Source: Promicromonospora citrea (GTDB lineage Bacteria; Actinomycetota; Actinomycetes; Actinomycetales; Cellulomonadaceae). Taken from it: a DNA stretch of 51,002 nt. The position numbers were made by a program, and so were the translations under genes. Below are positions 1 to 51,002 of the stretch, in pieces. The stretch spans positions 1 through 51,002 of the forward strand of contig NZ_JABEMG010000018.1 of assembly GCF_013004695.1 (NCBI RefSeq), given 5' to 3'. The notes beneath the pieces were generated by a model, which saw only the letters and a program-made list of their open reading frames with translations, was not told the origin of the DNA and searched no databases. Positions within the stretch are counted from its first letter, which is position 1; each line of letters opens with the position of its first letter.

Positions 1-1
1 G

Positions 2-790
2 GCGGGGACAGGCGACCTGGTCCCGGGCCGGGGACCCGACACGACGCCGACCCCGAGCGCACCGACCCCGAGCGCACCGACCCCGGGCGGCCCCGCCCGC
101 GCCGGCCGGCGCATCCCGCTCACCGGCTTCCAGCGCGCGGCGTCCGCGGTGCTGACCCGCAGCCGCCGGGAGATCCCGGAGGCGACGGTCTGGGTGGACG
201 TCGACGCGACGGCCCTCTGGGAGCTGCGCGAGGCCGCGCGGCTGCCCGGCGACGACGGTCCCGGGCTGATGACGTACGTGGCCCGGTTCGTGGTCGAGGC
301 GCTGCGCCGGTACCCCGTGCTCAACGCCCGGCTCGACGTCGAGCGCGGCGAGATCGTGGTGCCGGACCGGGTGGACCTCGGGCTGGCCGTCCAGGGCGAG
401 CACGGCCTCGTGGCCCCCGCGGTGCTCGGCGCCGACGGCCTGAGCACGGCGCAGCTCGACGCGGCGATCCGCGACGTCGTCGAGCGGGCCAGGGCGGGCC
501 GGTCGACGCCCGAGGAGCTGGCCGCCGGGACGTTCACCCTGAACAACTACGGCGGCCTCGGGGTCGACGGCAGCGCGCCGATCATCAACCACCCCCAGGT
601 CGCGATGCTCGGCCTCGGGCGGGTCATCGAGCGGCCGTGGGTCGTGGACGGCGCGATCCTGCCCCGCCGGATCACGCAGCTGTCGTTCGTCTTCGACCAC
701 CGGGTCTGCGACGGCGTCACCGCGGCGGCGTTCCTGCGCACCGTCGCCGACGCGATCGAGCACCCGCTGCCCGCCGTCGTCCGGCTCTGA
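2..790 (+). CDS. 2-oxoacid dehydrogenase E2 acyltransferase, C-terminal part (5' end outside window)
   Basis: The reading frame is open from the first bases of the window, so the gene starts upstream. The first ~30 residues are a Thr/Pro/Ala/Ser linker coded by an 18-bp direct repeat (about 50-96), typical of the flexible arm between lipoyl or subunit-binding domains and the core. The catalytic core follows (RRIPLTGFQRAASAVL onward) and ends with the active-site motif DHRVCDG, whose His and Asp drive acyl transfer to CoA, about 25 residues before the stop. Family knowledge: such E2 proteins form the core of pyruvate, 2-oxoglutarate or branched-chain dehydrogenases. The substrate cannot be told from this fragment; a branched-chain complex is likely. 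An internal ATG at 149 lies inside the core and is not the true start. Confidence 0.9.
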   Translation, partial: AGTGDLVPGRGPDTTPTPSAPTPSAPTPGGPARAGRRIPLTGFQRAASAVLTRSRREIPEATVWVDVDATALWELREAARLPGDDGPGLMTYVARFVVEALRRYPVLNARLDVERGEIVVPDRVDLGLAVQGEHGLVAPAVLGADGLSTAQLDAAIRDVVERARAGRSTPEELAAGTFTLNNYGGLGVDGSAPIINHPQVAMLGLGRVIERPWVVDGAILPRRITQLSFVFDHRVCDGVTAAAFLRTVADAIEHPLPAVVRL

Positions 791-827
791 CGGGGCGGCC
801 CGCCGGGGGAGGACCGGCGGGCCGCTG

Positions 828-1445
828 TCAGGGCTCGGGCGGGCGCAGGCCGTCGAAGAGGACGCTCGACAGGGTGGCGGCCAGCGCGTCGGCCGACAGG
901 GGCCCGTCGGGGCGGTACCAGTCGACGAGCGAGTTGACGGTGCCGAACAGCAGGCGGCTGATGACCTCCGGCTCGACGTCGGTGCGCAGGTCGCCCTCGG
1001 CGGCGGCCTGCCGCACGAGGGCGGCGAGGCGGTCGTCGATGTGCCGGCGGCGCCGGAGCGCCGAGCGCTCCAGGTCGCTGTTGCCGCGCACGCGCAGCAG
1101 GAGCGTGACGGCGGGCAGGTGGTCGGCGAGGATGCGGACGGCGGCCTCGACGGTGGCGCGCAGCCGCACGGCGCCGGGCTCCCCGTCGGTGGCCGTCGCC
1201 GCCGCCTCGACCGCGGCGCCGAGCTCGGAGAGCGCCTCGTCGAGGGCGGCGGCGAGCAGCGCCTCCTTGCTCGCGAAGTGGTGGTAGACCGCGGACTTGG
1301 TCACGCCGAGCTCTGCCGCGAGGTCGCTGATCGACGTCGCGTCGTAGCCGCGCCGGATGAACAGGTCGATCGCGGCGCGCAGCACGGCCGCCCGGTCGTG
1401 GCCCGGGCGGCCGCGCGGGCGGCGGGCGGGCGCGTCGGCGGTCAC
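828..1445 (-). CDS. paaR: TetR-family regulator, probable phenylacetate repressor (PaaR-like)
   Basis: A 205-residue TetR-type repressor. The N-terminal helix-turn-helix is clear (SISDLAAELGVTKSAVYHHF, then ASKEALL), followed by a helical ligand-binding domain. The GTG start at 1445 overlaps the paaZ stop (GTGA), so it is the second gene of a paaZ-regulator minus-strand operon. The position beside paa genes and a PaaR-type operator in the paaZ/paaA promoter (3561-3582) suggest that it represses the cluster until phenylacetyl-CoA binds, as known for actinobacterial PaaR. The gene name rests on context; the TetR assignment is firm. Confidence 0.8.
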   Translation of the reverse strand: MTADAPARRPRGRPGHDRAAVLRAAIDLFIRRGYDATSISDLAAELGVTKSAVYHHFASKEALLAAALDEALSELGAAVEAAATATDGEPGAVRLRATVEAAVRILADHLPAVTLLLRVRGNSDLERSALRRRRHIDDRLAALVRQAAAEGDLRTDVEPEVISRLLFGTVNSLVDWYRPDGPLSADALAATLSSVLFDGLRPPEP

Positions 1446-3484
1446 GCCGTCTTGGCCACGAGGGTGAGCACGTCGTACGCCGCGACCTGCTCGCCGTCCT
1501 GGTTGGTCACGTCGGCCTCCCAGCGCACCTCGCCGTAGTCGGCCGAGGTGCGTGGGGTGATCTGCTTGACCGTCAGGTGGACCCGGATGGTGTCGCCGAC
1601 CTTCACCGGGGTGAGGAACCGCAGGTTGTCGACGCCGAAGTTGGCCAGCACCGGCCCGGGCGCCGGGTCGACGAACAGCCCCGCCGCGAGGGACACCACG
1701 AGGTAGCCGTGCGCGACGATCCCGCCGAAGAACGGGTTGGCGGCGGCGGCCTCCGCGTCGGTGTGGGCGTAGAAGGTGTCGCCGGTCAGCTCGGCGAACT
1801 GCGTGATGTCCTCCTGCGTGACCGTGCGCGCCGCGGTCTCGATCGTGTCGCCGACGCGCAGCTCGGCGAGCGACCTGCGGAACGGGTGCACGTCCTCGAC
1901 CCGGCGGCGCGACCCGGTGGTCCACCGGCCCGTGATCGCGGTGAGCATGTCGGGCGAGCCCTGCACGGCGGTGCGCTGCATGTGGTGCAGGACGCCGCGC
2001 ACGCCGCCGAGCTCCTCGCCGCCGCCGGCCCGCCCGGGTCCGCCGTGCACGAGCATCGGCAGGGGGCTGCCGTGACCGGTCGACTCGGCGGCGTCGTCGC
2101 GGTCGAGCACGAGCAGGCGACCGTGCCACGGCGCGAGCCCGCGGGCGACGTCGCGCGCCACCTGCGGGTCGTGCGTCACCAGCGACGCGACGAGACTGCC
2201 GCGGCCGCGTGCCGCCAGCTCGACCGCCTCGTCGAGCGACCCGTACGTGAGCACGGTGCTGACCGGGCCGAACGGCTCGACGTCATGCGGCTCCGCGGCG
2301 CCGGGGCGGGCGCGCAGGAGCACGGGGGAGAGGAACGCGCCGCGCTCGGCGTCGGCCCCGACCACCTCGACGTGGGCGGGGTCGCCGTGGACGACGTCGG
2401 CCGAGGTGCGCAGCGCCTCGATCGCCTTGCGCACCTCGTCGCGCTGGGCGAGGCTCGCGAGCGCGCCCATGCGGACGTCGCCGTCGGCGGGGTCGCCGAC
2501 GGTGACGCGGTCGAGGCGCGCGCTGATCGCCGCGACGACGGTGTCCGCCATCGCCTCGGGCACGATGACGCGGCGGATCGCCGTGCACTTCTGGCCGGCC
2601 TTGACGGTCATCTCGGTGACGACGCCCTTGACGAACAGGTCGAGCTCGGGGTCGTCGGGTCGCACGTCGGGGCCGAGGATCGAGCAGTTGAGGGAGTCGG
2701 CCTCGACGCCGAGCCGCACGCCGCGGTCCAGCACGGACGGGTGCGAGCGCAGGATCCGCCCGGTGTGCGCCGAGCCGGTGAACGCCACGTGGTCCTGCTC
2801 GCCGAGCTCGTCCAGCAGCGTGCCCGCGCTGCCGCACAGGAGCTGCAGGCTGCCCTCGGGCAGGATGCCGGAGTCCGCGATCCGCCGCACGACCGCCTCG
2901 GTGAGGTAGGCCGTCTGGCTCGCGGGCTTGACGATCGTGGGCAGGCCGGCGAGGAAGGCGGGCGCGAGCTTCTCGAGCATGCCCCAGACGGGGAAGTTGA
3001 ACGCGTTGATCTGCACCGCGACCCCGGGCCGCGACGTGTACAGGTGCTGTCCGACGAACGTGCCGCCCTTGCCGAGCGGCTCCAGCGCGCCGTCGAGCAC
3101 GACGGTGTCGTCCGGCAGCTCGCGCTTGCCCTTGCTCGCGTAGCTGAACAGCGTGCCGATGCCGCCGTCGATGTCGACGTAGCCGTCGCGCCGTGTCGCG
3201 CCCGTGCGCAGCGAGAGCGCGTGGAAGTCCTCCTTGTGGGCGTTCAGGTCCAGCGCGAGCTCCTTGAGCAGGCTCGCGCGCTGGTGGAACGTCAGCCGGC
3301 GCACGGCAGGCCCGCCGACCTCGCGCGCGTACCGGACCATCGCGGCGAGATCGATGCCCGCGCTCGAGACGCGCGCCACCTCCTCGCCGGTGACGGCGTC
3401 CAGCAGGGGCTCGCCGTCGTCCGACCCGGCCTGCCAGCGCCCCGCGACCCAGCTCTCCAGCCTCGCGCTCGCTCGTGTGCTCAC
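1442..3484 (-). CDS. paaZ: PaaZ, bifunctional oxepin-CoA hydrolase / semialdehyde dehydrogenase
   Basis: A 680-residue protein, the normal length for PaaZ. The first ~510 residues are an aldehyde dehydrogenase domain with the catalytic Cys motif GQKCTA and the Glu motif EADSLN; the last ~135 residues are an MaoC-like hot-dog hydratase domain (GDTFYAHTD, FFGGIVAHGYLV). Known role: it opens the oxepin-CoA ring and oxidises the resulting semialdehyde to 3-oxo-5,6-dehydrosuberyl-CoA. I chose GTG at 3484 because GGGAGG lies just upstream; an in-frame ATG/GTG-type start at 3511 has no such site. It diverges from paaA and overlaps the downstream regulator. Confidence 0.93.
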   Translation of the reverse strand: MSTRASARLESWVAGRWQAGSDDGEPLLDAVTGEEVARVSSAGIDLAAMVRYAREVGGPAVRRLTFHQRASLLKELALDLNAHKEDFHALSLRTGATRRDGYVDIDGGIGTLFSYASKGKRELPDDTVVLDGALEPLGKGGTFVGQHLYTSRPGVAVQINAFNFPVWGMLEKLAPAFLAGLPTIVKPASQTAYLTEAVVRRIADSGILPEGSLQLLCGSAGTLLDELGEQDHVAFTGSAHTGRILRSHPSVLDRGVRLGVEADSLNCSILGPDVRPDDPELDLFVKGVVTEMTVKAGQKCTAIRRVIVPEAMADTVVAAISARLDRVTVGDPADGDVRMGALASLAQRDEVRKAIEALRTSADVVHGDPAHVEVVGADAERGAFLSPVLLRARPGAAEPHDVEPFGPVSTVLTYGSLDEAVELAARGRGSLVASLVTHDPQVARDVARGLAPWHGRLLVLDRDDAAESTGHGSPLPMLVHGGPGRAGGGEELGGVRGVLHHMQRTAVQGSPDMLTAITGRWTTGSRRRVEDVHPFRRSLAELRVGDTIETAARTVTQEDITQFAELTGDTFYAHTDAEAAAANPFFGGIVAHGYLVVSLAAGLFVDPAPGPVLANFGVDNLRFLTPVKVGDTIRVHLTVKQITPRTSADYGEVRWEADVTNQDGEQVAAYDVLTLVAKTA

Positions 3485-3560
3485 TGCGCCTCCCTCTCGA
3501 GGTCCCGTCACGTCGTCGTGCCCGGGGGGCGTTGTGCAACCCGCCGCACGTGTGTCACGC

Positions 3561-3582
3561 TAATACAGAACGCTCGGTCAGT
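3561..3582. promoter_or_regulatory. Candidate PaaR operator between paaZ and paaA
   Basis: The right half reads CGCTCGGTCAGT and fits the half-site CGNNCGGTNAGT described for Corynebacterium PaaR exactly; the left half (TAATACAGAA) fits less well (ACAG for ACCG). It lies in the 142-bp gap between the divergent starts of paaZ (3484) and paaA (3627), where a repressor could control both directions. Seen: the motif and its position. Inferred: binding by the TetR protein at 828-1445. Confidence 0.55.
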
Positions 3583-3626
3583 AAATACACGGGCGCAGAG
3601 CAGAGGCAACGTCGCCGGAGGTGTTC

Positions 3627-4601
3627 GTGTCGGTCACCGCAGAGCCGCAGAGCGTGCCGGAGAGCGCGCTCGAGGAGCAGTTCCACGCCACGATCGCGCG
3701 CAAGGACCGCATCGAGCCGCGGGACTGGATGCCCGAGGCGTACCGCAGGACGCTCGTGCGCCAGGTCGCCCAGCACGCCCACTCCGAGATCATCGGCATG
3801 CAGCCGGAGGGCGCATGGATCGGCCGCGCCCCGTCGCTGCGGCGCAAGGCGATCCTGCTCGCCAAGGTGCAGGACGAGGCGGGCCACGGGCTGTACCTGT
3901 ACTCCGCCGCCGAGACCCTCGGCGTCTCGCGCGCCGAGCTCACGGAGCTGCTCGTGACGGGCAGGCAGAAGTACTCCTCGATCTTCAACTATCCGACGCT
4001 CTCGTACGCCGACGTCGGCACCATCGGCTGGCTCGTCGACGGTGCGGCGATCTGCAACCAGGTGCCCCTGTGCCGCACCTCGTACGGGCCGTACGGGCGC
4101 GCCATGATCCGCATCTGCAAGGAGGAGTCCTTCCACCAGCGGCAGGGTTACGAGCTGCTCCGGACGATGATGCGGGGCACGGACGCGCAGCGCGCCATGG
4201 TGCAGGAGTCGGTCGACCGGTTCTGGTGGCCGTCGCTGATGATGTTCGGCCCGCCCGACGACGCCTCGCCCCACACCGCGCGCTCGATGGCCTGGGGGGT
4301 CAAGACACACACCAACGACGAGCTGCGCCAGCGGTTCGTCGACATGACCGTGCCGCAGGCCGAGGCCCTCGGCGTCACCCTGCCCGACCCCGACCTGGCG
4401 TGGAACGAACAGCGCGGGTCGTACGACTTCGGGCAGCCCGACTGGGACGAGCTCTGGGCCGTCGTCGCGGGCGACGGACCGTGCAACGCCCAGCGGCTCG
4501 CGCATCGCACGCGGGCCTGGCGCGAGGGCGCCTGGGTGCGCGAGGCGGCGCTCGCGTACGCGGAGCGGGAGCGCGCGGAGCACGAGGAGGAGGCGGCATG
4601 A
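3627..4601 (+). CDS. paaA: PaaA, phenylacetyl-CoA 1,2-epoxidase catalytic subunit
   Basis: 324 residues. The ferritin-like diiron fold is marked by E54, the E84-x-x-H87 motif (QDEAGH) and E167-x-x-H170 (ESFH), the metal ligands expected of PaaA. The enzyme epoxidises the aromatic ring of phenylacetyl-CoA with O2, working with PaaC and fed with electrons by PaaE. GTG at 3627 is preferred because GGAGG sits 5 nt upstream; the GTG at 3621 would overlap that site. First gene of the plus-strand paaABCDEFHG operon; its stop overlaps the paaB start (ATGA). Confidence 0.95.
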
Positions 4602-4939
4602 GCGGGTCGGACAGCGCGTCCGGCGGCGCGTCCGGCGGCGCGGAGCAGGCCCCGGTGCGCGGCGAGTGGCCGCTGTACGAGGTGTTCGTCCGCGGCAAGC
4701 GCGGCCTCAACCACGTGCACGTCGGCTCCCTGCACGCGCCCGACGACGCGATGGCCGTGCGCCACGCGCGCGACGTCTACACGCGGCGCAACGAGGGCGT
4801 GAGCATCTGGGTGGTCCGCTCGTCGGCGATCACCGCCTCCAGCCCCGACGAGAAGGACCCGATGTTCGCGCCCAGCGGCGACAAGGTCTACCGGCACCCG
4901 ACGTTCTACGACATCCCCGCCGACGTCCCGCACATGTAG
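4598..4939 (+). CDS. paaB: PaaB, phenylacetyl-CoA epoxidase small subunit
   Basis: 113 residues, close to the usual ~95 plus a Gly/Ser/Ala-rich N-terminal extension of ~20 residues. The family core is clear ([20 protein letters not shown], then [18 protein letters not shown]). PaaB bridges PaaAC heterodimers in the epoxidase complex. Translationally coupled: start overlaps the paaA stop by 4 nt, and paaC starts 8 nt after the stop. Confidence 0.94.
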
Positions 4940-4947
4940 GAGCCCCG

Positions 4948-5880
4948 ATGCCTGTCCGCACGCACGAGCCCGACGAGCACGACAACGCCTACGCGGAGCT
5001 GCTCACGGACGACGCCCGCTGGGCGTTCGGCACCGACTTCACCGACCCCCTGGCGGGGGTCGACACCACGGTGCCCGACGGCGTCGACCCCGCGACGCTC
5101 GCGACGTACTGCCTCATGCTCGGCGACGACGCCCTCGTGCTGTCCCAGCGGCTGGCGCAGTGGTGCAGCAACGCGCCCGACCTCGAGGAGGACATCGCGT
5201 TCGCGAACATCGCGCTCGACCTGCTCGGCCAGGCGCGGCTCCTGCTCGCCCGCGCGGCCGCGGCCGACCCGGGACAGGTGCCCGCGCTGCCCGCCGGCTC
5301 GCCCGTGCCCGACGAGGACCGCCTGGCGTTCTTCCGCGACGGCCCGCAGGTGCGCAACGTGCGCCTCGCCGAGATCGACGACGGCGACTTCGCCCAGGCC
5401 GTCGTTCGCGTGCTCCTGTTCTCCGCATGGCGGCTCGAGCTGTTCACGGACCTGGTCCGCAGCCGCGACGCCGTGCTCGCCGCCGTGGCCGCCAAGGGGG
5501 TCAAGGAGCTCACCTACCACCGCGACTTCGCGGGCCGGTGGTTCGTGGTGCTGGCCCGCGGCACCGCCGAGTCCCGCCGGCGCCTGGTCGCCGGCCTCGA
5601 GGCGGTCTGGCCCTACCGCGACGAGCTCTTCGCGACGCACGGCGTCGAGCGCGCCGCCGCGCAGGCCGGGGTCGGCGTGGACCCGGCGGGCGTCGAGGCG
5701 CGGGTCGAGGCCGTGCTCGACCAGGCGCTCGGCGCCGCGGGGCTCGAGCGCCCCGACGTCCGCCCGCGTTCCGGCGTCCAGGGGAAGGCCGGCCGCGACG
5801 GCAGGCACACCGAGGCGCTCAGCCTGCTGCTCGCCGAGATGCAGTCGGTCGCCCGCGCACACCCGGAGGGGCGCTGGTGA
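4948..5880 (+). CDS. paaC: PaaC, phenylacetyl-CoA epoxidase structural subunit
   Basis: 310 residues with the ferritin-like PaaC fold (CLMLGDDALVLSQRLAQW, EDIAFANIALDLLGQARLLL). PaaC resembles PaaA but is the non-catalytic partner that stabilises it; the conserved D-LGQA segment is the family hallmark. There is an ~60-residue Ala/Val-rich C-terminal part before the conserved tail RDGRHTEALSLLLAEMQ. The stop overlaps the paaD GTG start (GTGA), so expression is coupled. Confidence 0.94.
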   Translation: MPVRTHEPDEHDNAYAELLTDDARWAFGTDFTDPLAGVDTTVPDGVDPATLATYCLMLGDDALVLSQRLAQWCSNAPDLEEDIAFANIALDLLGQARLLLARAAAADPGQVPALPAGSPVPDEDRLAFFRDGPQVRNVRLAEIDDGDFAQAVVRVLLFSAWRLELFTDLVRSRDAVLAAVAAKGVKELTYHRDFAGRWFVVLARGTAESRRRLVAGLEAVWPYRDELFATHGVERAAAQAGVGVDPAGVEARVEAVLDQALGAAGLERPDVRPRSGVQGKAGRDGRHTEALSLLLAEMQSVARAHPEGRW

Positions 5881-6401
5881 GCGGGGCCATGGAGCAGGTC
5901 GCGCAGCAGGTGCTGGAGCGCGCGCGGACGGCGGCGTCCGCCGTCGTCGACCCGGAGCTGCCCGTGCTCACGCTCGCCGACCTCGGCGTGCTGCGCGACG
6001 TCACGCTCGACGACGACGGCGTCGTCGCCGTCGCGATCACCCCCACCTACTCGGGCTGCCCCGCCATGGCGACCATGCGCGACGACCTGGTGCGCGGGCT
6101 CGCCGCCGCAGGCATCGAGGCCCGCGTGCGGGTCGTGCTCGACCCGGCCTGGACCACGGACTGGATCACGCCGTCCGGCCGCGCGGCGCTCGCGGCGGCG
6201 GGCATCTCGCCGCCCGGCCCGGCTCCGCGGCGGACCGGCCCGGTGCCCCTGCGGCTCGGCCCGCCGCGCCGCGCGGTGCGCTGCCCGCTGTGCGGGTCGG
6301 CGGACGTGGAGGTGACCTCCGAGTTCGGGTCCACCGCGTGCAAGGCGCTGTACCGGTGCCGCGTGTGCCGCGAGCCGTTCGACCACGTGAAGGAGATCTG
6401 A
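5877..6401 (+). CDS. paaD: PaaD, Fe-S/zinc assembly protein of the epoxidase
   Basis: 174 residues. The N-terminal ~110 residues are a MIP18/DUF59 domain (VVDPELPVLTLADLGVLRDV; TPTYSGCPAM) and the C-terminus carries a four-cysteine zinc-ribbon-like motif (CPLCGS, then CKALYRCRVC). PaaD is needed for activity of the epoxidase and is thought to help cluster assembly for PaaE. GTG at 5877 overlaps the paaC stop; an ATG at 5889 is an alternative. paaE starts 2 nt after this stop. Confidence 0.92.
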   Translation: MSGAMEQVAQQVLERARTAASAVVDPELPVLTLADLGVLRDVTLDDDGVVAVAITPTYSGCPAMATMRDDLVRGLAAAGIEARVRVVLDPAWTTDWITPSGRAALAAAGISPPGPAPRRTGPVPLRLGPPRRAVRCPLCGSADVEVTSEFGSTACKALYRCRVCREPFDHVKEI

Positions 6402-6402
6402 C

Positions 6403-7488
6403 GTGGCGACCCTGACGGGCGGTGCGACCGCCCGGCGCACGGCGTTCCACCCGCTGACCGTGCGCGCCGTCGAGCGCCTCACCGACGACGCGGCCGCCGT
6501 GACGTTCGACCTGCCGGACGAGCTGCGCGCCGAGTTCGCCTTCGCCGCCGGCCAGTCGCTCACCCTGCGCCGCGTGCTCGACGGCGTCGAGCACCGCCGC
6601 ACCTACTCGATCTGCGCGCCCGTGGGCGGCCCGCCGCGCATCGGCGTCCGCGAGGTGCCGGGCGGCCTGTTCTCGTCCTGGCTCGTGCACGACGTGCGGC
6701 CCGGCGACCGGGTCGAGGTGCAGGCACCGTCGGGAGCCTTCCGGGCCGACCCCGCGGCGGGCGGGCGGCACCTGTGCGTCGCGGCCGGGTCGGGCATCAC
6801 GCCCGTGCTGTCCATCGCGGCGAGCCTGCTGCGCGGCTCGGACGCGCGCGTCACGCTCCTGTACGGCAACCGGACGGCGGGCTCCGTGATGTTCGCGGAC
6901 GAGCTGGCCGACCTCAAGGACGCCTACCACGACCGCCTCGAGCTGGTGCACGTGCTGTCCCGCGAGCCGCGCGACGTCGACCTCTTCTCCGGCCGACTCG
7001 ATGGCGCCCGGCTCCGCGAGCTCCTGCGGCGCGTCGTGCCCGTCGCCGACGTCGACCACGTGTGGCTGTGCGGGCCGCTCGGCATGATCGACGAGGCCAG
7101 GGCTGCGCTCACCGAGGCGGGCGTGCCCGCCGACCGGGTGCACAGGGAGCTGTTCTGGGTGGACGAGCCGCCGCCCGCGCTGCGCCGCCCGGACCGGGTG
7201 GTCGAGGGCGAGACCAGCCAGGTCACGGTGGTGCTCGACGGACGCGCCACGACCAGCGCCGTGCCCCGCGACGAGCGCCTGCTCGACGCCGCGCAGCGCG
7301 TGCGCGCCGACCTGCCGTTCGCCTGCCGGGGCGGCGTCTGCGGCACGTGCCGGGCCAGGGTCGTCGAGGGGGAGGTCGACATGGTGCGCAACTACGCGCT
7401 CGAGCCGCAGGAGGTCGCCGACGGCTTCGTGCTCACCTGCCAGTCCTACGCCGCGGGCGACCATGTCGTCGTGGACTACGACGCATGA
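6403..7488 (+). CDS. paaE: PaaE, phenylacetyl-CoA epoxidase reductase
   Basis: 361 residues: FAD-binding barrel with RTYSIC near residue 66, an NAD(P)-binding domain (AAGSGITPVLSI, LLYGNRT, CGPLGMI), and a plant-type [2Fe-2S] ferredoxin domain at the C-terminus with C308, C313, C316 and C346 as cluster ligands. It passes electrons from NADPH to the PaaA diiron centre. GTG start 2 nt after paaD; stop overlaps the paaF ATG (ATGA). Confidence 0.95.
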   Translation: MATLTGGATARRTAFHPLTVRAVERLTDDAAAVTFDLPDELRAEFAFAAGQSLTLRRVLDGVEHRRTYSICAPVGGPPRIGVREVPGGLFSSWLVHDVRPGDRVEVQAPSGAFRADPAAGGRHLCVAAGSGITPVLSIAASLLRGSDARVTLLYGNRTAGSVMFADELADLKDAYHDRLELVHVLSREPRDVDLFSGRLDGARLRELLRRVVPVADVDHVWLCGPLGMIDEARAALTEAGVPADRVHRELFWVDEPPPALRRPDRVVEGETSQVTVVLDGRATTSAVPRDERLLDAAQRVRADLPFACRGGVCGTCRARVVEGEVDMVRNYALEPQEVADGFVLTCQSYAAGDHVVVDYDA

Positions 7489-8234
7489 GCGCGCCCCTGC
7501 TCGTCGAGGAGCACGACGACCGCATGGTGCTGCGGCTCAACCGGCCGGAGGTCCGCAACGCGATCGACCGGGACATGGTCGACGCGCTGCACGCGGCGTG
7601 CGCGGCGCTCGAGGCGCACCCCCGCGTCGCCCTGGTGACCGGGACGGGCGGCACGTTCGCCGCGGGCGCCGACATCGCACAGCTGCGCGAGCGGCGCAGG
7701 GACGACGCCCTCGCGGGCATCAACTCGGGCCTCTTCGACCGCGTCCACCGGCTGCCCCTGCCGGTGATCGCGCTCGTCGACGGGTACGCCCTCGGCGGCG
7801 GCGCCGAGCTGGCCTACGCGTGCGACTTCCGGATCGGCACCCCCGCCACCCGGTTCGGCAACCCCGAGCCCGGCCTCGGCATCATCGCCGCGGCCGGCGC
7901 CGCGTGGCGCCTCAAGGAGCTCGTCGGCGAGCCGCTGGCCGCCGAGGTGCTGCTGGCCGGCCGCGTGCTCGACGCCCAGGAGTGCCTCGCCGCGCGCCTG
8001 CTCACCGAGGTGGTCGAGCCGGAGGATCTCGAGGCCGCCGGTCACCGGCTCGCCGACCGCATCACCGCGCAGGCGCCGCTCGCCGTGCGGCTCACCAAGG
8101 CCGTCCTGCACGCGCCGCGCGACGCGCACCCCCTGCTGGACGACGTCGCGCAGGCCGTGCTGTTCGAGACCCAGGACAAGGCCGACCGGATGGACGCGTT
8201 CCTCGCCCGGCGCGCCCGGAAGGAGCAGCGATGA
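7485..8234 (+). CDS. paaF: PaaF-like enoyl-CoA hydratase
   Basis: 249 residues, crotonase fold. The oxyanion-hole segments are GGTFAAGADIAQL and GYALGGGAELAYACD, and the catalytic Glu region is FGNPEPGLGI. In the paa pathway PaaF hydrates 2,3-dehydroadipyl-CoA to 3-hydroxyadipyl-CoA, and the 3-hydroxyacyl-CoA dehydrogenase encoded immediately downstream fits that step. Overlaps both neighbours by 4 nt. Crotonase substrate cannot be proved from sequence; assignment rests on position and similarity. Confidence 0.85.
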   Translation: MSAPLLVEEHDDRMVLRLNRPEVRNAIDRDMVDALHAACAALEAHPRVALVTGTGGTFAAGADIAQLRERRRDDALAGINSGLFDRVHRLPLPVIALVDGYALGGGAELAYACDFRIGTPATRFGNPEPGLGIIAAAGAAWRLKELVGEPLAAEVLLAGRVLDAQECLAARLLTEVVEPEDLEAAGHRLADRITAQAPLAVRLTKAVLHAPRDAHPLLDDVAQAVLFETQDKADRMDAFLARRARKEQR

Positions 8235-9070
8235 CCGGGCACGACCTGCCGGAGTCCGTCGGCGTCTACGGCGGCGGGCGCATGGGCGCGGGCATCGCGC
8301 ACGCCTTCGTGCTCGCGGGCGCCCCGGTCACGGTGGTGGAGACCGACCCGGCCGCGGCGCTCGCCGCGCGCGAACGGATCGGGAAGAGCCTGGCCCGGGC
8401 GGCCGCGGAGGGGACCGCACCGGTGCCGGCCGGCTCGTTCGACGTCGTGACCGACGCCGCCGCCCTGGCCGACTGCGCGCTCGTGGTCGAGGCCGTGCCC
8501 GAGCTGCTCGACCTCAAGCACGCCGTGCTGCGTCGCGCGGCGGCCGTGGCGCCCGGCGCGGCGCTCGCGAGCAACACGAGCTCGCTGCCGATCGACGCCC
8601 TCGCCGACGCGCTGCCCGACCCGGCGCGCCTGGTCGGCCTGCACTTCTTCAACCCCGTGCCGGTCAGTTCCCTGGTCGAGGTCGTGGTCGGCGCGCGCAC
8701 GGCGCCCGGCCTCGTCGACGACGCCCGGCGCTGGGTCGCCGCGCTCGGCCGTACCGCGATCACCGTCCGCGACTCGCCCGGCTTCGCGAGCAGCCGGCTC
8801 GGCGTCGCGCTCGCGCTCGAGGCGATGCGCCTGCTCGAGGAGGGCGTGGCCTCGGTGCAGGACATCGACACCGCCATGACCCTCGGGTACCGGCACCCGG
8901 TCGGGCCGCTGCGCACGACCGACGTCGTCGGCCTCGACGTGCGGCTGCACATCGCCGAGCACCTGGAGCGCGAGCTGGGCCCGCGGTTCACGCCGCCGCA
9001 GGTGCTGCGCGACAAGGTCGCGGCCGGCGAGCTGGGCCGCAAGACGGGGCAGGGCTTCTACACGTGGTGA
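8231..9070 (+). CDS. paaH: PaaH-like 3-hydroxyacyl-CoA dehydrogenase
   Basis: 279 residues, shorter than two-repeat PaaH proteins (~475-500) and of the single-domain FadB2/Hbd length. N-terminal Rossmann motif GVYGGGRMGAG, catalytic region ASNTSS and GLHFFNPVP (His), C-terminal helical domain ending GRKTGQGFYTW. It oxidises 3-hydroxyadipyl-CoA to 3-oxoadipyl-CoA with NAD+. Start overlaps the paaF stop. The gap to paaG is 31 nt with a GGAG site. Confidence 0.88.
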   Translation: MTGHDLPESVGVYGGGRMGAGIAHAFVLAGAPVTVVETDPAAALAARERIGKSLARAAAEGTAPVPAGSFDVVTDAAALADCALVVEAVPELLDLKHAVLRRAAAVAPGAALASNTSSLPIDALADALPDPARLVGLHFFNPVPVSSLVEVVVGARTAPGLVDDARRWVAALGRTAITVRDSPGFASSRLGVALALEAMRLLEEGVASVQDIDTAMTLGYRHPVGPLRTTDVVGLDVRLHIAEHLERELGPRFTPPQVLRDKVAAGELGRKTGQGFYTW

Positions 9071-9101
9071 GCACCGCCGGACGACAGCGACAGGAGATCC
9101 G

Positions 9102-9893
9102 ATGACCGACGCACCCGTCGTCACCGACCGCGCGGACGCGGTCGTGACGATCACGCTCGACGACCCCGGCCACCGCAACGCGCTGACCCGGACCGCCAAG
9201 AAGGCCCTGCGCGACGCCGTCGCCGCGGCGGCCGCCGACACCGGGGTGCGTGCCGTCGTGCTCACGGGCACGGCGAGAGCGTTCTGCCTGGGCCAGGACC
9301 TCGGCGAGCACGCCGCGGCCCTCGCCGACGGGGCCGAGGCCGCGTTCGCCACGGTCCGCGAGCACTACTCGCCGGTCGTGCGCGACCTGCTCACCATGCC
9401 CAAGCCCGTGATCGCCGCCGTGGGCGGCACGTGCGTGGGCGCGGGCCTCGGGCTGGCGCTCGCGTGCGACCACCGCGTCTTCGCCGACGGGGTCACCCTG
9501 GGCGCGGCGTTCGCCGGCATCGGGCTCACCTTCGACACGGGCCTGTCGCTCACGCTGCCGCGCGCCGTCGGCGACGCGCGGGCCCGGGAGCTGCTGCTGT
9601 TCAACCGGACGTTCACCCCGGAGGAGGCCGTGGCCTGGGGCATCACGGGGGAGGTCGTCGCGGCGGAGGACGTGCTGCCCCGCGCCGTCGAGATCGCCCG
9701 GCAGCTCGCCGCCGGCCCGACCGTCGCGTTCGCGCAGACCAAGCGCCTCCTCGCGCAGGCACCGGGACGCACCCTCGACGAGGTGCTCGACGCCGAGGCC
9801 CGCGCCCAGGCGGCCTGCGGCGCGACGGCCGACCACACCGGCGCGGTCCAGGCGTTCCTGTCCCGCGCCCAGCCCACCTTCAGGGGCCACTGA
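9102..9893 (+). CDS. paaG: PaaG, 1,2-epoxyphenylacetyl-CoA isomerase
   Basis: 263 residues, crotonase fold with the PaaG-type signature ARAFCLGQDLGEH, the second oxyanion segment GGTCVGAGLGLALACD, and an Asp in IGLTFDTG at the place of the family's catalytic Asp. Known role: converts the ring epoxide into the oxepin that PaaZ opens. Last gene of the operon; ATG at 9102 preceded by AGGAGA. paaK (ligase), paaJ (thiolase) and paaI are not in the window. Confidence 0.88.
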   Translation: MTDAPVVTDRADAVVTITLDDPGHRNALTRTAKKALRDAVAAAAADTGVRAVVLTGTARAFCLGQDLGEHAAALADGAEAAFATVREHYSPVVRDLLTMPKPVIAAVGGTCVGAGLGLALACDHRVFADGVTLGAAFAGIGLTFDTGLSLTLPRAVGDARARELLLFNRTFTPEEAVAWGITGEVVAAEDVLPRAVEIARQLAAGPTVAFAQTKRLLAQAPGRTLDEVLDAEARAQAACGATADHTGAVQAFLSRAQPTFRGH

Positions 9894-9908
9894 CCCGCCC
9901 GCTCGCGC

Positions 9909-9970
9909 CGCCGAGCGGAGGAATGATCGGCGCTCGCGCCGCCGTCCGCCGATCATTCCTACGCTCGGCG
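9909..9970. terminator. 24-bp inverted repeat at convergent paaG/esterase ends
   Basis: Arms 9909-9932 and 9947-9970 pair over 24 bp with one mismatch; loop of 14 nt. The arms contain GGAATGATCGGCG. No T-tract follows on either strand, so it is not a textbook intrinsic terminator, but its position between convergent stops (9893 and 10012) suggests two-way termination or mRNA 3'-end protection. Confidence 0.7.
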
Positions 9971-10011
9971 GGCGCGGGCGGCGGCGGGCGGGATCCTGGG
10001 CGGCGGCGGGG

Positions 10012-11028
10012 TCAGGCCGTGAGCGCCGTGATGTGGGCGCGGGTGGCCGCGTAGGCGGCGGACTGCTCGCGGGCCTGGCCCGGGTACCCGGCGTGCCCCG
10101 CGGTGAGCACCGTCAGGTCGAGGCTCGCCCCCGGAGCCCGCGCGACGCCGTTCGCGACCGCGAACTGGCCCGGCGGCGGCACGGAGGTGTCCCACAGCGC
10201 GCACTCGACGCGCACGGGGATCCGCAGGTGCGTGGCCGCGACCGACGCGTCGTGGAACGCCAGGACCTCGCGTGCCTCGGGATGGTCGGCCACGTGGTGC
10301 CGGACGGCCTCGCCGCTGCCGAGGCACGGCATCCGCAGGCGCAGGTCGTGCTGCCCGAACGTGGGCACCTCCAGCGTGGCGCCGACGAACCGGTCGTCCC
10401 ACGGCAGGGCCAGCGCGCCGATGCCGCCGCCGAAGCTTGTGCCGACGTAGTACAGCGGCAGGTCCGCGAGGGCCGGGTCGCGCCGGGCGAGCACGTCCAG
10501 CAGGGCGCTCGCGGCGTGCCACAGGTCGACGGCGGACCGCCCGACGGCGTACGTGTCCACCGCCTCGATGCCGTGCAGCACGTGCGCGGAGCTGGTGTCG
10601 GGGGCCCCGACGCCCCGGTTGAGCGCCCCGAGCCCCCGTGCCACGGGGAAGATGACGGCGGCGTCACGCGGGACCCGCTCGAAGCTCGGCGCGTCGCGGC
10701 CGCCGTACCCGTGGCTGACCACGACACCGACCCGGGGCAGCCCTTCCACGGGGAGCGCGACCCAGGCGCGCAGCCGCAGGCCGCCGTCGGCGGTGTGCGT
10801 GACCACGCGGACGTCGTGCGTGGCGCGGCGGGCCGGCGCGGCGGCGCCCTCGACCACGACGTCGGGTGCCACCGTGCGCGCCCGCTCGGACCAGGACCGC
10901 CACAGGTCGGCGAAGCCGTCCGGCTCCGCGGCCGGCTCGACGGCGAGCAGGGCGTCGCGGTCGTACCCGTAGGTGCCGTCGATCGGGCTGTCCGCGAACC
11001 AGCGGTCGTAGGGCGCGGGCAGGCTCAC
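10012..11028 (-). CDS. Acetyl xylan esterase / cephalosporin-C deacetylase-type hydrolase (CE7)
   Basis: 338 residues, the normal size of CE7 enzymes. Alpha/beta hydrolase features in order: substrate-side motif VVVSHGYGGR, nucleophile elbow YYVGTSFGGG (Ser), Asp in ECALWDTSVPP, and His in TAGHAGYP near the C-terminus. CE7 enzymes remove acetyl groups from xylo-oligosaccharides and other small acetylated molecules. No signal peptide is seen, so it is cytoplasmic. GTG at 11028 overlaps the P450 stop (GTGA), so the two are co-expressed; with P450 and sulfotransferase neighbours the substrate may be a small metabolite rather than xylan. Confidence 0.85.
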   Translation of the reverse strand: MSLPAPYDRWFADSPIDGTYGYDRDALLAVEPAAEPDGFADLWRSWSERARTVAPDVVVEGAAAPARRATHDVRVVTHTADGGLRLRAWVALPVEGLPRVGVVVSHGYGGRDAPSFERVPRDAAVIFPVARGLGALNRGVGAPDTSSAHVLHGIEAVDTYAVGRSAVDLWHAASALLDVLARRDPALADLPLYYVGTSFGGGIGALALPWDDRFVGATLEVPTFGQHDLRLRMPCLGSGEAVRHHVADHPEAREVLAFHDASVAATHLRIPVRVECALWDTSVPPPGQFAVANGVARAPGASLDLTVLTAGHAGYPGQAREQSAAYAATRAHITALTA

Positions 11029-12341
11029 CGGTCCGCGGCCCACCCGGCGTCGTCGTCCTCGTCCGGGTCCGTGTCCCACGTGCCGTACGCGGGCTGCCGG
11101 CGCGGCGACGGGAAGGTCACCGGCAGGCGCGCCGGGAACCGCATCCAGGGGCTCGTGGCCCACTCGACCCGGTTCGGGTCCGTCGTGAGGGTGAGCTGCA
11201 GGCGCTTGAGCAGCTCGGCCACGGCGATCCGCGCGACGACGCGGCCCAGCCGGGGCGCGGGGCAGCGGTGCGCGCCCGCGCCGAACGAGAGGTAGGCGCG
11301 GTTGCCCACGGTGTCCCAGGGGTCGCTCGACTGCACGAGCGGGTCGTGGTTGGCGGCGTGCACCGCGACCACGACGGGGTCGCCGCGCTCGATGAGCTTG
11401 CCGTCCAGCACCACGTCGCGCACCGCGAAGCGCGGCATGAGGTTCGGGTTGGTCGTGGAGCGCCACAGCACCTCGTCGAGCGCGTCGTCGATGTGCAGGC
11501 GGCCGCCCGAGACACGGTGGGAGAACCGCGGGTCACTGAGGATGATCACGAGGGTCTGCGCCACCCACGCCATGAGGGACTCGGTCGCCGCCGCGGTGAT
11601 GGCGGTGAGCGTCTGGGCGCGCTCGAGGTCGTTCTCGAAGTTCGGGTGCACGGCGAGCACGCCGGCGATGTCGCGGGTGCCGCGCTCGCGGCTGAGGGCG
11701 ATGTGGCCCGTGACGATCTCGCGCAGCTCGTCGGTGAGCGCGCGGGCGTCGGCGCCCGCCTCGAAGATCGCCCGGGTGATCTCCTGGAGGCGCTGCGCCT
11801 GGCCCGGCTCGAGACCGTCCAGCTCGGACAGCACGAGGAACGGCACCACGGCCGCGTACTCGGCCACGAGGTCGGCCCGGCCCCTGTCCTCGAACCGGTC
11901 GATGAGCATGCCGCACAGCCGCCGCGTGATGGCGCCGGCACGGGCCTCGTCGACCTGCTCGAGCGCGTCGTCGACGGGCGGGCGCAGGCGGGCGTGCTTG
12001 GCGCCGTCGGCGTCGGCGAGGGTGGGCTTGGGAGCCTGCGCGAGCACGAGGTGCAGGCCCGAGCCCGGTCCGAGCAGGCCCTTGCCGTGGCCGTTCCAGA
12101 TCGACGGGTCCTTGATGAAGGTGTGGTCGTCGCGCAGCAGGCCCACGGCGGCGGAGTGGCCCAGCACGAGCCAGCCCGGCACGCCCGGCTCGAGGTCGAT
12201 CGGGGCGATCGAGCCCCAGCGCTTGCGCAGCTGCTCGTAGACGGTGTTCGCGTCGGGCGACGTCGTCGTCGCGACCAGCGGCGTGCGCTCGGCGACGTCG
12301 CTCAGCCGCACGGGTCGCGCGGACTGCGATGCTGCGGTCAC
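11025..12341 (-). CDS. Cytochrome P450
   Basis: 438 residues. Heme-binding loop FGAGAHRCPAPRLG with C360 as the thiolate ligand; K-helix ExxR seen as EVLWR; I-helix region TAAATESLMAW keeps the Thr and Glu but lacks the common Gly-(Asp/Glu/His) residue of AG(x)ET. Soluble bacterial class, no membrane anchor. GTG at 12341 is chosen for its GAGAGGAGA site upstream; an in-frame start at 12425 would add a low-complexity Arg/Pro tail. No ferredoxin gene is adjacent. Shares a transcript with the esterase and faces the sulfotransferase across a 170-bp divergent promoter region. Confidence 0.9.
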   Translation of the reverse strand: MTAASQSARPVRLSDVAERTPLVATTTSPDANTVYEQLRKRWGSIAPIDLEPGVPGWLVLGHSAAVGLLRDDHTFIKDPSIWNGHGKGLLGPGSGLHLVLAQAPKPTLADADGAKHARLRPPVDDALEQVDEARAGAITRRLCGMLIDRFEDRGRADLVAEYAAVVPFLVLSELDGLEPGQAQRLQEITRAIFEAGADARALTDELREIVTGHIALSRERGTRDIAGVLAVHPNFENDLERAQTLTAITAAATESLMAWVAQTLVIILSDPRFSHRVSGGRLHIDDALDEVLWRSTTNPNLMPRFAVRDVVLDGKLIERGDPVVVAVHAANHDPLVQSSDPWDTVGNRAYLSFGAGAHRCPAPRLGRVVARIAVAELLKRLQLTLTTDPNRVEWATSPWMRFPARLPVTFPSPRRQPAYGTWDTDPDEDDDAGWAADR

Positions 12342-12431
12342 GGTTCTCCTCTCGGGCAGGGGCCGGCCCCGGCGCGTGCGGCTCCGGACGGCCCTGTCCG
12401 GGGATGCTAACCGACCAGGCGGCACCGTCGG

Positions 12432-12447
12432 GTGACCGCCGGGTCAC
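12432..12447. promoter_or_regulatory. Candidate operator in P450/sulfotransferase promoter region
   Basis: A perfect dyad GTGACC-N4-GGTCAC (loop gccg) lies inside the 170-bp divergent gap 12342-12511. Its placement suits a regulator acting on both directions. No regulator gene is adjacent, so the protein that might bind is unknown. A short dyad in GC-rich DNA can arise by chance. Confidence 0.35.
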
Positions 12448-12511
12448 GATCGGGGACCGGCGTCCGACCGGTGCGGCGGGGCGCTTGTCGTGGCCCGGAG
12501 GTGTCGGCAGG

Positions 12512-13720
12512 ATGTGCGCCATGCCCCAGGCCACGCCCCTGCTCCGACTGATGAACCTGCTGCTCACCCCCGGGATGCGCACGCGGAAGGACCCCGACGC
12601 CGTGTTCGACGGCATCCTCGCGGAGGTGCAGCGCGACCACGCGCCGCTGACGGCCGAGGACCTCGCCGCCGTCGACGGCCTGCGCCTGCTGCTCGCCGAC
12701 CACGCCGCCAACCCCGACCTCAGCGGGCTCGGGTGGATGAGCGCGCAGGACCAGATCCGCGACCGGCTCCGCAACCGGGCCGTGGTCCGGTCCGCGCAGG
12801 CGCAGCGTCCCGAGGTGCGCGACGAGCCCGTGACGGCGCCGGTGTTCGTCGTGGGCCTGCCGCGCACAGGCACCACGCTCACGTACAACCTCGTCGCCCG
12901 GCACCCGGGCCACCGGGGGCCGAAGCTGTGGGAGATGACCAACCTCGGCCTGCCGCTGCCCGAGGCCGAGCGCGCCAAGGTGATCGAGAAGACCCGCAGG
13001 CGCTTCGCGGCCGTCGGGAAGCTCAGCCCCGCGTGGGCGCACCTGCACCCCCTGGTCGCCGAGAGCGAGGAGGAGGACTTCATGCTGCGCGCGCACACCG
13101 AGATGTTCGCCACCTGGGGCCCCGCGCCGCGCTACATCGACTGGGTCAAGGGCGCCGACCTCACCGACGACTTCCGGTTCCTGCGCGAGGCGCTGCAGGT
13201 GATCGCGGCGGGCGAGGCCCCGGACCGCTGGGTGCTCAAGCACCCGATGGACCTGTGGCGCACGCCGGAGATCCTGCGCGCCTTCCCCGACGCGCGGTTC
13301 GTGTGGACGCACCGCGCGCCGTCGTCGGCGGTGGCGTCCGGCTGCTCGATGTCCGAGGCGACCCACACGATGTACCTCAAGCCGGGCCGCATCGACCTGG
13401 AGCGCATCGGGCGGGAGTGGCTGGAGATCTCGGCCGGCGGGGTCGAGCGGGCCATGGCGCTGCGCGACCAGCTGCCGGCCGACGCGGTGGTCGACGTCGT
13501 CTACGACGACCTCGTGGCCGAGCCGGAGGCCGTGGTGCGCGGGGTGTTCGACCAGCTCGGCATCGAGTGGACCCCGACCGACGCCGCCAACCTGGCCGCC
13601 GCGACCGACCGGAGCGGCCACACGCCCCACCGGTACACCCTGGAGCGCTACGGCCTGGACGAGGACCAGGTCGCGAAGGCCTTCGCGGCCTACGAGATCC
13701 CGGCCTCCACCCTGCGCTGA
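12512..13720 (+). CDS. Sulfotransferase family protein (PAPS-type)
   Basis: 402 residues. The 5'-phosphosulfate-binding loop is VGLPRTGTT (about residue 112) and the 3'-phosphate-binding segment is FVWTHRAPSSAVAS; both are hallmarks of the sulfotransferase_3-like bacterial family. Other conserved blocks: LWEMTNLG, VLKHPMDLW. It would transfer sulfate from PAPS to a hydroxylated acceptor, which the divergent P450 could supply; that link is inference. Two ATG codons (12512, 12521) are possible starts; GGAGG at 12497-12501 supports 12512. Ends before a 29-bp inverted repeat. Confidence 0.8.
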   Translation: MCAMPQATPLLRLMNLLLTPGMRTRKDPDAVFDGILAEVQRDHAPLTAEDLAAVDGLRLLLADHAANPDLSGLGWMSAQDQIRDRLRNRAVVRSAQAQRPEVRDEPVTAPVFVVGLPRTGTTLTYNLVARHPGHRGPKLWEMTNLGLPLPEAERAKVIEKTRRRFAAVGKLSPAWAHLHPLVAESEEEDFMLRAHTEMFATWGPAPRYIDWVKGADLTDDFRFLREALQVIAAGEAPDRWVLKHPMDLWRTPEILRAFPDARFVWTHRAPSSAVASGCSMSEATHTMYLKPGRIDLERIGREWLEISAGGVERAMALRDQLPADAVVDVVYDDLVAEPEAVVRGVFDQLGIEWTPTDAANLAAATDRSGHTPHRYTLERYGLDEDQVAKAFAAYEIPASTLR

Positions 13721-13733
13721 CCCCGACCGGGCC

Positions 13734-13795
13734 CCGCGAGAACGACCTGCGGGACCGATCCGGCGTCGGATCGGTCCCGCAGGTCGTTCTCGCGG
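13734..13795. terminator. Perfect 29-bp hairpin between convergent genes
   Basis: Arms 13734-13762 and 13767-13795 are perfectly complementary over 29 bp with a 4-nt loop (gcgt); the arm core is GAACGACCTGCGGGACC. It lies between the convergent stops of the sulfotransferase (13720) and serA (13812). No T-run on either side. Probably a bidirectional terminator; unusually long and perfect for one. Confidence 0.8.
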
Positions 13796-13811
13796 CGTCG
13801 GGCGCCGGCCC

Positions 13812-15050
13812 TCAGCGGGCCGCCGGGCCCGGGGGGAACTCCGGACGGTCGAAGGCGTCGCGGATCCGCAGGCGGATCGTGGTGTCGAGGGCCTGCAGCT
13901 TGGCGGACGCGCCGCGCTCGGTGACGTCGGAGATGTCCGTGACCACGTAGCCGATGTCGCCGCGCGTGGCCAGCATCTGGCCCTCGATGTTGGCGCCGTG
14001 GTCGGCGAAGATCTGGTTGACCGTGGCCAGCACGCCCGGCACGTTGCGGTGCAGCAGCTTGATGCGGCCCACGCCGGTCGGCTCGAGCTGCAGGTTGGGC
14101 AGGTTGACGCTGAGCATCGTCGAGCCCGTGGTCACGTAGTCCGACAGCTTCTTGGCCACGAACTGCCCGATCGACTGCTGTGCCTCCTCGGTGGACCCGC
14201 CGACGTGCGGGGTGAGGATCACGTTGGGCAGGCCACGCAGCACGGAGTCGAACGTGTCGCCGCGCTTCTTGGGCTCCTGCGGGAACACGTCCACGGCGGC
14301 GCCCGCGAGGTGGCCGGACGTGATGTGCTCGGCCAGCGAGTCGACGTCGACCACGAAGCCGCGGCACAGGTTCAGGAAGATGGCGTCCTGCTTCATGCGC
14401 GCGAACTGCTTGGCGCCGAACAGGCCCGCGTTGCCGGACCGCCCGTCGACGTGCAGCGTCACGACGTCGGCGGTCTCCAGCAGCTCGTCGAGCGTCTCGG
14501 CGCGGCGCGCGTTGCCCAGCGCCAGCTTCTCGGCGGTGTCGTAGAAGATCACCGACATGCCGAGGTTCTCGGCCAGCACCGACAGCTGCGAGCCGATGTT
14601 GCCGTAGCCCACGATGCCGAGCGTGCGGCCGCGCACCTCGTGCGAACCCTCCGCGGACTTGTCCCAGACGCCGGCGTGCAGGGCGCGGTCGCGCTCCGTC
14701 ATGCGGCGGGTCAGGGAGATGATCTCGGCGATCGCGAGCTCCACCACGGACCGCGTGTTGGAGAACGGCGCGTTGAACACCGCGATGCCGCGGTTCGCCG
14801 CCGCGGTGAGGTTGATCTGGTTGGTGCCGATGCTGAACGCGCCGACGGCGACCAGGTCGCCCGCCTCGGCCAGCACACGGGCGGTGACCTCGGTCTTGGA
14901 CCGGATGCCGAGGAGCTGCACGCCGTCGAGGGCGGCGATCAGCTCGTCCTCGTCGAGGGCTCCCTTGCGGTAGTCGACCTCGTACCCGGCCGACTCGAGG
15001 ATCGGGACGGAGTCGGGATGGACGTTCTCGAGGAGGAGGGCTCGCTGCAC
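13812..15050 (-). CDS. serA: D-3-phosphoglycerate dehydrogenase
   Basis: 412 residues, colinear with E. coli SerA (~410), with a single C-terminal ACT domain (HRNVPGVLATVNQIFADHGANIEGQ). Catalytic features: NAD motif GYGNIGSQL, substrate segment NAPFSNTRSVVE, catalytic Arg in NLCRGFVVDVD, and His in LTPHVGGSTEEAQ. First step of serine synthesis from 3-phosphoglycerate; ACT domains allow serine feedback. The start is the GTG at 15050 (VQRALLLENVHPD). It lacks the extra ~110-residue domain of the longer SerA found in many actinobacteria. Confidence 0.93.
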   Translation of the reverse strand: MQRALLLENVHPDSVPILESAGYEVDYRKGALDEDELIAALDGVQLLGIRSKTEVTARVLAEAGDLVAVGAFSIGTNQINLTAAANRGIAVFNAPFSNTRSVVELAIAEIISLTRRMTERDRALHAGVWDKSAEGSHEVRGRTLGIVGYGNIGSQLSVLAENLGMSVIFYDTAEKLALGNARRAETLDELLETADVVTLHVDGRSGNAGLFGAKQFARMKQDAIFLNLCRGFVVDVDSLAEHITSGHLAGAAVDVFPQEPKKRGDTFDSVLRGLPNVILTPHVGGSTEEAQQSIGQFVAKKLSDYVTTGSTMLSVNLPNLQLEPTGVGRIKLLHRNVPGVLATVNQIFADHGANIEGQMLATRGDIGYVVTDISDVTERGASAKLQALDTTIRLRIRDAFDRPEFPPGPAAR

Positions 15051-15093
15051 GCACCCATGATGCGGCAGGGGCCCCGAAGCACCAAGCGGACGA

Positions 15094-15124
15094 CCGGCCC
15101 GTCCCGCCTGCTGGGACGGGCCGG
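15094..15124 (-). terminator. Hairpin downstream of the HelD-like gene
   Basis: Arms CCGGCCCGTCCC (15094-15105) and GGGACGGGCCGG (15113-15124) pair perfectly over 12 bp around a 7-nt loop, 18 nt after the HelD-like stop (15143) on the minus strand. No T-tract. It separates this gene from serA, which follows in the same direction and probably has its own promoter. Confidence 0.6.
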
Positions 15125-15142
15125 CGGGACGGGACGGGCGCC

Positions 15143-17425
15143 TCAGAACCCTTCCGGCAGGTCCTGCGCGTGCACGACGACGAGGCGCTGCGTGGGCCGC
15201 GTCATCGCCACGTACAGGTCGCTCGTGCCGCCGGGGCCGTCCGCGATCGCCGCGGGCTCCACGAGCACGACCGCGTCGAACTCGAGGCCCTTCGTCTCGC
15301 GGGGCGAGAGCACGGTCACCTGGGCGTCCTCGGGCCGCTGTGCGGCCAGCCGTGCGGCCTCCTGCTCGCCGACGGCGCCGGGCAGCGCCGCCGTGAGCGC
15401 CCCGGCCAGCCGCGGCACGCCGTCCGACGGCGCGACGACGGCGACGCGGCCGGCGTCGGGCCCGACGAACTCCTTGGCGAGCCCCAGGGCCTCGGCGACG
15501 ACCGCGTCCGGGTCGGGGAGGCCGTCGGGCCCTGCTCCGGTACGGGTCGTGACGAGCGAGCCCTCGACGTCGCGCGCGGCGCGCAGGTCCGAGACGGGCA
15601 GCCGCGCGGCGCGGGCGACGCGCTGCGCGGTGTCGGCGACCGTCGCGGGCGTGCGGTAGGACACGGTGAGCTCGGCGAGCCGCCACCCGTCGCGCAGCAG
15701 CGGAGTCAGCATGCGGTCCCAGCTGCGCGCGCCGGCGGCCGACGAGGTCTGCGCCACGTCGCCCACCACGGTCATCGAGCGGGTCGGCACGCGGCGCACG
15801 AGGGCGCGCCAGGCCATGGGGGAGAGCTCCTGCGCCTCGTCGACCACGACGTGGCCGTAGGTCCAGGACCGGTCGGCGGCGGCGCGCTCCGCCGTCGTGA
15901 GCGCCGGGCCGCCCGCGGAGAACCGCGCGGCGAGCGTGTCGGCGTCCACGAGGCCCGCGTAGTCGCCGAGCATCGACTGCGTGGCCTCCAGCGCCTGCTC
16001 GGCGTAGCGGCGGGCCTCCTGCTCGGCGGCCTCGCGCGCCCGGGCCTCGACCAGCGCGACCGCGTCGTCCTCGCCGAGCAGCTCGTACGCCTCGTCGAGG
16101 ATCGGGACGTCGGCCTCCGTCCAGGGGGAGCCCGGCTTGCGCTGCAGCAGGCGCCGCTCGCGCGCCGTGAGCTCCGGCGCCGCCTCGGCGAGCCGGTGCG
16201 GCTTGGCATACAGGTCGGTGACCAGCTTCTCGGGCGTGATCGGCAGCCACGCGATGTTGAGCGCGACCCGCACGGCGCGGTCCGAGCGCAGGTCCTCGAT
16301 CACCGCGGCGCGGTCCTCGCCCTGCACGGGCTCGTCCTGGAAGTCGCGGTACTGGTCGGCCAGGCGCTCCAGCATGTCGCGCACGAAGGTGGCGCGTGCC
16401 AGGTTGTGCGGCTTGTGGGTGCGGCGCGCCTTGGCGATCGCGTCGCGCACGTCGCGCGGCCGGATCACGAAGTCGTGCCCCTCGACGCGCACGGGGATCT
16501 CCTCGGCGGGCACCCGCTCGCGGGCCCGCACCGCCCGGCGCACCACCTTGCGCCACAGCAGCAGGCCCTTGAGGCGGGCCACCTGCCCCTCGTCGACGGC
16601 GGTCGCCCGGACCCCCGGCAGGAGGTCGCCGATCGTCGTCGACACCACACCGGTCTCACCGAGGGACGGCAGCACCTGGTCGATGTAGCGCAGGAACGCG
16701 CTGGACGGGCCCACCACGAGCACGCCCGACCGCTCCAGCAGCCGCCGGTGCGCGTACAGCAGGTAGGCCGCACGGTGCAGCGCGACCGCCGTCTTGCCGG
16801 TGCCCGGCCCGCCCTGGACCACGAGCGCGCCCGTGAGGTCCGAGCGGATGATGCGGTCCTGCTCGGCCTGGATCGTCGCGACGATGTCCGTCATGCGGCC
16901 CGTGCGGCCCTGGGCCATGGCGGCCAGCAGCGCGCCCTCGCCCGAGAGCGCGTCGGCGTCGATCTCGGTGTCGAGGTCCAGCACCTCGTCCTCCAGGCCC
17001 GTCACCGACCGGCCCTTCGTGACCAGGTGCCGACGGCGGCGCACGTCGCCCGGGTGCAGCGCGGTGGCCCGGTAGAACGCCTCGGCCGCCGGCGCCCGCC
17101 AGTCGGTCAGCATCGACCGGTGCTCGGCGTCCGTGAGGCCGATGCGCCCGACGTACCGCGTGACCGTGCCGTCGGCGGACCCGTCCGCCAGGTCCAGGCG
17201 GCCGAACACCAGCCGGTCCTCGACGGCGTCGAGCTGGGCGGCCCGGTCCTCGTAGAGCGTGGCGAACGCGTCGCGCTCGCTGCGGTTCTGGTGGGTGCCG
17301 ACCGCGCCGGCCAGACGGACGTCCCGCAGACGGTCGGCGGTGGTCCCGCGAAGGGTGTCCAGCCGGGCGTACATCGTGTCGACGACTTCCTGCTCGTGGG
17401 CGAGCTCGCCCGCGATTCCCGTCAC
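15143..17425 (-). CDS. HelD/HelR-like superfamily 1 ATPase acting on RNA polymerase
   Basis: 760 residues. An N-terminal coiled-coil arm (EQEVVDTMYARLDTLR) is followed by split UvrD/Rep-like ATPase domains: Walker A GGPGTGKTAV, Walker B VVVDEAQELS, motif SYRTPATV and the C-terminal VAMTRPTQRL. The DWRAP motif (DWRAPAAEAFY) before the Walker A is typical of HelD. Actinobacterial HelD proteins release stalled RNA polymerase, and the HelR subgroup protects it against rifampicin. GTG at 17425 has GGAGGT 5 nt upstream. A dyad at 17456-17477 sits in its leader. Whether it is HelR-type cannot be decided without comparing the primary-channel loop. Confidence 0.85.
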   Translation of the reverse strand: MTGIAGELAHEQEVVDTMYARLDTLRGTTADRLRDVRLAGAVGTHQNRSERDAFATLYEDRAAQLDAVEDRLVFGRLDLADGSADGTVTRYVGRIGLTDAEHRSMLTDWRAPAAEAFYRATALHPGDVRRRRHLVTKGRSVTGLEDEVLDLDTEIDADALSGEGALLAAMAQGRTGRMTDIVATIQAEQDRIIRSDLTGALVVQGGPGTGKTAVALHRAAYLLYAHRRLLERSGVLVVGPSSAFLRYIDQVLPSLGETGVVSTTIGDLLPGVRATAVDEGQVARLKGLLLWRKVVRRAVRARERVPAEEIPVRVEGHDFVIRPRDVRDAIAKARRTHKPHNLARATFVRDMLERLADQYRDFQDEPVQGEDRAAVIEDLRSDRAVRVALNIAWLPITPEKLVTDLYAKPHRLAEAAPELTARERRLLQRKPGSPWTEADVPILDEAYELLGEDDAVALVEARAREAAEQEARRYAEQALEATQSMLGDYAGLVDADTLAARFSAGGPALTTAERAAADRSWTYGHVVVDEAQELSPMAWRALVRRVPTRSMTVVGDVAQTSSAAGARSWDRMLTPLLRDGWRLAELTVSYRTPATVADTAQRVARAARLPVSDLRAARDVEGSLVTTRTGAGPDGLPDPDAVVAEALGLAKEFVGPDAGRVAVVAPSDGVPRLAGALTAALPGAVGEQEAARLAAQRPEDAQVTVLSPRETKGLEFDAVVLVEPAAIADGPGGTSDLYVAMTRPTQRLVVVHAQDLPEGF

Positions 17426-17455
17426 GCCCTACCTCCGTGGCTCACCTGCACTAAC

Positions 17456-17477
17456 GGCCGGTCGTGAACAACCGGCC
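17456..17477 (-). promoter_or_regulatory. Dyad and -10-like element upstream of the HelD-like gene
   Basis: GGCCGGT-N8-ACCGGCC forms a perfect 7-bp dyad just downstream of a GATAAT hexamer (minus strand, 17482-17487), where it could act as an operator or fold in the leader RNA. No good -35 is visible. It does not resemble the CTTG/CAAG-type rifampicin-associated element as I remember it. Confidence 0.4.
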
Positions 17478-17520
17478 AACCATTATCGCGCACGTGTCAC
17501 GCACAGGTGCCTTCCCTGCG

Positions 17521-17550
17521 CTGACACGGCGTCATCTCGCTGGATAGGAT
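17521..17550 (+). promoter_or_regulatory. Promoter giving a probably leaderless signalling mRNA
   Basis: CTGACA (17521-17526), an 18-nt spacer and TAGGAT (17545-17550) form a good SigA-type promoter. Transcription would begin about 7 nt later, at or next to the ATG at 17558, so the first gene would be translated from a leaderless mRNA, common in actinobacteria. Confidence 0.55.
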
Positions 17551-17557
17551 CGCCGCC

Positions 17558-18937
17558 ATGGCACTGGGCGGGGCGAGGTCGGCGGGGCCCGGAGACGGGT
17601 CCGCGCACCCTCGCCTGTCCCGGATCGACGGGCCGATCTCGGTCCTCCTGGTCGAGGACGACGACGCCGACGCCTTCCTCGTCGGCGAGCTGCTGGCCGA
17701 CGCCGACGTCGAGGCCGACCTGCGAGCCGACCTGCACCGCGCGCACTCCATCGACGAGGCGCTGACCATCCTGTCCATGGTCGCCGTCGACTGCCTGCTG
17801 CTCGACCTCGGCCTGCCCGACGGCGAGGGCCTCGGCGCCCTGCGCCGCGTCATCGAGGGCATCGAGGTGCTGCCGGAGCAGCCCGCCGTCGTCGTGCTCA
17901 CCGGCAACACCGCGCACGACCTGGGCGCGGCGGCCGTGGCCAACGGCGCCGACGACTACCTCGTCAAGGCCGACGTCGACGGCGACTCCCTGGCCCGCTG
18001 CCTGCGCTACGCCACGCTGCGGCGCCGGTCGGCCGCCCAGCAGATCGCGCTCTACCGCAGCGAGGTCCGCGCCGCCGAGACCACCCGGCTCGAGCGCGCC
18101 CTGCTGCCCAAGGAGCTCGTCACCGACGACAGGGTCTCCGTCATGGTCGGCTACCTGCCGGGCGGCAACGGCCTGCTCGGCGGCGACTTCTTCGACACCG
18201 TCGAGCGGCCCGACGGCACGCTCGTCACCGTCATCGGCGACGTGGCGGGCCACGGCCCCGACGAGGCGGCGCTCGGCGCGGCGATGCGCACCGCGTGGCG
18301 CACCCTCGTGCTCGCCGACACCGCACCCGGCGACGTGCTGCCCCTCCTCGAGCGCGTGCTGCTCGCCGAGCGCGGGCGGCCCGAGGTGTTCGTGACCATC
18401 TGCCAGATGGTCATCTCGCCCGACCGCCGCCGCATGGACGTCTACCTCGCGGGCCACCCGCCGCCCCTGTTGGTCGTGCCGCAGGTCGCCCGCGACGCCG
18501 CCGTGCTCGTCACGCACCGCTGCGAGGAGCTGCCCGCCGCGCTGCGCGGCCGCGCCCTCGGCATCCCGGTCGACGGCGGGTGGTCCCCGCACACCGTCGA
18601 GCTGCCGGAGGTCTGGACCGCCGTGCTGTACACCGACGGGCTCGTCGAGGCCGCCGTCGGCACCGACCCGAAGGGCACGCCCGTGCTCGCGCCCAGCGCG
18701 ACCGGCCGCATGCCGCGCCTGGGCGCACACGGCCTGCGCAGCGTCGTCGAGCGTGAGATGGACCAGGGCACCGACGAGGTGGTCACCCGGGTGCTGCGCC
18801 GCGTGCGCGAGCTGCACGGCGGCCCGCTCGTCGACGACGCGGCCCTCCTGTTCGTCGGCTGGGCCGGTGCGGGCGCGACGGGCCCGGCCGAGCGCACCTC
18901 GACGCTCGCCGACTCGGTCGAGTGGTCGCGCACATGA
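17558..18937 (+). CDS. Receiver-PP2C (SpoIIE-type) phosphatase response regulator
   Basis: 459 residues. Residues ~27-150 are a receiver domain with acidic pocket E33-D34-D35, phosphoacceptor D83 (LLLDLGLPDGEG) and the conserved Lys in DDYLVKAD. Residues ~190-445 are a SpoIIE/PP2C phosphatase with the metal-binding motifs GGDFFD, GDVAGHGPDEA, YTDGLVEA and DDAALL. This RsbU-like layout usually dephosphorylates an anti-sigma-factor antagonist in response to a kinase signal. The stop overlaps the histidine kinase ATG (ATGA), so the kinase encoded next is the likely partner. No anti-sigma or antagonist gene is in the window. Confidence 0.9.
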   Translation: MALGGARSAGPGDGSAHPRLSRIDGPISVLLVEDDDADAFLVGELLADADVEADLRADLHRAHSIDEALTILSMVAVDCLLLDLGLPDGEGLGALRRVIEGIEVLPEQPAVVVLTGNTAHDLGAAAVANGADDYLVKADVDGDSLARCLRYATLRRRSAAQQIALYRSEVRAAETTRLERALLPKELVTDDRVSVMVGYLPGGNGLLGGDFFDTVERPDGTLVTVIGDVAGHGPDEAALGAAMRTAWRTLVLADTAPGDVLPLLERVLLAERGRPEVFVTICQMVISPDRRRMDVYLAGHPPPLLVVPQVARDAAVLVTHRCEELPAALRGRALGIPVDGGWSPHTVELPEVWTAVLYTDGLVEAAVGTDPKGTPVLAPSATGRMPRLGAHGLRSVVEREMDQGTDEVVTRVLRRVRELHGGPLVDDAALLFVGWAGAGATGPAERTSTLADSVEWSRT

Positions 18938-20583
18938 CGGTCGTGCACCCCGACGAGCGCCGGTTCACCGGCGTCTCGATGCGGCGCAGGCTCGCCCGCC
19001 TGCTCGGCGCCGTCGCGGCCATGCTCGTCATCGCGCTCGCCGTCGCCGTGCTCGCCCTCGTCCAGTCCCGCGGCCTCGACGCGCGCGCCGACGGCCCCTA
19101 CTACCGCGCCCTGGTCGACGGCGAGCGCGCCTCCCTCGCCCTGAGCGACGCGGACGCGTCCCTGCGCGCCTACCGCGCCACGTGCGAGCCCGCGGCGCTC
19201 GAGCCGTGGACCCGCGCCGTCGGGGCCAGCGGCCGCATCATGCTCCTCGCCGACGTCGAGCGCCGCGAGCTCGCCGCCGACGCCGAGGTGATCCTGGCCT
19301 ACGAGGAGGCCGCGCGGCGCACCGACGCCTGGTTCCGGCAGTACGCCGAGCCCCTCGTGGCCGCCGTCGGCGACACGACGGCGGGCGAGGCGCGCTGCCG
19401 GCTGGCGCTCGCGGACGCCCCGACCGCCGCGGAGGGCGAGGCGCTGTACGAGAGCGCGCGCACCGCCGTCGTGCGCTACCTGGCCGAGCTGAGCGCGCAG
19501 CGCGACGCGATCGTGGAGACGCGCACGGTGTGGGAGCGCCTGCTGCTGGGCGCCGTGGCGACGCTCGTGCTGGTCGTGGTGCTCATGGGCACGCTCATGT
19601 GGCTCGCGCTGGAGGGCTGGGTCATCCGGCCGCTGACCGAGCTCACGGCCGCCGTGCGCGTGGTGAGCAGCGGTGGCATCCGCCGCGAGATCCGCCCCGC
19701 GGGGACGGGCGAGGTCGCGCTGCTGGCCATGCACGTCGAGACCATGCGCCGCGACCTGGTGCACCAGGTGGAGGAGATCCGGCTCTCGCACCAGGAGGTC
19801 GAGAACGCGCACGGCCTGCTCAGCGAGAAGACGCGCGAGCTCGAGCGCTCCAACCGGGACCTGGAGCAGTTCGCCTACGTCGCGTCGCACGACCTGCAGG
19901 AGCCGCTGCGCAAGGTCGCGAGCTTCACGCAGCTCCTGCGCAAACGGTACGGCGGCCAGCTCGACGAGCGCGCCGACCAGTACATCGAGTTCGCCGTCGA
20001 CGGCGCCAAGCGCATGCAGGGGCTCATCCAGGACCTGCTGGCCTTCTCCCGCGTGGGCCGCACGGGCGTGCCGCGCGAGGACGTGGACCTGGAGAGCGTG
20101 CTCTCCGCCGCGCTGTCGGAGCTGTCCGACCGGATCGACGAGACCGGTGCCGAGATCGAGCACGACCCGATGCCGGAGGTGCACGGCGAGCGCGCGCTGC
20201 TGCAGCAGCTGTTCGTCAACCTGGTGGGCAACTCCCTCAAGTTCCGCCACCCCGAGCGCCCGCCGGAGATCCGGATCGAGGTGCGCAGCATGCGTGCGCA
20301 CTGGGAGATCTCGGTGATCGACAACGGCATCGGCATCGACGCGCAGTACGCCGAGCGCGTGTTCGTCATCTTCCAGCGGCTGCACTCGCGCGAGCAGTAC
20401 GCGGGCAGCGGCATCGGCCTGTCGCTCGTGAAGCGGATCGTCGAGTACCACAAGGGCCGCATCTGGATCGAGCCGTCGGCCGGCGGCGGCACCATCGTGC
20501 GGTTCACGCTGGCCCGTAGGCAGGGCCAGCCCGCGCAGGGCAGGCTTTCGACCGAACGAGCGCAGTCGACTACGCTCGGATGA
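18934..20583 (+). CDS. Membrane sensor histidine kinase, phytochrome-kinase-like
   Basis: 549 residues. TM1 ~24-46 and TM2 ~205-229 bracket an extracytoplasmic sensor of ~155 residues containing two Cys (a CHASE3-like helical domain is possible). Then HAMP (~230-285), a coiled linker, and a kinase core with H319 in FAYVASHDLQEPLRKV, the N box LVGNSLKFRH, and G boxes DNGIGID and GSGIGLSLVK. This H-box type is typical of kinases paired with Rcp1-like receivers, matching the gene at 20670. ATG at 18934 overlaps the upstream stop. Confidence 0.92.
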   Translation: MTVVHPDERRFTGVSMRRRLARLLGAVAAMLVIALAVAVLALVQSRGLDARADGPYYRALVDGERASLALSDADASLRAYRATCEPAALEPWTRAVGASGRIMLLADVERRELAADAEVILAYEEAARRTDAWFRQYAEPLVAAVGDTTAGEARCRLALADAPTAAEGEALYESARTAVVRYLAELSAQRDAIVETRTVWERLLLGAVATLVLVVVLMGTLMWLALEGWVIRPLTELTAAVRVVSSGGIRREIRPAGTGEVALLAMHVETMRRDLVHQVEEIRLSHQEVENAHGLLSEKTRELERSNRDLEQFAYVASHDLQEPLRKVASFTQLLRKRYGGQLDERADQYIEFAVDGAKRMQGLIQDLLAFSRVGRTGVPREDVDLESVLSAALSELSDRIDETGAEIEHDPMPEVHGERALLQQLFVNLVGNSLKFRHPERPPEIRIEVRSMRAHWEISVIDNGIGIDAQYAERVFVIFQRLHSREQYAGSGIGLSLVKRIVEYHKGRIWIEPSAGGGTIVRFTLARRQGQPAQGRLSTERAQSTTLG

Positions 20584-20669
20584 GCATGGCCTGACCTGGG
20601 CCGACGGCGGGCCGCGACCACGGTGCCTCTCCTGGTGCCCGGCGCTGCCGAGACTGAAGAGGTACGTGG

Positions 20670-21107
20670 GTGAGCGGCAACAAGGTGATGGAGATCCTCC
20701 TGGTGGAGGACGACCCGGGCGACGTGCTCATGACCAAGGAGGCGTTCGAGGACCACCGCGTCCCGAACCGCGTCTCGGTGGTGGGCGACGGCGTGAGCGC
20801 GCTGGAGTTCCTGCGCAAGCAGGGGGAGTTCGAGGACGCCCCGACGCCCGACCTGGTGCTGCTGGACCTCAACCTGCCGAAGATGGACGGGCTCGAGGTG
20901 CTCGCCGTCGCCAAGGGTGACCCGATGCTGCGGCACATCCCCGTGGTGGTGCTGACGACGTCGGACGCCCAGGAGGACGTCGTGGGCTCCTACTCGCTGC
21001 ACGCCAACGCGTACGTGACCAAGCCCGTGGACTTCGAGGAGTTCATCGCGGCGGTGCGGCGCATCGACGAGTTCTTCGTCTCCGTGGTGCGGCTGCCCGG
21101 GCGGTAG
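20670..21107 (+). CDS. Single-domain response regulator, Rcp1-like
   Basis: 145 residues, receiver domain only: LLVEDDPGDVLM acidic pocket, phosphoacceptor D66 (LLDLNLPKMDG), VLTTSD switch Ser/Thr and AYVTKPVD Lys. No output domain, so it acts by protein contact or as a phosphate sink. GTG start at 20670 with GAAGAGG upstream; 86 nt after the kinase. Likely partner of the upstream kinase, together forming a branched pathway with the PP2C regulator. Confidence 0.9.
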   Translation: MSGNKVMEILLVEDDPGDVLMTKEAFEDHRVPNRVSVVGDGVSALEFLRKQGEFEDAPTPDLVLLDLNLPKMDGLEVLAVAKGDPMLRHIPVVVLTTSDAQEDVVGSYSLHANAYVTKPVDFEEFIAAVRRIDEFFVSVVRLPGR

Positions 21108-21276
21108 GGGCGTCCGCGTCCGGGCGCTCCTGGCGCCTCGGTGTGTCGCTGAGAGCGTAAGGAGAACGTCAGGGACCGGCGCCGGGAAGACAGGGGGCCG
21201 TCCCGGCGTTGGACAGTTCGGGCACCCTTGCACGAGGGCGTCCGCGAAGACTTCCGACGATCGAGGGAGAGCGCAC

Positions 21277-22206
21277 GTGCTTGACCCCCAGGGCATCTAT
21301 GACGTCGACGAGGCAGCGGTCGAGCGCACGCTGGGTCGCAGCGTGCCGGGCAGCACCGACGGCCCCGTCCTCCTGCACGCCGTCCGCGGTTTCGTGGACG
21401 CCGGCAGCGCGGGCGAGCTCGCCGTCGACCACCTCGTCGACCAGTTCCGGGTCGAGCGCCTGGTGACGTTCGACGTCGACCAGCTGCTCGACTACCGCTC
21501 CAAGCGGGCCACGATGCTGTTCGAGTCCGACCACTGGGCCGACTACCAGGCCCCCTACCTGGCGATCGACCACCTGACCGACGCCGAGGGCACCGGCTTC
21601 CTGCTCCTGCACGGCTCCGAGCCGGACCTGCAGTGGGAGCGCGTCGTCGCCGCGCTGGTCCAGCTCGTCGAGCGGTTCAACGTCAGCCTCACCATCGGCC
21701 TGCAGGGCATCCCGATGGGCCTGCCGCACACGCGGCCGCTGTCGCTGACGGCGCACGCCACGCGGCCGGCGCTCATCGACGACTACACCTCCTGGTTCGG
21801 CAGCGTGAAGGTGCCCGGCTCGCTGTCCGCGCTGCTCGAGTACCGGCTCGGCGAGGCGGGGCACGACGCCCTCGGCTTCACCGTGCACGTGCCGCACTAC
21901 CTGGCGCAGTCGCAGTACCCGCCGGCCACCGTCGTGGCGCTGCAGCACACGGAGCGGGCCACGGGCCTCGACCTCGCGGTCGCCGGGCTCGAGGAGGCCG
22001 CGACCGACGCCAAGATCGAGGTCGAGAAGCAGGTCGCGGAGTCCACGGAGGTCGCGGCGGTGGTCAAGGCGCTCGAGGAGCAGTACGACGCCTTCGCCCG
22101 CTCGATCGGTCGTCCGAGCCTGCTCGCCGAGACGACGCCGATCCCCAGCGCCGAGGAGCTCGGCGCCGAGTTCGAGCGGTTCCTCGCACAGCAGAACGGC
22201 GACTGA
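21277..22206 (+). CDS. PAC2 family protein (proteasome-assembly-chaperone-like)
   Basis: 309 residues. The PAC2 fold shows as LLHAVRGFVDAGSAGELAVDHLV, FLLLHGSEPDLQWERVV and the conserved LQGIPMGLPHTRPL turn; the C-terminus is a helical, acidic tail with coiled-coil character (DAKIEVEKQVAESTEVAAVVKALEEQY). Actinobacterial PAC2 proteins are common, but their precise role is unsettled; homology to eukaryotic 20S chaperones suggests a link to the proteasome. GTG start with GGGAGA upstream; 169 nt after the receiver gene. Confidence 0.87.
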   Translation: MLDPQGIYDVDEAAVERTLGRSVPGSTDGPVLLHAVRGFVDAGSAGELAVDHLVDQFRVERLVTFDVDQLLDYRSKRATMLFESDHWADYQAPYLAIDHLTDAEGTGFLLLHGSEPDLQWERVVAALVQLVERFNVSLTIGLQGIPMGLPHTRPLSLTAHATRPALIDDYTSWFGSVKVPGSLSALLEYRLGEAGHDALGFTVHVPHYLAQSQYPPATVVALQHTERATGLDLAVAGLEEAATDAKIEVEKQVAESTEVAAVVKALEEQYDAFARSIGRPSLLAETTPIPSAEELGAEFERFLAQQNGD

Positions 22207-22427
22207 CCGGCGTGCTGGGGCGGCTCTCGCGGCCCGGTGTGTCATAGCTGCGGCAGAAATGTGCCTGTTCCGTGGCGCATCTGAGTGGTCCGTGCCACAC
22301 TGGCGCACGTTGCAGTGACGTACCAAGGCCACGTCCGCCGTGTCGTGAGCAAGTCGGGAAAGCATTGCGGCGCGGGGGCGGGCACAGGGCCCGCCGTCGG
22401 ATCCCGGACGGAAGGTCGAAGGACAGC

Positions 22428-22631
22428 ATGGCGCAGGGTTCTGTGAAGTGGTTCAACGCGGAGAAGGGCTACGGGTTCATCGCCCAGGACGGCGGCGGTG
22501 CCGACGTCTTCGTCCACTACTCCGCGATCCAGTCCAGCGGGTACCGGTCGCTCGAGGAGGCCCAGCGGGTCGAGTTCGAGATCACGCAGGGCCCGAAGGG
22601 TCCTCAGGCGGAGTCGGTCGTCCCGCTCTGA
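22428..22631 (+). CDS. Cold-shock protein
   Basis: 67 residues, full CspA length. RNP1 (KGYGFI) and RNP2 (VFVHYSAI) are intact, followed by [18 protein letters not shown]. Binds single-stranded nucleic acid as an RNA chaperone. The 221-bp gap upstream (22207-22427) has no gene and includes a GGGCGGGC...GCCCGCC hairpin just before the start region, consistent with a long structured leader of the kind csp genes often carry. The gene is followed by an unusual repeat array. Confidence 0.93.
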
Positions 22632-22705
22632 GGTGATCCGCGCGCGAGGCCGCTCTCCCCGAGGGGAGGGCGGCCTCCGTGCTGCCCCCGCCCCCATCCC
22701 CTCGC

Positions 22706-22855
22706 CGAGGTAGTCACCTGGCGAGGTAGTCACCCGGCGAGGTAGTCACAGGGCGAGGTAGTCACCCGGCGAGGTAGTCACTGGGGCGGGAGCGCTTGTT
22801 CCCGCCCCGGCCCTGACTACCTCGCCCTGTGACTACCTCGCCCTGTGACTACCTC
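22706..22855. repeat. 16-nt-period word array: five direct then three inverted copies of CGAGGTAGTCAC
   Basis: CGAGGTAGTCAC occurs at 22706, 22722, 22738, 22754 and 22770, exactly every 16 nt with 4-nt spacers. After a central GGGGCGGGA/TCCCGCCCC hairpin (22783-22791, 22800-22808) the reverse complement occurs at 22812 (first base changed), 22828 and 22844, again every 16 nt. The whole array sits between convergent stops at 22631 (csp) and 22862 (methyltransferase) and would fold into one long stem. Spacers vary while words are fixed. Confidence 0.9.
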
Positions 22856-22861
22856 GGCGGG

Positions 22862-23770
22862 TCAGGTCGGGGGCGGGGTGGGCAGCGGGGCGGCCGTGCC
22901 CGCGAAGGCGGCGGCGTCCTCGTCGATCAGGAGCGTCGCCGGGACCGCGAGGCTGCGCAGTGCCCGGCCGAGGGCGGGGTCGCGGAGCAGGGCGGGGGAG
23001 TCGGCGGCCTCGTCGTCCGGCAACGGGCGGACGGCGGCCAGCACCAGGTTGCCGTACCGCCGTCCCTTGAGGATCGCCGGCTCGGCGACGACGGCGAGCC
23101 GGCCCTGCGCGGTGGCGTCCGGCCCGAAGGCCTGCGCGAGGCCGGCGACCTCGCGCCGCGCCGTGGCCAGCGGCGGCCGGTCCGCGCAGTTGACGAGCAG
23201 CACGCCACCGGGGCGCAGCACGCGACGGGCCTGCTCGGCGAACCCCGTGCCGACGAGGTGGGCGGGCGTGCTGTCGCCCGCGAACACGTCGCGCACGACG
23301 ACGTCCCAGGACTCGTCGCGGGCACCGGCCAGCGCACGGGCGGCGTCGTCGGCACGCAGGCGCAGCAGGGGCGACCGGGGGAGGTCGAACCACTCACGCA
23401 CGAGCTCGAGGAGCCGGGCGTCCAGGTCGACGCCGAGCTGGCGGGAGCCCGGCCGCTCGTGCTCGACGTGCCGGGCGAGGGCGCTGCCGGCCGCTCCGAG
23501 GTGCAGCACGCGGAGCGGGCCGGGCGGAAGGAGCGCGAGGACGGCGGCCATCTGCTGCATGTACTCGAAGTCGAGGAACCCGGGGTCCGTGAGGTCGAGG
23601 CCAGAGCTCGGCACGCCGTTGACGTGCAGGGTCACTCGTTGCGGGAAGTCGGGGTCGCGGACCACCTCCGCGGTCCCGGTGTCGATCGGCACGGGTCCGG
23701 AGGGCAGCTCGGCGGGGAGTGTCAGTGGTGCGGAGGAAGATGGTCGGCGTCGGGCGGTGCGGCGGGCCAT
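22862..23770 (-). CDS. Spermidine-synthase-like methyltransferase-fold protein
   Basis: 302 residues. Rossmann SAM-type fold: VLHLGAAGSALARHV, acidic LGVDLDARLLELVREWF, then DVVVRDVFAGDSTPAHL and FAEQARRVLRPGGVLLVNCAD. It resembles the soluble spermidine-synthase-like proteins of actinobacteria, which often lack true polyamine synthase activity; DVFAGDSTPAHL takes the place of the catalytic DxxD region of SpeE. Function uncertain. Divergent from the SOS unit; start ATG at 23770. Confidence 0.75.
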   Translation of the reverse strand: MARRTARRRPSSSAPLTLPAELPSGPVPIDTGTAEVVRDPDFPQRVTLHVNGVPSSGLDLTDPGFLDFEYMQQMAAVLALLPPGPLRVLHLGAAGSALARHVEHERPGSRQLGVDLDARLLELVREWFDLPRSPLLRLRADDAARALAGARDESWDVVVRDVFAGDSTPAHLVGTGFAEQARRVLRPGGVLLVNCADRPPLATARREVAGLAQAFGPDATAQGRLAVVAEPAILKGRRYGNLVLAAVRPLPDDEAADSPALLRDPALGRALRSLAVPATLLIDEDAAAFAGTAAPLPTPPPT

Positions 23771-23802
23771 GGGGACAGTGTCTCCCGGGTCCCGGGGCGC
23801 GC

Positions 23803-23831
23803 TTGACAGGATAGAACGTATGTTCGATAGT
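23803..23831 (+). promoter_or_regulatory. SOS promoter with LexA box
   Basis: TTGACA (23803-23808), 17-nt spacer, GATAGT (23826-23831). Between the two hexamers lies TAGAAC-GTAT-GTTCGA (23812-23827), which matches the actinobacterial/Bacillus LexA box TCGAAC-N4-GTTCGA at 11 of 12 arm positions. LexA bound here would block RNA polymerase. It drives the HEPN gene (23863) and probably dinB (24404). Confidence 0.8.
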
Positions 23832-23862
23832 GTCGCACAAGGGGTTCGATCGGAGGTTCGAG

Positions 23863-24339
23863 ATGGGCACCATGCACTCTCAGGGCGCGCGTGACGTCGT
23901 CGCGGCGCGCATGCTCGTGCCGCGCGCGGTCCCGCCGGGCGTCAGCGCTCTGCTGCGCAAGGCGGACGCGGAGCTCGCCGAGGCGGCGCGCTCGGCCGAC
24001 CCCGGGGACCGGTTCGTGCACGCGCACCTCGCCGCGATCCGGTCGGCGGCGGCCGTCGTGGCGCTCCGGGGCAAGCCGTCGGCCCGTTCCGGCGCGCGGA
24101 CGGTCTGGGACATGCTCGCGCACGCCGAACCGGACCTGGCGGCCTGGTCCGGCTACTTCGCGTCGGGTGCGCCGCTGCGCGCCGCGGTGGACGCGGGCAG
24201 GCCCGAGCAGGTCGACGCCGCGCGCGCGGACGAGCTGCTCGCGTGCGCAGAGGACTTCCGGGACGAGGTGGCGATGCTCGTGGACCCCGACGCGGGGTTC
24301 TCGACGCAGCGGCTGACCCTCGTCCCCGAGGCGTCGTGA
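23863..24339 (+). CDS. SAV_6107-family HEPN domain protein
   Basis: 158 residues, helical, with the family's LLRKADAELAEAARSADPGDRFVHAHLAAIRSAAA and AWSGYFASGAPLRAAVDAG blocks. HEPN proteins are often RNases or their partners, but the R-x4-6-H catalytic motif is not obvious here, although the RFVHAH stretch is suggestive. I chose ATG at 23863 because GGAGG lies 6 nt upstream; an earlier in-frame codon at 23830 overlaps the promoter. First gene after a LexA-box promoter and 64 nt upstream of dinB, so likely part of the SOS response. Confidence 0.8.
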   Translation: MGTMHSQGARDVVAARMLVPRAVPPGVSALLRKADAELAEAARSADPGDRFVHAHLAAIRSAAAVVALRGKPSARSGARTVWDMLAHAEPDLAAWSGYFASGAPLRAAVDAGRPEQVDAARADELLACAEDFRDEVAMLVDPDAGFSTQRLTLVPEAS

Positions 24340-24403
24340 CCGCGCGGGCGGGTACGCGACCGAGAGAGCGGGACACGAGCACGGTGAGCAGCAAGGGGGC
24401 GCG

Positions 24404-25645
24404 GTGAGCAAGGGACCGCGCTCGGCGGCGGCGCGACGGGACTGGGGGTCGGACGAGACCGGCTGCTCGGTGCTGCACCTCGACATGGACGCGTTCTTCG
24501 CGTCCTGCGAGCTGGTGCGCCGACCTGAGCTGCGGGGCAAGCCGGTGATCGTCGGCGGGCAGGAGCGCGGGGTCGTGCTGGCCGCGACGTACGAGGCGCG
24601 GGCGTTCGGCGTCCGCTCGGCGATGCCCATGACCCGGGCGCGCCTCCTCTGCCCGCAGGCGACCGTCGTCCCGCCGGACCACACGCTGTACCGCGAGGTG
24701 TCGCGGTCGGTCATGGCGCTGCTGCACGAGGTGACCCCCCTGGTCGAGCAGATCAGCGTGGACGAGGCCTTCCTCGACGTCAGCGGCGCCCGGCGCCGGC
24801 TGGGGTCGCCGACCGCCATCGGGGCGGAGCTGCGGCGTCGCATCGAGGCGGAGCACGGCGTCACGGCCTCGGTGGGCATCGCGCGCAACAAGTTCGTCGC
24901 CAAACTGGCCTCCACGCACGCGAAGCCCGACGGCATGATGCTCGTGCCCGCGGCGGCCACCGTCGACTTCCTGCACACGTTGCCGGTGGGTGCGCTGTGG
25001 GGCGTGGGGGAGAAGACCGAGAAGTCGCTCGCGGCGTGGGGGATCACCACGGTCGCCGAGCTGGCGCACACCGACCTGCCGAGCCTCCAGGCGGCCGTCG
25101 GCCGCGTCGGTGGGGCCCACCTGCACGACCTGGCGTGGGGCCGCGACCCGCGCCCGGTGGTGCCGGAGCAGCGCGAGCACAGCATCGGCGCCGAGACGAC
25201 CTTCGACACCGACCAGCACGACACCGAGGTGGTGAGCCGGCGGGTGCTCGAGCTGTCCGACCGGGTCGCCGCGCGCCTGCGGCACCAGGGCGTGCTCGCT
25301 CGCACCGTCTCGGTCAAGGTGCGGTCCAGCGACTTCGCCACGTTCAGCCGATCGCGAACGCTCGACGGTCCCACGGACGTCGCGCGCGAGATCTATCTGG
25401 TCGCCCGGGACCTCGTGGCGAACGTGGACCTGAAGGGGCTCCCGGTCCGGCTCGTGGGCGTGCGGGGCGAGAATCTGGTGCAGCGCGACGGTTCCGTGCA
25501 GCAGCTCACGCTCGACGAGGCGGTCGATCCGCGGTCCGGGGCACAGCGCGAGGCGGAGCTCGCGCTCGACGCCGTGCGACAGAAGTTCGGAAGAACAGCG
25601 ATCGACCTGGGTGTACATCACAAGAACAGCACGCATCGATACTGA
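24404..25645 (+). CDS. dinB: DNA polymerase IV (Y family)
   Basis: 413 residues. Palm and finger motifs HLDMDAFFASCE (metal-binding Asp), YEARAFGVRSAMP and QISVDEAFLDVSG (catalytic Asp-Glu), thumb ASVGIARNKFVAKLAS and KPDG, then the little-finger domain with a QLTLDE beta-clamp-binding motif near the C-terminus. Error-prone translesion polymerase. GTG at 24404 is preceded by AAGGGGG; another GTG 20 nt earlier is out of frame. No separate promoter is evident, so expression probably comes from the SOS promoter at 23803. Confidence 0.95.
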   Translation: MSKGPRSAAARRDWGSDETGCSVLHLDMDAFFASCELVRRPELRGKPVIVGGQERGVVLAATYEARAFGVRSAMPMTRARLLCPQATVVPPDHTLYREVSRSVMALLHEVTPLVEQISVDEAFLDVSGARRRLGSPTAIGAELRRRIEAEHGVTASVGIARNKFVAKLASTHAKPDGMMLVPAAATVDFLHTLPVGALWGVGEKTEKSLAAWGITTVAELAHTDLPSLQAAVGRVGGAHLHDLAWGRDPRPVVPEQREHSIGAETTFDTDQHDTEVVSRRVLELSDRVAARLRHQGVLARTVSVKVRSSDFATFSRSRTLDGPTDVAREIYLVARDLVANVDLKGLPVRLVGVRGENLVQRDGSVQQLTLDEAVDPRSGAQREAELALDAVRQKFGRTAIDLGVHHKNSTHRY

Positions 25646-25751
25646 TCTGCCCCTATAGTCGCTGGTATGCCCGGGATGTCGACTACCAACGGCGGCCGGG
25701 TCGTCCTATCCTGGAAGGGACACTGTTCCTTTGCGAGATCCGGGGGTCTCG

Positions 25752-26165
25752 ATGCCTCTGTCCGAGTACGAGCAGCGGGTGCTGGAGCAGATGGAGCGTG
25801 CTCTGACGTCAGACGACCCGCGCCTGGCGAACACGCTCCAGTCCACCGGTCGCGGTAACGCTCTGCGTTACGTGCTGTCCGGGGCCGGCGTGGTCGTCGG
25901 TCTGCTCCTTCTGGTCGTGGGTGCGGCGACGTCGCAGACCTGGCTCGGGGCCATCGGCTTCGTGCTGATGTTCGCCGGCGTCGTCTTCGCGTTCTTCGGA
26001 CCGCGTAAGAAGCAGGAGGGGCCGGTCGGCGTCGTGGACGACGACGGCACGGTCCAGCCACCGCAGGGAAGGGCCGCACGGCCCCGCAAGCGCCAGGGCA
26101 GCGGGGGCTTCCTCGCCCGCCTGGAGGAGCGCTGGGAGAACCGGCGCAACGAGGGCGGCCGCTGA
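25752..26165 (+). CDS. DUF3040 membrane protein
   Basis: 137 residues. Starts MPLSEYEQRVLEQMERAL, the DUF3040 signature, then two membrane helices (~35-57 and ~64-84), and a basic cytoplasmic tail ending in an Arg/Glu-rich helix. Small actinobacterial membrane protein of unknown role, found in the dinB-mraZ neighbourhood. In the 106-bp gap before it a TATAGT hexamer (25654-25659) could be a -10 box. Confidence 0.88.
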   Translation: MPLSEYEQRVLEQMERALTSDDPRLANTLQSTGRGNALRYVLSGAGVVVGLLLLVVGAATSQTWLGAIGFVLMFAGVVFAFFGPRKKQEGPVGVVDDDGTVQPPQGRAARPRKRQGSGGFLARLEERWENRRNEGGR

Positions 26166-26207
26166 CCGAGCGCAACGCCCGGATCTCGGACTCGCAGAAG
26201 ACTCGAC

Positions 26208-26273
26208 CAGGAGCCGGACCCCACGGGGTCCGGCTCCTGCCGTATTCCTCCGGCGCGCCGTATTCCTCCGGCG
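26208..26273. terminator. 15-bp hairpin followed by two copies of a 17-bp word
   Basis: Arms 26208-26222 and 26225-26239 pair over 15 bp (core GGAGCCGGACC), giving a strong hairpin after the DUF3040 stop. Immediately after come two direct copies of GCCGTATTCCTCCGGCG (26239-26255 and 26257-26273). The unit fills the gap between convergent stops at 26165 and 26303. No T-tract. Confidence 0.75.
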
Positions 26274-26302
26274 TGGCGACGGCCGCGCGGCCGCCGGGTG
26301 GG

Positions 26303-28594
26303 TCAGCGGCCTGCCGGGGCCAGGGCCGTCGCCAGGGCCGCGGTGAGCGCGGCCGTGAGGTCCTCCAGCTCGGCGGCGGTCGGCGGCGTCGAGCGGCGGG
26401 CGTACCGTTCCGCCTCCGCGGCCGCGGCCAGGGCGCCGAGCCGCTCGGTGACGTCGTCGGGCAGCGTGGCGCCCGTGCGGGCGCGCACCTCCTCCGCGAT
26501 CTGCCCGGGCGCCTGGCGCAGGGTGACCGACGGCCCCAGCCGCACACCCTGCTCCGCGAGCACGGCCAGCACGCGCGACCACGCGAGCTCCGGGTCGAGC
26601 ACCTCCGGTGCGGCCCGACGCCGGGTGAGCAGCCAGAACGCGCCGCCCAGCAGCGCGACCACGACGACGGCCGCCAGCACCCACGCCCAGCCCGGCAGCG
26701 TCGCGTCGGACACGCTCCTGCCCCCTGAGGTGTTCGACGACGCCGTGGGCGCCGACTGCTCGGGCTGCTGGCTCGGTCGGCTGCTCGGCACCTCCGGCGC
26801 CCGCGAGGTCGTCGGCGCCGCGCTCGGCAGGCTGCCGGCCTCGGGGTTGGCGTAGGAGGGCAGGGGGCCGGTCTGCACCTGCGGCGTGGGCTCGAACCGC
26901 ACCCAGCCGACGGTCGGGAAGTAGATCTCCGGCCACGCGTGCGAGTCCTGACCCGTGACGCGGTAGCTGCCCTGCCCGTCCGGCCGTCCGGGGAGCCAGC
27001 CGACGCCGATGCGGGCGGGGATGCCCAGGCTGCGCGCCATGACCATCATCGAGAGGGCGTACTGGGTGCAGTAGCCCTCCTTGTCCTGCAGGAAGTCCCA
27101 CACGGTGTCGGACGAGCCGCGGTAGTCGGCGTCGGGGTCGTACACGAACCCCGAGCCGGAGCGCAGGTGGTTCTGCAGTGCCACGGCGGCGTCGAACCGC
27201 GTCGGAGCGTCCCCGGCGATCCGGCGGGCGTAGTCGGCGATGTCCTCGCGGTGCTCGGTGTCCGGCACCTCGGTGTAACCCGCCGAGCGCGGGTCGCCCG
27301 TCCGGGGCACCGCGCGCAGCTGCGCGGGGGTCAGCTGCCGGTCCACGACGCCGACGCGGTACTCGGAGCCCGGCTGCGTGCCGGCCTGGCTGCGGACCTC
27401 GTCGCGCAGCGAGTCGTAGGCCCAGTCGCCCTCGATGTCGACCTGGCGCGGCTCCAGCGGCAGCGGCAGCTCGGCGCCGGTGAGCTGGTCGATGCGCACG
27501 TTCACCTGGCGCACGTCGCCGATGCCGCCCTCTCCGGGCGGTGCCAGCACGGTCGACGGGTCGAAGTCGAGGCCGCCGCTGGGCACGTTGCGGTGGGTCT
27601 GGACGCCGTCGAAGGCCGTGAGGGTCATGACGCGCAGAGGGCCGAGCGGTGTGTCGTCCGGCAGCGTGTACGTCAGCACGGTGTCGCTCGAGCGGGCGCT
27701 CAGCGGCTGGCGCATGTCGAGCTCGGAGGAGAGCTCGACGGTGTCGGACGGCGTCGAGATGAGCTGGTTCCACGTGCCCGCGAGGGCCGGCAGCGCGGCC
27801 GTCCCGTTGGCCACGCCCAGCGACGCGACGGCGACGGCGGCCGCCGTGCCTGCCGTGATCCACGACCGGAACCGCTGGGCGCGACGCACGGCCGCGGAGT
27901 CGGAGCCCGCGACCCTGCCGGGCGTCACGCCCACCGGGTCGACCGTGAGCAGCAGGAGCATCGCCGTGACGCTGACGGCGAAGACGAACCACGGCACCTC
28001 GCCGATCAGCGTGAGCGGCGGCGTCCACAGCAGCAGGAGCGGGATGCCGGCGAAGCCGGGCATCCGGGCGCCTGCGAGGGAGTCGACGACCAGCAGGACC
28101 AGCAAGGTGCCACCCACGGCGACCATGCTGATGGCCTCGTCGGGCCCGACGGGCGCGACCTGAGTGCTCATGGTCTCGGTGGCCTGGCGGAACCGCTCGA
28201 GCACCCGGTCGAGCGCCGCCGGGCCGACGAACGGCTCGAAGCGCTGTCCCGGCCCGCCGTAGCGGGCGAGCAGGAACCAGGACGCGACGAGCGTCGCCGC
28301 CGCGGTGGCGACGAAGGACGCGCTGCCCGAGGCGCGGTCGGCGGCCCGGTCGGCGCTCGGTCCCTGGCCCGCCGCGCGGCGGACGGCCGCGCGGTCGACG
28401 GCGTTGCGCAGGAGCAGGTACCGCACGACGGCGCTGGTCGCGGACACGAGGATGACGCCGACGGTGCCGACCGTGAGCCAGGAGCCGGGGTCGATGACGA
28501 GCGTGAGCGCGTGCATCGACGTGATCACGGCGATCGCGACGAGCACGGAGGAGGCGACGGTGCGGAGCAGCGGTCCGCGGTGGGCGGGGATCAC
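26303..28594 (-). CDS. Transglutaminase-like membrane protein (DUF3488/TgpA type)
   Basis: 763 residues. The N-terminal ~290 residues hold about six membrane helices; an extracytoplasmic transglutaminase core follows with Cys in KEGYCTQYALSM, His in DSHAWPEIYFPTVGW and the third residue in VRFEPTPQ, where Glu replaces the usual Asp. A Ser/Pro-rich linker, a last membrane helix (WAWVLAAVVVVALLGGAFWL) and a DUF4129-like cytoplasmic tail complete the TgpA-type layout. GTG at 28594 overlaps the DUF58 stop. Third gene of the MoxR-DUF58-transglutaminase operon, whose biochemical role is not settled. Confidence 0.92.
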   Translation of the reverse strand: MIPAHRGPLLRTVASSVLVAIAVITSMHALTLVIDPGSWLTVGTVGVILVSATSAVVRYLLLRNAVDRAAVRRAAGQGPSADRAADRASGSASFVATAAATLVASWFLLARYGGPGQRFEPFVGPAALDRVLERFRQATETMSTQVAPVGPDEAISMVAVGGTLLVLLVVDSLAGARMPGFAGIPLLLLWTPPLTLIGEVPWFVFAVSVTAMLLLLTVDPVGVTPGRVAGSDSAAVRRAQRFRSWITAGTAAAVAVASLGVANGTAALPALAGTWNQLISTPSDTVELSSELDMRQPLSARSSDTVLTYTLPDDTPLGPLRVMTLTAFDGVQTHRNVPSGGLDFDPSTVLAPPGEGGIGDVRQVNVRIDQLTGAELPLPLEPRQVDIEGDWAYDSLRDEVRSQAGTQPGSEYRVGVVDRQLTPAQLRAVPRTGDPRSAGYTEVPDTEHREDIADYARRIAGDAPTRFDAAVALQNHLRSGSGFVYDPDADYRGSSDTVWDFLQDKEGYCTQYALSMMVMARSLGIPARIGVGWLPGRPDGQGSYRVTGQDSHAWPEIYFPTVGWVRFEPTPQVQTGPLPSYANPEAGSLPSAAPTTSRAPEVPSSRPSQQPEQSAPTASSNTSGGRSVSDATLPGWAWVLAAVVVVALLGGAFWLLTRRRAAPEVLDPELAWSRVLAVLAEQGVRLGPSVTLRQAPGQIAEEVRARTGATLPDDVTERLGALAAAAEAERYARRSTPPTAAELEDLTAALTAALATALAPAGR

Positions 28595-29940
28595 AGCGCA
28601 CGCTCCGCGAGCAGGGCCCAGGCACGTTCTGGGTCGGTACGGGACGGGGTGGTGCTGACGTGCCAGCCGGAGGCGCGCAGCTCGGCGGACGTCTCGTCGA
28701 GCTCGTGGCGGAAGCCCTCGCCCCGCGGCTCGACGAGGAGCGCCCAGCACGTGCCCTCGGCGCCGAGGGCGGCGAGGCTGCGCCGCGCCTCGGGGTCGTG
28801 GGGCCCGAGCACGGCGACGACGATCTCGCCGGCGGTGCGCGCGAGCCGCAGCGCCTGGGCGGTCCTTGCGGTGGCCTGGTGGCCCTCCGCGGAACCGCGG
28901 TGCCCGCTCACGTCGACGCAGGCGTCGAGGATCGCGGCCCGGCTGGCCCGGGTGGTGGCGAACCGCGCGCTCTCGAGCGTCGGGGCCACGGTGGTGGTCA
29001 CGAGGCGGGTCGGGTGCCCGGCGTCGAGGAACGACGTCGCGACAGAGGCGGCGAGCTCGACGGCCCACTCGCCGTCGTCGACGGCGGCGGGGCGGCGCAG
29101 GCCGGTCGCGTCCTGCCAGTGCGGCAGCAGCGAGCGGTCGAGCAGCACGGTGACGGGGCGCACGCCCGCGCTCTCGTCGGCACGCACCATGAGCTGGCCG
29201 CGCCGGGCGGCGCTGGCCCAGTGCACCCGGCGCGGGTCGTCGCCCGCGACGTACTCGCGCAGCACGGAGTCGTCGGTCGACTGCAGCCGGGCGCCGGTGG
29301 CGGAGTGGTCGACGTCGCCGACCGACCGCGTGCGCACGGCGAGCTCGACGGTGCGCGGCCACACGGGTACGTGCGTCGCGCTGCCGAGCGGCTGGGTGGC
29401 GCGGACCAGGCCGAAGACGTCGGTGCGCGTGGTGAGCAGGGGGCCGAGCGGCCAGCGCCCGCGGCGGGTGGGTGTGAGCGTGTAGTGCACCGCGATGCGG
29501 TCGGCCCGCGCGGAGACACGCGCCCTGATGCCCTGGTGGCCCGCCAGCTCGTGCGCCGCCTGCTCGGACAGCCGCAGCCGGGACAGCCGCTCGTAGGCGG
29601 CGCCGCTGGTCTGCCGCGCCGCGACGAGCAGGCCGACCTCCGCCGTCCGGTCCCGGACCACGGGGTTGGGGGACACGGTGCGCGTCACGCGCAGCGCGCC
29701 GCGGCCGGACTCGAGCCGCTGGGTGCCGATGACCACCCACGCGACCCCGACGGCGAGCAGCGCGGCCGCGCCCAGCCCGACGAGGTGCGGGAGGGTGAGC
29801 ACGAGCCCGAGCGGCACGAGCGCGACGCCGAGGACGCTCGCCCCGACGCCGCGCGAGGTCAGGCGGACCCTGCTGATGCGGGCGAGGGTCTCGCGCCAGG
29901 TCGAGCGTGCGGGCCGGCGAGCGGTCGTGGGGGATGACAT
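28591..29940 (-). CDS. DUF58 domain protein (MoxR-associated)
   Basis: 449 residues. Two membrane helices near the N-terminus (~30-75), then a beta-rich segment (TRRGRWPLGPLLTTRTDVFGL) and the DUF58 motif STDDSVLREYVAGDDPRRVHWASAARRGQLMVR, leading into a VWA-like region (VTVLLDRSLL). Known to occur between moxR and transglutaminase genes; thought to be a MoxR client. Starts 19 nt after the moxR stop and overlaps the next gene. Confidence 0.92.
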   Translation of the reverse strand: MSSPTTARRPARSTWRETLARISRVRLTSRGVGASVLGVALVPLGLVLTLPHLVGLGAAALLAVGVAWVVIGTQRLESGRGALRVTRTVSPNPVVRDRTAEVGLLVAARQTSGAAYERLSRLRLSEQAAHELAGHQGIRARVSARADRIAVHYTLTPTRRGRWPLGPLLTTRTDVFGLVRATQPLGSATHVPVWPRTVELAVRTRSVGDVDHSATGARLQSTDDSVLREYVAGDDPRRVHWASAARRGQLMVRADESAGVRPVTVLLDRSLLPHWQDATGLRRPAAVDDGEWAVELAASVATSFLDAGHPTRLVTTTVAPTLESARFATTRASRAAILDACVDVSGHRGSAEGHQATARTAQALRLARTAGEIVVAVLGPHDPEARRSLAALGAEGTCWALLVEPRGEGFRHELDETSAELRASGWHVSTTPSRTDPERAWALLAERAL

Positions 29941-29959
29941 GCGTCCGTCGCCCGGCCGC

Positions 29960-31006
<1,047 letters not shown>

Positions 31007-31352
31007 GAAAAGAGACCTCCATCGGCCGGGGTAGTCAGGCCGCTCTCTGGCGCGCGAGCGCGCGGGCTGGACCCGGGCGGCTGTGGCTCGCCCGGCTGGT
31101 CCAGCGTAGTAGAGATGTAAAGCACTCTGTTGTCTGCGTCACGCGGTCTTCACAGTTCCCGGGGCGGTTTTTGCCCCGGCCCCACGGCACCGCCACCACC
31201 TCCGGCCAGGCGCGGGACGATGCGGCTCAGGGTTGGACCGACCCGACATTCCGCGCCGCGCCGGACATGAATTTACTCCACTCACTCTTTACCTCTTTGA
31301 CCTGCGCATTGAGGCCGCCTGGGTAGTTCTCCCCACGGTTTTTCCGAGTGTG

Positions 31353-31378
31353 GTGGTGGAAAGTGGAGTAGCGTGGAG
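31353..31378 (+). promoter_or_regulatory. MraZ-box repeats upstream of mraZ
   Basis: GTGGTG, GTGGAG and GTGGAG begin at 31353, 31363 and 31373, a strict 10-nt period like the direct repeats that MraZ binds upstream of its own operon. They lie 30-55 nt before the mraZ start. The rest of the 401-bp gap (31007-31407) holds no gene; TTGACC at 31297-31302 is a possible -35, but no convincing -10 follows. The stretch is less GC-rich than its surroundings. Confidence 0.6.
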
Positions 31379-31407
31379 TATGCGGGAGCGAGAGGAGGTG
31401 TCGGCCC

Positions 31408-31878
31408 ATGGCTGCGATGACGGAAGGATTCGCGGGTCTGGGCCTGCTCCTCGGGACGTACACCCCGAAGCTGGACGAGAAGGGCCGCCTGATCCTTCCC
31501 GCCAAGTTCCGGGGTCGTCTGTCCAGCGGTCTGGTCATGACCAAAGGGCAGGAACGGTGCCTCTTTCTTCTCCCGATGGACGAGTTCCAGCAGATCTACG
31601 CGCAGATCCGGCAGGCGCCGGTGACGAGCAAGGCTGCACGGGACTACACGCGAAACTTCCTGGCGGGAGCGAGCGACGAGGTACCGGACAAGCAGGGCAG
31701 GGTCTCCATCCCGACGCACCTGCGCGAGTACGCCGGCCTGGATCGCGAGGTGGTCGTGATCGGGGTCGGCACCCGCGTGGAGGTGTGGGACGCACAGGCC
31801 TGGGCCACCTATCAGGAGGAGACCGAACCCGACTACATCGACCAGGCCGAGGAGATCTTCCCCGGGCTGAGCTTCTAG
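31408..31878 (+). CDS. mraZ: Transcriptional regulator MraZ
   Basis: 156 residues with two SpoVT/AbrB-like halves: [17 protein letters not shown] and [19 protein letters not shown]. It binds DNA repeats in its own promoter and regulates the division/cell-wall cluster. ATG at 31408 is 8 nt after AGGAGGT; an ATG at 31417 is possible. First gene of mraZ-rsmH-ftsL-ftsI. Confidence 0.95.
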
Positions 31879-32030
31879 GCCGGCCGTACGGTCAGGCCTC
31901 CTCCCGCAGGATCCGGCGCACTTCCCCGCCGCCGGAACCGTGCGGAGGGAGACCTGACCGGACGGCAGGGAGGCCGAGCGGGAGACGAGCAGGGGACGAC
32001 CACGACGACGACGCAGGAGAGGAGGCACCG

Positions 32031-33116
32031 ATGAACGCGACACAGGACCGGCCCGGCACGACGGGGGACGCCGCCGGCCGCCACCTCCCGGTGCTGCTCC
32101 AGCGCTGCGTCGACCTGCTCGCCCCCGCGCTCGCGGCGCCGGGCTCCGTGCTGGTCGACTGCACCCTCGGCATGGGCGGCCACACGGAGGCCGTGCTGGA
32201 GCAGGTGCCGACGGCACGGGTGATCGGCATCGACCGCGACCCGCAGGCGCTGGCCCTCGCGGGCGTGCGGCTGGCCCGGTTCGGCGACCGCTTCACGCCC
32301 GTGCACGCGGTGTACGACGAGATCGGCGACGTGGTCGACGAGCACGCCGGCGGCTCCGTCCAGGGCGTGCTCATGGACCTCGGGGTCTCCTCGCTCCAGC
32401 TCGACGAGGCGGACCGCGGCTTTGCCTACGCCCAGGACGCCCCGCTCGACATGCGGATGGACCCGACGACAGGACCCACGGCGGCGGACGTGCTCAACAC
32501 GTACGACGAGCGTGACCTGGCGCGGATCCTGCGGGAGTACGGCGAGGAGCGGTTCGCGGGGAAGATCGCGCGGGCCGTCGTGCGGCGCCGGGCCGAGCGG
32601 GCCTGGGACCGCAGCGGCGAGCTCGTCGAGCTGCTGCGGGCCACCATCCCCGCCGCGACCCGCAAGACCGGCGGCCACCCGGCCAAGCGCACCTTCCAGG
32701 CGCTGCGCATCGAGGTGAACGGCGAGCTCGAGGTGCTCGAGCGCGCCGTGCCCGCCGCGGTCGAGGCGCTCGCGGTGGACGGCCGGATCGTCGTCGAGTC
32801 GTACCACTCCCTGGAGGACCGGATCGTCAAGCGCGTGATCGCGCGGGGCACGACGTCGTCCGCGCCGCCCGGGCTGCCGGTCGAGCCGGAGACCCACCGG
32901 CCGTACCTCGAGGCGCTCACCCGGGGCGCCGAGGAGGCGGACGCGGTCGAGCTCGAGCGCAACCCGCGCTCGGCCTCGGTGCGCCTGCGCGCCGCGCGCC
33001 GCCTGCGGCCGACGCCGGAGCACCTGCTCGACCCCGCAGGGAAGGCCGCAGGGAAGACCGCACGGAAGAACCAGCACCACCCCCAGCACGACACAGCGAA
33101 GGAGGACCGCCGATGA
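32031..33116 (+). CDS. rsmH: 16S rRNA m4C1402 methyltransferase RsmH (MraW)
   Basis: 361 residues. SAM-binding [14 protein letters not shown] and GIDRDPQAL, RsmH motifs [38 protein letters not shown] and [12 protein letters not shown]. Methylates N4 of C1402 in the ribosomal P site. Lys/His-rich tail beyond the usual end. ATG at 32031 preceded by AGGAGAGGAGG; the stop overlaps the ftsL start. The 152-nt gap after mraZ contains no gene. Confidence 0.95.
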
Positions 33117-33553
33117 GCGCCGTGAACGCCGCGACGGCCCGTGCCGCCCGTCCCGCCGAGCTGCCGCGTACCCGCCGGGCCCCGCTGACCGCGATCTCCG
33201 GGGGCGCCGCCCGCCGGGGGAGTCGCCTCGACATCGTCCGCGCGCCGCTGTACTCGAAGAGCCGTGTGCCGTTCTTCGCGCTGTGCGCCACGCTGATGAT
33301 CCTGTCGCTCGTCGCGGTGCTCGTGCTGAACACCACGCTCGCGCGCGGCTCCTACGAGATGGCGCACCTGCAGGGTGAGGTGGCGCAGACCGCCCAGGAC
33401 GTGCAGGGCCTCCAGGAGGACCTGCGGGCGGCCGAGCGGGACCTGCCCGCGAAGGCGCGCGACCTGGGCATGGTCCCCGCGGAGAACCCCACCATGGTGA
33501 GCCTGCGTACCGGCAAGGTGGTGACGGGTACGGACGAGGGGACGGACGAGTGA
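33113..33553 (+). CDS. ftsL: FtsL-like division protein
   Basis: 146 residues: basic cytoplasmic N-terminus (~55), one membrane helix ([20 protein letters not shown]), and a periplasmic coiled-coil segment ([26 protein letters not shown]), then [19 protein letters not shown], the pattern seen in actinobacterial FtsL-like proteins before ftsI. Part of the FtsQLB activator of septal wall synthesis. Overlaps both neighbours by 4 nt. Confidence 0.85.
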
Positions 33554-35655
33554 CCCGGCCGACGTCGGACCCGGGCCGGCAGCGCACCCCGTCGGGGCGC
33601 GCTGCCGGCCCGCGTTCCACGCCGTCCCGGGGTGCCCAGCCGCGCTCGGGACAACCGCGCTCCGCCCAGCCCCGGTCGCCCCAGCCTCGTAAGGCCCAGC
33701 CGCGCAAGGCCGAGCCCCGATCGTCCCAGCCGCGCAAGGGCGAGTCCCGCAAGGCCGAGCCGCGCAAGGCCCAGCCCGCGCCGCGCAAGGCCGCCCCCGC
33801 GAAGCAGGCCCGCCGGAGCGCCACCACGCGCACCCCGGCCCCGCCGCCGTCCCGTCCCGCGCGCTCGCGCGTCGCGCGGCCGCTGCCGCCGCGCCCGGGC
33901 CGGCCCGAGATCCGGCAGCGCTGGCTCGTCGGCGTCGCGGCGGTGGTCGTGCTCGTGTTCCTGGTGCGGCTCGTGCACGTACAGATCATCGAGGGGCCGA
34001 GCCTGGCCGCTCAGGCCGAGGCGAAGCGCACCGCCACGGCGGTCACGCCGGCGCACCGCGGCGACATCACGGACGCGAACGGCGTCGTGCTGGCCACGTC
34101 GGTGGACCGCTACACCGTGGTCGCCGACCCGAAGGCCATCAAGGACTTCCGCGGCGCGGGCCGTCCCACCGTGGACGGCAAGGAGGTGCAGGACGGCGCG
34201 CTCGGCATCGCCCAGCTGCTCGCGCCGGTGCTCGACGTGCCCAAGAACGAGCTCGCGGCGCAGCTCGTGGGCGAGTCGCGGTACCGGGTGCTCGCGAAGA
34301 ACGTCGTGCCGGAGGTGCAGCGCGCCATCGCGGAGCTCAAGATCCGGGCGTACGTGCGCACCGACCTCACCTCGCGGCGCACCTACCCGTCGGGCACGGT
34401 CGCGGGCTCGCTGGTCGGCTTCGTCGACGACGAGCAGTCCGGCCAGGGCGGCATCGAGGCGGCGTACGACGAGCTGCTGTCCGGCACGGAGGGCCAGGAC
34501 ACCTACGAGCGCAGCCTCGACGGGCTGCGCATCCCGGCGGCGGGCCAGGAGTCCGTCCCCGCGGTGCCGGGCCACGACGTGCAGCTCTCCCTCGTGCACG
34601 ACATCCAGTGGAAGGCGCAGGACGCGATCGACGAGGCGCAGCGCAAGACCGGCGCGGAGTACGGCATCGCGATCGTGCAGGACACGCGCACGGGCGAGCT
34701 CGTGGCGCTCGCGGACTCGGGCGCCGTCGACCCGAACGACCGGTCGACGGCCGCCGTCGCCGCAGGGTCGCGGGCGGTCAAGGACGTGTTCGACCCGGGC
34801 TCGACCGGCAAGGTGATCACCATGGCTGCGGCGCTCGAGGCGGGCCACTGGACGCCGGAGAGCAAGTTCACCGTGCCGTACAGCTTCACGACGCCGAACG
34901 GCCAGACCTTCCACGACTCGCACCACCACCCGACGCAGCGGCTCACGCTCACGGGCGTGCTCGCGCAGTCGTCGAACACCGGGACGGTGCAGGTCGGCGA
35001 GAAGATCCCGCTGCAGGAGCGCCAGGACTATCTGGAGAAGTTCGGCTTCGGGCAGCCGACCGGCCTGGGCCTGCCGGGCGAGTCGGTGGGGCTCATGCCG
35101 CCCGCCGACGTCGCCGACTGGGACGGCCGCACGCGGTACACGGTGCTGTTCGGGCAGGGCCTGTCGGTCAACGCGATGCAGGCGACCAGCGTGTTCTCGA
35201 CGGTCGCCAACGGCGGCGTGCGGCTGACGCCGACGCTGCTCAAGGGCTCGACCAGCCCGGACGGCACGTGGACGCCCGTCGAGCGGCCCGCGGGGGAGCG
35301 GGTGATCTCCGAGGACACCGCCGACACGCTGCTGCGCATGATGGAGGCCGTCACGGAGGACGGCGGCACCGGCGTCAACGCCGTCGTGCCGGGCTACCGC
35401 GTGGCCGGCAAGACCGGTACCGCGCAGATGCCGGCCGGCAAGGGTGGCTGGACCTACATGGCGTCGTTCATCGGCGTCGCACCCGCCGACGACCCGCGGT
35501 ACACCGTCGCGGTCTTCCTCAAGAGCCCGCGCAGCTCGATCTTCGGTGGGGAGGTCGCCGCCCCGGTGTTCAGCGACATCATGGGCTTCACGCTGCAGAA
35601 GATGGACGTGCCGCCGAGCACGGAGCCGGCGCGCCCCTTCGACACCGAGTGGTAG
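33550..35655 (+). CDS. ftsI: Penicillin-binding protein FtsI/PBP3 (septal transpeptidase)
   Basis: 701 residues. A long basic N-terminal tail (~1-120) contains about ten 4-5-residue QPR(S/K)-type repeats, then a membrane helix (~125-147), the PBP dimerisation domain, and the transpeptidase: S418-T-G-K421 (nucleophile Ser and Lys), S474-S-N476, and K621-T-G. Crosslinks septal peptidoglycan. GTG at 33550 overlaps the ftsL stop. The gene ends 1 nt before a convergent TetR stop, and murE, the usual next gene, is absent. Confidence 0.93.
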   Translation: MTRPTSDPGRQRTPSGRAAGPRSTPSRGAQPRSGQPRSAQPRSPQPRKAQPRKAEPRSSQPRKGESRKAEPRKAQPAPRKAAPAKQARRSATTRTPAPPPSRPARSRVARPLPPRPGRPEIRQRWLVGVAAVVVLVFLVRLVHVQIIEGPSLAAQAEAKRTATAVTPAHRGDITDANGVVLATSVDRYTVVADPKAIKDFRGAGRPTVDGKEVQDGALGIAQLLAPVLDVPKNELAAQLVGESRYRVLAKNVVPEVQRAIAELKIRAYVRTDLTSRRTYPSGTVAGSLVGFVDDEQSGQGGIEAAYDELLSGTEGQDTYERSLDGLRIPAAGQESVPAVPGHDVQLSLVHDIQWKAQDAIDEAQRKTGAEYGIAIVQDTRTGELVALADSGAVDPNDRSTAAVAAGSRAVKDVFDPGSTGKVITMAAALEAGHWTPESKFTVPYSFTTPNGQTFHDSHHHPTQRLTLTGVLAQSSNTGTVQVGEKIPLQERQDYLEKFGFGQPTGLGLPGESVGLMPPADVADWDGRTRYTVLFGQGLSVNAMQATSVFSTVANGGVRLTPTLLKGSTSPDGTWTPVERPAGERVISEDTADTLLRMMEAVTEDGGTGVNAVVPGYRVAGKTGTAQMPAGKGGWTYMASFIGVAPADDPRYTVAVFLKSPRSSIFGGEVAAPVFSDIMGFTLQKMDVPPSTEPARPFDTEW

Positions 35656-35656
35656 G

Positions 35657-36304
35657 TCAGTCCTCGACGACGAGGTCCACCGGACCGCCGAGGGTGGCCG
35701 TGAGGATCGACTCGATCGCCGCGGCGGTCGCCGCGGCGAGGTCGACGGCGTCGGGGTCGAGCAGCCACTGCAGCTGCAGGCCGTCCATGACGGCGATGAC
35801 GGCGGCCGCCGTGCGCTCGGCCTCGCCGTCGCGCAGGGACACGTCGCGCTCGGCGGCGACGTCACGCACCGCCTGGGAGATCTCGCCGCGCAGCACGGAG
35901 AAGCGCTCGGCGACCCACGACGAGGCGGGGTGCCCGTCGGTGACCGACTCGCCGGTGAGCACGGCGTAGGCCTGCACGATGCCGCGCCGGTCCGCGTTGA
36001 GGCGCGCGGTGAGCACGAGGTGGCGGAACAGGTCCATGCCGCCGGGGATGTGCTTGCCCTCCAGGTGCTGCACGTCGACCCGGTCGCGGTACTCGAGCAC
36101 CTCCCACAGCAGCTTGTCCTTGCTGCCGAAGTGGTGCAGCACCCCGGCGTGGGTGATGCCGACCTGCGCGGCGACGTCGCCGAGCGAGCCCTGGTGGTAG
36201 CCCTTCGAGCCGAAGACCCGCGTGGCGGCCGCCAGGATCTCCTCCCGGCGGCGGGCGCGGCTGGGCCGCGTGGTCTTGGGTGCCTGCTCCGTCGTCTCGG
36301 CCAT
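35657..36304 (-). CDS. TetR-family regulator of the GH3/ABC operon
   Basis: 215 residues. Helix-turn-helix GSLGDVAAQVGITHAGVLHHFGSKDKLL near residue 40; C-terminal ligand domain of the TetR_C_6-like kind. ATG at 36304 (MAETTEQ) has AGGA upstream; an in-frame start at 36403 would lie beyond the operator and inside the divergent gene. The palindrome at 36332-36351 lies 27 nt upstream and in front of the GH3 gene, so it probably represses both. Its stop is 1 nt from the ftsI stop. Confidence 0.88.
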   Translation of the reverse strand: MAETTEQAPKTTRPSRARRREEILAAATRVFGSKGYHQGSLGDVAAQVGITHAGVLHHFGSKDKLLWEVLEYRDRVDVQHLEGKHIPGGMDLFRHLVLTARLNADRRGIVQAYAVLTGESVTDGHPASSWVAERFSVLRGEISQAVRDVAAERDVSLRDGEAERTAAAVIAVMDGLQLQWLLDPDAVDLAAATAAAIESILTATLGGPVDLVVED

Positions 36305-36331
36305 GTCCTGAGGATAGCCCGAGATCCGGGG

Positions 36332-36351
36332 CTTACTAACCGGTAAGTAAG
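36332..36351. promoter_or_regulatory. TetR operator between regulator and GH3 gene
   Basis: CTTACT-N8-AGTAAG, with central ACCGGT, is symmetric at 18 of 20 positions and lies in the 92-bp divergent gap. The TTACT..AGTAA form is typical of TetR-family operators. Binding by the adjacent regulator is inferred. Confidence 0.75.
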
Positions 36352-36396
36352 TGTGGTTGAATGCGGTCAGCCGTCCACCGTTGAACGGAGAAGCCG

Positions 36397-38949
36397 TTGT
36401 CATCGCAGACCATCGCCACGGAGAACACCGCGGAGCCCGAGCTGCTCGGCGTGCTCGCCGAGCTCACCGTCGAGGAGAAGGTCTCGCTCGTCGTGGGCGC
36501 ATCCCTGTGGGCGACGACGGCGGTGCCCCGCCTCGGTCTCGAGGGCGTCGTGCTGTCCGACGGGCCGGTCGGCGTGCGCGGCCCGGACGGCGGCACGTCG
36601 GCGATGTTCCCGGCGCCGTCGGCCCTCGCCGCCACCTGGGACCTCGACCTGGCGCGGCGCGCGGGCGCCCTGTTCGCCGCCGAGGCACGCAGGCACGGCG
36701 TCGACGTGGTGCTCGCCCCGCAGGTCAACCTGCAGCGCACGCCCGTGGGCGGGCGGCACTTCGAGTGCTACTCCGAGGACCCGCACCTCACCGCCCGGGT
36801 CGCCGTCGCGCTCGTGGGCGCGGCGCAGGAGCGTGGCGTCGGCATGTGCGTCAAGCACTACGTGGCCAACGACTCCGAGACGGAGCGCACCCGCTACCTG
36901 GCGCGCGTGGACGAGCGCACGCTCCGCGAGGTGTACCTGGCGCCCTTCGAGGCGCTGGTGCGCGAGGTCGGGCCGTGGGCCGTCATGGGCGCCTACAACG
37001 GCGCCGACACCGGCGGCGTCGCCGCGCCGCTGCTCGAGCACCGGCCCCTGGTCACCGACCTGCTCAAGGGGGAGTGGGGCTACGACGGACTGTTCGTGAG
37101 CGACTGGGTCGCCACCCGGTCGGTCGCCCCGGCGGTCCGCGGCGGTCTGGACCTCCAGATGCCCGGGCCGGACGGCGTGTGGGGCGACGGCCTGCTCGAG
37201 GCGGTGCGCACCGGCGAGGTCGCCGAGCACGAGCTCGACGACAAGGTGCTGCGCCTCCTGCGCCTGGCCCGCCGCACCGGCCGGCTCACGCTCCCCGGCG
37301 AGCCCACCCCGCTGACCGCGTTCCGGCTCGAGATGCGTCACGAGGGCGCGCAGGCGGCGTCCGCCGGCCTGCTGCGCGAGCTCGCCGCCCGCTCGGTGGT
37401 CGTGCTCAAGGACGACGCCGGGCTCGTCCCGCTCGTGCAGGACCGCGACCGGCCGCTGCGCGTCGCGCTGCTCGGGCCCGCCGCCGTGGAGCCGTTCTTC
37501 CAGGGCGGGGGCAGCTCGTTCGTGCAGCCCGACCGCCTCACCTACCCGGCCGACGAGCTGCGGGCCGCCCTGCCGCGCGGCTCGGAGGTCACGCTCGCGG
37601 CCGGAGCCCGCGCCCTGCGCAACCCGCCCGAGCTCGACGTCGCGCGCTGCACCGACCCGGTCACGGGCGAGCCGGGCCTGCGCGTCACGCTCCTGGCCGC
37701 CGACGGCAGCGTGCTCGAGGAGCACACCGCCACCGCGTGGACCGGCTGGCTCGAGGACGTCCGGCCCGACGCCGACGCCGTCCGCCTGCGCGCCACCGTG
37801 CGCCTCGACGAACAGGGCGACCACGAGCTCGGCGTCGGGACCGTCGGCGTGCACCGCGTGCTCGTCGACGGCGCGGAGATCGCCTCCGGCAGCACCCGCG
37901 TCGACGAGGACGTGGTGCTCTCCTCGGGCCACAACCACCCGATCGCGCGGGTCGCGACGGCCGCAGGCACCGCCGAGCTGGACGCGACGCTCCAGGTGGT
38001 GCACGCCGTCGGCTACGGCCACTTCGTGCGCGCCGCCCTCGTGCACCGCCTGCCCGGCCCCTCGGCGGAGGACGAGCTGTCCGCCGCCGTCGAGGCCGCC
38101 GCGGCCGCCGACGTCGCCGTCGTGGTCGTCGGCACCACCGCCGAGGTCGAGTCCGAGGGCTACGACCGCCCCGACCTGGACCTGCCCGGCAACCAGGACG
38201 AGCTCGTGCGGCGCGTCGCGCTGGTCAACCCGCGCACCGTCGTCGTCGTCAACGCGGGCGCGCCCGTGCTGCTGCCGTGGCTCGACGACGTGCCCACCGT
38301 GCTGTGGGGCTGGCTGCCCGGCCAGGAGGCCGGCACGGCGCTCGCGGACGTGCTCACCGGCGTGACCGAGCCGTCCGGTCGCCTGCCGTGGACGCTGCCC
38401 GCCCGGTACGAGGACGTCCCGGTGCCGCACGCGCGCCCCGTGGACGGCGTCGTCGACTACGCCGAGGGGGCCGACGTCGGCTACCGCGCCTGGGAGCGCC
38501 GCCTCGCCGACGGCGGGCCCGCGCCGGCCGCGCCCTTCGGGCACGGACTGGGCTGGACCACCTGGGAGTACCAGGACGCGGTGCTGGCCCGCGGCGAGTC
38601 GCACGACGCGCCGGCGACGCTCACCGTCTACGTGACCGTCCGGAACACCGGCCGGCGGGCGGGCCGCGAGGTGGTCCAGGTGTACGTCGAGCCGCCCGAC
38701 GGCGACCCGGCGCGCCCCGTGCGCCGGCTCGCCGGGTTCGTCGTGGCCGACGTGCCCGCCCTGAGCAGCGCGACCGTCCCCGTCCCCGTCGCCGCCCGTG
38801 CGCTGCAGGTCTGGGACCCGCGGCGCCGGGGCTGGACCACGCCGCCGGGCACCTACCGGCTGCGGACCGGCAGGTCCGTCGCGGACCTGCGCCTGACCAA
38901 CGACCTGACCGTCCGGCCCGGGGATCCCCTCGCCGCCGGAGACCACTGA
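36397..38949 (+). CDS. GH3 family beta-glucosidase with PA14 insert
   Basis: 850 residues. N-terminal GH3 barrel: LSDGPVGVRG, CVKHYVANDSE (conserved Lys-His) and nucleophile D236 in FVSDWVATRS; second GH3 domain with VVVVGTTAEVESEGYDR and LPGNQDELV. A PA14-like segment (~430-540) is inserted, which in this family caps the active site and sets chain-length preference. A fibronectin-III-like C-terminus (VYVTVRNTGRRAGREVVQVYV) follows. No signal peptide, so it cleaves imported oligosaccharides in the cytoplasm. Start TTG at 36397 is supported by GGAG about 7 nt upstream and by lack of another start. Confidence 0.92.
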   Translation: MSSQTIATENTAEPELLGVLAELTVEEKVSLVVGASLWATTAVPRLGLEGVVLSDGPVGVRGPDGGTSAMFPAPSALAATWDLDLARRAGALFAAEARRHGVDVVLAPQVNLQRTPVGGRHFECYSEDPHLTARVAVALVGAAQERGVGMCVKHYVANDSETERTRYLARVDERTLREVYLAPFEALVREVGPWAVMGAYNGADTGGVAAPLLEHRPLVTDLLKGEWGYDGLFVSDWVATRSVAPAVRGGLDLQMPGPDGVWGDGLLEAVRTGEVAEHELDDKVLRLLRLARRTGRLTLPGEPTPLTAFRLEMRHEGAQAASAGLLRELAARSVVVLKDDAGLVPLVQDRDRPLRVALLGPAAVEPFFQGGGSSFVQPDRLTYPADELRAALPRGSEVTLAAGARALRNPPELDVARCTDPVTGEPGLRVTLLAADGSVLEEHTATAWTGWLEDVRPDADAVRLRATVRLDEQGDHELGVGTVGVHRVLVDGAEIASGSTRVDEDVVLSSGHNHPIARVATAAGTAELDATLQVVHAVGYGHFVRAALVHRLPGPSAEDELSAAVEAAAAADVAVVVVGTTAEVESEGYDRPDLDLPGNQDELVRRVALVNPRTVVVVNAGAPVLLPWLDDVPTVLWGWLPGQEAGTALADVLTGVTEPSGRLPWTLPARYEDVPVPHARPVDGVVDYAEGADVGYRAWERRLADGGPAPAAPFGHGLGWTTWEYQDAVLARGESHDAPATLTVYVTVRNTGRRAGREVVQVYVEPPDGDPARPVRRLAGFVVADVPALSSATVPVPVAARALQVWDPRRRGWTTPPGTYRLRTGRSVADLRLTNDLTVRPGDPLAAGDH

Positions 38950-39005
38950 TCCCTCGAGGACCGACCCGTCCCGCACCGCGCGGGAGGAGTGCAAGGAGGC
39001 ACACC

Positions 39006-40676
39006 GTGAGGATTCGCAAGCACGTCGCGGCGGCAGCCGCAGCGGCGGCCGTCGCGCTGCTGGTCACCGCCTGCAGCGGCGGTGGCTCAGGCGGCACCAC
39101 CGACGCGGGCGGGGGCGCGACCCTGACCGTCGGCATGCCGAACGGCGTCCAGACCGAGAACCACAGCCCGTTCGCGACCGGCTCGTCCGCGCTCTCGCTG
39201 GGCTACGCGTTCACGATCTATGAGCCGCTCATGATGCGGAACCAGGCCCGCCCGTCGGAGGAGCCCGAGCCGTGGCTGGCGGAGAGCGTGGAGTGGAACG
39301 AGGACTTCACCGAGGCCGTCATCACGCCCCGTGACGGCGTGACCTGGTCGGACGGCGAGGAGTTCACCGCCGACGACGTCGCGTTCTCGATCCAGCTCCG
39401 CAAGGACTTCGAGGCGCTCAACACCGCCGCCCTGCCCTACGACACGGTCGAGACCGACGGCGAGACCGTCACCGTCACGTTCACCGCGGGACAGTTCGTC
39501 AACCAGTCCAAGCTGTACGACCTGGTGATGGTGCCGGAGCACATCTGGGCCGACATCGAGGACCCGACCACCGACACCAACCTGGAGCCCGTCGGCACCG
39601 GGCCGTACACGCTCGAGTCGTGGACGCCGCAGGCCGCCACCGTCGTGGCGCGCGACGACTACTGGGGCGGCACGCCGGCCGTGCCCGAGATCCGGTACTC
39701 GTCGTACAACGACAACAACGCGCTCACCACGGCCCTGACCACGGGCGAGGCCCAGTGGGGCTGGACGTTCATCGCCGACTTCGAGAACGTCTACATCGCG
39801 CAGGACCCGGAGCACTACCACCAGTACGCCGCCGGCGGCCTCGGCATCGACGTGCTCTTCCTCAACAACGAGACCAAGCCGTTCGACGACAAGGCGTTCC
39901 GCCAGGCGCTCAACATGGTGATCGACCGGCAGGAGCTCGTCGACGTCGCCACCTCCGGCGTGAACCCGCCGCTGACCAGCGTCACCGGTCTGCCGCTGCC
40001 CGCGGGCGAGGAGTTCCTCTCCCCGGAGTACACGGGCCAGGAGCTCGCCGTCGACGTCGAGGGCGCCCGCGCGCTGCTCGAGGACGCCGGCTACACCTGG
40101 GAGGGCGAGCAGCTCGTCGACCCCGACGGCGAGGACGTGACGTTCGAGCTCGTCAACCCGGCCGGCTGGAACGACTACCTCACCGCGCTCGACCTCATCA
40201 AGAACGCGGCCGCCGAGCTCGGCGCCACCGCGACCGTCAACCCCGTCAACCAGGACGGCTGGTTCGCCGACATCATCCCGGGCGGCGACTTCCAGGCCAC
40301 CCTGCACTGGACCGACGGCGGCGCGACGCCGTGGGACATGTACTCCGACATCATGGACGGCGCGCACTACAAGAAGCTCGGCGAGCCGGCCACGTGGAAC
40401 TTCGGGCGGTTCCAGAACGACGAGGCCACGCAGGCGCTCGCCGACTACGCGGCCGCCCCCGACGACGCCGCACGCGCCGAGGCGATGGAGACGATCCAGC
40501 GGGTGTTCGTCGAGGAGGTGCCGGGCATCCCGATCTGGACCCGGCCGGCCACCGCCCAGTACTCGTCGCAGAACTACGTGGGCTGGCCCTCGGAGGAGGA
40601 CCCCTACAACCAGCCGCAGCCCACGGGCGTGCAGGCCGCCCAGATCCTCATGAACCTCGAGCCCGCGGACGGCTGA
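39006..40676 (+). CDS. ABC transporter substrate-binding lipoprotein (family 5, OppA/DppA type)
   Basis: 556 residues. Lipoprotein signal with basic start, Ala/Val core and lipobox LVTAC, C23 being the lipidated residue, followed by a Gly/Ser linker. SBP_bac_5 features: [73 protein letters not shown] at 39006 has AAGGAGG upstream. Lying directly behind a cytoplasmic GH3 enzyme, it probably binds a beta-linked oligosaccharide rather than a peptide; members of this family in Thermotoga and other plant-biomass bacteria do so. Confidence 0.9.
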
Positions 40677-41743
40677 TGAGCACGACCGAACCGGTGCTGG
40701 CCGCGCACGGCCTCACCAAGCACTTCCGGGCGGGCGGGCGCCGCGTCAGCGGCCGCTCGCCCGCCCGGGCGATCCACGCTGTGGACGGCGTGGACCTCGA
40801 GCTCCGCAGCGGCCAGGTGCTGGCCGTGGTGGGCGAGTCGGGGTCCGGCAAGTCCACCGTGGCTCGCCTGCTCGCCGGGCTCATCCCGATCACGGACGGT
40901 CAGGTGCTGCTCGACGGCACCCCCGTTCGCGTCAAGGGGCGGCGGGCCTTCCGCGCGTACGTGCGGCGCGTGCAGATGATCTTCCAGGACCCCTTCGCCT
41001 CGCTGAACCCGGTGCACCCCGTGCGCTACACGCTGACCCGGGCGCTGCGGCTGCACCGCAAGCAGTCGACCGGCGGCACGCTGCGCGGGGCCGAGCTCGA
41101 GGCCGCGCTCACCGAGCTGCTCGAGCGCGTGCACCTGACGCCGGCGGCACGGTACGTCGACAAGTTCCCCCACGAGCTGTCGGGCGGCCAGCGCCAGCGC
41201 ATCGCCATCGCGCGGGCGCTCGCGGCCGACCCCGAGGTGCTGCTGGCCGACGAGCCGATCTCGATGCTCGACGTGTCCATCCGGCTCGGCATCCTCAACC
41301 TGCTCGCCGACCTGCGCGACAGGCTCGGGATCGCCATCCTCTACATCACGCACGACATCGCCTCGGCGCGGTACTTCGCGGACCGGACCACGGTCATGTA
41401 CGCGGGGCGCGTCATGGAGACGGGCGACAGCGAGTCGGTCACCCAGCAGCCCCTGCACCCGTACACGCGGCTGCTCGTGGCCTCGGCGCCCGACCCGGAC
41501 GACCTCGCGGGCGCCGGCGCGGCCGCTGTCCGGGACCGGAGCACCGGCGGTGAGCCGCCGAGCCTCGTGGACCCGCCGCCCGGGTGCCGGTTCGCCCAGC
41601 GCTGCCCGTACGCGACCGACGTGTGCCGGACCGAGACGCCCGAGCTGATCGAGGTCACGCCGGGCCGGGCGGCCGCGTGCTGGGGGTACAGCGCGCGGGA
41701 GGACCGGCCGGCCGTGCCTGCGACCGAGGGGGCGAGCGCATGA
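40676..41743 (+). CDS. ABC transporter ATPase (OppF-like)
   Basis: 355 residues. Walker [11 protein letters not shown]-loop [11 protein letters not shown], signature LSGGQRQR, Walker [15 protein letters not shown] and H-loop ITHD. The C-terminal oligopeptide-transporter extension carries [14 protein letters not shown], the cysteine-rich motif of Opp/Dpp ATPases. Start overlaps the SBP stop by 1 nt; stop overlaps the permease start. Pairs with the ATPase at 43634. Confidence 0.93.
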
Positions 41744-42723
41744 GCTTCCTGCTGCGCAGGATCGCGTTCTACGTGCTCACCGCGTGGGCCGCGATCACCA
41801 TCAACTTCTTCATCCCGCGCCTGCTGCCGGGCGACCCCGTGACGGCGCTGCTCGGCCGCATGCAGGGCCGCATCGACAGCAACGCGGAGCACGCGCTGCG
41901 CGTGCTGTTCGGCCTCGACCAGGACGCCACGCTCTGGCAGCAGTACCTCGACTACTGGGGCCTGCTGCTGCGCGGCGACCTCGGCCTGTCGTTCACGCAC
42001 TTCCCGACGCCGGTGTCCGAGATCGTCAACCAGTCGCTGCCGTGGACGGTCGGGCTCGTCGGCGTCGCGACCGTCATCGCGTTCGTCGTCGGCTCGCTCA
42101 TCGGCACGTTCCTCGGCTGGCGCCGTGGCACCTGGGCCGACGGGCTGCTGCCCGTGGCGACGTTCTTCCAGGCCGTGCCGTACTTCTGGCTCGGACTCAT
42201 CACGATCGCCGTGCTGTCGGTCAACCTGGGCTGGTTCCCGTCCAGCGGCAGCTACGACCGCGGGCTGGTGCCCGCGTTCACCGGCGAGTTCATCGGGTCG
42301 GTCGTCTACTACGGGTTCCTGCCCGCGCTCACCGTGGTGCTGTCCTCGGTGGCCGGCTGGGTGCTCGGCATGCGCAACATGATGGTGACCGTCTCCTCGG
42401 AGGACTACGTCACCGTCGCGCACGCCAAGGGGCTCGCCGAGCGGCAGGTCATGCTCGGCTACGCCGCCCGCAACGCCGTGCTGCCCCAGGTCTCCAGCTT
42501 CGCGCTCTCGCTCGGCTTCGTCGTCGGCGGCACGCTCATCATGGAGATGGTCTTCTCCTACCAGGGGATCGGGTACACGCTCTACCAGGCGGTCTCCACG
42601 CACGACTACCCGCTCATGCAGGGCTGCTTCCTCGTGATCACCCTGTCGGTGCTCGTGGCCAACATGGTGGCCGACCTCGCCTACGCCCTGCTCGACCCGC
42701 GCACCCGGACGGAGGACCGATGA
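41740..42723 (+). CDS. ABC transporter permease (OppB-like)
   Basis: 327 residues with six predicted membrane helices, the first right at the N-terminus ([26 protein letters not shown], the OppB hallmark). The EAA loop that touches the ATPase is [24 protein letters not shown]. Coupled by 4-nt overlaps to both neighbours. Confidence 0.93.
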
Positions 42724-43637
42724 GGAACCAGCTGCTGTTCCTGCGCAACGGCAAGGTCGTCACCGGCCTGGCCATCCTCGGCTTCTTCACGCTGCTCGCG
42801 GTGCTCGGCCCGTGGCTCAGCCCGTACGACCCCAACCAGGTCAGCGACGCGCTGCTCAGCCCGCCGTCGGCCACCCACTGGCTCGGCACGGACCACACGG
42901 GCCGCGACATCCTGTCGCAGATCATCGTGGGCGCCCGCGGCGTGCTCGTCGTCGGCCTCGTCGCCGGCGTGAGCGCCACCGTCGTCGGCGTGCTCGTCGG
43001 CGTGACCGCCGGGTTCGTCGGCGGGGTGGGCGACGAGTCGCTGTCGGCCCTGTCGAACATGTTCCTCGTCATCCCGCAGCTGCCGCTGATCATCCTCATC
43101 GCCGCGCAGCTCCCCTCGGCGGGCGGACTCACCGTCGCGCTCGTCATCGGTGCCACCGGCTGGGCCTGGGGCGCACGCGTCCTGCGCGCCCAGACCCTCT
43201 CCCTGCGCAAGCGGGACTTCGTCGAGGCCGCCCGGGCCAACGGCGAGCGCACCTGGCGCCTCGTCCTGGCCGAGGTGCTGCCCAACCTGACCGCCGTCAT
43301 CGCCTCCGGGTTCGTCGGCACCGTCACGTTCGCCGTGCTGAGCCAGGTCACCCTCTCGTTCATCGGCATCACGCCGGTCAGCGAGTGGAACTGGGGCACC
43401 ATCCTGTTCTGGGCGCAGAACAACCTCGCGCTCCAGCGGGGCGCCTGGTGGTGGTTCGTGCCGGCCGGGGCGTGCATCGCGCTGCTCGGCATGGCCCTGA
43501 CCCTGGTCAACTTCGGCATCGACGAGATCGTCAACCCCCGCCTGCGGTCCACCGGCCTGCACGCGCGCTCGCTGCGCCGCCGGGGCATCCGGCCGCGCGT
43601 GGGGTTCACGCCGGTGGTCCGAGAGGTTCGGTCATGA
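42720..43637 (+). CDS. ABC transporter permease (OppC-like)
   Basis: 305 residues. OppC-type N-terminus with an anchor helix then LSPYDPNQV and the HWLGTDHTGRDILSQIIVGAR motif; six membrane helices in all; EAA loop EAARANGERTWRLVLAEVLPN. An Arg-rich C-terminal tail (RSLRRRGIRPR). Overlaps both neighbours by 4 nt. Confidence 0.93.
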   Translation: MRNQLLFLRNGKVVTGLAILGFFTLLAVLGPWLSPYDPNQVSDALLSPPSATHWLGTDHTGRDILSQIIVGARGVLVVGLVAGVSATVVGVLVGVTAGFVGGVGDESLSALSNMFLVIPQLPLIILIAAQLPSAGGLTVALVIGATGWAWGARVLRAQTLSLRKRDFVEAARANGERTWRLVLAEVLPNLTAVIASGFVGTVTFAVLSQVTLSFIGITPVSEWNWGTILFWAQNNLALQRGAWWWFVPAGACIALLGMALTLVNFGIDEIVNPRLRSTGLHARSLRRRGIRPRVGFTPVVREVRS

Positions 43638-44707
43638 GCGCAGGTGTGGAGACGGACCCGGGCGTCGCCCGCGACGCGGGGCCGACGGCGGAGGACCCGG
43701 TCCTCGAGATCCGGAACCTGAGCGTCGACTACGGGTTCGGCGACGACCCCACGCACGTGCTGCGCGACGTCTCCCTGACGCTGCGCCGCGGCGAGGTGCT
43801 GGGGCTGGCGGGGGAGTCGGGCTGCGGCAAGTCGACCCTCGCCTACGCCGCCACCCGGCTGCTCCCGCCGCCCGGCCTCATCACCGGCGGCGAGGTGTGG
43901 CTCACGGGCCGCGACGGCGAGCGGGCCGACCTGCTCTCCCTGTCCGACGCCGAGCTGCGCGCCGCCCGCTGGCGCGACATCGCGATCGTGTTCCAGGGTG
44001 CGATGAGCTCGCTCAACCCGGTGTTCCGCATCGAGAAGCAGATCGTCGACGGCATCCTGGCCCACCGGCCCCGGATGCGGCGCGAGGAGGCCCGCGAGCG
44101 GGCCGCCGAGCTCCTGCGGCTCGTCGGCATCTCGGCCGACCGCCTGCGGTCCTACCCGCACCAGCTCTCCGGCGGCATGCGGCAGCGCGTGATGATCGCG
44201 ATGGCGCTCGCGCTCGAGCCGCAGGTGCTCATCATGGACGAGCCCACCACCGCGCTGGACGTGGTCATGCAGCGCCAGATCCTCGAGCAGGTCATGGAGC
44301 TGCGCGAGCGGCTCGGGTTCTCGGTCGTCTTCATCACCCACGACGTGTCGCTGCTGGTCGAGGTGGCCGACCGGATCGCCGTCATGTACGCGGGCGAGAT
44401 CGTCGAGACGGCGGCGGCGCGCGACGTCTACACGCGCCCGCGGCACCCGTACTCGGCGGGCCTGCTCGGCTCGTTCCCTCCGCTGCACGGCCCGCGGCGC
44501 GAGCTGACCGGCATCCCGGGGGCGCCGCCGGACCTCTCCGCGCGCGAGCCGGGCTGCCCGTTCGCGCCGCGGTGCCCGCACGCGATGGACGTGTGCCGCA
44601 CCGAGCTGCCGGTGCTGGGCCGCACGGCGCAGGGCGAGGACGGCCGGCTGGTGGCGTGCCACCTGCACACGGCGGGCGCGCCGCTGCCGGAGGAGGTGGG
44701 GCGGTAG
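43634..44707 (+). CDS. ABC transporter ATPase (OppD-like)
   Basis: 357 residues. Walker A GESGCGKST, Q-loop VFQGAMSSLNP, signature LSGGMRQR, Walker B VLIMDEPTTALD and ITHD. The C-terminal extension has CPFAPRCPHAMDVC. With the second ATPase, two permeases and lipoprotein it makes a complete five-part importer; both ATPases being present argues that the locus is functional. Followed by a palindromic array at 44737. Confidence 0.93.
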   Translation: MSAGVETDPGVARDAGPTAEDPVLEIRNLSVDYGFGDDPTHVLRDVSLTLRRGEVLGLAGESGCGKSTLAYAATRLLPPPGLITGGEVWLTGRDGERADLLSLSDAELRAARWRDIAIVFQGAMSSLNPVFRIEKQIVDGILAHRPRMRREEARERAAELLRLVGISADRLRSYPHQLSGGMRQRVMIAMALALEPQVLIMDEPTTALDVVMQRQILEQVMELRERLGFSVVFITHDVSLLVEVADRIAVMYAGEIVETAAARDVYTRPRHPYSAGLLGSFPPLHGPRRELTGIPGAPPDLSAREPGCPFAPRCPHAMDVCRTELPVLGRTAQGEDGRLVACHLHTAGAPLPEEVGR

Positions 44708-44736
44708 GGGGCACCAGGCCGGTGCTGCCCGGCGCC

Positions 44737-44829
44737 GGTGAGATCTGGTGCTCGTGCTGTGAGATCTGGTGTTCACGGTGAGATCTGGTCGTGCACGACC
44801 AGATCTCACCGCGAACACCAGATCTCAGC
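44737..44829. repeat. Palindromic array of GAGATCTGGT words (copy 1)
   Basis: GAGATCTGGT occurs at 44739, 44761 and 44780, then its complement at 44798 and 44817. The centre (44780-44807) is a perfect 28-bp palindrome of half-site GAGATCTGGTCGTG; extended, about 34 bp on each side pair with one mismatch. It lies between convergent stops at 44707 and 44851. A near-identical centre recurs at 46062-46089. Confidence 0.88.
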
Positions 44830-44850
44830 GCGGTGGGCGGGCGCGGGGGG

Positions 44851-45267
44851 TCAGGCTGACGGCTTTTCCACGCGGCGGCGTTCCAGGAGGTAGCCCAGGC
44901 CGACCAGGCCGAGGGTCGGCAGCGTGGTCCAGAGCTGGGGCCAGTTGTCCTTGCCGGGAGGGTCGACCGTCGCGGTGCCGGGGTAGAGCCCGGCCGTCAG
45001 CTGGCTCACGTGGTAGACGCTCGCCGTGACGGCCGCGCTGTCGAGCGCGGTCCGGGACGGACGCGGCCGCCAGAGGTTGTCGAGGGTGGCGAGACCGAGC
45101 GCGACGCCCATGCTCATGGTCTGCGCGGTGTGGAACTTGGCGTGCGGCATCCACTTCTCGTTGAAGATGTGCGTCTCGTTGAAGTCGGCGACGAAGGGCC
45201 CGATGACCGTGCCCAGCGCTGACGCGGACATGAGGACCTTGCCGATCGGGAATCGCCTGCTGCTCAT
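44851..45267 (-). CDS. DUF6640-like small membrane protein
   Basis: 138 residues, about four short hydrophobic segments (GKVLMSASALGTVIGPFVADF, TMSMGVALGLATL, LPTLGLVGLGYLLERR). The motif ETHIFNEKWMPHAKFHTAQTMSMG, with several His, resembles DUF6640 proteins, sometimes labelled acetyltransferase without evidence. Function unknown. Divergent from a TetR gene with a shared promoter region holding the dyad GGTACTGAGTACC, so it is probably that regulator's target. Confidence 0.65.
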   Translation of the reverse strand: MSSRRFPIGKVLMSASALGTVIGPFVADFNETHIFNEKWMPHAKFHTAQTMSMGVALGLATLDNLWRPRPSRTALDSAAVTASVYHVSQLTAGLYPGTATVDPPGKDNWPQLWTTLPTLGLVGLGYLLERRRVEKPSA

Positions 45268-45314
45268 GGTCCGTTCCTCTCACTCACGCCGCGGATCGGA
45301 TGCGGCTGCGATGT

Positions 45315-45327
45315 TGGTACTGAGTAC
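45315..45327. promoter_or_regulatory. Candidate TetR operator (GGTAC-TGA-GTACC)
   Basis: A perfect 5-3-5 dyad in the divergent gap between the DUF6640-like gene (start 45267) and the TetR gene. A weaker related half-site pair, GTACC and GGTGCC, follows at 45341-45354. A TAGGAT -10-like hexamer at 45371-45376 lies 7 nt before the GTG at 45384, which suggests a leaderless regulator mRNA. Confidence 0.55.
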
Positions 45328-45383
45328 CGTAACACCCGCAGTACCACATGGTGCCGGAACCCAGTGCGGCTAGGATGTGGCGC

Positions 45384-46013
45384 GTGACGCACGATCCCTC
45401 GGTTCCCGGCGCCCCGCCCGACTCGCTCGTGGCGCGCAAGCAGCGGCGTGCGCGGCAGCGCATCGTCGAGGCCGCCGACGAGCTGTTCGGCGAGCGGGGC
45501 TTCGAGAACGTGTCCGTGACCGACATCGCCGCCCACGCCGAGGTGGGGCGCACCACGTTCTTCCGCTACTTCGGTGACAAGACGGAGGTCGTTTTCGCCA
45601 AGGAGCGCGCCATGCTCGACGCCGTCGCACGGGCGCGTGCGGACGCCGGCGTCGCCCCGGCCACCGACCTGCGCGACGCCGTCGAGCAGCTCGCACCGAT
45701 CGTGCTGGATCTGTGCGAGCGCGCAGCCGAGGACGTCGACGCCTACGAGCGGCGCGCCGCGCTGCTCGAGCGGCACGTCGAGCTGCGCGGGCGCGACGCG
45801 CTCAAAGGCCGGCAGATCGCCGCGAGCCTCGGCGAGCTGCTGCACGACCGCGGCACGCCGGAGCCCACGGCCGTCCTCGCGGGGCAGGTCGCCCTGGCCT
45901 GCTACGAGACGGCCCGACGGCGCGCCCGGACGGCTGCGGAGCTTGTTCGCGAGTGCCGTGCGGCGTTCACCGAGGTGCTCGAGCTGGGGGAGAGGCGCGT
46001 GGCGGGCCGGTAG
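45384..46013 (+). CDS. TetR-family regulator
   Basis: 209 residues. HTH: FENVSVTDIAAHAEVGRTTFFRYFGDKTEVVFA, with the TTFFRYF form seen in many actinobacterial TetR proteins of the MftR/TetR_C_17 kind. Start GTG at 45384 fits a leaderless transcript from TAGGAT; the ATG at 45375 overlaps that hexamer. Probably controls the divergent DUF6640-like gene. The two genes sit between the palindromic repeats at 44737 and 46041. Confidence 0.85.
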   Translation: MTHDPSVPGAPPDSLVARKQRRARQRIVEAADELFGERGFENVSVTDIAAHAEVGRTTFFRYFGDKTEVVFAKERAMLDAVARARADAGVAPATDLRDAVEQLAPIVLDLCERAAEDVDAYERRAALLERHVELRGRDALKGRQIAASLGELLHDRGTPEPTAVLAGQVALACYETARRRARTAAELVRECRAAFTEVLELGERRVAGR

Positions 46014-46040
46014 GGCTGGGCGGTAGGGCCGGTGCCCGGA

Positions 46041-46108
46041 GTGGGATCTGGTAGTCGGGCTGAGATCTGGTGGTGCACGACCAGATCTCGGTGCGGGCGT
46101 CAGATCGC
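46041..46108. repeat. Palindromic array of GAGATCTGGT words (copy 2)
   Basis: GGGATCTGGT at 46043, GAGATCTGGT at 46062, complement ACCAGATCTC at 46080, and a decayed complement near 46099. The centre (46062-46089) matches the 44780-44807 palindrome at 27 of 28 positions. It lies between convergent stops at 46013 and 46205; 46109-46204 shows nothing further. Confidence 0.85.
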
Positions 46109-46204
46109 CTGAACACCGAGCGAGCACGACCAGGGGCGCCGCAGCTCGCCACGGGCCCCCGAATCCTGTGAAGCCCGCAGATCCGCTCTACTCGACAGAG
46201 CCGA

Positions 46205-46681
46205 TCAGCGCTCTCCTGCGAGCCACGAGATCACTGCCGCCTCTTCCTCCTCCGACACGGCATCCGAACCACACAGCCGTCTGAGGTGCTTGAAGAACTC
46301 GGCGCCAGCACGAGCGACCGTCTCATAAACCTCGGCCTCGGGCGCGATCGCGGTCCGGTGGATCGAACGGTCTGCCGTCGTCACCGTGAGCATGACGTTC
46401 TCGCCCCACTGCGCCTTCTCGGCCTTGAACGTGATCGGCTGGTCTGGGAAGTGTCGCGTCCCGGAACCTGACTCCCGGCACTCACGGACCGCTTGGACGA
46501 CGAACGGCCACAGCCAGTTGACGTCGTCCCAGAGCTCGGTTCCCAGCAACTCGACGCCGTCGACCGTCAGGCTGATCGCGCCCGGGAGGTACTCGCACTC
46601 CCCGTCATGCCGTCCCGCCTCGCTCACGGGACGGAATTCCCCGTCGATGCGGACGAACGATGCTATCTGGATCCTGGTCAT
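46205..46681 (-). CDS. Candidate immunity protein of a polymorphic toxin
   Basis: 158 residues, acidic, no signal or membrane segment (FVRIDGEFRPVSEAG, ELWDDVNWLWPFVVQAVREC, GENVMLTVTTADRSIHR). I do not recognise a named family. The ATG at 46681 overlaps the stop of an upstream toxin-like C-terminal fragment (ATGA), the usual coupling of toxin and immunity genes, which is the main reason for the call. An in-frame start further upstream (46849) lies in that fragment's other frame and is unlikely. Confidence 0.5.
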   Translation of the reverse strand: MTRIQIASFVRIDGEFRPVSEAGRHDGECEYLPGAISLTVDGVELLGTELWDDVNWLWPFVVQAVRECRESGSGTRHFPDQPITFKAEKAQWGENVMLTVTTADRSIHRTAIAPEAEVYETVARAGAEFFKHLRRLCGSDAVSEEEEAAVISWLAGER

Positions 46682-46812
46682 GGCAGCGTCCCAGGATAGA
46701 ACTGGCCGATCCGCCCACGACTGACTCCGAGGACATAGTCGATGCCGTTGACCGTCCCCTGACCCTGGCCTCGATCCTTCGCGGATGAGGTGATCCAAGG
46801 AATGGGAAAGGT
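46678..46812 (-). pseudogene. C-terminal remnant of a toxin, cut by the IS element
   Basis: An open frame of 45 codons ending DYVLGVSRGRIGQFYPGTLP, with no start codon of its own, runs from the left end of the IS1380-type element to the candidate immunity gene. Short C-terminal fragments directly coupled to a small downstream gene are typical of displaced polymorphic-toxin tips. Toxin activity cannot be assigned from 45 residues. Confidence 0.5.
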
Positions 46813-46813
46813 G

Positions 46814-48485
46814 CCCTGACCTGTAAGGATGTTGTTGTCGAGACAGCATCCAGCACGCAGGATCGGAGCACCTTTCTGGTGGTTGAGGGTATCGGTTGGG
46901 ACAACCGTTTGGAAGTGACCGCTGACGGTCGAGGTCTGGTCAAGGACGCCGGGATCGTGCTGCTGCGCAAGACCGCTGACGTCGTCGGGCTGACCGGGCA
47001 CATCGCCGCCGCGTTCGGCCCGGGACGCCCGGAGCGGATCTGTCGCGGGACCGTGCTCGTCTCGGCCGCTGCTGCGATCGCGGCCGGGGCGCGGAACCTG
47101 TCCCAGATCGAGCGGATGCTCGCCGGGCACGCGGGAACGTTCGGGGTCTGCGGGTCGGACTCGACCCTGTGGCGCACCCTGGACTCGGTCGACGAGCGGC
47201 GTCTGCGGCGGCTGCGGGTCGCGCACCGCCGCGCCCGGAAGAAGGCGTGGCAGCTCCTGGAGCAGCGGCCGGGCGGGTTCCCGTGGCTCACGATCGGCGG
47301 CAAGACGCTCCAGGGGTGGATCATCGCGGACCTGGACGCGACGCTCGTGGAGTGCCACTCGGACAAGGAGAACACGGCCGGGACCTACAAAGGCGGCTTC
47401 GGAGTACATCCGCTCGGTGCTTGGGTCGCGAACACCGGCGAGACGTGCACGATCCTGCCCCGGCCCGGGAACGCCGGGTCGAACACCGCCGCCGACCACC
47501 ACACCGTACTTGACGAGGTCCTGGATCAGATCCCCGACCACGGCCGCCACTCCAAGATCCTGATCCGGATCGACGGCGCCGGAGCGACACACGAGACGAT
47601 CGACCGGATCCTGGCGGCGAACCACAAGCGGCGGCGGGTCGCGTCCACCATCGGATGGGCCATCACCGACGTCGAAGAAGCAGCGATCAAGGCGCTGCCC
47701 GAGCAGGCATGGACCGCCTACCTGCGTCAGGACGGGACGCCCGCGACCGTCACGACCAACGACGGTGAACAGGTCGACTACGGGCACGTCGCCGAGATCA
47801 CCGGCCTGCCCCGCCGGGCCGGCTGGCCCGACACCATGCGGCTGATCGCCCGCCGCGTCCCGATCACCGACCGCGACCGAGCCGCGGGCAAGCTCACGAC
47901 CCTGGAGAAGCGCACCGGCTGGAACTACGCGGTGACCGCGACGAACATCGTGCGGATGCGCGGCACCCCCGGCACCCACCAGCCCCAGTGGCTCGACGTG
48001 CTCCACCGTCACCACGCGACCGTCGAGGACCGCGTCCGCGTCGCGAAGCAGGTCGGGATCGGGCACCTGCCGTCGGCATCGTGGCAGGTCAATGTCGCCT
48101 GGACCCTCCTGGCGGGCATCGCCGCCGACCTCGAGGCCTGGACCCGCCTGCTCGGCTTCCACGACCACGACCTGCTCGCCAAAGCCGAACCGACAACGAT
48201 GCGCGAGCTCGTCTACCGGCTCCCCGCCCGCCTGGCGCGTCACGCCCGCAAGCGCTGGCTCCGCTTCGACCGCGACCACCCACACACCGACGCGATCGCG
48301 ACCGCCTGGCAGCGCCTGGCCGCGACCGCGAACCTGACGACCTGACCCGGACGACGACGTCCCACCGAGCACGCCGAAGGAGCGGCGCCAGCACGACCCC
48401 CGGCCGGAACCGGCGCACGCAGCGACACGCGCCCACGAACCGCGCCCAAACACGGTCAAGCACCAGATCAGGCGAAACGGTCAGG
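46814..48485 (+). mobile_element. IS1380-family insertion sequence
   Basis: About 1.67 kb. Its ends are marked by CCCTGACC at 46814-46821 and inverted GGTCAGG at 48479-48485, a short 7-bp terminal match; exact ends are uncertain. It carries one transposase gene. The four bases just outside the ends (GGTG and CCGG, or neighbouring registers) do not match, so no target-site duplication is visible, which suggests rearrangement after insertion. 48346-48478 is non-coding. Confidence 0.7.
46879..48345 (+). CDS. IS1380-family transposase
   Basis: 488 residues, DDE type. Conserved family blocks: DLDATLVECHSDKENTAGTYKGGFGVHPL (first Asp), LPRPGNAGSNTAADHHTVLD, RIDGAGATHE (second Asp) and HATVEDRVRVAKQVGIGHLPS (Glu), then a helical C-terminus. 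Full length and without interruption, so it may be active. Start GTG at 46879 after GGAGCACC; another start slightly upstream is possible. Codon use is GC-rich like the chromosome, so the element comes from a similar host. Confidence 0.9.
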   Translation: MVEGIGWDNRLEVTADGRGLVKDAGIVLLRKTADVVGLTGHIAAAFGPGRPERICRGTVLVSAAAAIAAGARNLSQIERMLAGHAGTFGVCGSDSTLWRTLDSVDERRLRRLRVAHRRARKKAWQLLEQRPGGFPWLTIGGKTLQGWIIADLDATLVECHSDKENTAGTYKGGFGVHPLGAWVANTGETCTILPRPGNAGSNTAADHHTVLDEVLDQIPDHGRHSKILIRIDGAGATHETIDRILAANHKRRRVASTIGWAITDVEEAAIKALPEQAWTAYLRQDGTPATVTTNDGEQVDYGHVAEITGLPRRAGWPDTMRLIARRVPITDRDRAAGKLTTLEKRTGWNYAVTATNIVRMRGTPGTHQPQWLDVLHRHHATVEDRVRVAKQVGIGHLPSASWQVNVAWTLLAGIAADLEAWTRLLGFHDHDLLAKAEPTTMRELVYRLPARLARHARKRWLRFDRDHPHTDAIATAWQRLAATANLTT

Positions 48486-49556
48486 CCGGGCTACGCACCA
48501 TGCGAAGAGTCGAGGCCAGAGACCAAGAAGGCGCTGGACAATGCGTCGTGGTTCACGCCGTTTGCTGACGCCGCCCAGCTTGTTCTCTACCTTGCCTGCC
48601 TCCAAGAGGAGTGCGGTGCTTACGACGATATGGACAACGTCGACGCCGGACTCATCGTTGTCGGGTTCGCGCCAGCAGGTGACATCTTCCGGCGCAGCGA
48701 CGACGTCGTCGATGGCGCGAGTGCCGTAAACGCAGGCGCCAAGGCGGCGGACGGTTGCAACAGTTTCGCGCCGGGAACGCTGGTCCTCCTTGCAGACGGC
48801 ACCCGGAAGGCTATCGAGGACGTCGAAGTAGGCGACGAAGTCCTGGCGGCGGACGAGGAAACCGGCGAGCCAACCGAAGGACGTCCAGTTACCGCGCTGA
48901 TCCGCGGTGAGGGTGACAAGTTGCTCGTCGCACTCACCGTGACCGACGCCGACGGCGACACCCAGCAGATCGTCGCTACGGACGCCCATCCGTTCTGGGA
49001 TCCGAAACTCGGTGAATGGACCGATGCAATCGATCTGACTGCCGGGGGCTGGCTGCTAGCGCGGTCAGGTGATTGGGTGCAGGTCTCAGCCACTGATGTC
49101 CAGTTCGGGCGCGCTGTGGTTCATAATCTGACCGTCGCGGTTGATCACACGTACTATGTGCTGGCGGGGGAGACCCCGATTCTGGTGCACAACTCAAATT
49201 GCCCGCTTACTGGCGGCTTCAAGGTGGGCATGAGTCCCGACGAGATCACAGATCTCAATCGTGGTTTCGGTGGTGAGACGCTACTTAGTGGCACGCCGGC
49301 AAACACGATGGCTAACGCTAGCCGTTACAACAGCTTCTGGGACAAGTCGGCTGTCGTGATTCGGGATATTGCTGGCGGTCATATGTTCAATAATGGAAAC
49401 AAGCGCACAGCTCAGGCTGTCGTCGAGCAACTGATGGAGCGAAAAAAGATCACGAGCGGCCCCTCGTCTGCAGATCTTCGAAGCGTCATCGATAGGGTCG
49501 GAAAAGGGCAGTTGCGAGAGGTGAGTGACATTTCTGCTGCGTTGAGAGGGTTCTGA
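48486..49556 (+). pseudogene. 5'-truncated polymorphic toxin: HINT pretoxin domain plus Fic/Doc-like toxin
   Basis: The frame is open from the IS right end, with no start codon near it; the N-terminal delivery part is missing. Residues from ~48519 form a helical pre-toxin stretch (NASWFTPFADAAQLVLYLACLQ). A HINT autoprotease follows (48756-49193): Cys-1 in GCNSFAPGTLVLLADG, TDAHPFW, VDHTYYVLAGETPILVHN ending in the His-Asn cleavage pair. The last 120 residues hold a Fic/Doc motif HMFNNGNKRTAQAV (HxFx[D/N]GNKRT), as in Doc-type kinases that target EF-Tu. The tip is intact. GC falls towards the 3' end. Confidence 0.8.
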
Positions 49557-49570
49557 TGGAAGGGCGGCGA

Positions 49571-49819
49571 ATGAGTATTGAAGCGCTCATGGAAGAACTG
49601 GGCCGATCTGGCGTCACCGTGATTCTCAAGGTGGATGATGAGAGGATGGCGGAGGGTGGTGAGGCTTGGACTGTTGTGCTTTCCGGGCCGGGCTTGGGTG
49701 TTGAAGGATTCATTCGCGCTGAGTCCACTAGCTTGAGCGACTGTCTCGAGCAGGTGTTTGTTCACCTGCGTTCCAGGCCTGGAGATTGGGGATGGCTGGT
49801 AGACTTTGCGGGACTTTGA
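49571..49819 (+). CDS. Candidate immunity protein of the Fic/Doc-like toxin
   Basis: 82 residues (MSIEALMEELGRSG...), soluble, with a Trp-rich end (RPGDWGWLVDFAGL). Position 15 nt after the toxin stop and the same strand suggest an immunity gene. ATG at 49571 has GGAAGGG upstream; an ATG at 49556 overlapping the toxin stop is also possible. No Phd-like DNA-binding domain and no (S/T)xxxE(G/N) Fic-inhibitory helix is evident, so the mode of inhibition is unknown. Confidence 0.55.
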   Translation: MSIEALMEELGRSGVTVILKVDDERMAEGGEAWTVVLSGPGLGVEGFIRAESTSLSDCLEQVFVHLRSRPGDWGWLVDFAGL

Positions 49820-49976
49820 TGCGAACGTCATCAGGCAGGCGTTCGGCTTGATTCGGGAAGTAAATGCTCTGGTGCAGAGTTTTAACATCGCCAGTCATGC
49901 GAATGCGCACTTTGCGCATTTAATGGCCATTAGGGTTCCGGTGCAGGTGTTAAAAATTCCAGCCGGCTGCGGGTAG
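49806..49976 (+). other. Possible 56-residue ORF or gene remnant
   Basis: A frame with TTG start overlapping the end of the preceding gene reads DANVIRQAFGLIREVN, then ALVQSFNIASHANAHF, then a hydrophobic VPVQVLKIPAGCG end. The amphipathic pattern looks protein-like and the DNA is less GC-rich than the genome. No family recognised. The rest of 49977-50106 holds only a poly-T run (50029-50035) and a weak CTTGGC/GCCAAG dyad that could end the minus-strand gene at 50107. Confidence 0.3.
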
Positions 49977-50106
49977 GGCGTGCCACCAGGCTCCCCGAAT
50001 GACGGCTAGGGCCTTTCTTGGCGCTCACTTTTTTTCGCTCGAGCCAAGTTTGCTTCCACCAACCTCGATTCGTCACCCGGCTGACGAATCGAGGCCAACC
50101 CTGTCG

Positions 50107-50610
50107 TCAGCGCACCGAAAACGCCAATACCTCGCACTCCGAATTCCATTGCGGGATGGCCGAGCTCATCCATGACCATCCCGGCTCTGTCATGTCCGGC
50201 GGGACGTCTGGCATTCCGGGAACATCGCATACATAACCCTCGAGGCGGCTCCCTGAGAGGGATAATGCGCCCGAGGGAAAGGTCTCCAAGAGAGCCGATT
50301 TCCTACCGCCCACGTCACTTATAGCGCTTGAGACCACCGGTAGGACTGTTGGCAAGGTGCCCGTTCCGGATGCGCCTTCGATGGCTGCGGTGACGCGCCC
50401 ACGTGCCACCAGCAGACCCGCACCTCCGGTATCGATCTGCATGGCACTTCGAAGATCAAGCAGCACGGCCGCGACGTCGGCGCCGGGGACGCTGAGCAGG
50501 CTGACGACTTGCGCCTCCAGCCAGATGTCATCGATAGCGAGTAATGCCTCGTCAGGATCGGCGGCATTCCAGTTCCCATTGCCTCCGAGCACTAGGTCTA
50601 GGAGTCTCAT
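50107..50610 (-). CDS. Hypothetical protein, candidate immunity gene
   Basis: 167 residues, soluble, acidic, with a run of hydrophobic helices (DIWLEAQVVSLLSVPGADVAAVLLDLRSAM) and a Pro/Trp-rich C-terminus. No family recognised. ATG at 50610 overlaps by 4 nt the stop of a fragment whose end looks like a polymorphic-toxin C-terminus, so the toxin-immunity layout seen at 46205-46812 appears again here, on the same strand. Confidence 0.5.
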   Translation of the reverse strand: MRLLDLVLGGNGNWNAADPDEALLAIDDIWLEAQVVSLLSVPGADVAAVLLDLRSAMQIDTGGAGLLVARGRVTAAIEGASGTGTLPTVLPVVSSAISDVGGRKSALLETFPSGALSLSGSRLEGYVCDVPGMPDVPPDMTEPGWSWMSSAIPQWNSECEVLAFSVR

Positions 50611-50909
50611 GGAAGCGCGATGTACGGGTCTGCCTTGGCCAGCGTTTGACCGGTGAGCGGATTGACAGACTGTCCGGCCTTGCTCATAGTGTGGGCCTTG
50701 GGTGGTGGTTGTGGGGTGGTCTGCTGCGAGAGCCCCAGGACGAGTGACCGCAACTCATTGACGACGCCTACGGAGGTCACCCCTAACATCCCGCTTGACG
50801 ATCAAGTGTCAGCGGTGCCCAAGTCCGACAGCCCTTCCACTACCCATTTTACCAGGATCCGAGAAGCTACTGGCATCAGAGCGTTATTCAGCGGCTCAGG
50901 GGTAGCCAT
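50607..50909 (-). pseudogene. Degraded toxin C-terminus with an in-frame stop
   Basis: The frame ends KAGQSVNPLTGQTLAKADPY then IALP, the PLTG-TL-DP pattern common at the ends of RHS-type and related secreted proteins. Read upstream, it continues in frame to an ATG at 50909 but is cut by TGA at 50802-50804, so at least one nonsense change has occurred or two fragments are joined. The open frame beyond 50909 may run past the window edge. 50910-51002 holds nothing else I can identify. Confidence 0.45.
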
Positions 50910-51002
50910 GAGTGTGTGAGGTCCTGACCTGCTTCGTCGCTGGTCGGGGTCAAGATCGGGCAGATAGCGCAACGGTCCTTGCGTCCGGTTTGATCGTGGT
51001 TG

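Follow-up and report, generated by a model that had tools for sequence, protein, structure and literature searches.

The locus considered here raises the question of why a short word should be repeated with a strict 16-nt period, five times in one direction and then three times in the other, between two convergent genes of Promicromonospora citrea, a soil actinomycete. In the stretch of DNA analysed as a whole (51,002 nt, hereafter the window), word search confirmed the eight copies of CGAGGTAGTCAC that the initial annotation had reported, with five direct and three inverted words and a period of exactly 16 inside each arm; the 4 inter-word bases are variable, and seven copies are exact while one has one mismatch. 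The start given for the array was correct, but its end was not: the array reaches 22856, one base further, and thus spans 22706-22856. The central GC hairpin previously placed between two convergent genes was also recovered, the cold-shock gene being on the plus strand and the methyltransferase gene on the minus strand. Direct words start at 22706, 22722, 22738, 22754 and 22770, and inverted words occupy 22813-22824 (the copy with one mismatch, ...TCAG), 22829-22840 and 22845-22856. At no more than 2 mismatches the window contains 13 matches to the word, against a mean of 5.22 in shuffles of the window, none of which (0/100) reached 13, the largest count being 11. The features of this junction are as follows.

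22428..22631, plus strand: cold-shock protein gene, convergent neighbour (Pfam CSD)
22646..22677, plus strand: separate hairpin directly 3' of the cold-shock gene (from sequence; unscored by a simple terminator scan)
22706..22785, plus strand: left arm, five direct 16-nt units CGAGGTAGTCAC-NNNN (sequence, word search)
22783..22808, no strand assigned: central perfect 9-bp G+C-rich hairpin, stem 22783-22791 / 22800-22808 (sequence and folds)
22813..22856, minus strand: right arm made up of three inverted units, with one mismatch in the first (sequence, word search)
22862..23770, minus strand: methyltransferase-domain gene, convergent neighbour, with its stop codon 5 nt from the last word (gene call and domain search)

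Folded as RNA, the array region gave -146.9 kcal/mol on the plus strand and -139.6 kcal/mol on the minus strand (z -15.6 and -14.0, respectively). A terminator scan of 22400-23100 returned 0 sites, no U run was seen 3' of the array stem, Rfam gave no gathering-score match over the array, and phage and plasmid records gave no match to 22700-22862. The sole Rfam match in the window is an mraW RNA at 31878-31975. The congeners examined likewise have a hairpin at the place of the 22646-22677 one, in many cases accompanied by a T run; this run is absent from the P. citrea hairpin (22646-22690) and present in several congeners, e.g. G003, G007 and G008.

The search of the whole genome and of relatives that the initial annotation had proposed revealed that the word is not a local oddity and that its copy number varies, with 0 to 422 two-unit matches across 13 congeners. 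The P. citrea genome (4.96 Mb, 290 contigs) contains 430 matches to CGAGGTAGTCAC at no more than 1 mismatch, distributed as 214 and 216 on the two strands, whereas the word read backwards gave 5+1 = 6 matches in the same genome at the same cut-off. Of the 221 family genomes, 10 contain the two-unit pattern CGARGTAGNNNNNNRGCGARGTAG, all of them within Promicromonospora (10/13) and none among the 208 elsewhere in the family; the control for this pattern gave zero matches in the 221 genomes. Counts were highest in P. panici (G008, 422) and P. citrea (279), followed by P. iranensis (G004, 73), P. thailandica (G011, 64), G005 (28), G010 (26), G006 (25), G012 (17), G003 (3) and G002 (1), and the pattern was not found in G001, G007 and G009, the last of which is 83% complete. 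The array is therefore one member of a dispersed Promicromonospora repeat family. Antribacter (G014) has related hairpins with a different spacing, and in a further genus of the same family (G202, loci L222-L225) units of CGAGGTAGTGA follow one another with a 19-nt period in the same two-arm order. A match in Undibacterium umbellatum (L114) was discarded as probably due to chance, being a single hairpin with the second word absent in 8 kb. No description of this repeat family was recognised among the papers listed by searches of the open-access literature, and the papers listed as containing strings of the repeat letters are, by title, on unrelated subjects.

General anatomy was examined in 133 Promicromonospora elements, taken from stretches around listed matches (the first places per genome). 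The unit is 16 nt long, CGARGTAG-(TCA or AAC)-YNNRG, that is CGARGTAG followed mostly by TCA or AAC/GAC, three variable bases and RG; the first eight positions served to find the units and their uniformity is not independent. Word positions 9-11 are nearly uniform inside one genome, and positions 12-14 vary. A direct left arm and an inverted right arm were observed in 112 elements, a single arm in 21 and outward-facing arms in none. A stem is impossible in the 21 one-armed elements, some of which are truncated by contig ends or inserts; where a one-armed element has a called stop within 30 nt, the word is in the sense of the gene in 8 of 9 cases, as judged from the element list.

Adjacent spacers are identical in 24 of 71 cases in P. 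citrea, against 11% expected (G004, 4/21; G012, 0/6), and this sharing of spacers by neighbouring units points to tandem duplication of units. Clear mirror symmetry of spacers between arms was not seen (P. citrea, G000, 6/34, P 0.06; G004, 2/21, P 0.52), and spacer mirroring gives no support in these two genomes to the idea that a long stem is under selection. Beside the innermost word, pairing exceeded chance in two genomes, G004 (P 0.0006, n 18) and G012 (P 0.002, n 7), whereas G000 (P 0.30, n 22) and G008 (P 0.58, n 22) showed no such excess; for outer spacers, P was 0.07, 0.12, 0.04 and 0.47 in G004, G012, G000 and G008, respectively. Pooling of species lowers P (0.0066 and less) but mixes species differing in spacer make-up. 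At locus L189 of G011 (2060-3385), an AAC element is split: about 1.3 kb separates its two arms and contains a 348-aa open frame, which gives the impression of a gene inserted into the element; Pfam gave no match for this frame. The long loop palindrome around GCGCTGATCAGCGC is nearly the same in the elements at L031 of P. citrea and L179 of G005, which differ in dialect and stand at different junctions.

Placement was assessed on the 124 elements that lie outside called genes and have two called flanking genes according to a codon-usage caller, 9 of the 133 being dropped. Among them 79 are at convergent, 40 at tandem and 5 at divergent junctions, compared with 113, 323 and 85 for all called junctions of the same loci, elements included; since loci were chosen around listed matches, such context counts describe pattern-found elements, and convergent pairs are over-represented in the junction tally. 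Thus 119 of 124 elements occupy convergent or tandem junctions, and for 115 the outer word is at most 30 nt from a stop codon, the other 9 being beyond that distance. Inside this distance of elements there are 184 gene ends, of which 49 have their stop inside the element, and 46 of these stops are TAG, a codon that ends 98 of 566 genes over all calls. At the window junction, with frames read from the sequence, the methyltransferase gene of G008 terminates at the TAG of the repeat and the G003 version stops earlier. The word is rarely solitary: 100 listed of the 430 P. citrea matches fall in 37 places, four of which have a lone word (two IS-cut, one in a called gene and one isolated).

Gene ends devoid of elements are also often followed by hairpins when genes converge. 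In a fold survey of junctions of 30-300 nt, with counts worked back from fractions, z was below -3 in 15 of 20 element-free convergent junctions (median -4.1), as compared with 3 of 54 divergent and 37 of 137 tandem junctions, and in 58 of 61 convergent junctions with an element (median -10.9). Two junctions, selected since elements were already known there in at least three species, were traced through the genus. Each of the 24 assessable cases (11 of 13 genomes at one junction and 13 of 13 at the other, G001 and G009 not being assessable at the former) had an inverted repeat no shorter than 21 bp, inverted-repeat lengths being taken with up to 15% mismatches and without a shuffled control of their own. 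The sequences differ: some are arrays of TCA type, some are arrays of AAC type and others are unrelated palindromes. A stem that stays constant behind stop codons at these two junctions while its letters change supports a role as 3'-end hairpin. Among 12 species compared at the window junction, the best inverted repeat is as short as 9 bp and as long as 55 bp, so that a long stem is not needed there. At the thiolase/NhaA junction (L197, L198, L200 and L205), four congeners have another palindrome in common, CTCGACAAGCTCGACC, which was not found in other element loci; other junction palindromes were found at most once each in element loci, a common 8-mer aside, and are thus not shown to be repeat families.

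The word occurs in two dialects, and none of the 133 elements mixes them (87 TCA-type, 46 AAC-type). Genomes are mainly TCA or mainly AAC, the TC-type share of two-unit matches being 268/279 in P. citrea, 55/73 in G004, 10/17 in G012, 3/422 in G008, 4/28 in G005 and none in the other eight. Comparison of flanking proteins for 116 elements (11 from Antribacter), in which sampled elements were compared with other sampled elements only, gave 30 orthologous pairs with both neighbours and 5 with one neighbour. Different dialects were found in 15 of the 30 both-neighbour pairs, at nine distinct junctions. The window junction is a tenth such address, with TCA in P. citrea, AAC in G008 and a single AAC unit in G005; the other nine readable species have no element of this family there (12 readable, G009 unreadable). 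Trees of three and five genes placed P. citrea beside G011 and apart from G004 and G012, and a single clade of the TCA species (P. citrea, G004, G012) was rejected (AU p 8.5e-61, on an alignment of 3,900 bases from 12 species, G009 left out), which implies two or more changes or swaps of the dominant dialect. Among candidate routes, namely whole-element replacement, re-insertion at preferred sites and concerted change, the absence of mixed elements favours the first. We tentatively propose, while holding it to be rather doubtful, that the word may be the address code of a trans-acting factor or copying machine, other than a RAYT, which differs by species; a change in its specificity would switch the dialect genome-wide at the same gene ends, in either direction between TCA and AAC, and would have done so no fewer than two times within the genus.

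A search for a mover with PF01797, which covers RAYT and other Y1 transposases, gave no match in the 13 Promicromonospora genomes, and only two of 59 genomes matched, both in other families. This absence from the genus rules against RAYT as the mover, within the limits of the Y1 type. The self-copying palindromic repeat put forward at the outset is supported as a dispersed family with tandem growth, but the usual REP mover was not found in P. citrea and 12 congeners.

An insertion sequence with ends GGCGGATTCAA... lies inside the repeated word in P. citrea. All eight IS ends in the examined P. citrea loci abut the word at TAG, four joints reading ...CGAGGTAG and four ...TGACTA immediately before the IS, which agrees with a 3-bp duplication; in P. 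iranensis the IS 11-mer has a ninth match, with unrelated flanks. With the last 39 residues of the IS, the 8 listed of 135 records comprised five of the IS30 family, one of IS3 and two unannotated, and the short IS pieces gave nothing with NCBIfam and nothing above cut-off with Pfam.

L036, L040, L044, L051, L052, L230, L236 and L245, near contig ends, both orientations: IS30-like insertions in the word, TAG apparently duplicated

The P. citrea assembly is broken at those loci by the insertion. The IS30-like element is a passenger that targets the repeat, with no sign of moving it. Insertion sequences that target REPs are known (PMC1525189), and the insertion into a repeated word is similar; here, in contrast, the target is the TAG of a 16-nt unit in an actinomycete, and the likeness concerns the passenger rather than the repeat.

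Taken together, these observations make it fairly probable that the array belongs to a dispersed inverted-repeat family which acts at Promicromonospora 3' ends as a two-way hairpin, its units growing by tandem duplication and its elements being copied or replaced genome-wide. In most sampled copies, two inward arms of 16-nt units lie around a small hairpin, a few bases behind one stop or two convergent stops, and each entering transcript could form a very long stem. As a two-way 3'-end hairpin, the element would most likely stop or shield transcription from the neighbour and cap the mRNA 3' end. Units would multiply via tandem duplication, and copying or replacement of elements across the genome would leave mainly one word dialect in each. 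We infer that the elements may serve in termination, mRNA protection and insulation, and that they may spread. This explanation is supported by family size, gene-end placement, inward arms, strong folds, hairpins at element-free convergent junctions, kept stems and tandem growth. It is weakened by the one-armed elements (21/133), the spacers that are not clearly mirrored, the nine of 12 readable species without an element at the window junction, and the elements lying beyond 30 nt of a stop (9/124) or at divergent junctions (5/124). The missing U run and the cold-shock gene's own hairpin also count against it, as they do against the expanded bidirectional terminator suggested earlier, which otherwise agrees with the stop-codon-adjacent position of sampled elements and with the strong fold on both strands.

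Other explanations account for part of these data. A DNA- or RNA-binding protein, in line with the protein-binding array among the options of the initial annotation, could read the word at 16-nt steps, as a roadblock or as a gyrase or nucleoid site, with the dialect tracking the protein and the hairpin being a by-product of facing both genes. A uniform word at positions 9-11 with freer spacers, dialects that never mix within an element, and one-armed arrays with the word mostly in gene sense fit sequence recognition; nevertheless, unrelated palindromes occur at the same place in other species, so that the stem and not the word is constant, and we regard this explanation as unlikely. The repeat could also be a selfish, REPIN-like one without host function, tolerated behind stop codons since it supplies its own TAG. 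Its high turnover between species, from 0 to 422 two-unit matches within one genus, and the use of an element TAG by 46 of 184 nearby gene ends would agree with this, but the genus has no Y1 transposase in 13 genomes, phage and plasmid records gave no match, positions are often common to several species, and some hairpin is kept at the two traced junctions where the family is absent; such a purely selfish nature thus appears quite improbable. DNA uptake sequences occur as inverted pairs at gene ends and have species dialects, and many copies with species dialects are also seen here; copies arranged in 16-nt arrays, with the lone word in only four of the 37 places among the listed matches, make an uptake function very improbable. 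The two-way 3'-end hairpin remains our preferred reading.

Bidirectional intrinsic terminators lie between convergent genes and form a strong stem from either strand, with a U run following the stem. The array shares the two-strand stem and its location, but lacks the U run, has a far longer stem and belongs to a dispersed repeat family. In the BIMEs of E. coli, too, inverted units form mosaic arrays at gene ends, although the units themselves, their order and their sequence are different. The best-described REP-like repeats are those of proteobacteria, where they are accompanied by RAYT transposases; a comparable family is found here at gene ends of an actinomycete genus in which the Y1 transposase search was negative. 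GTAG-tagged REPs and REPINs are dispersed, often in inverted pairs, behind the 3' ends of convergent or tandem genes, with the repeat TAG used as stop codon (PMC3733652, PMC8049555), and the Promicromonospora elements resemble them in dispersal, inverted pairing, 3'-end location at convergent or tandem genes, GTAG motif and TAG stop. In contrast, each GTAG REP unit is described as a palindrome of 20-40 bp that has an unpaired GTAG at one end (PMC3733652), whereas the Promicromonospora unit has 16 nt, is not self-complementary and is not itself a hairpin, and its GTAG pairs with the CTAC of the other arm inside the stem, four further bases lying outside. A RAYT (PF01797), the partner in a REPIN or REPtron, was not found in the 13 genomes. 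As these two features of REPs, the hairpin unit with unpaired GTAG and the RAYT, were not seen, the elements are called REP-like and not REPs. Direct tandem arrays in each arm further distinguish them from GTAG REPs and REPINs, as do the two dialects at the same addresses; with such orthologous junctions, paired genomes could separate the purpose of the hairpin, the recogniser of the word and the copying agent.
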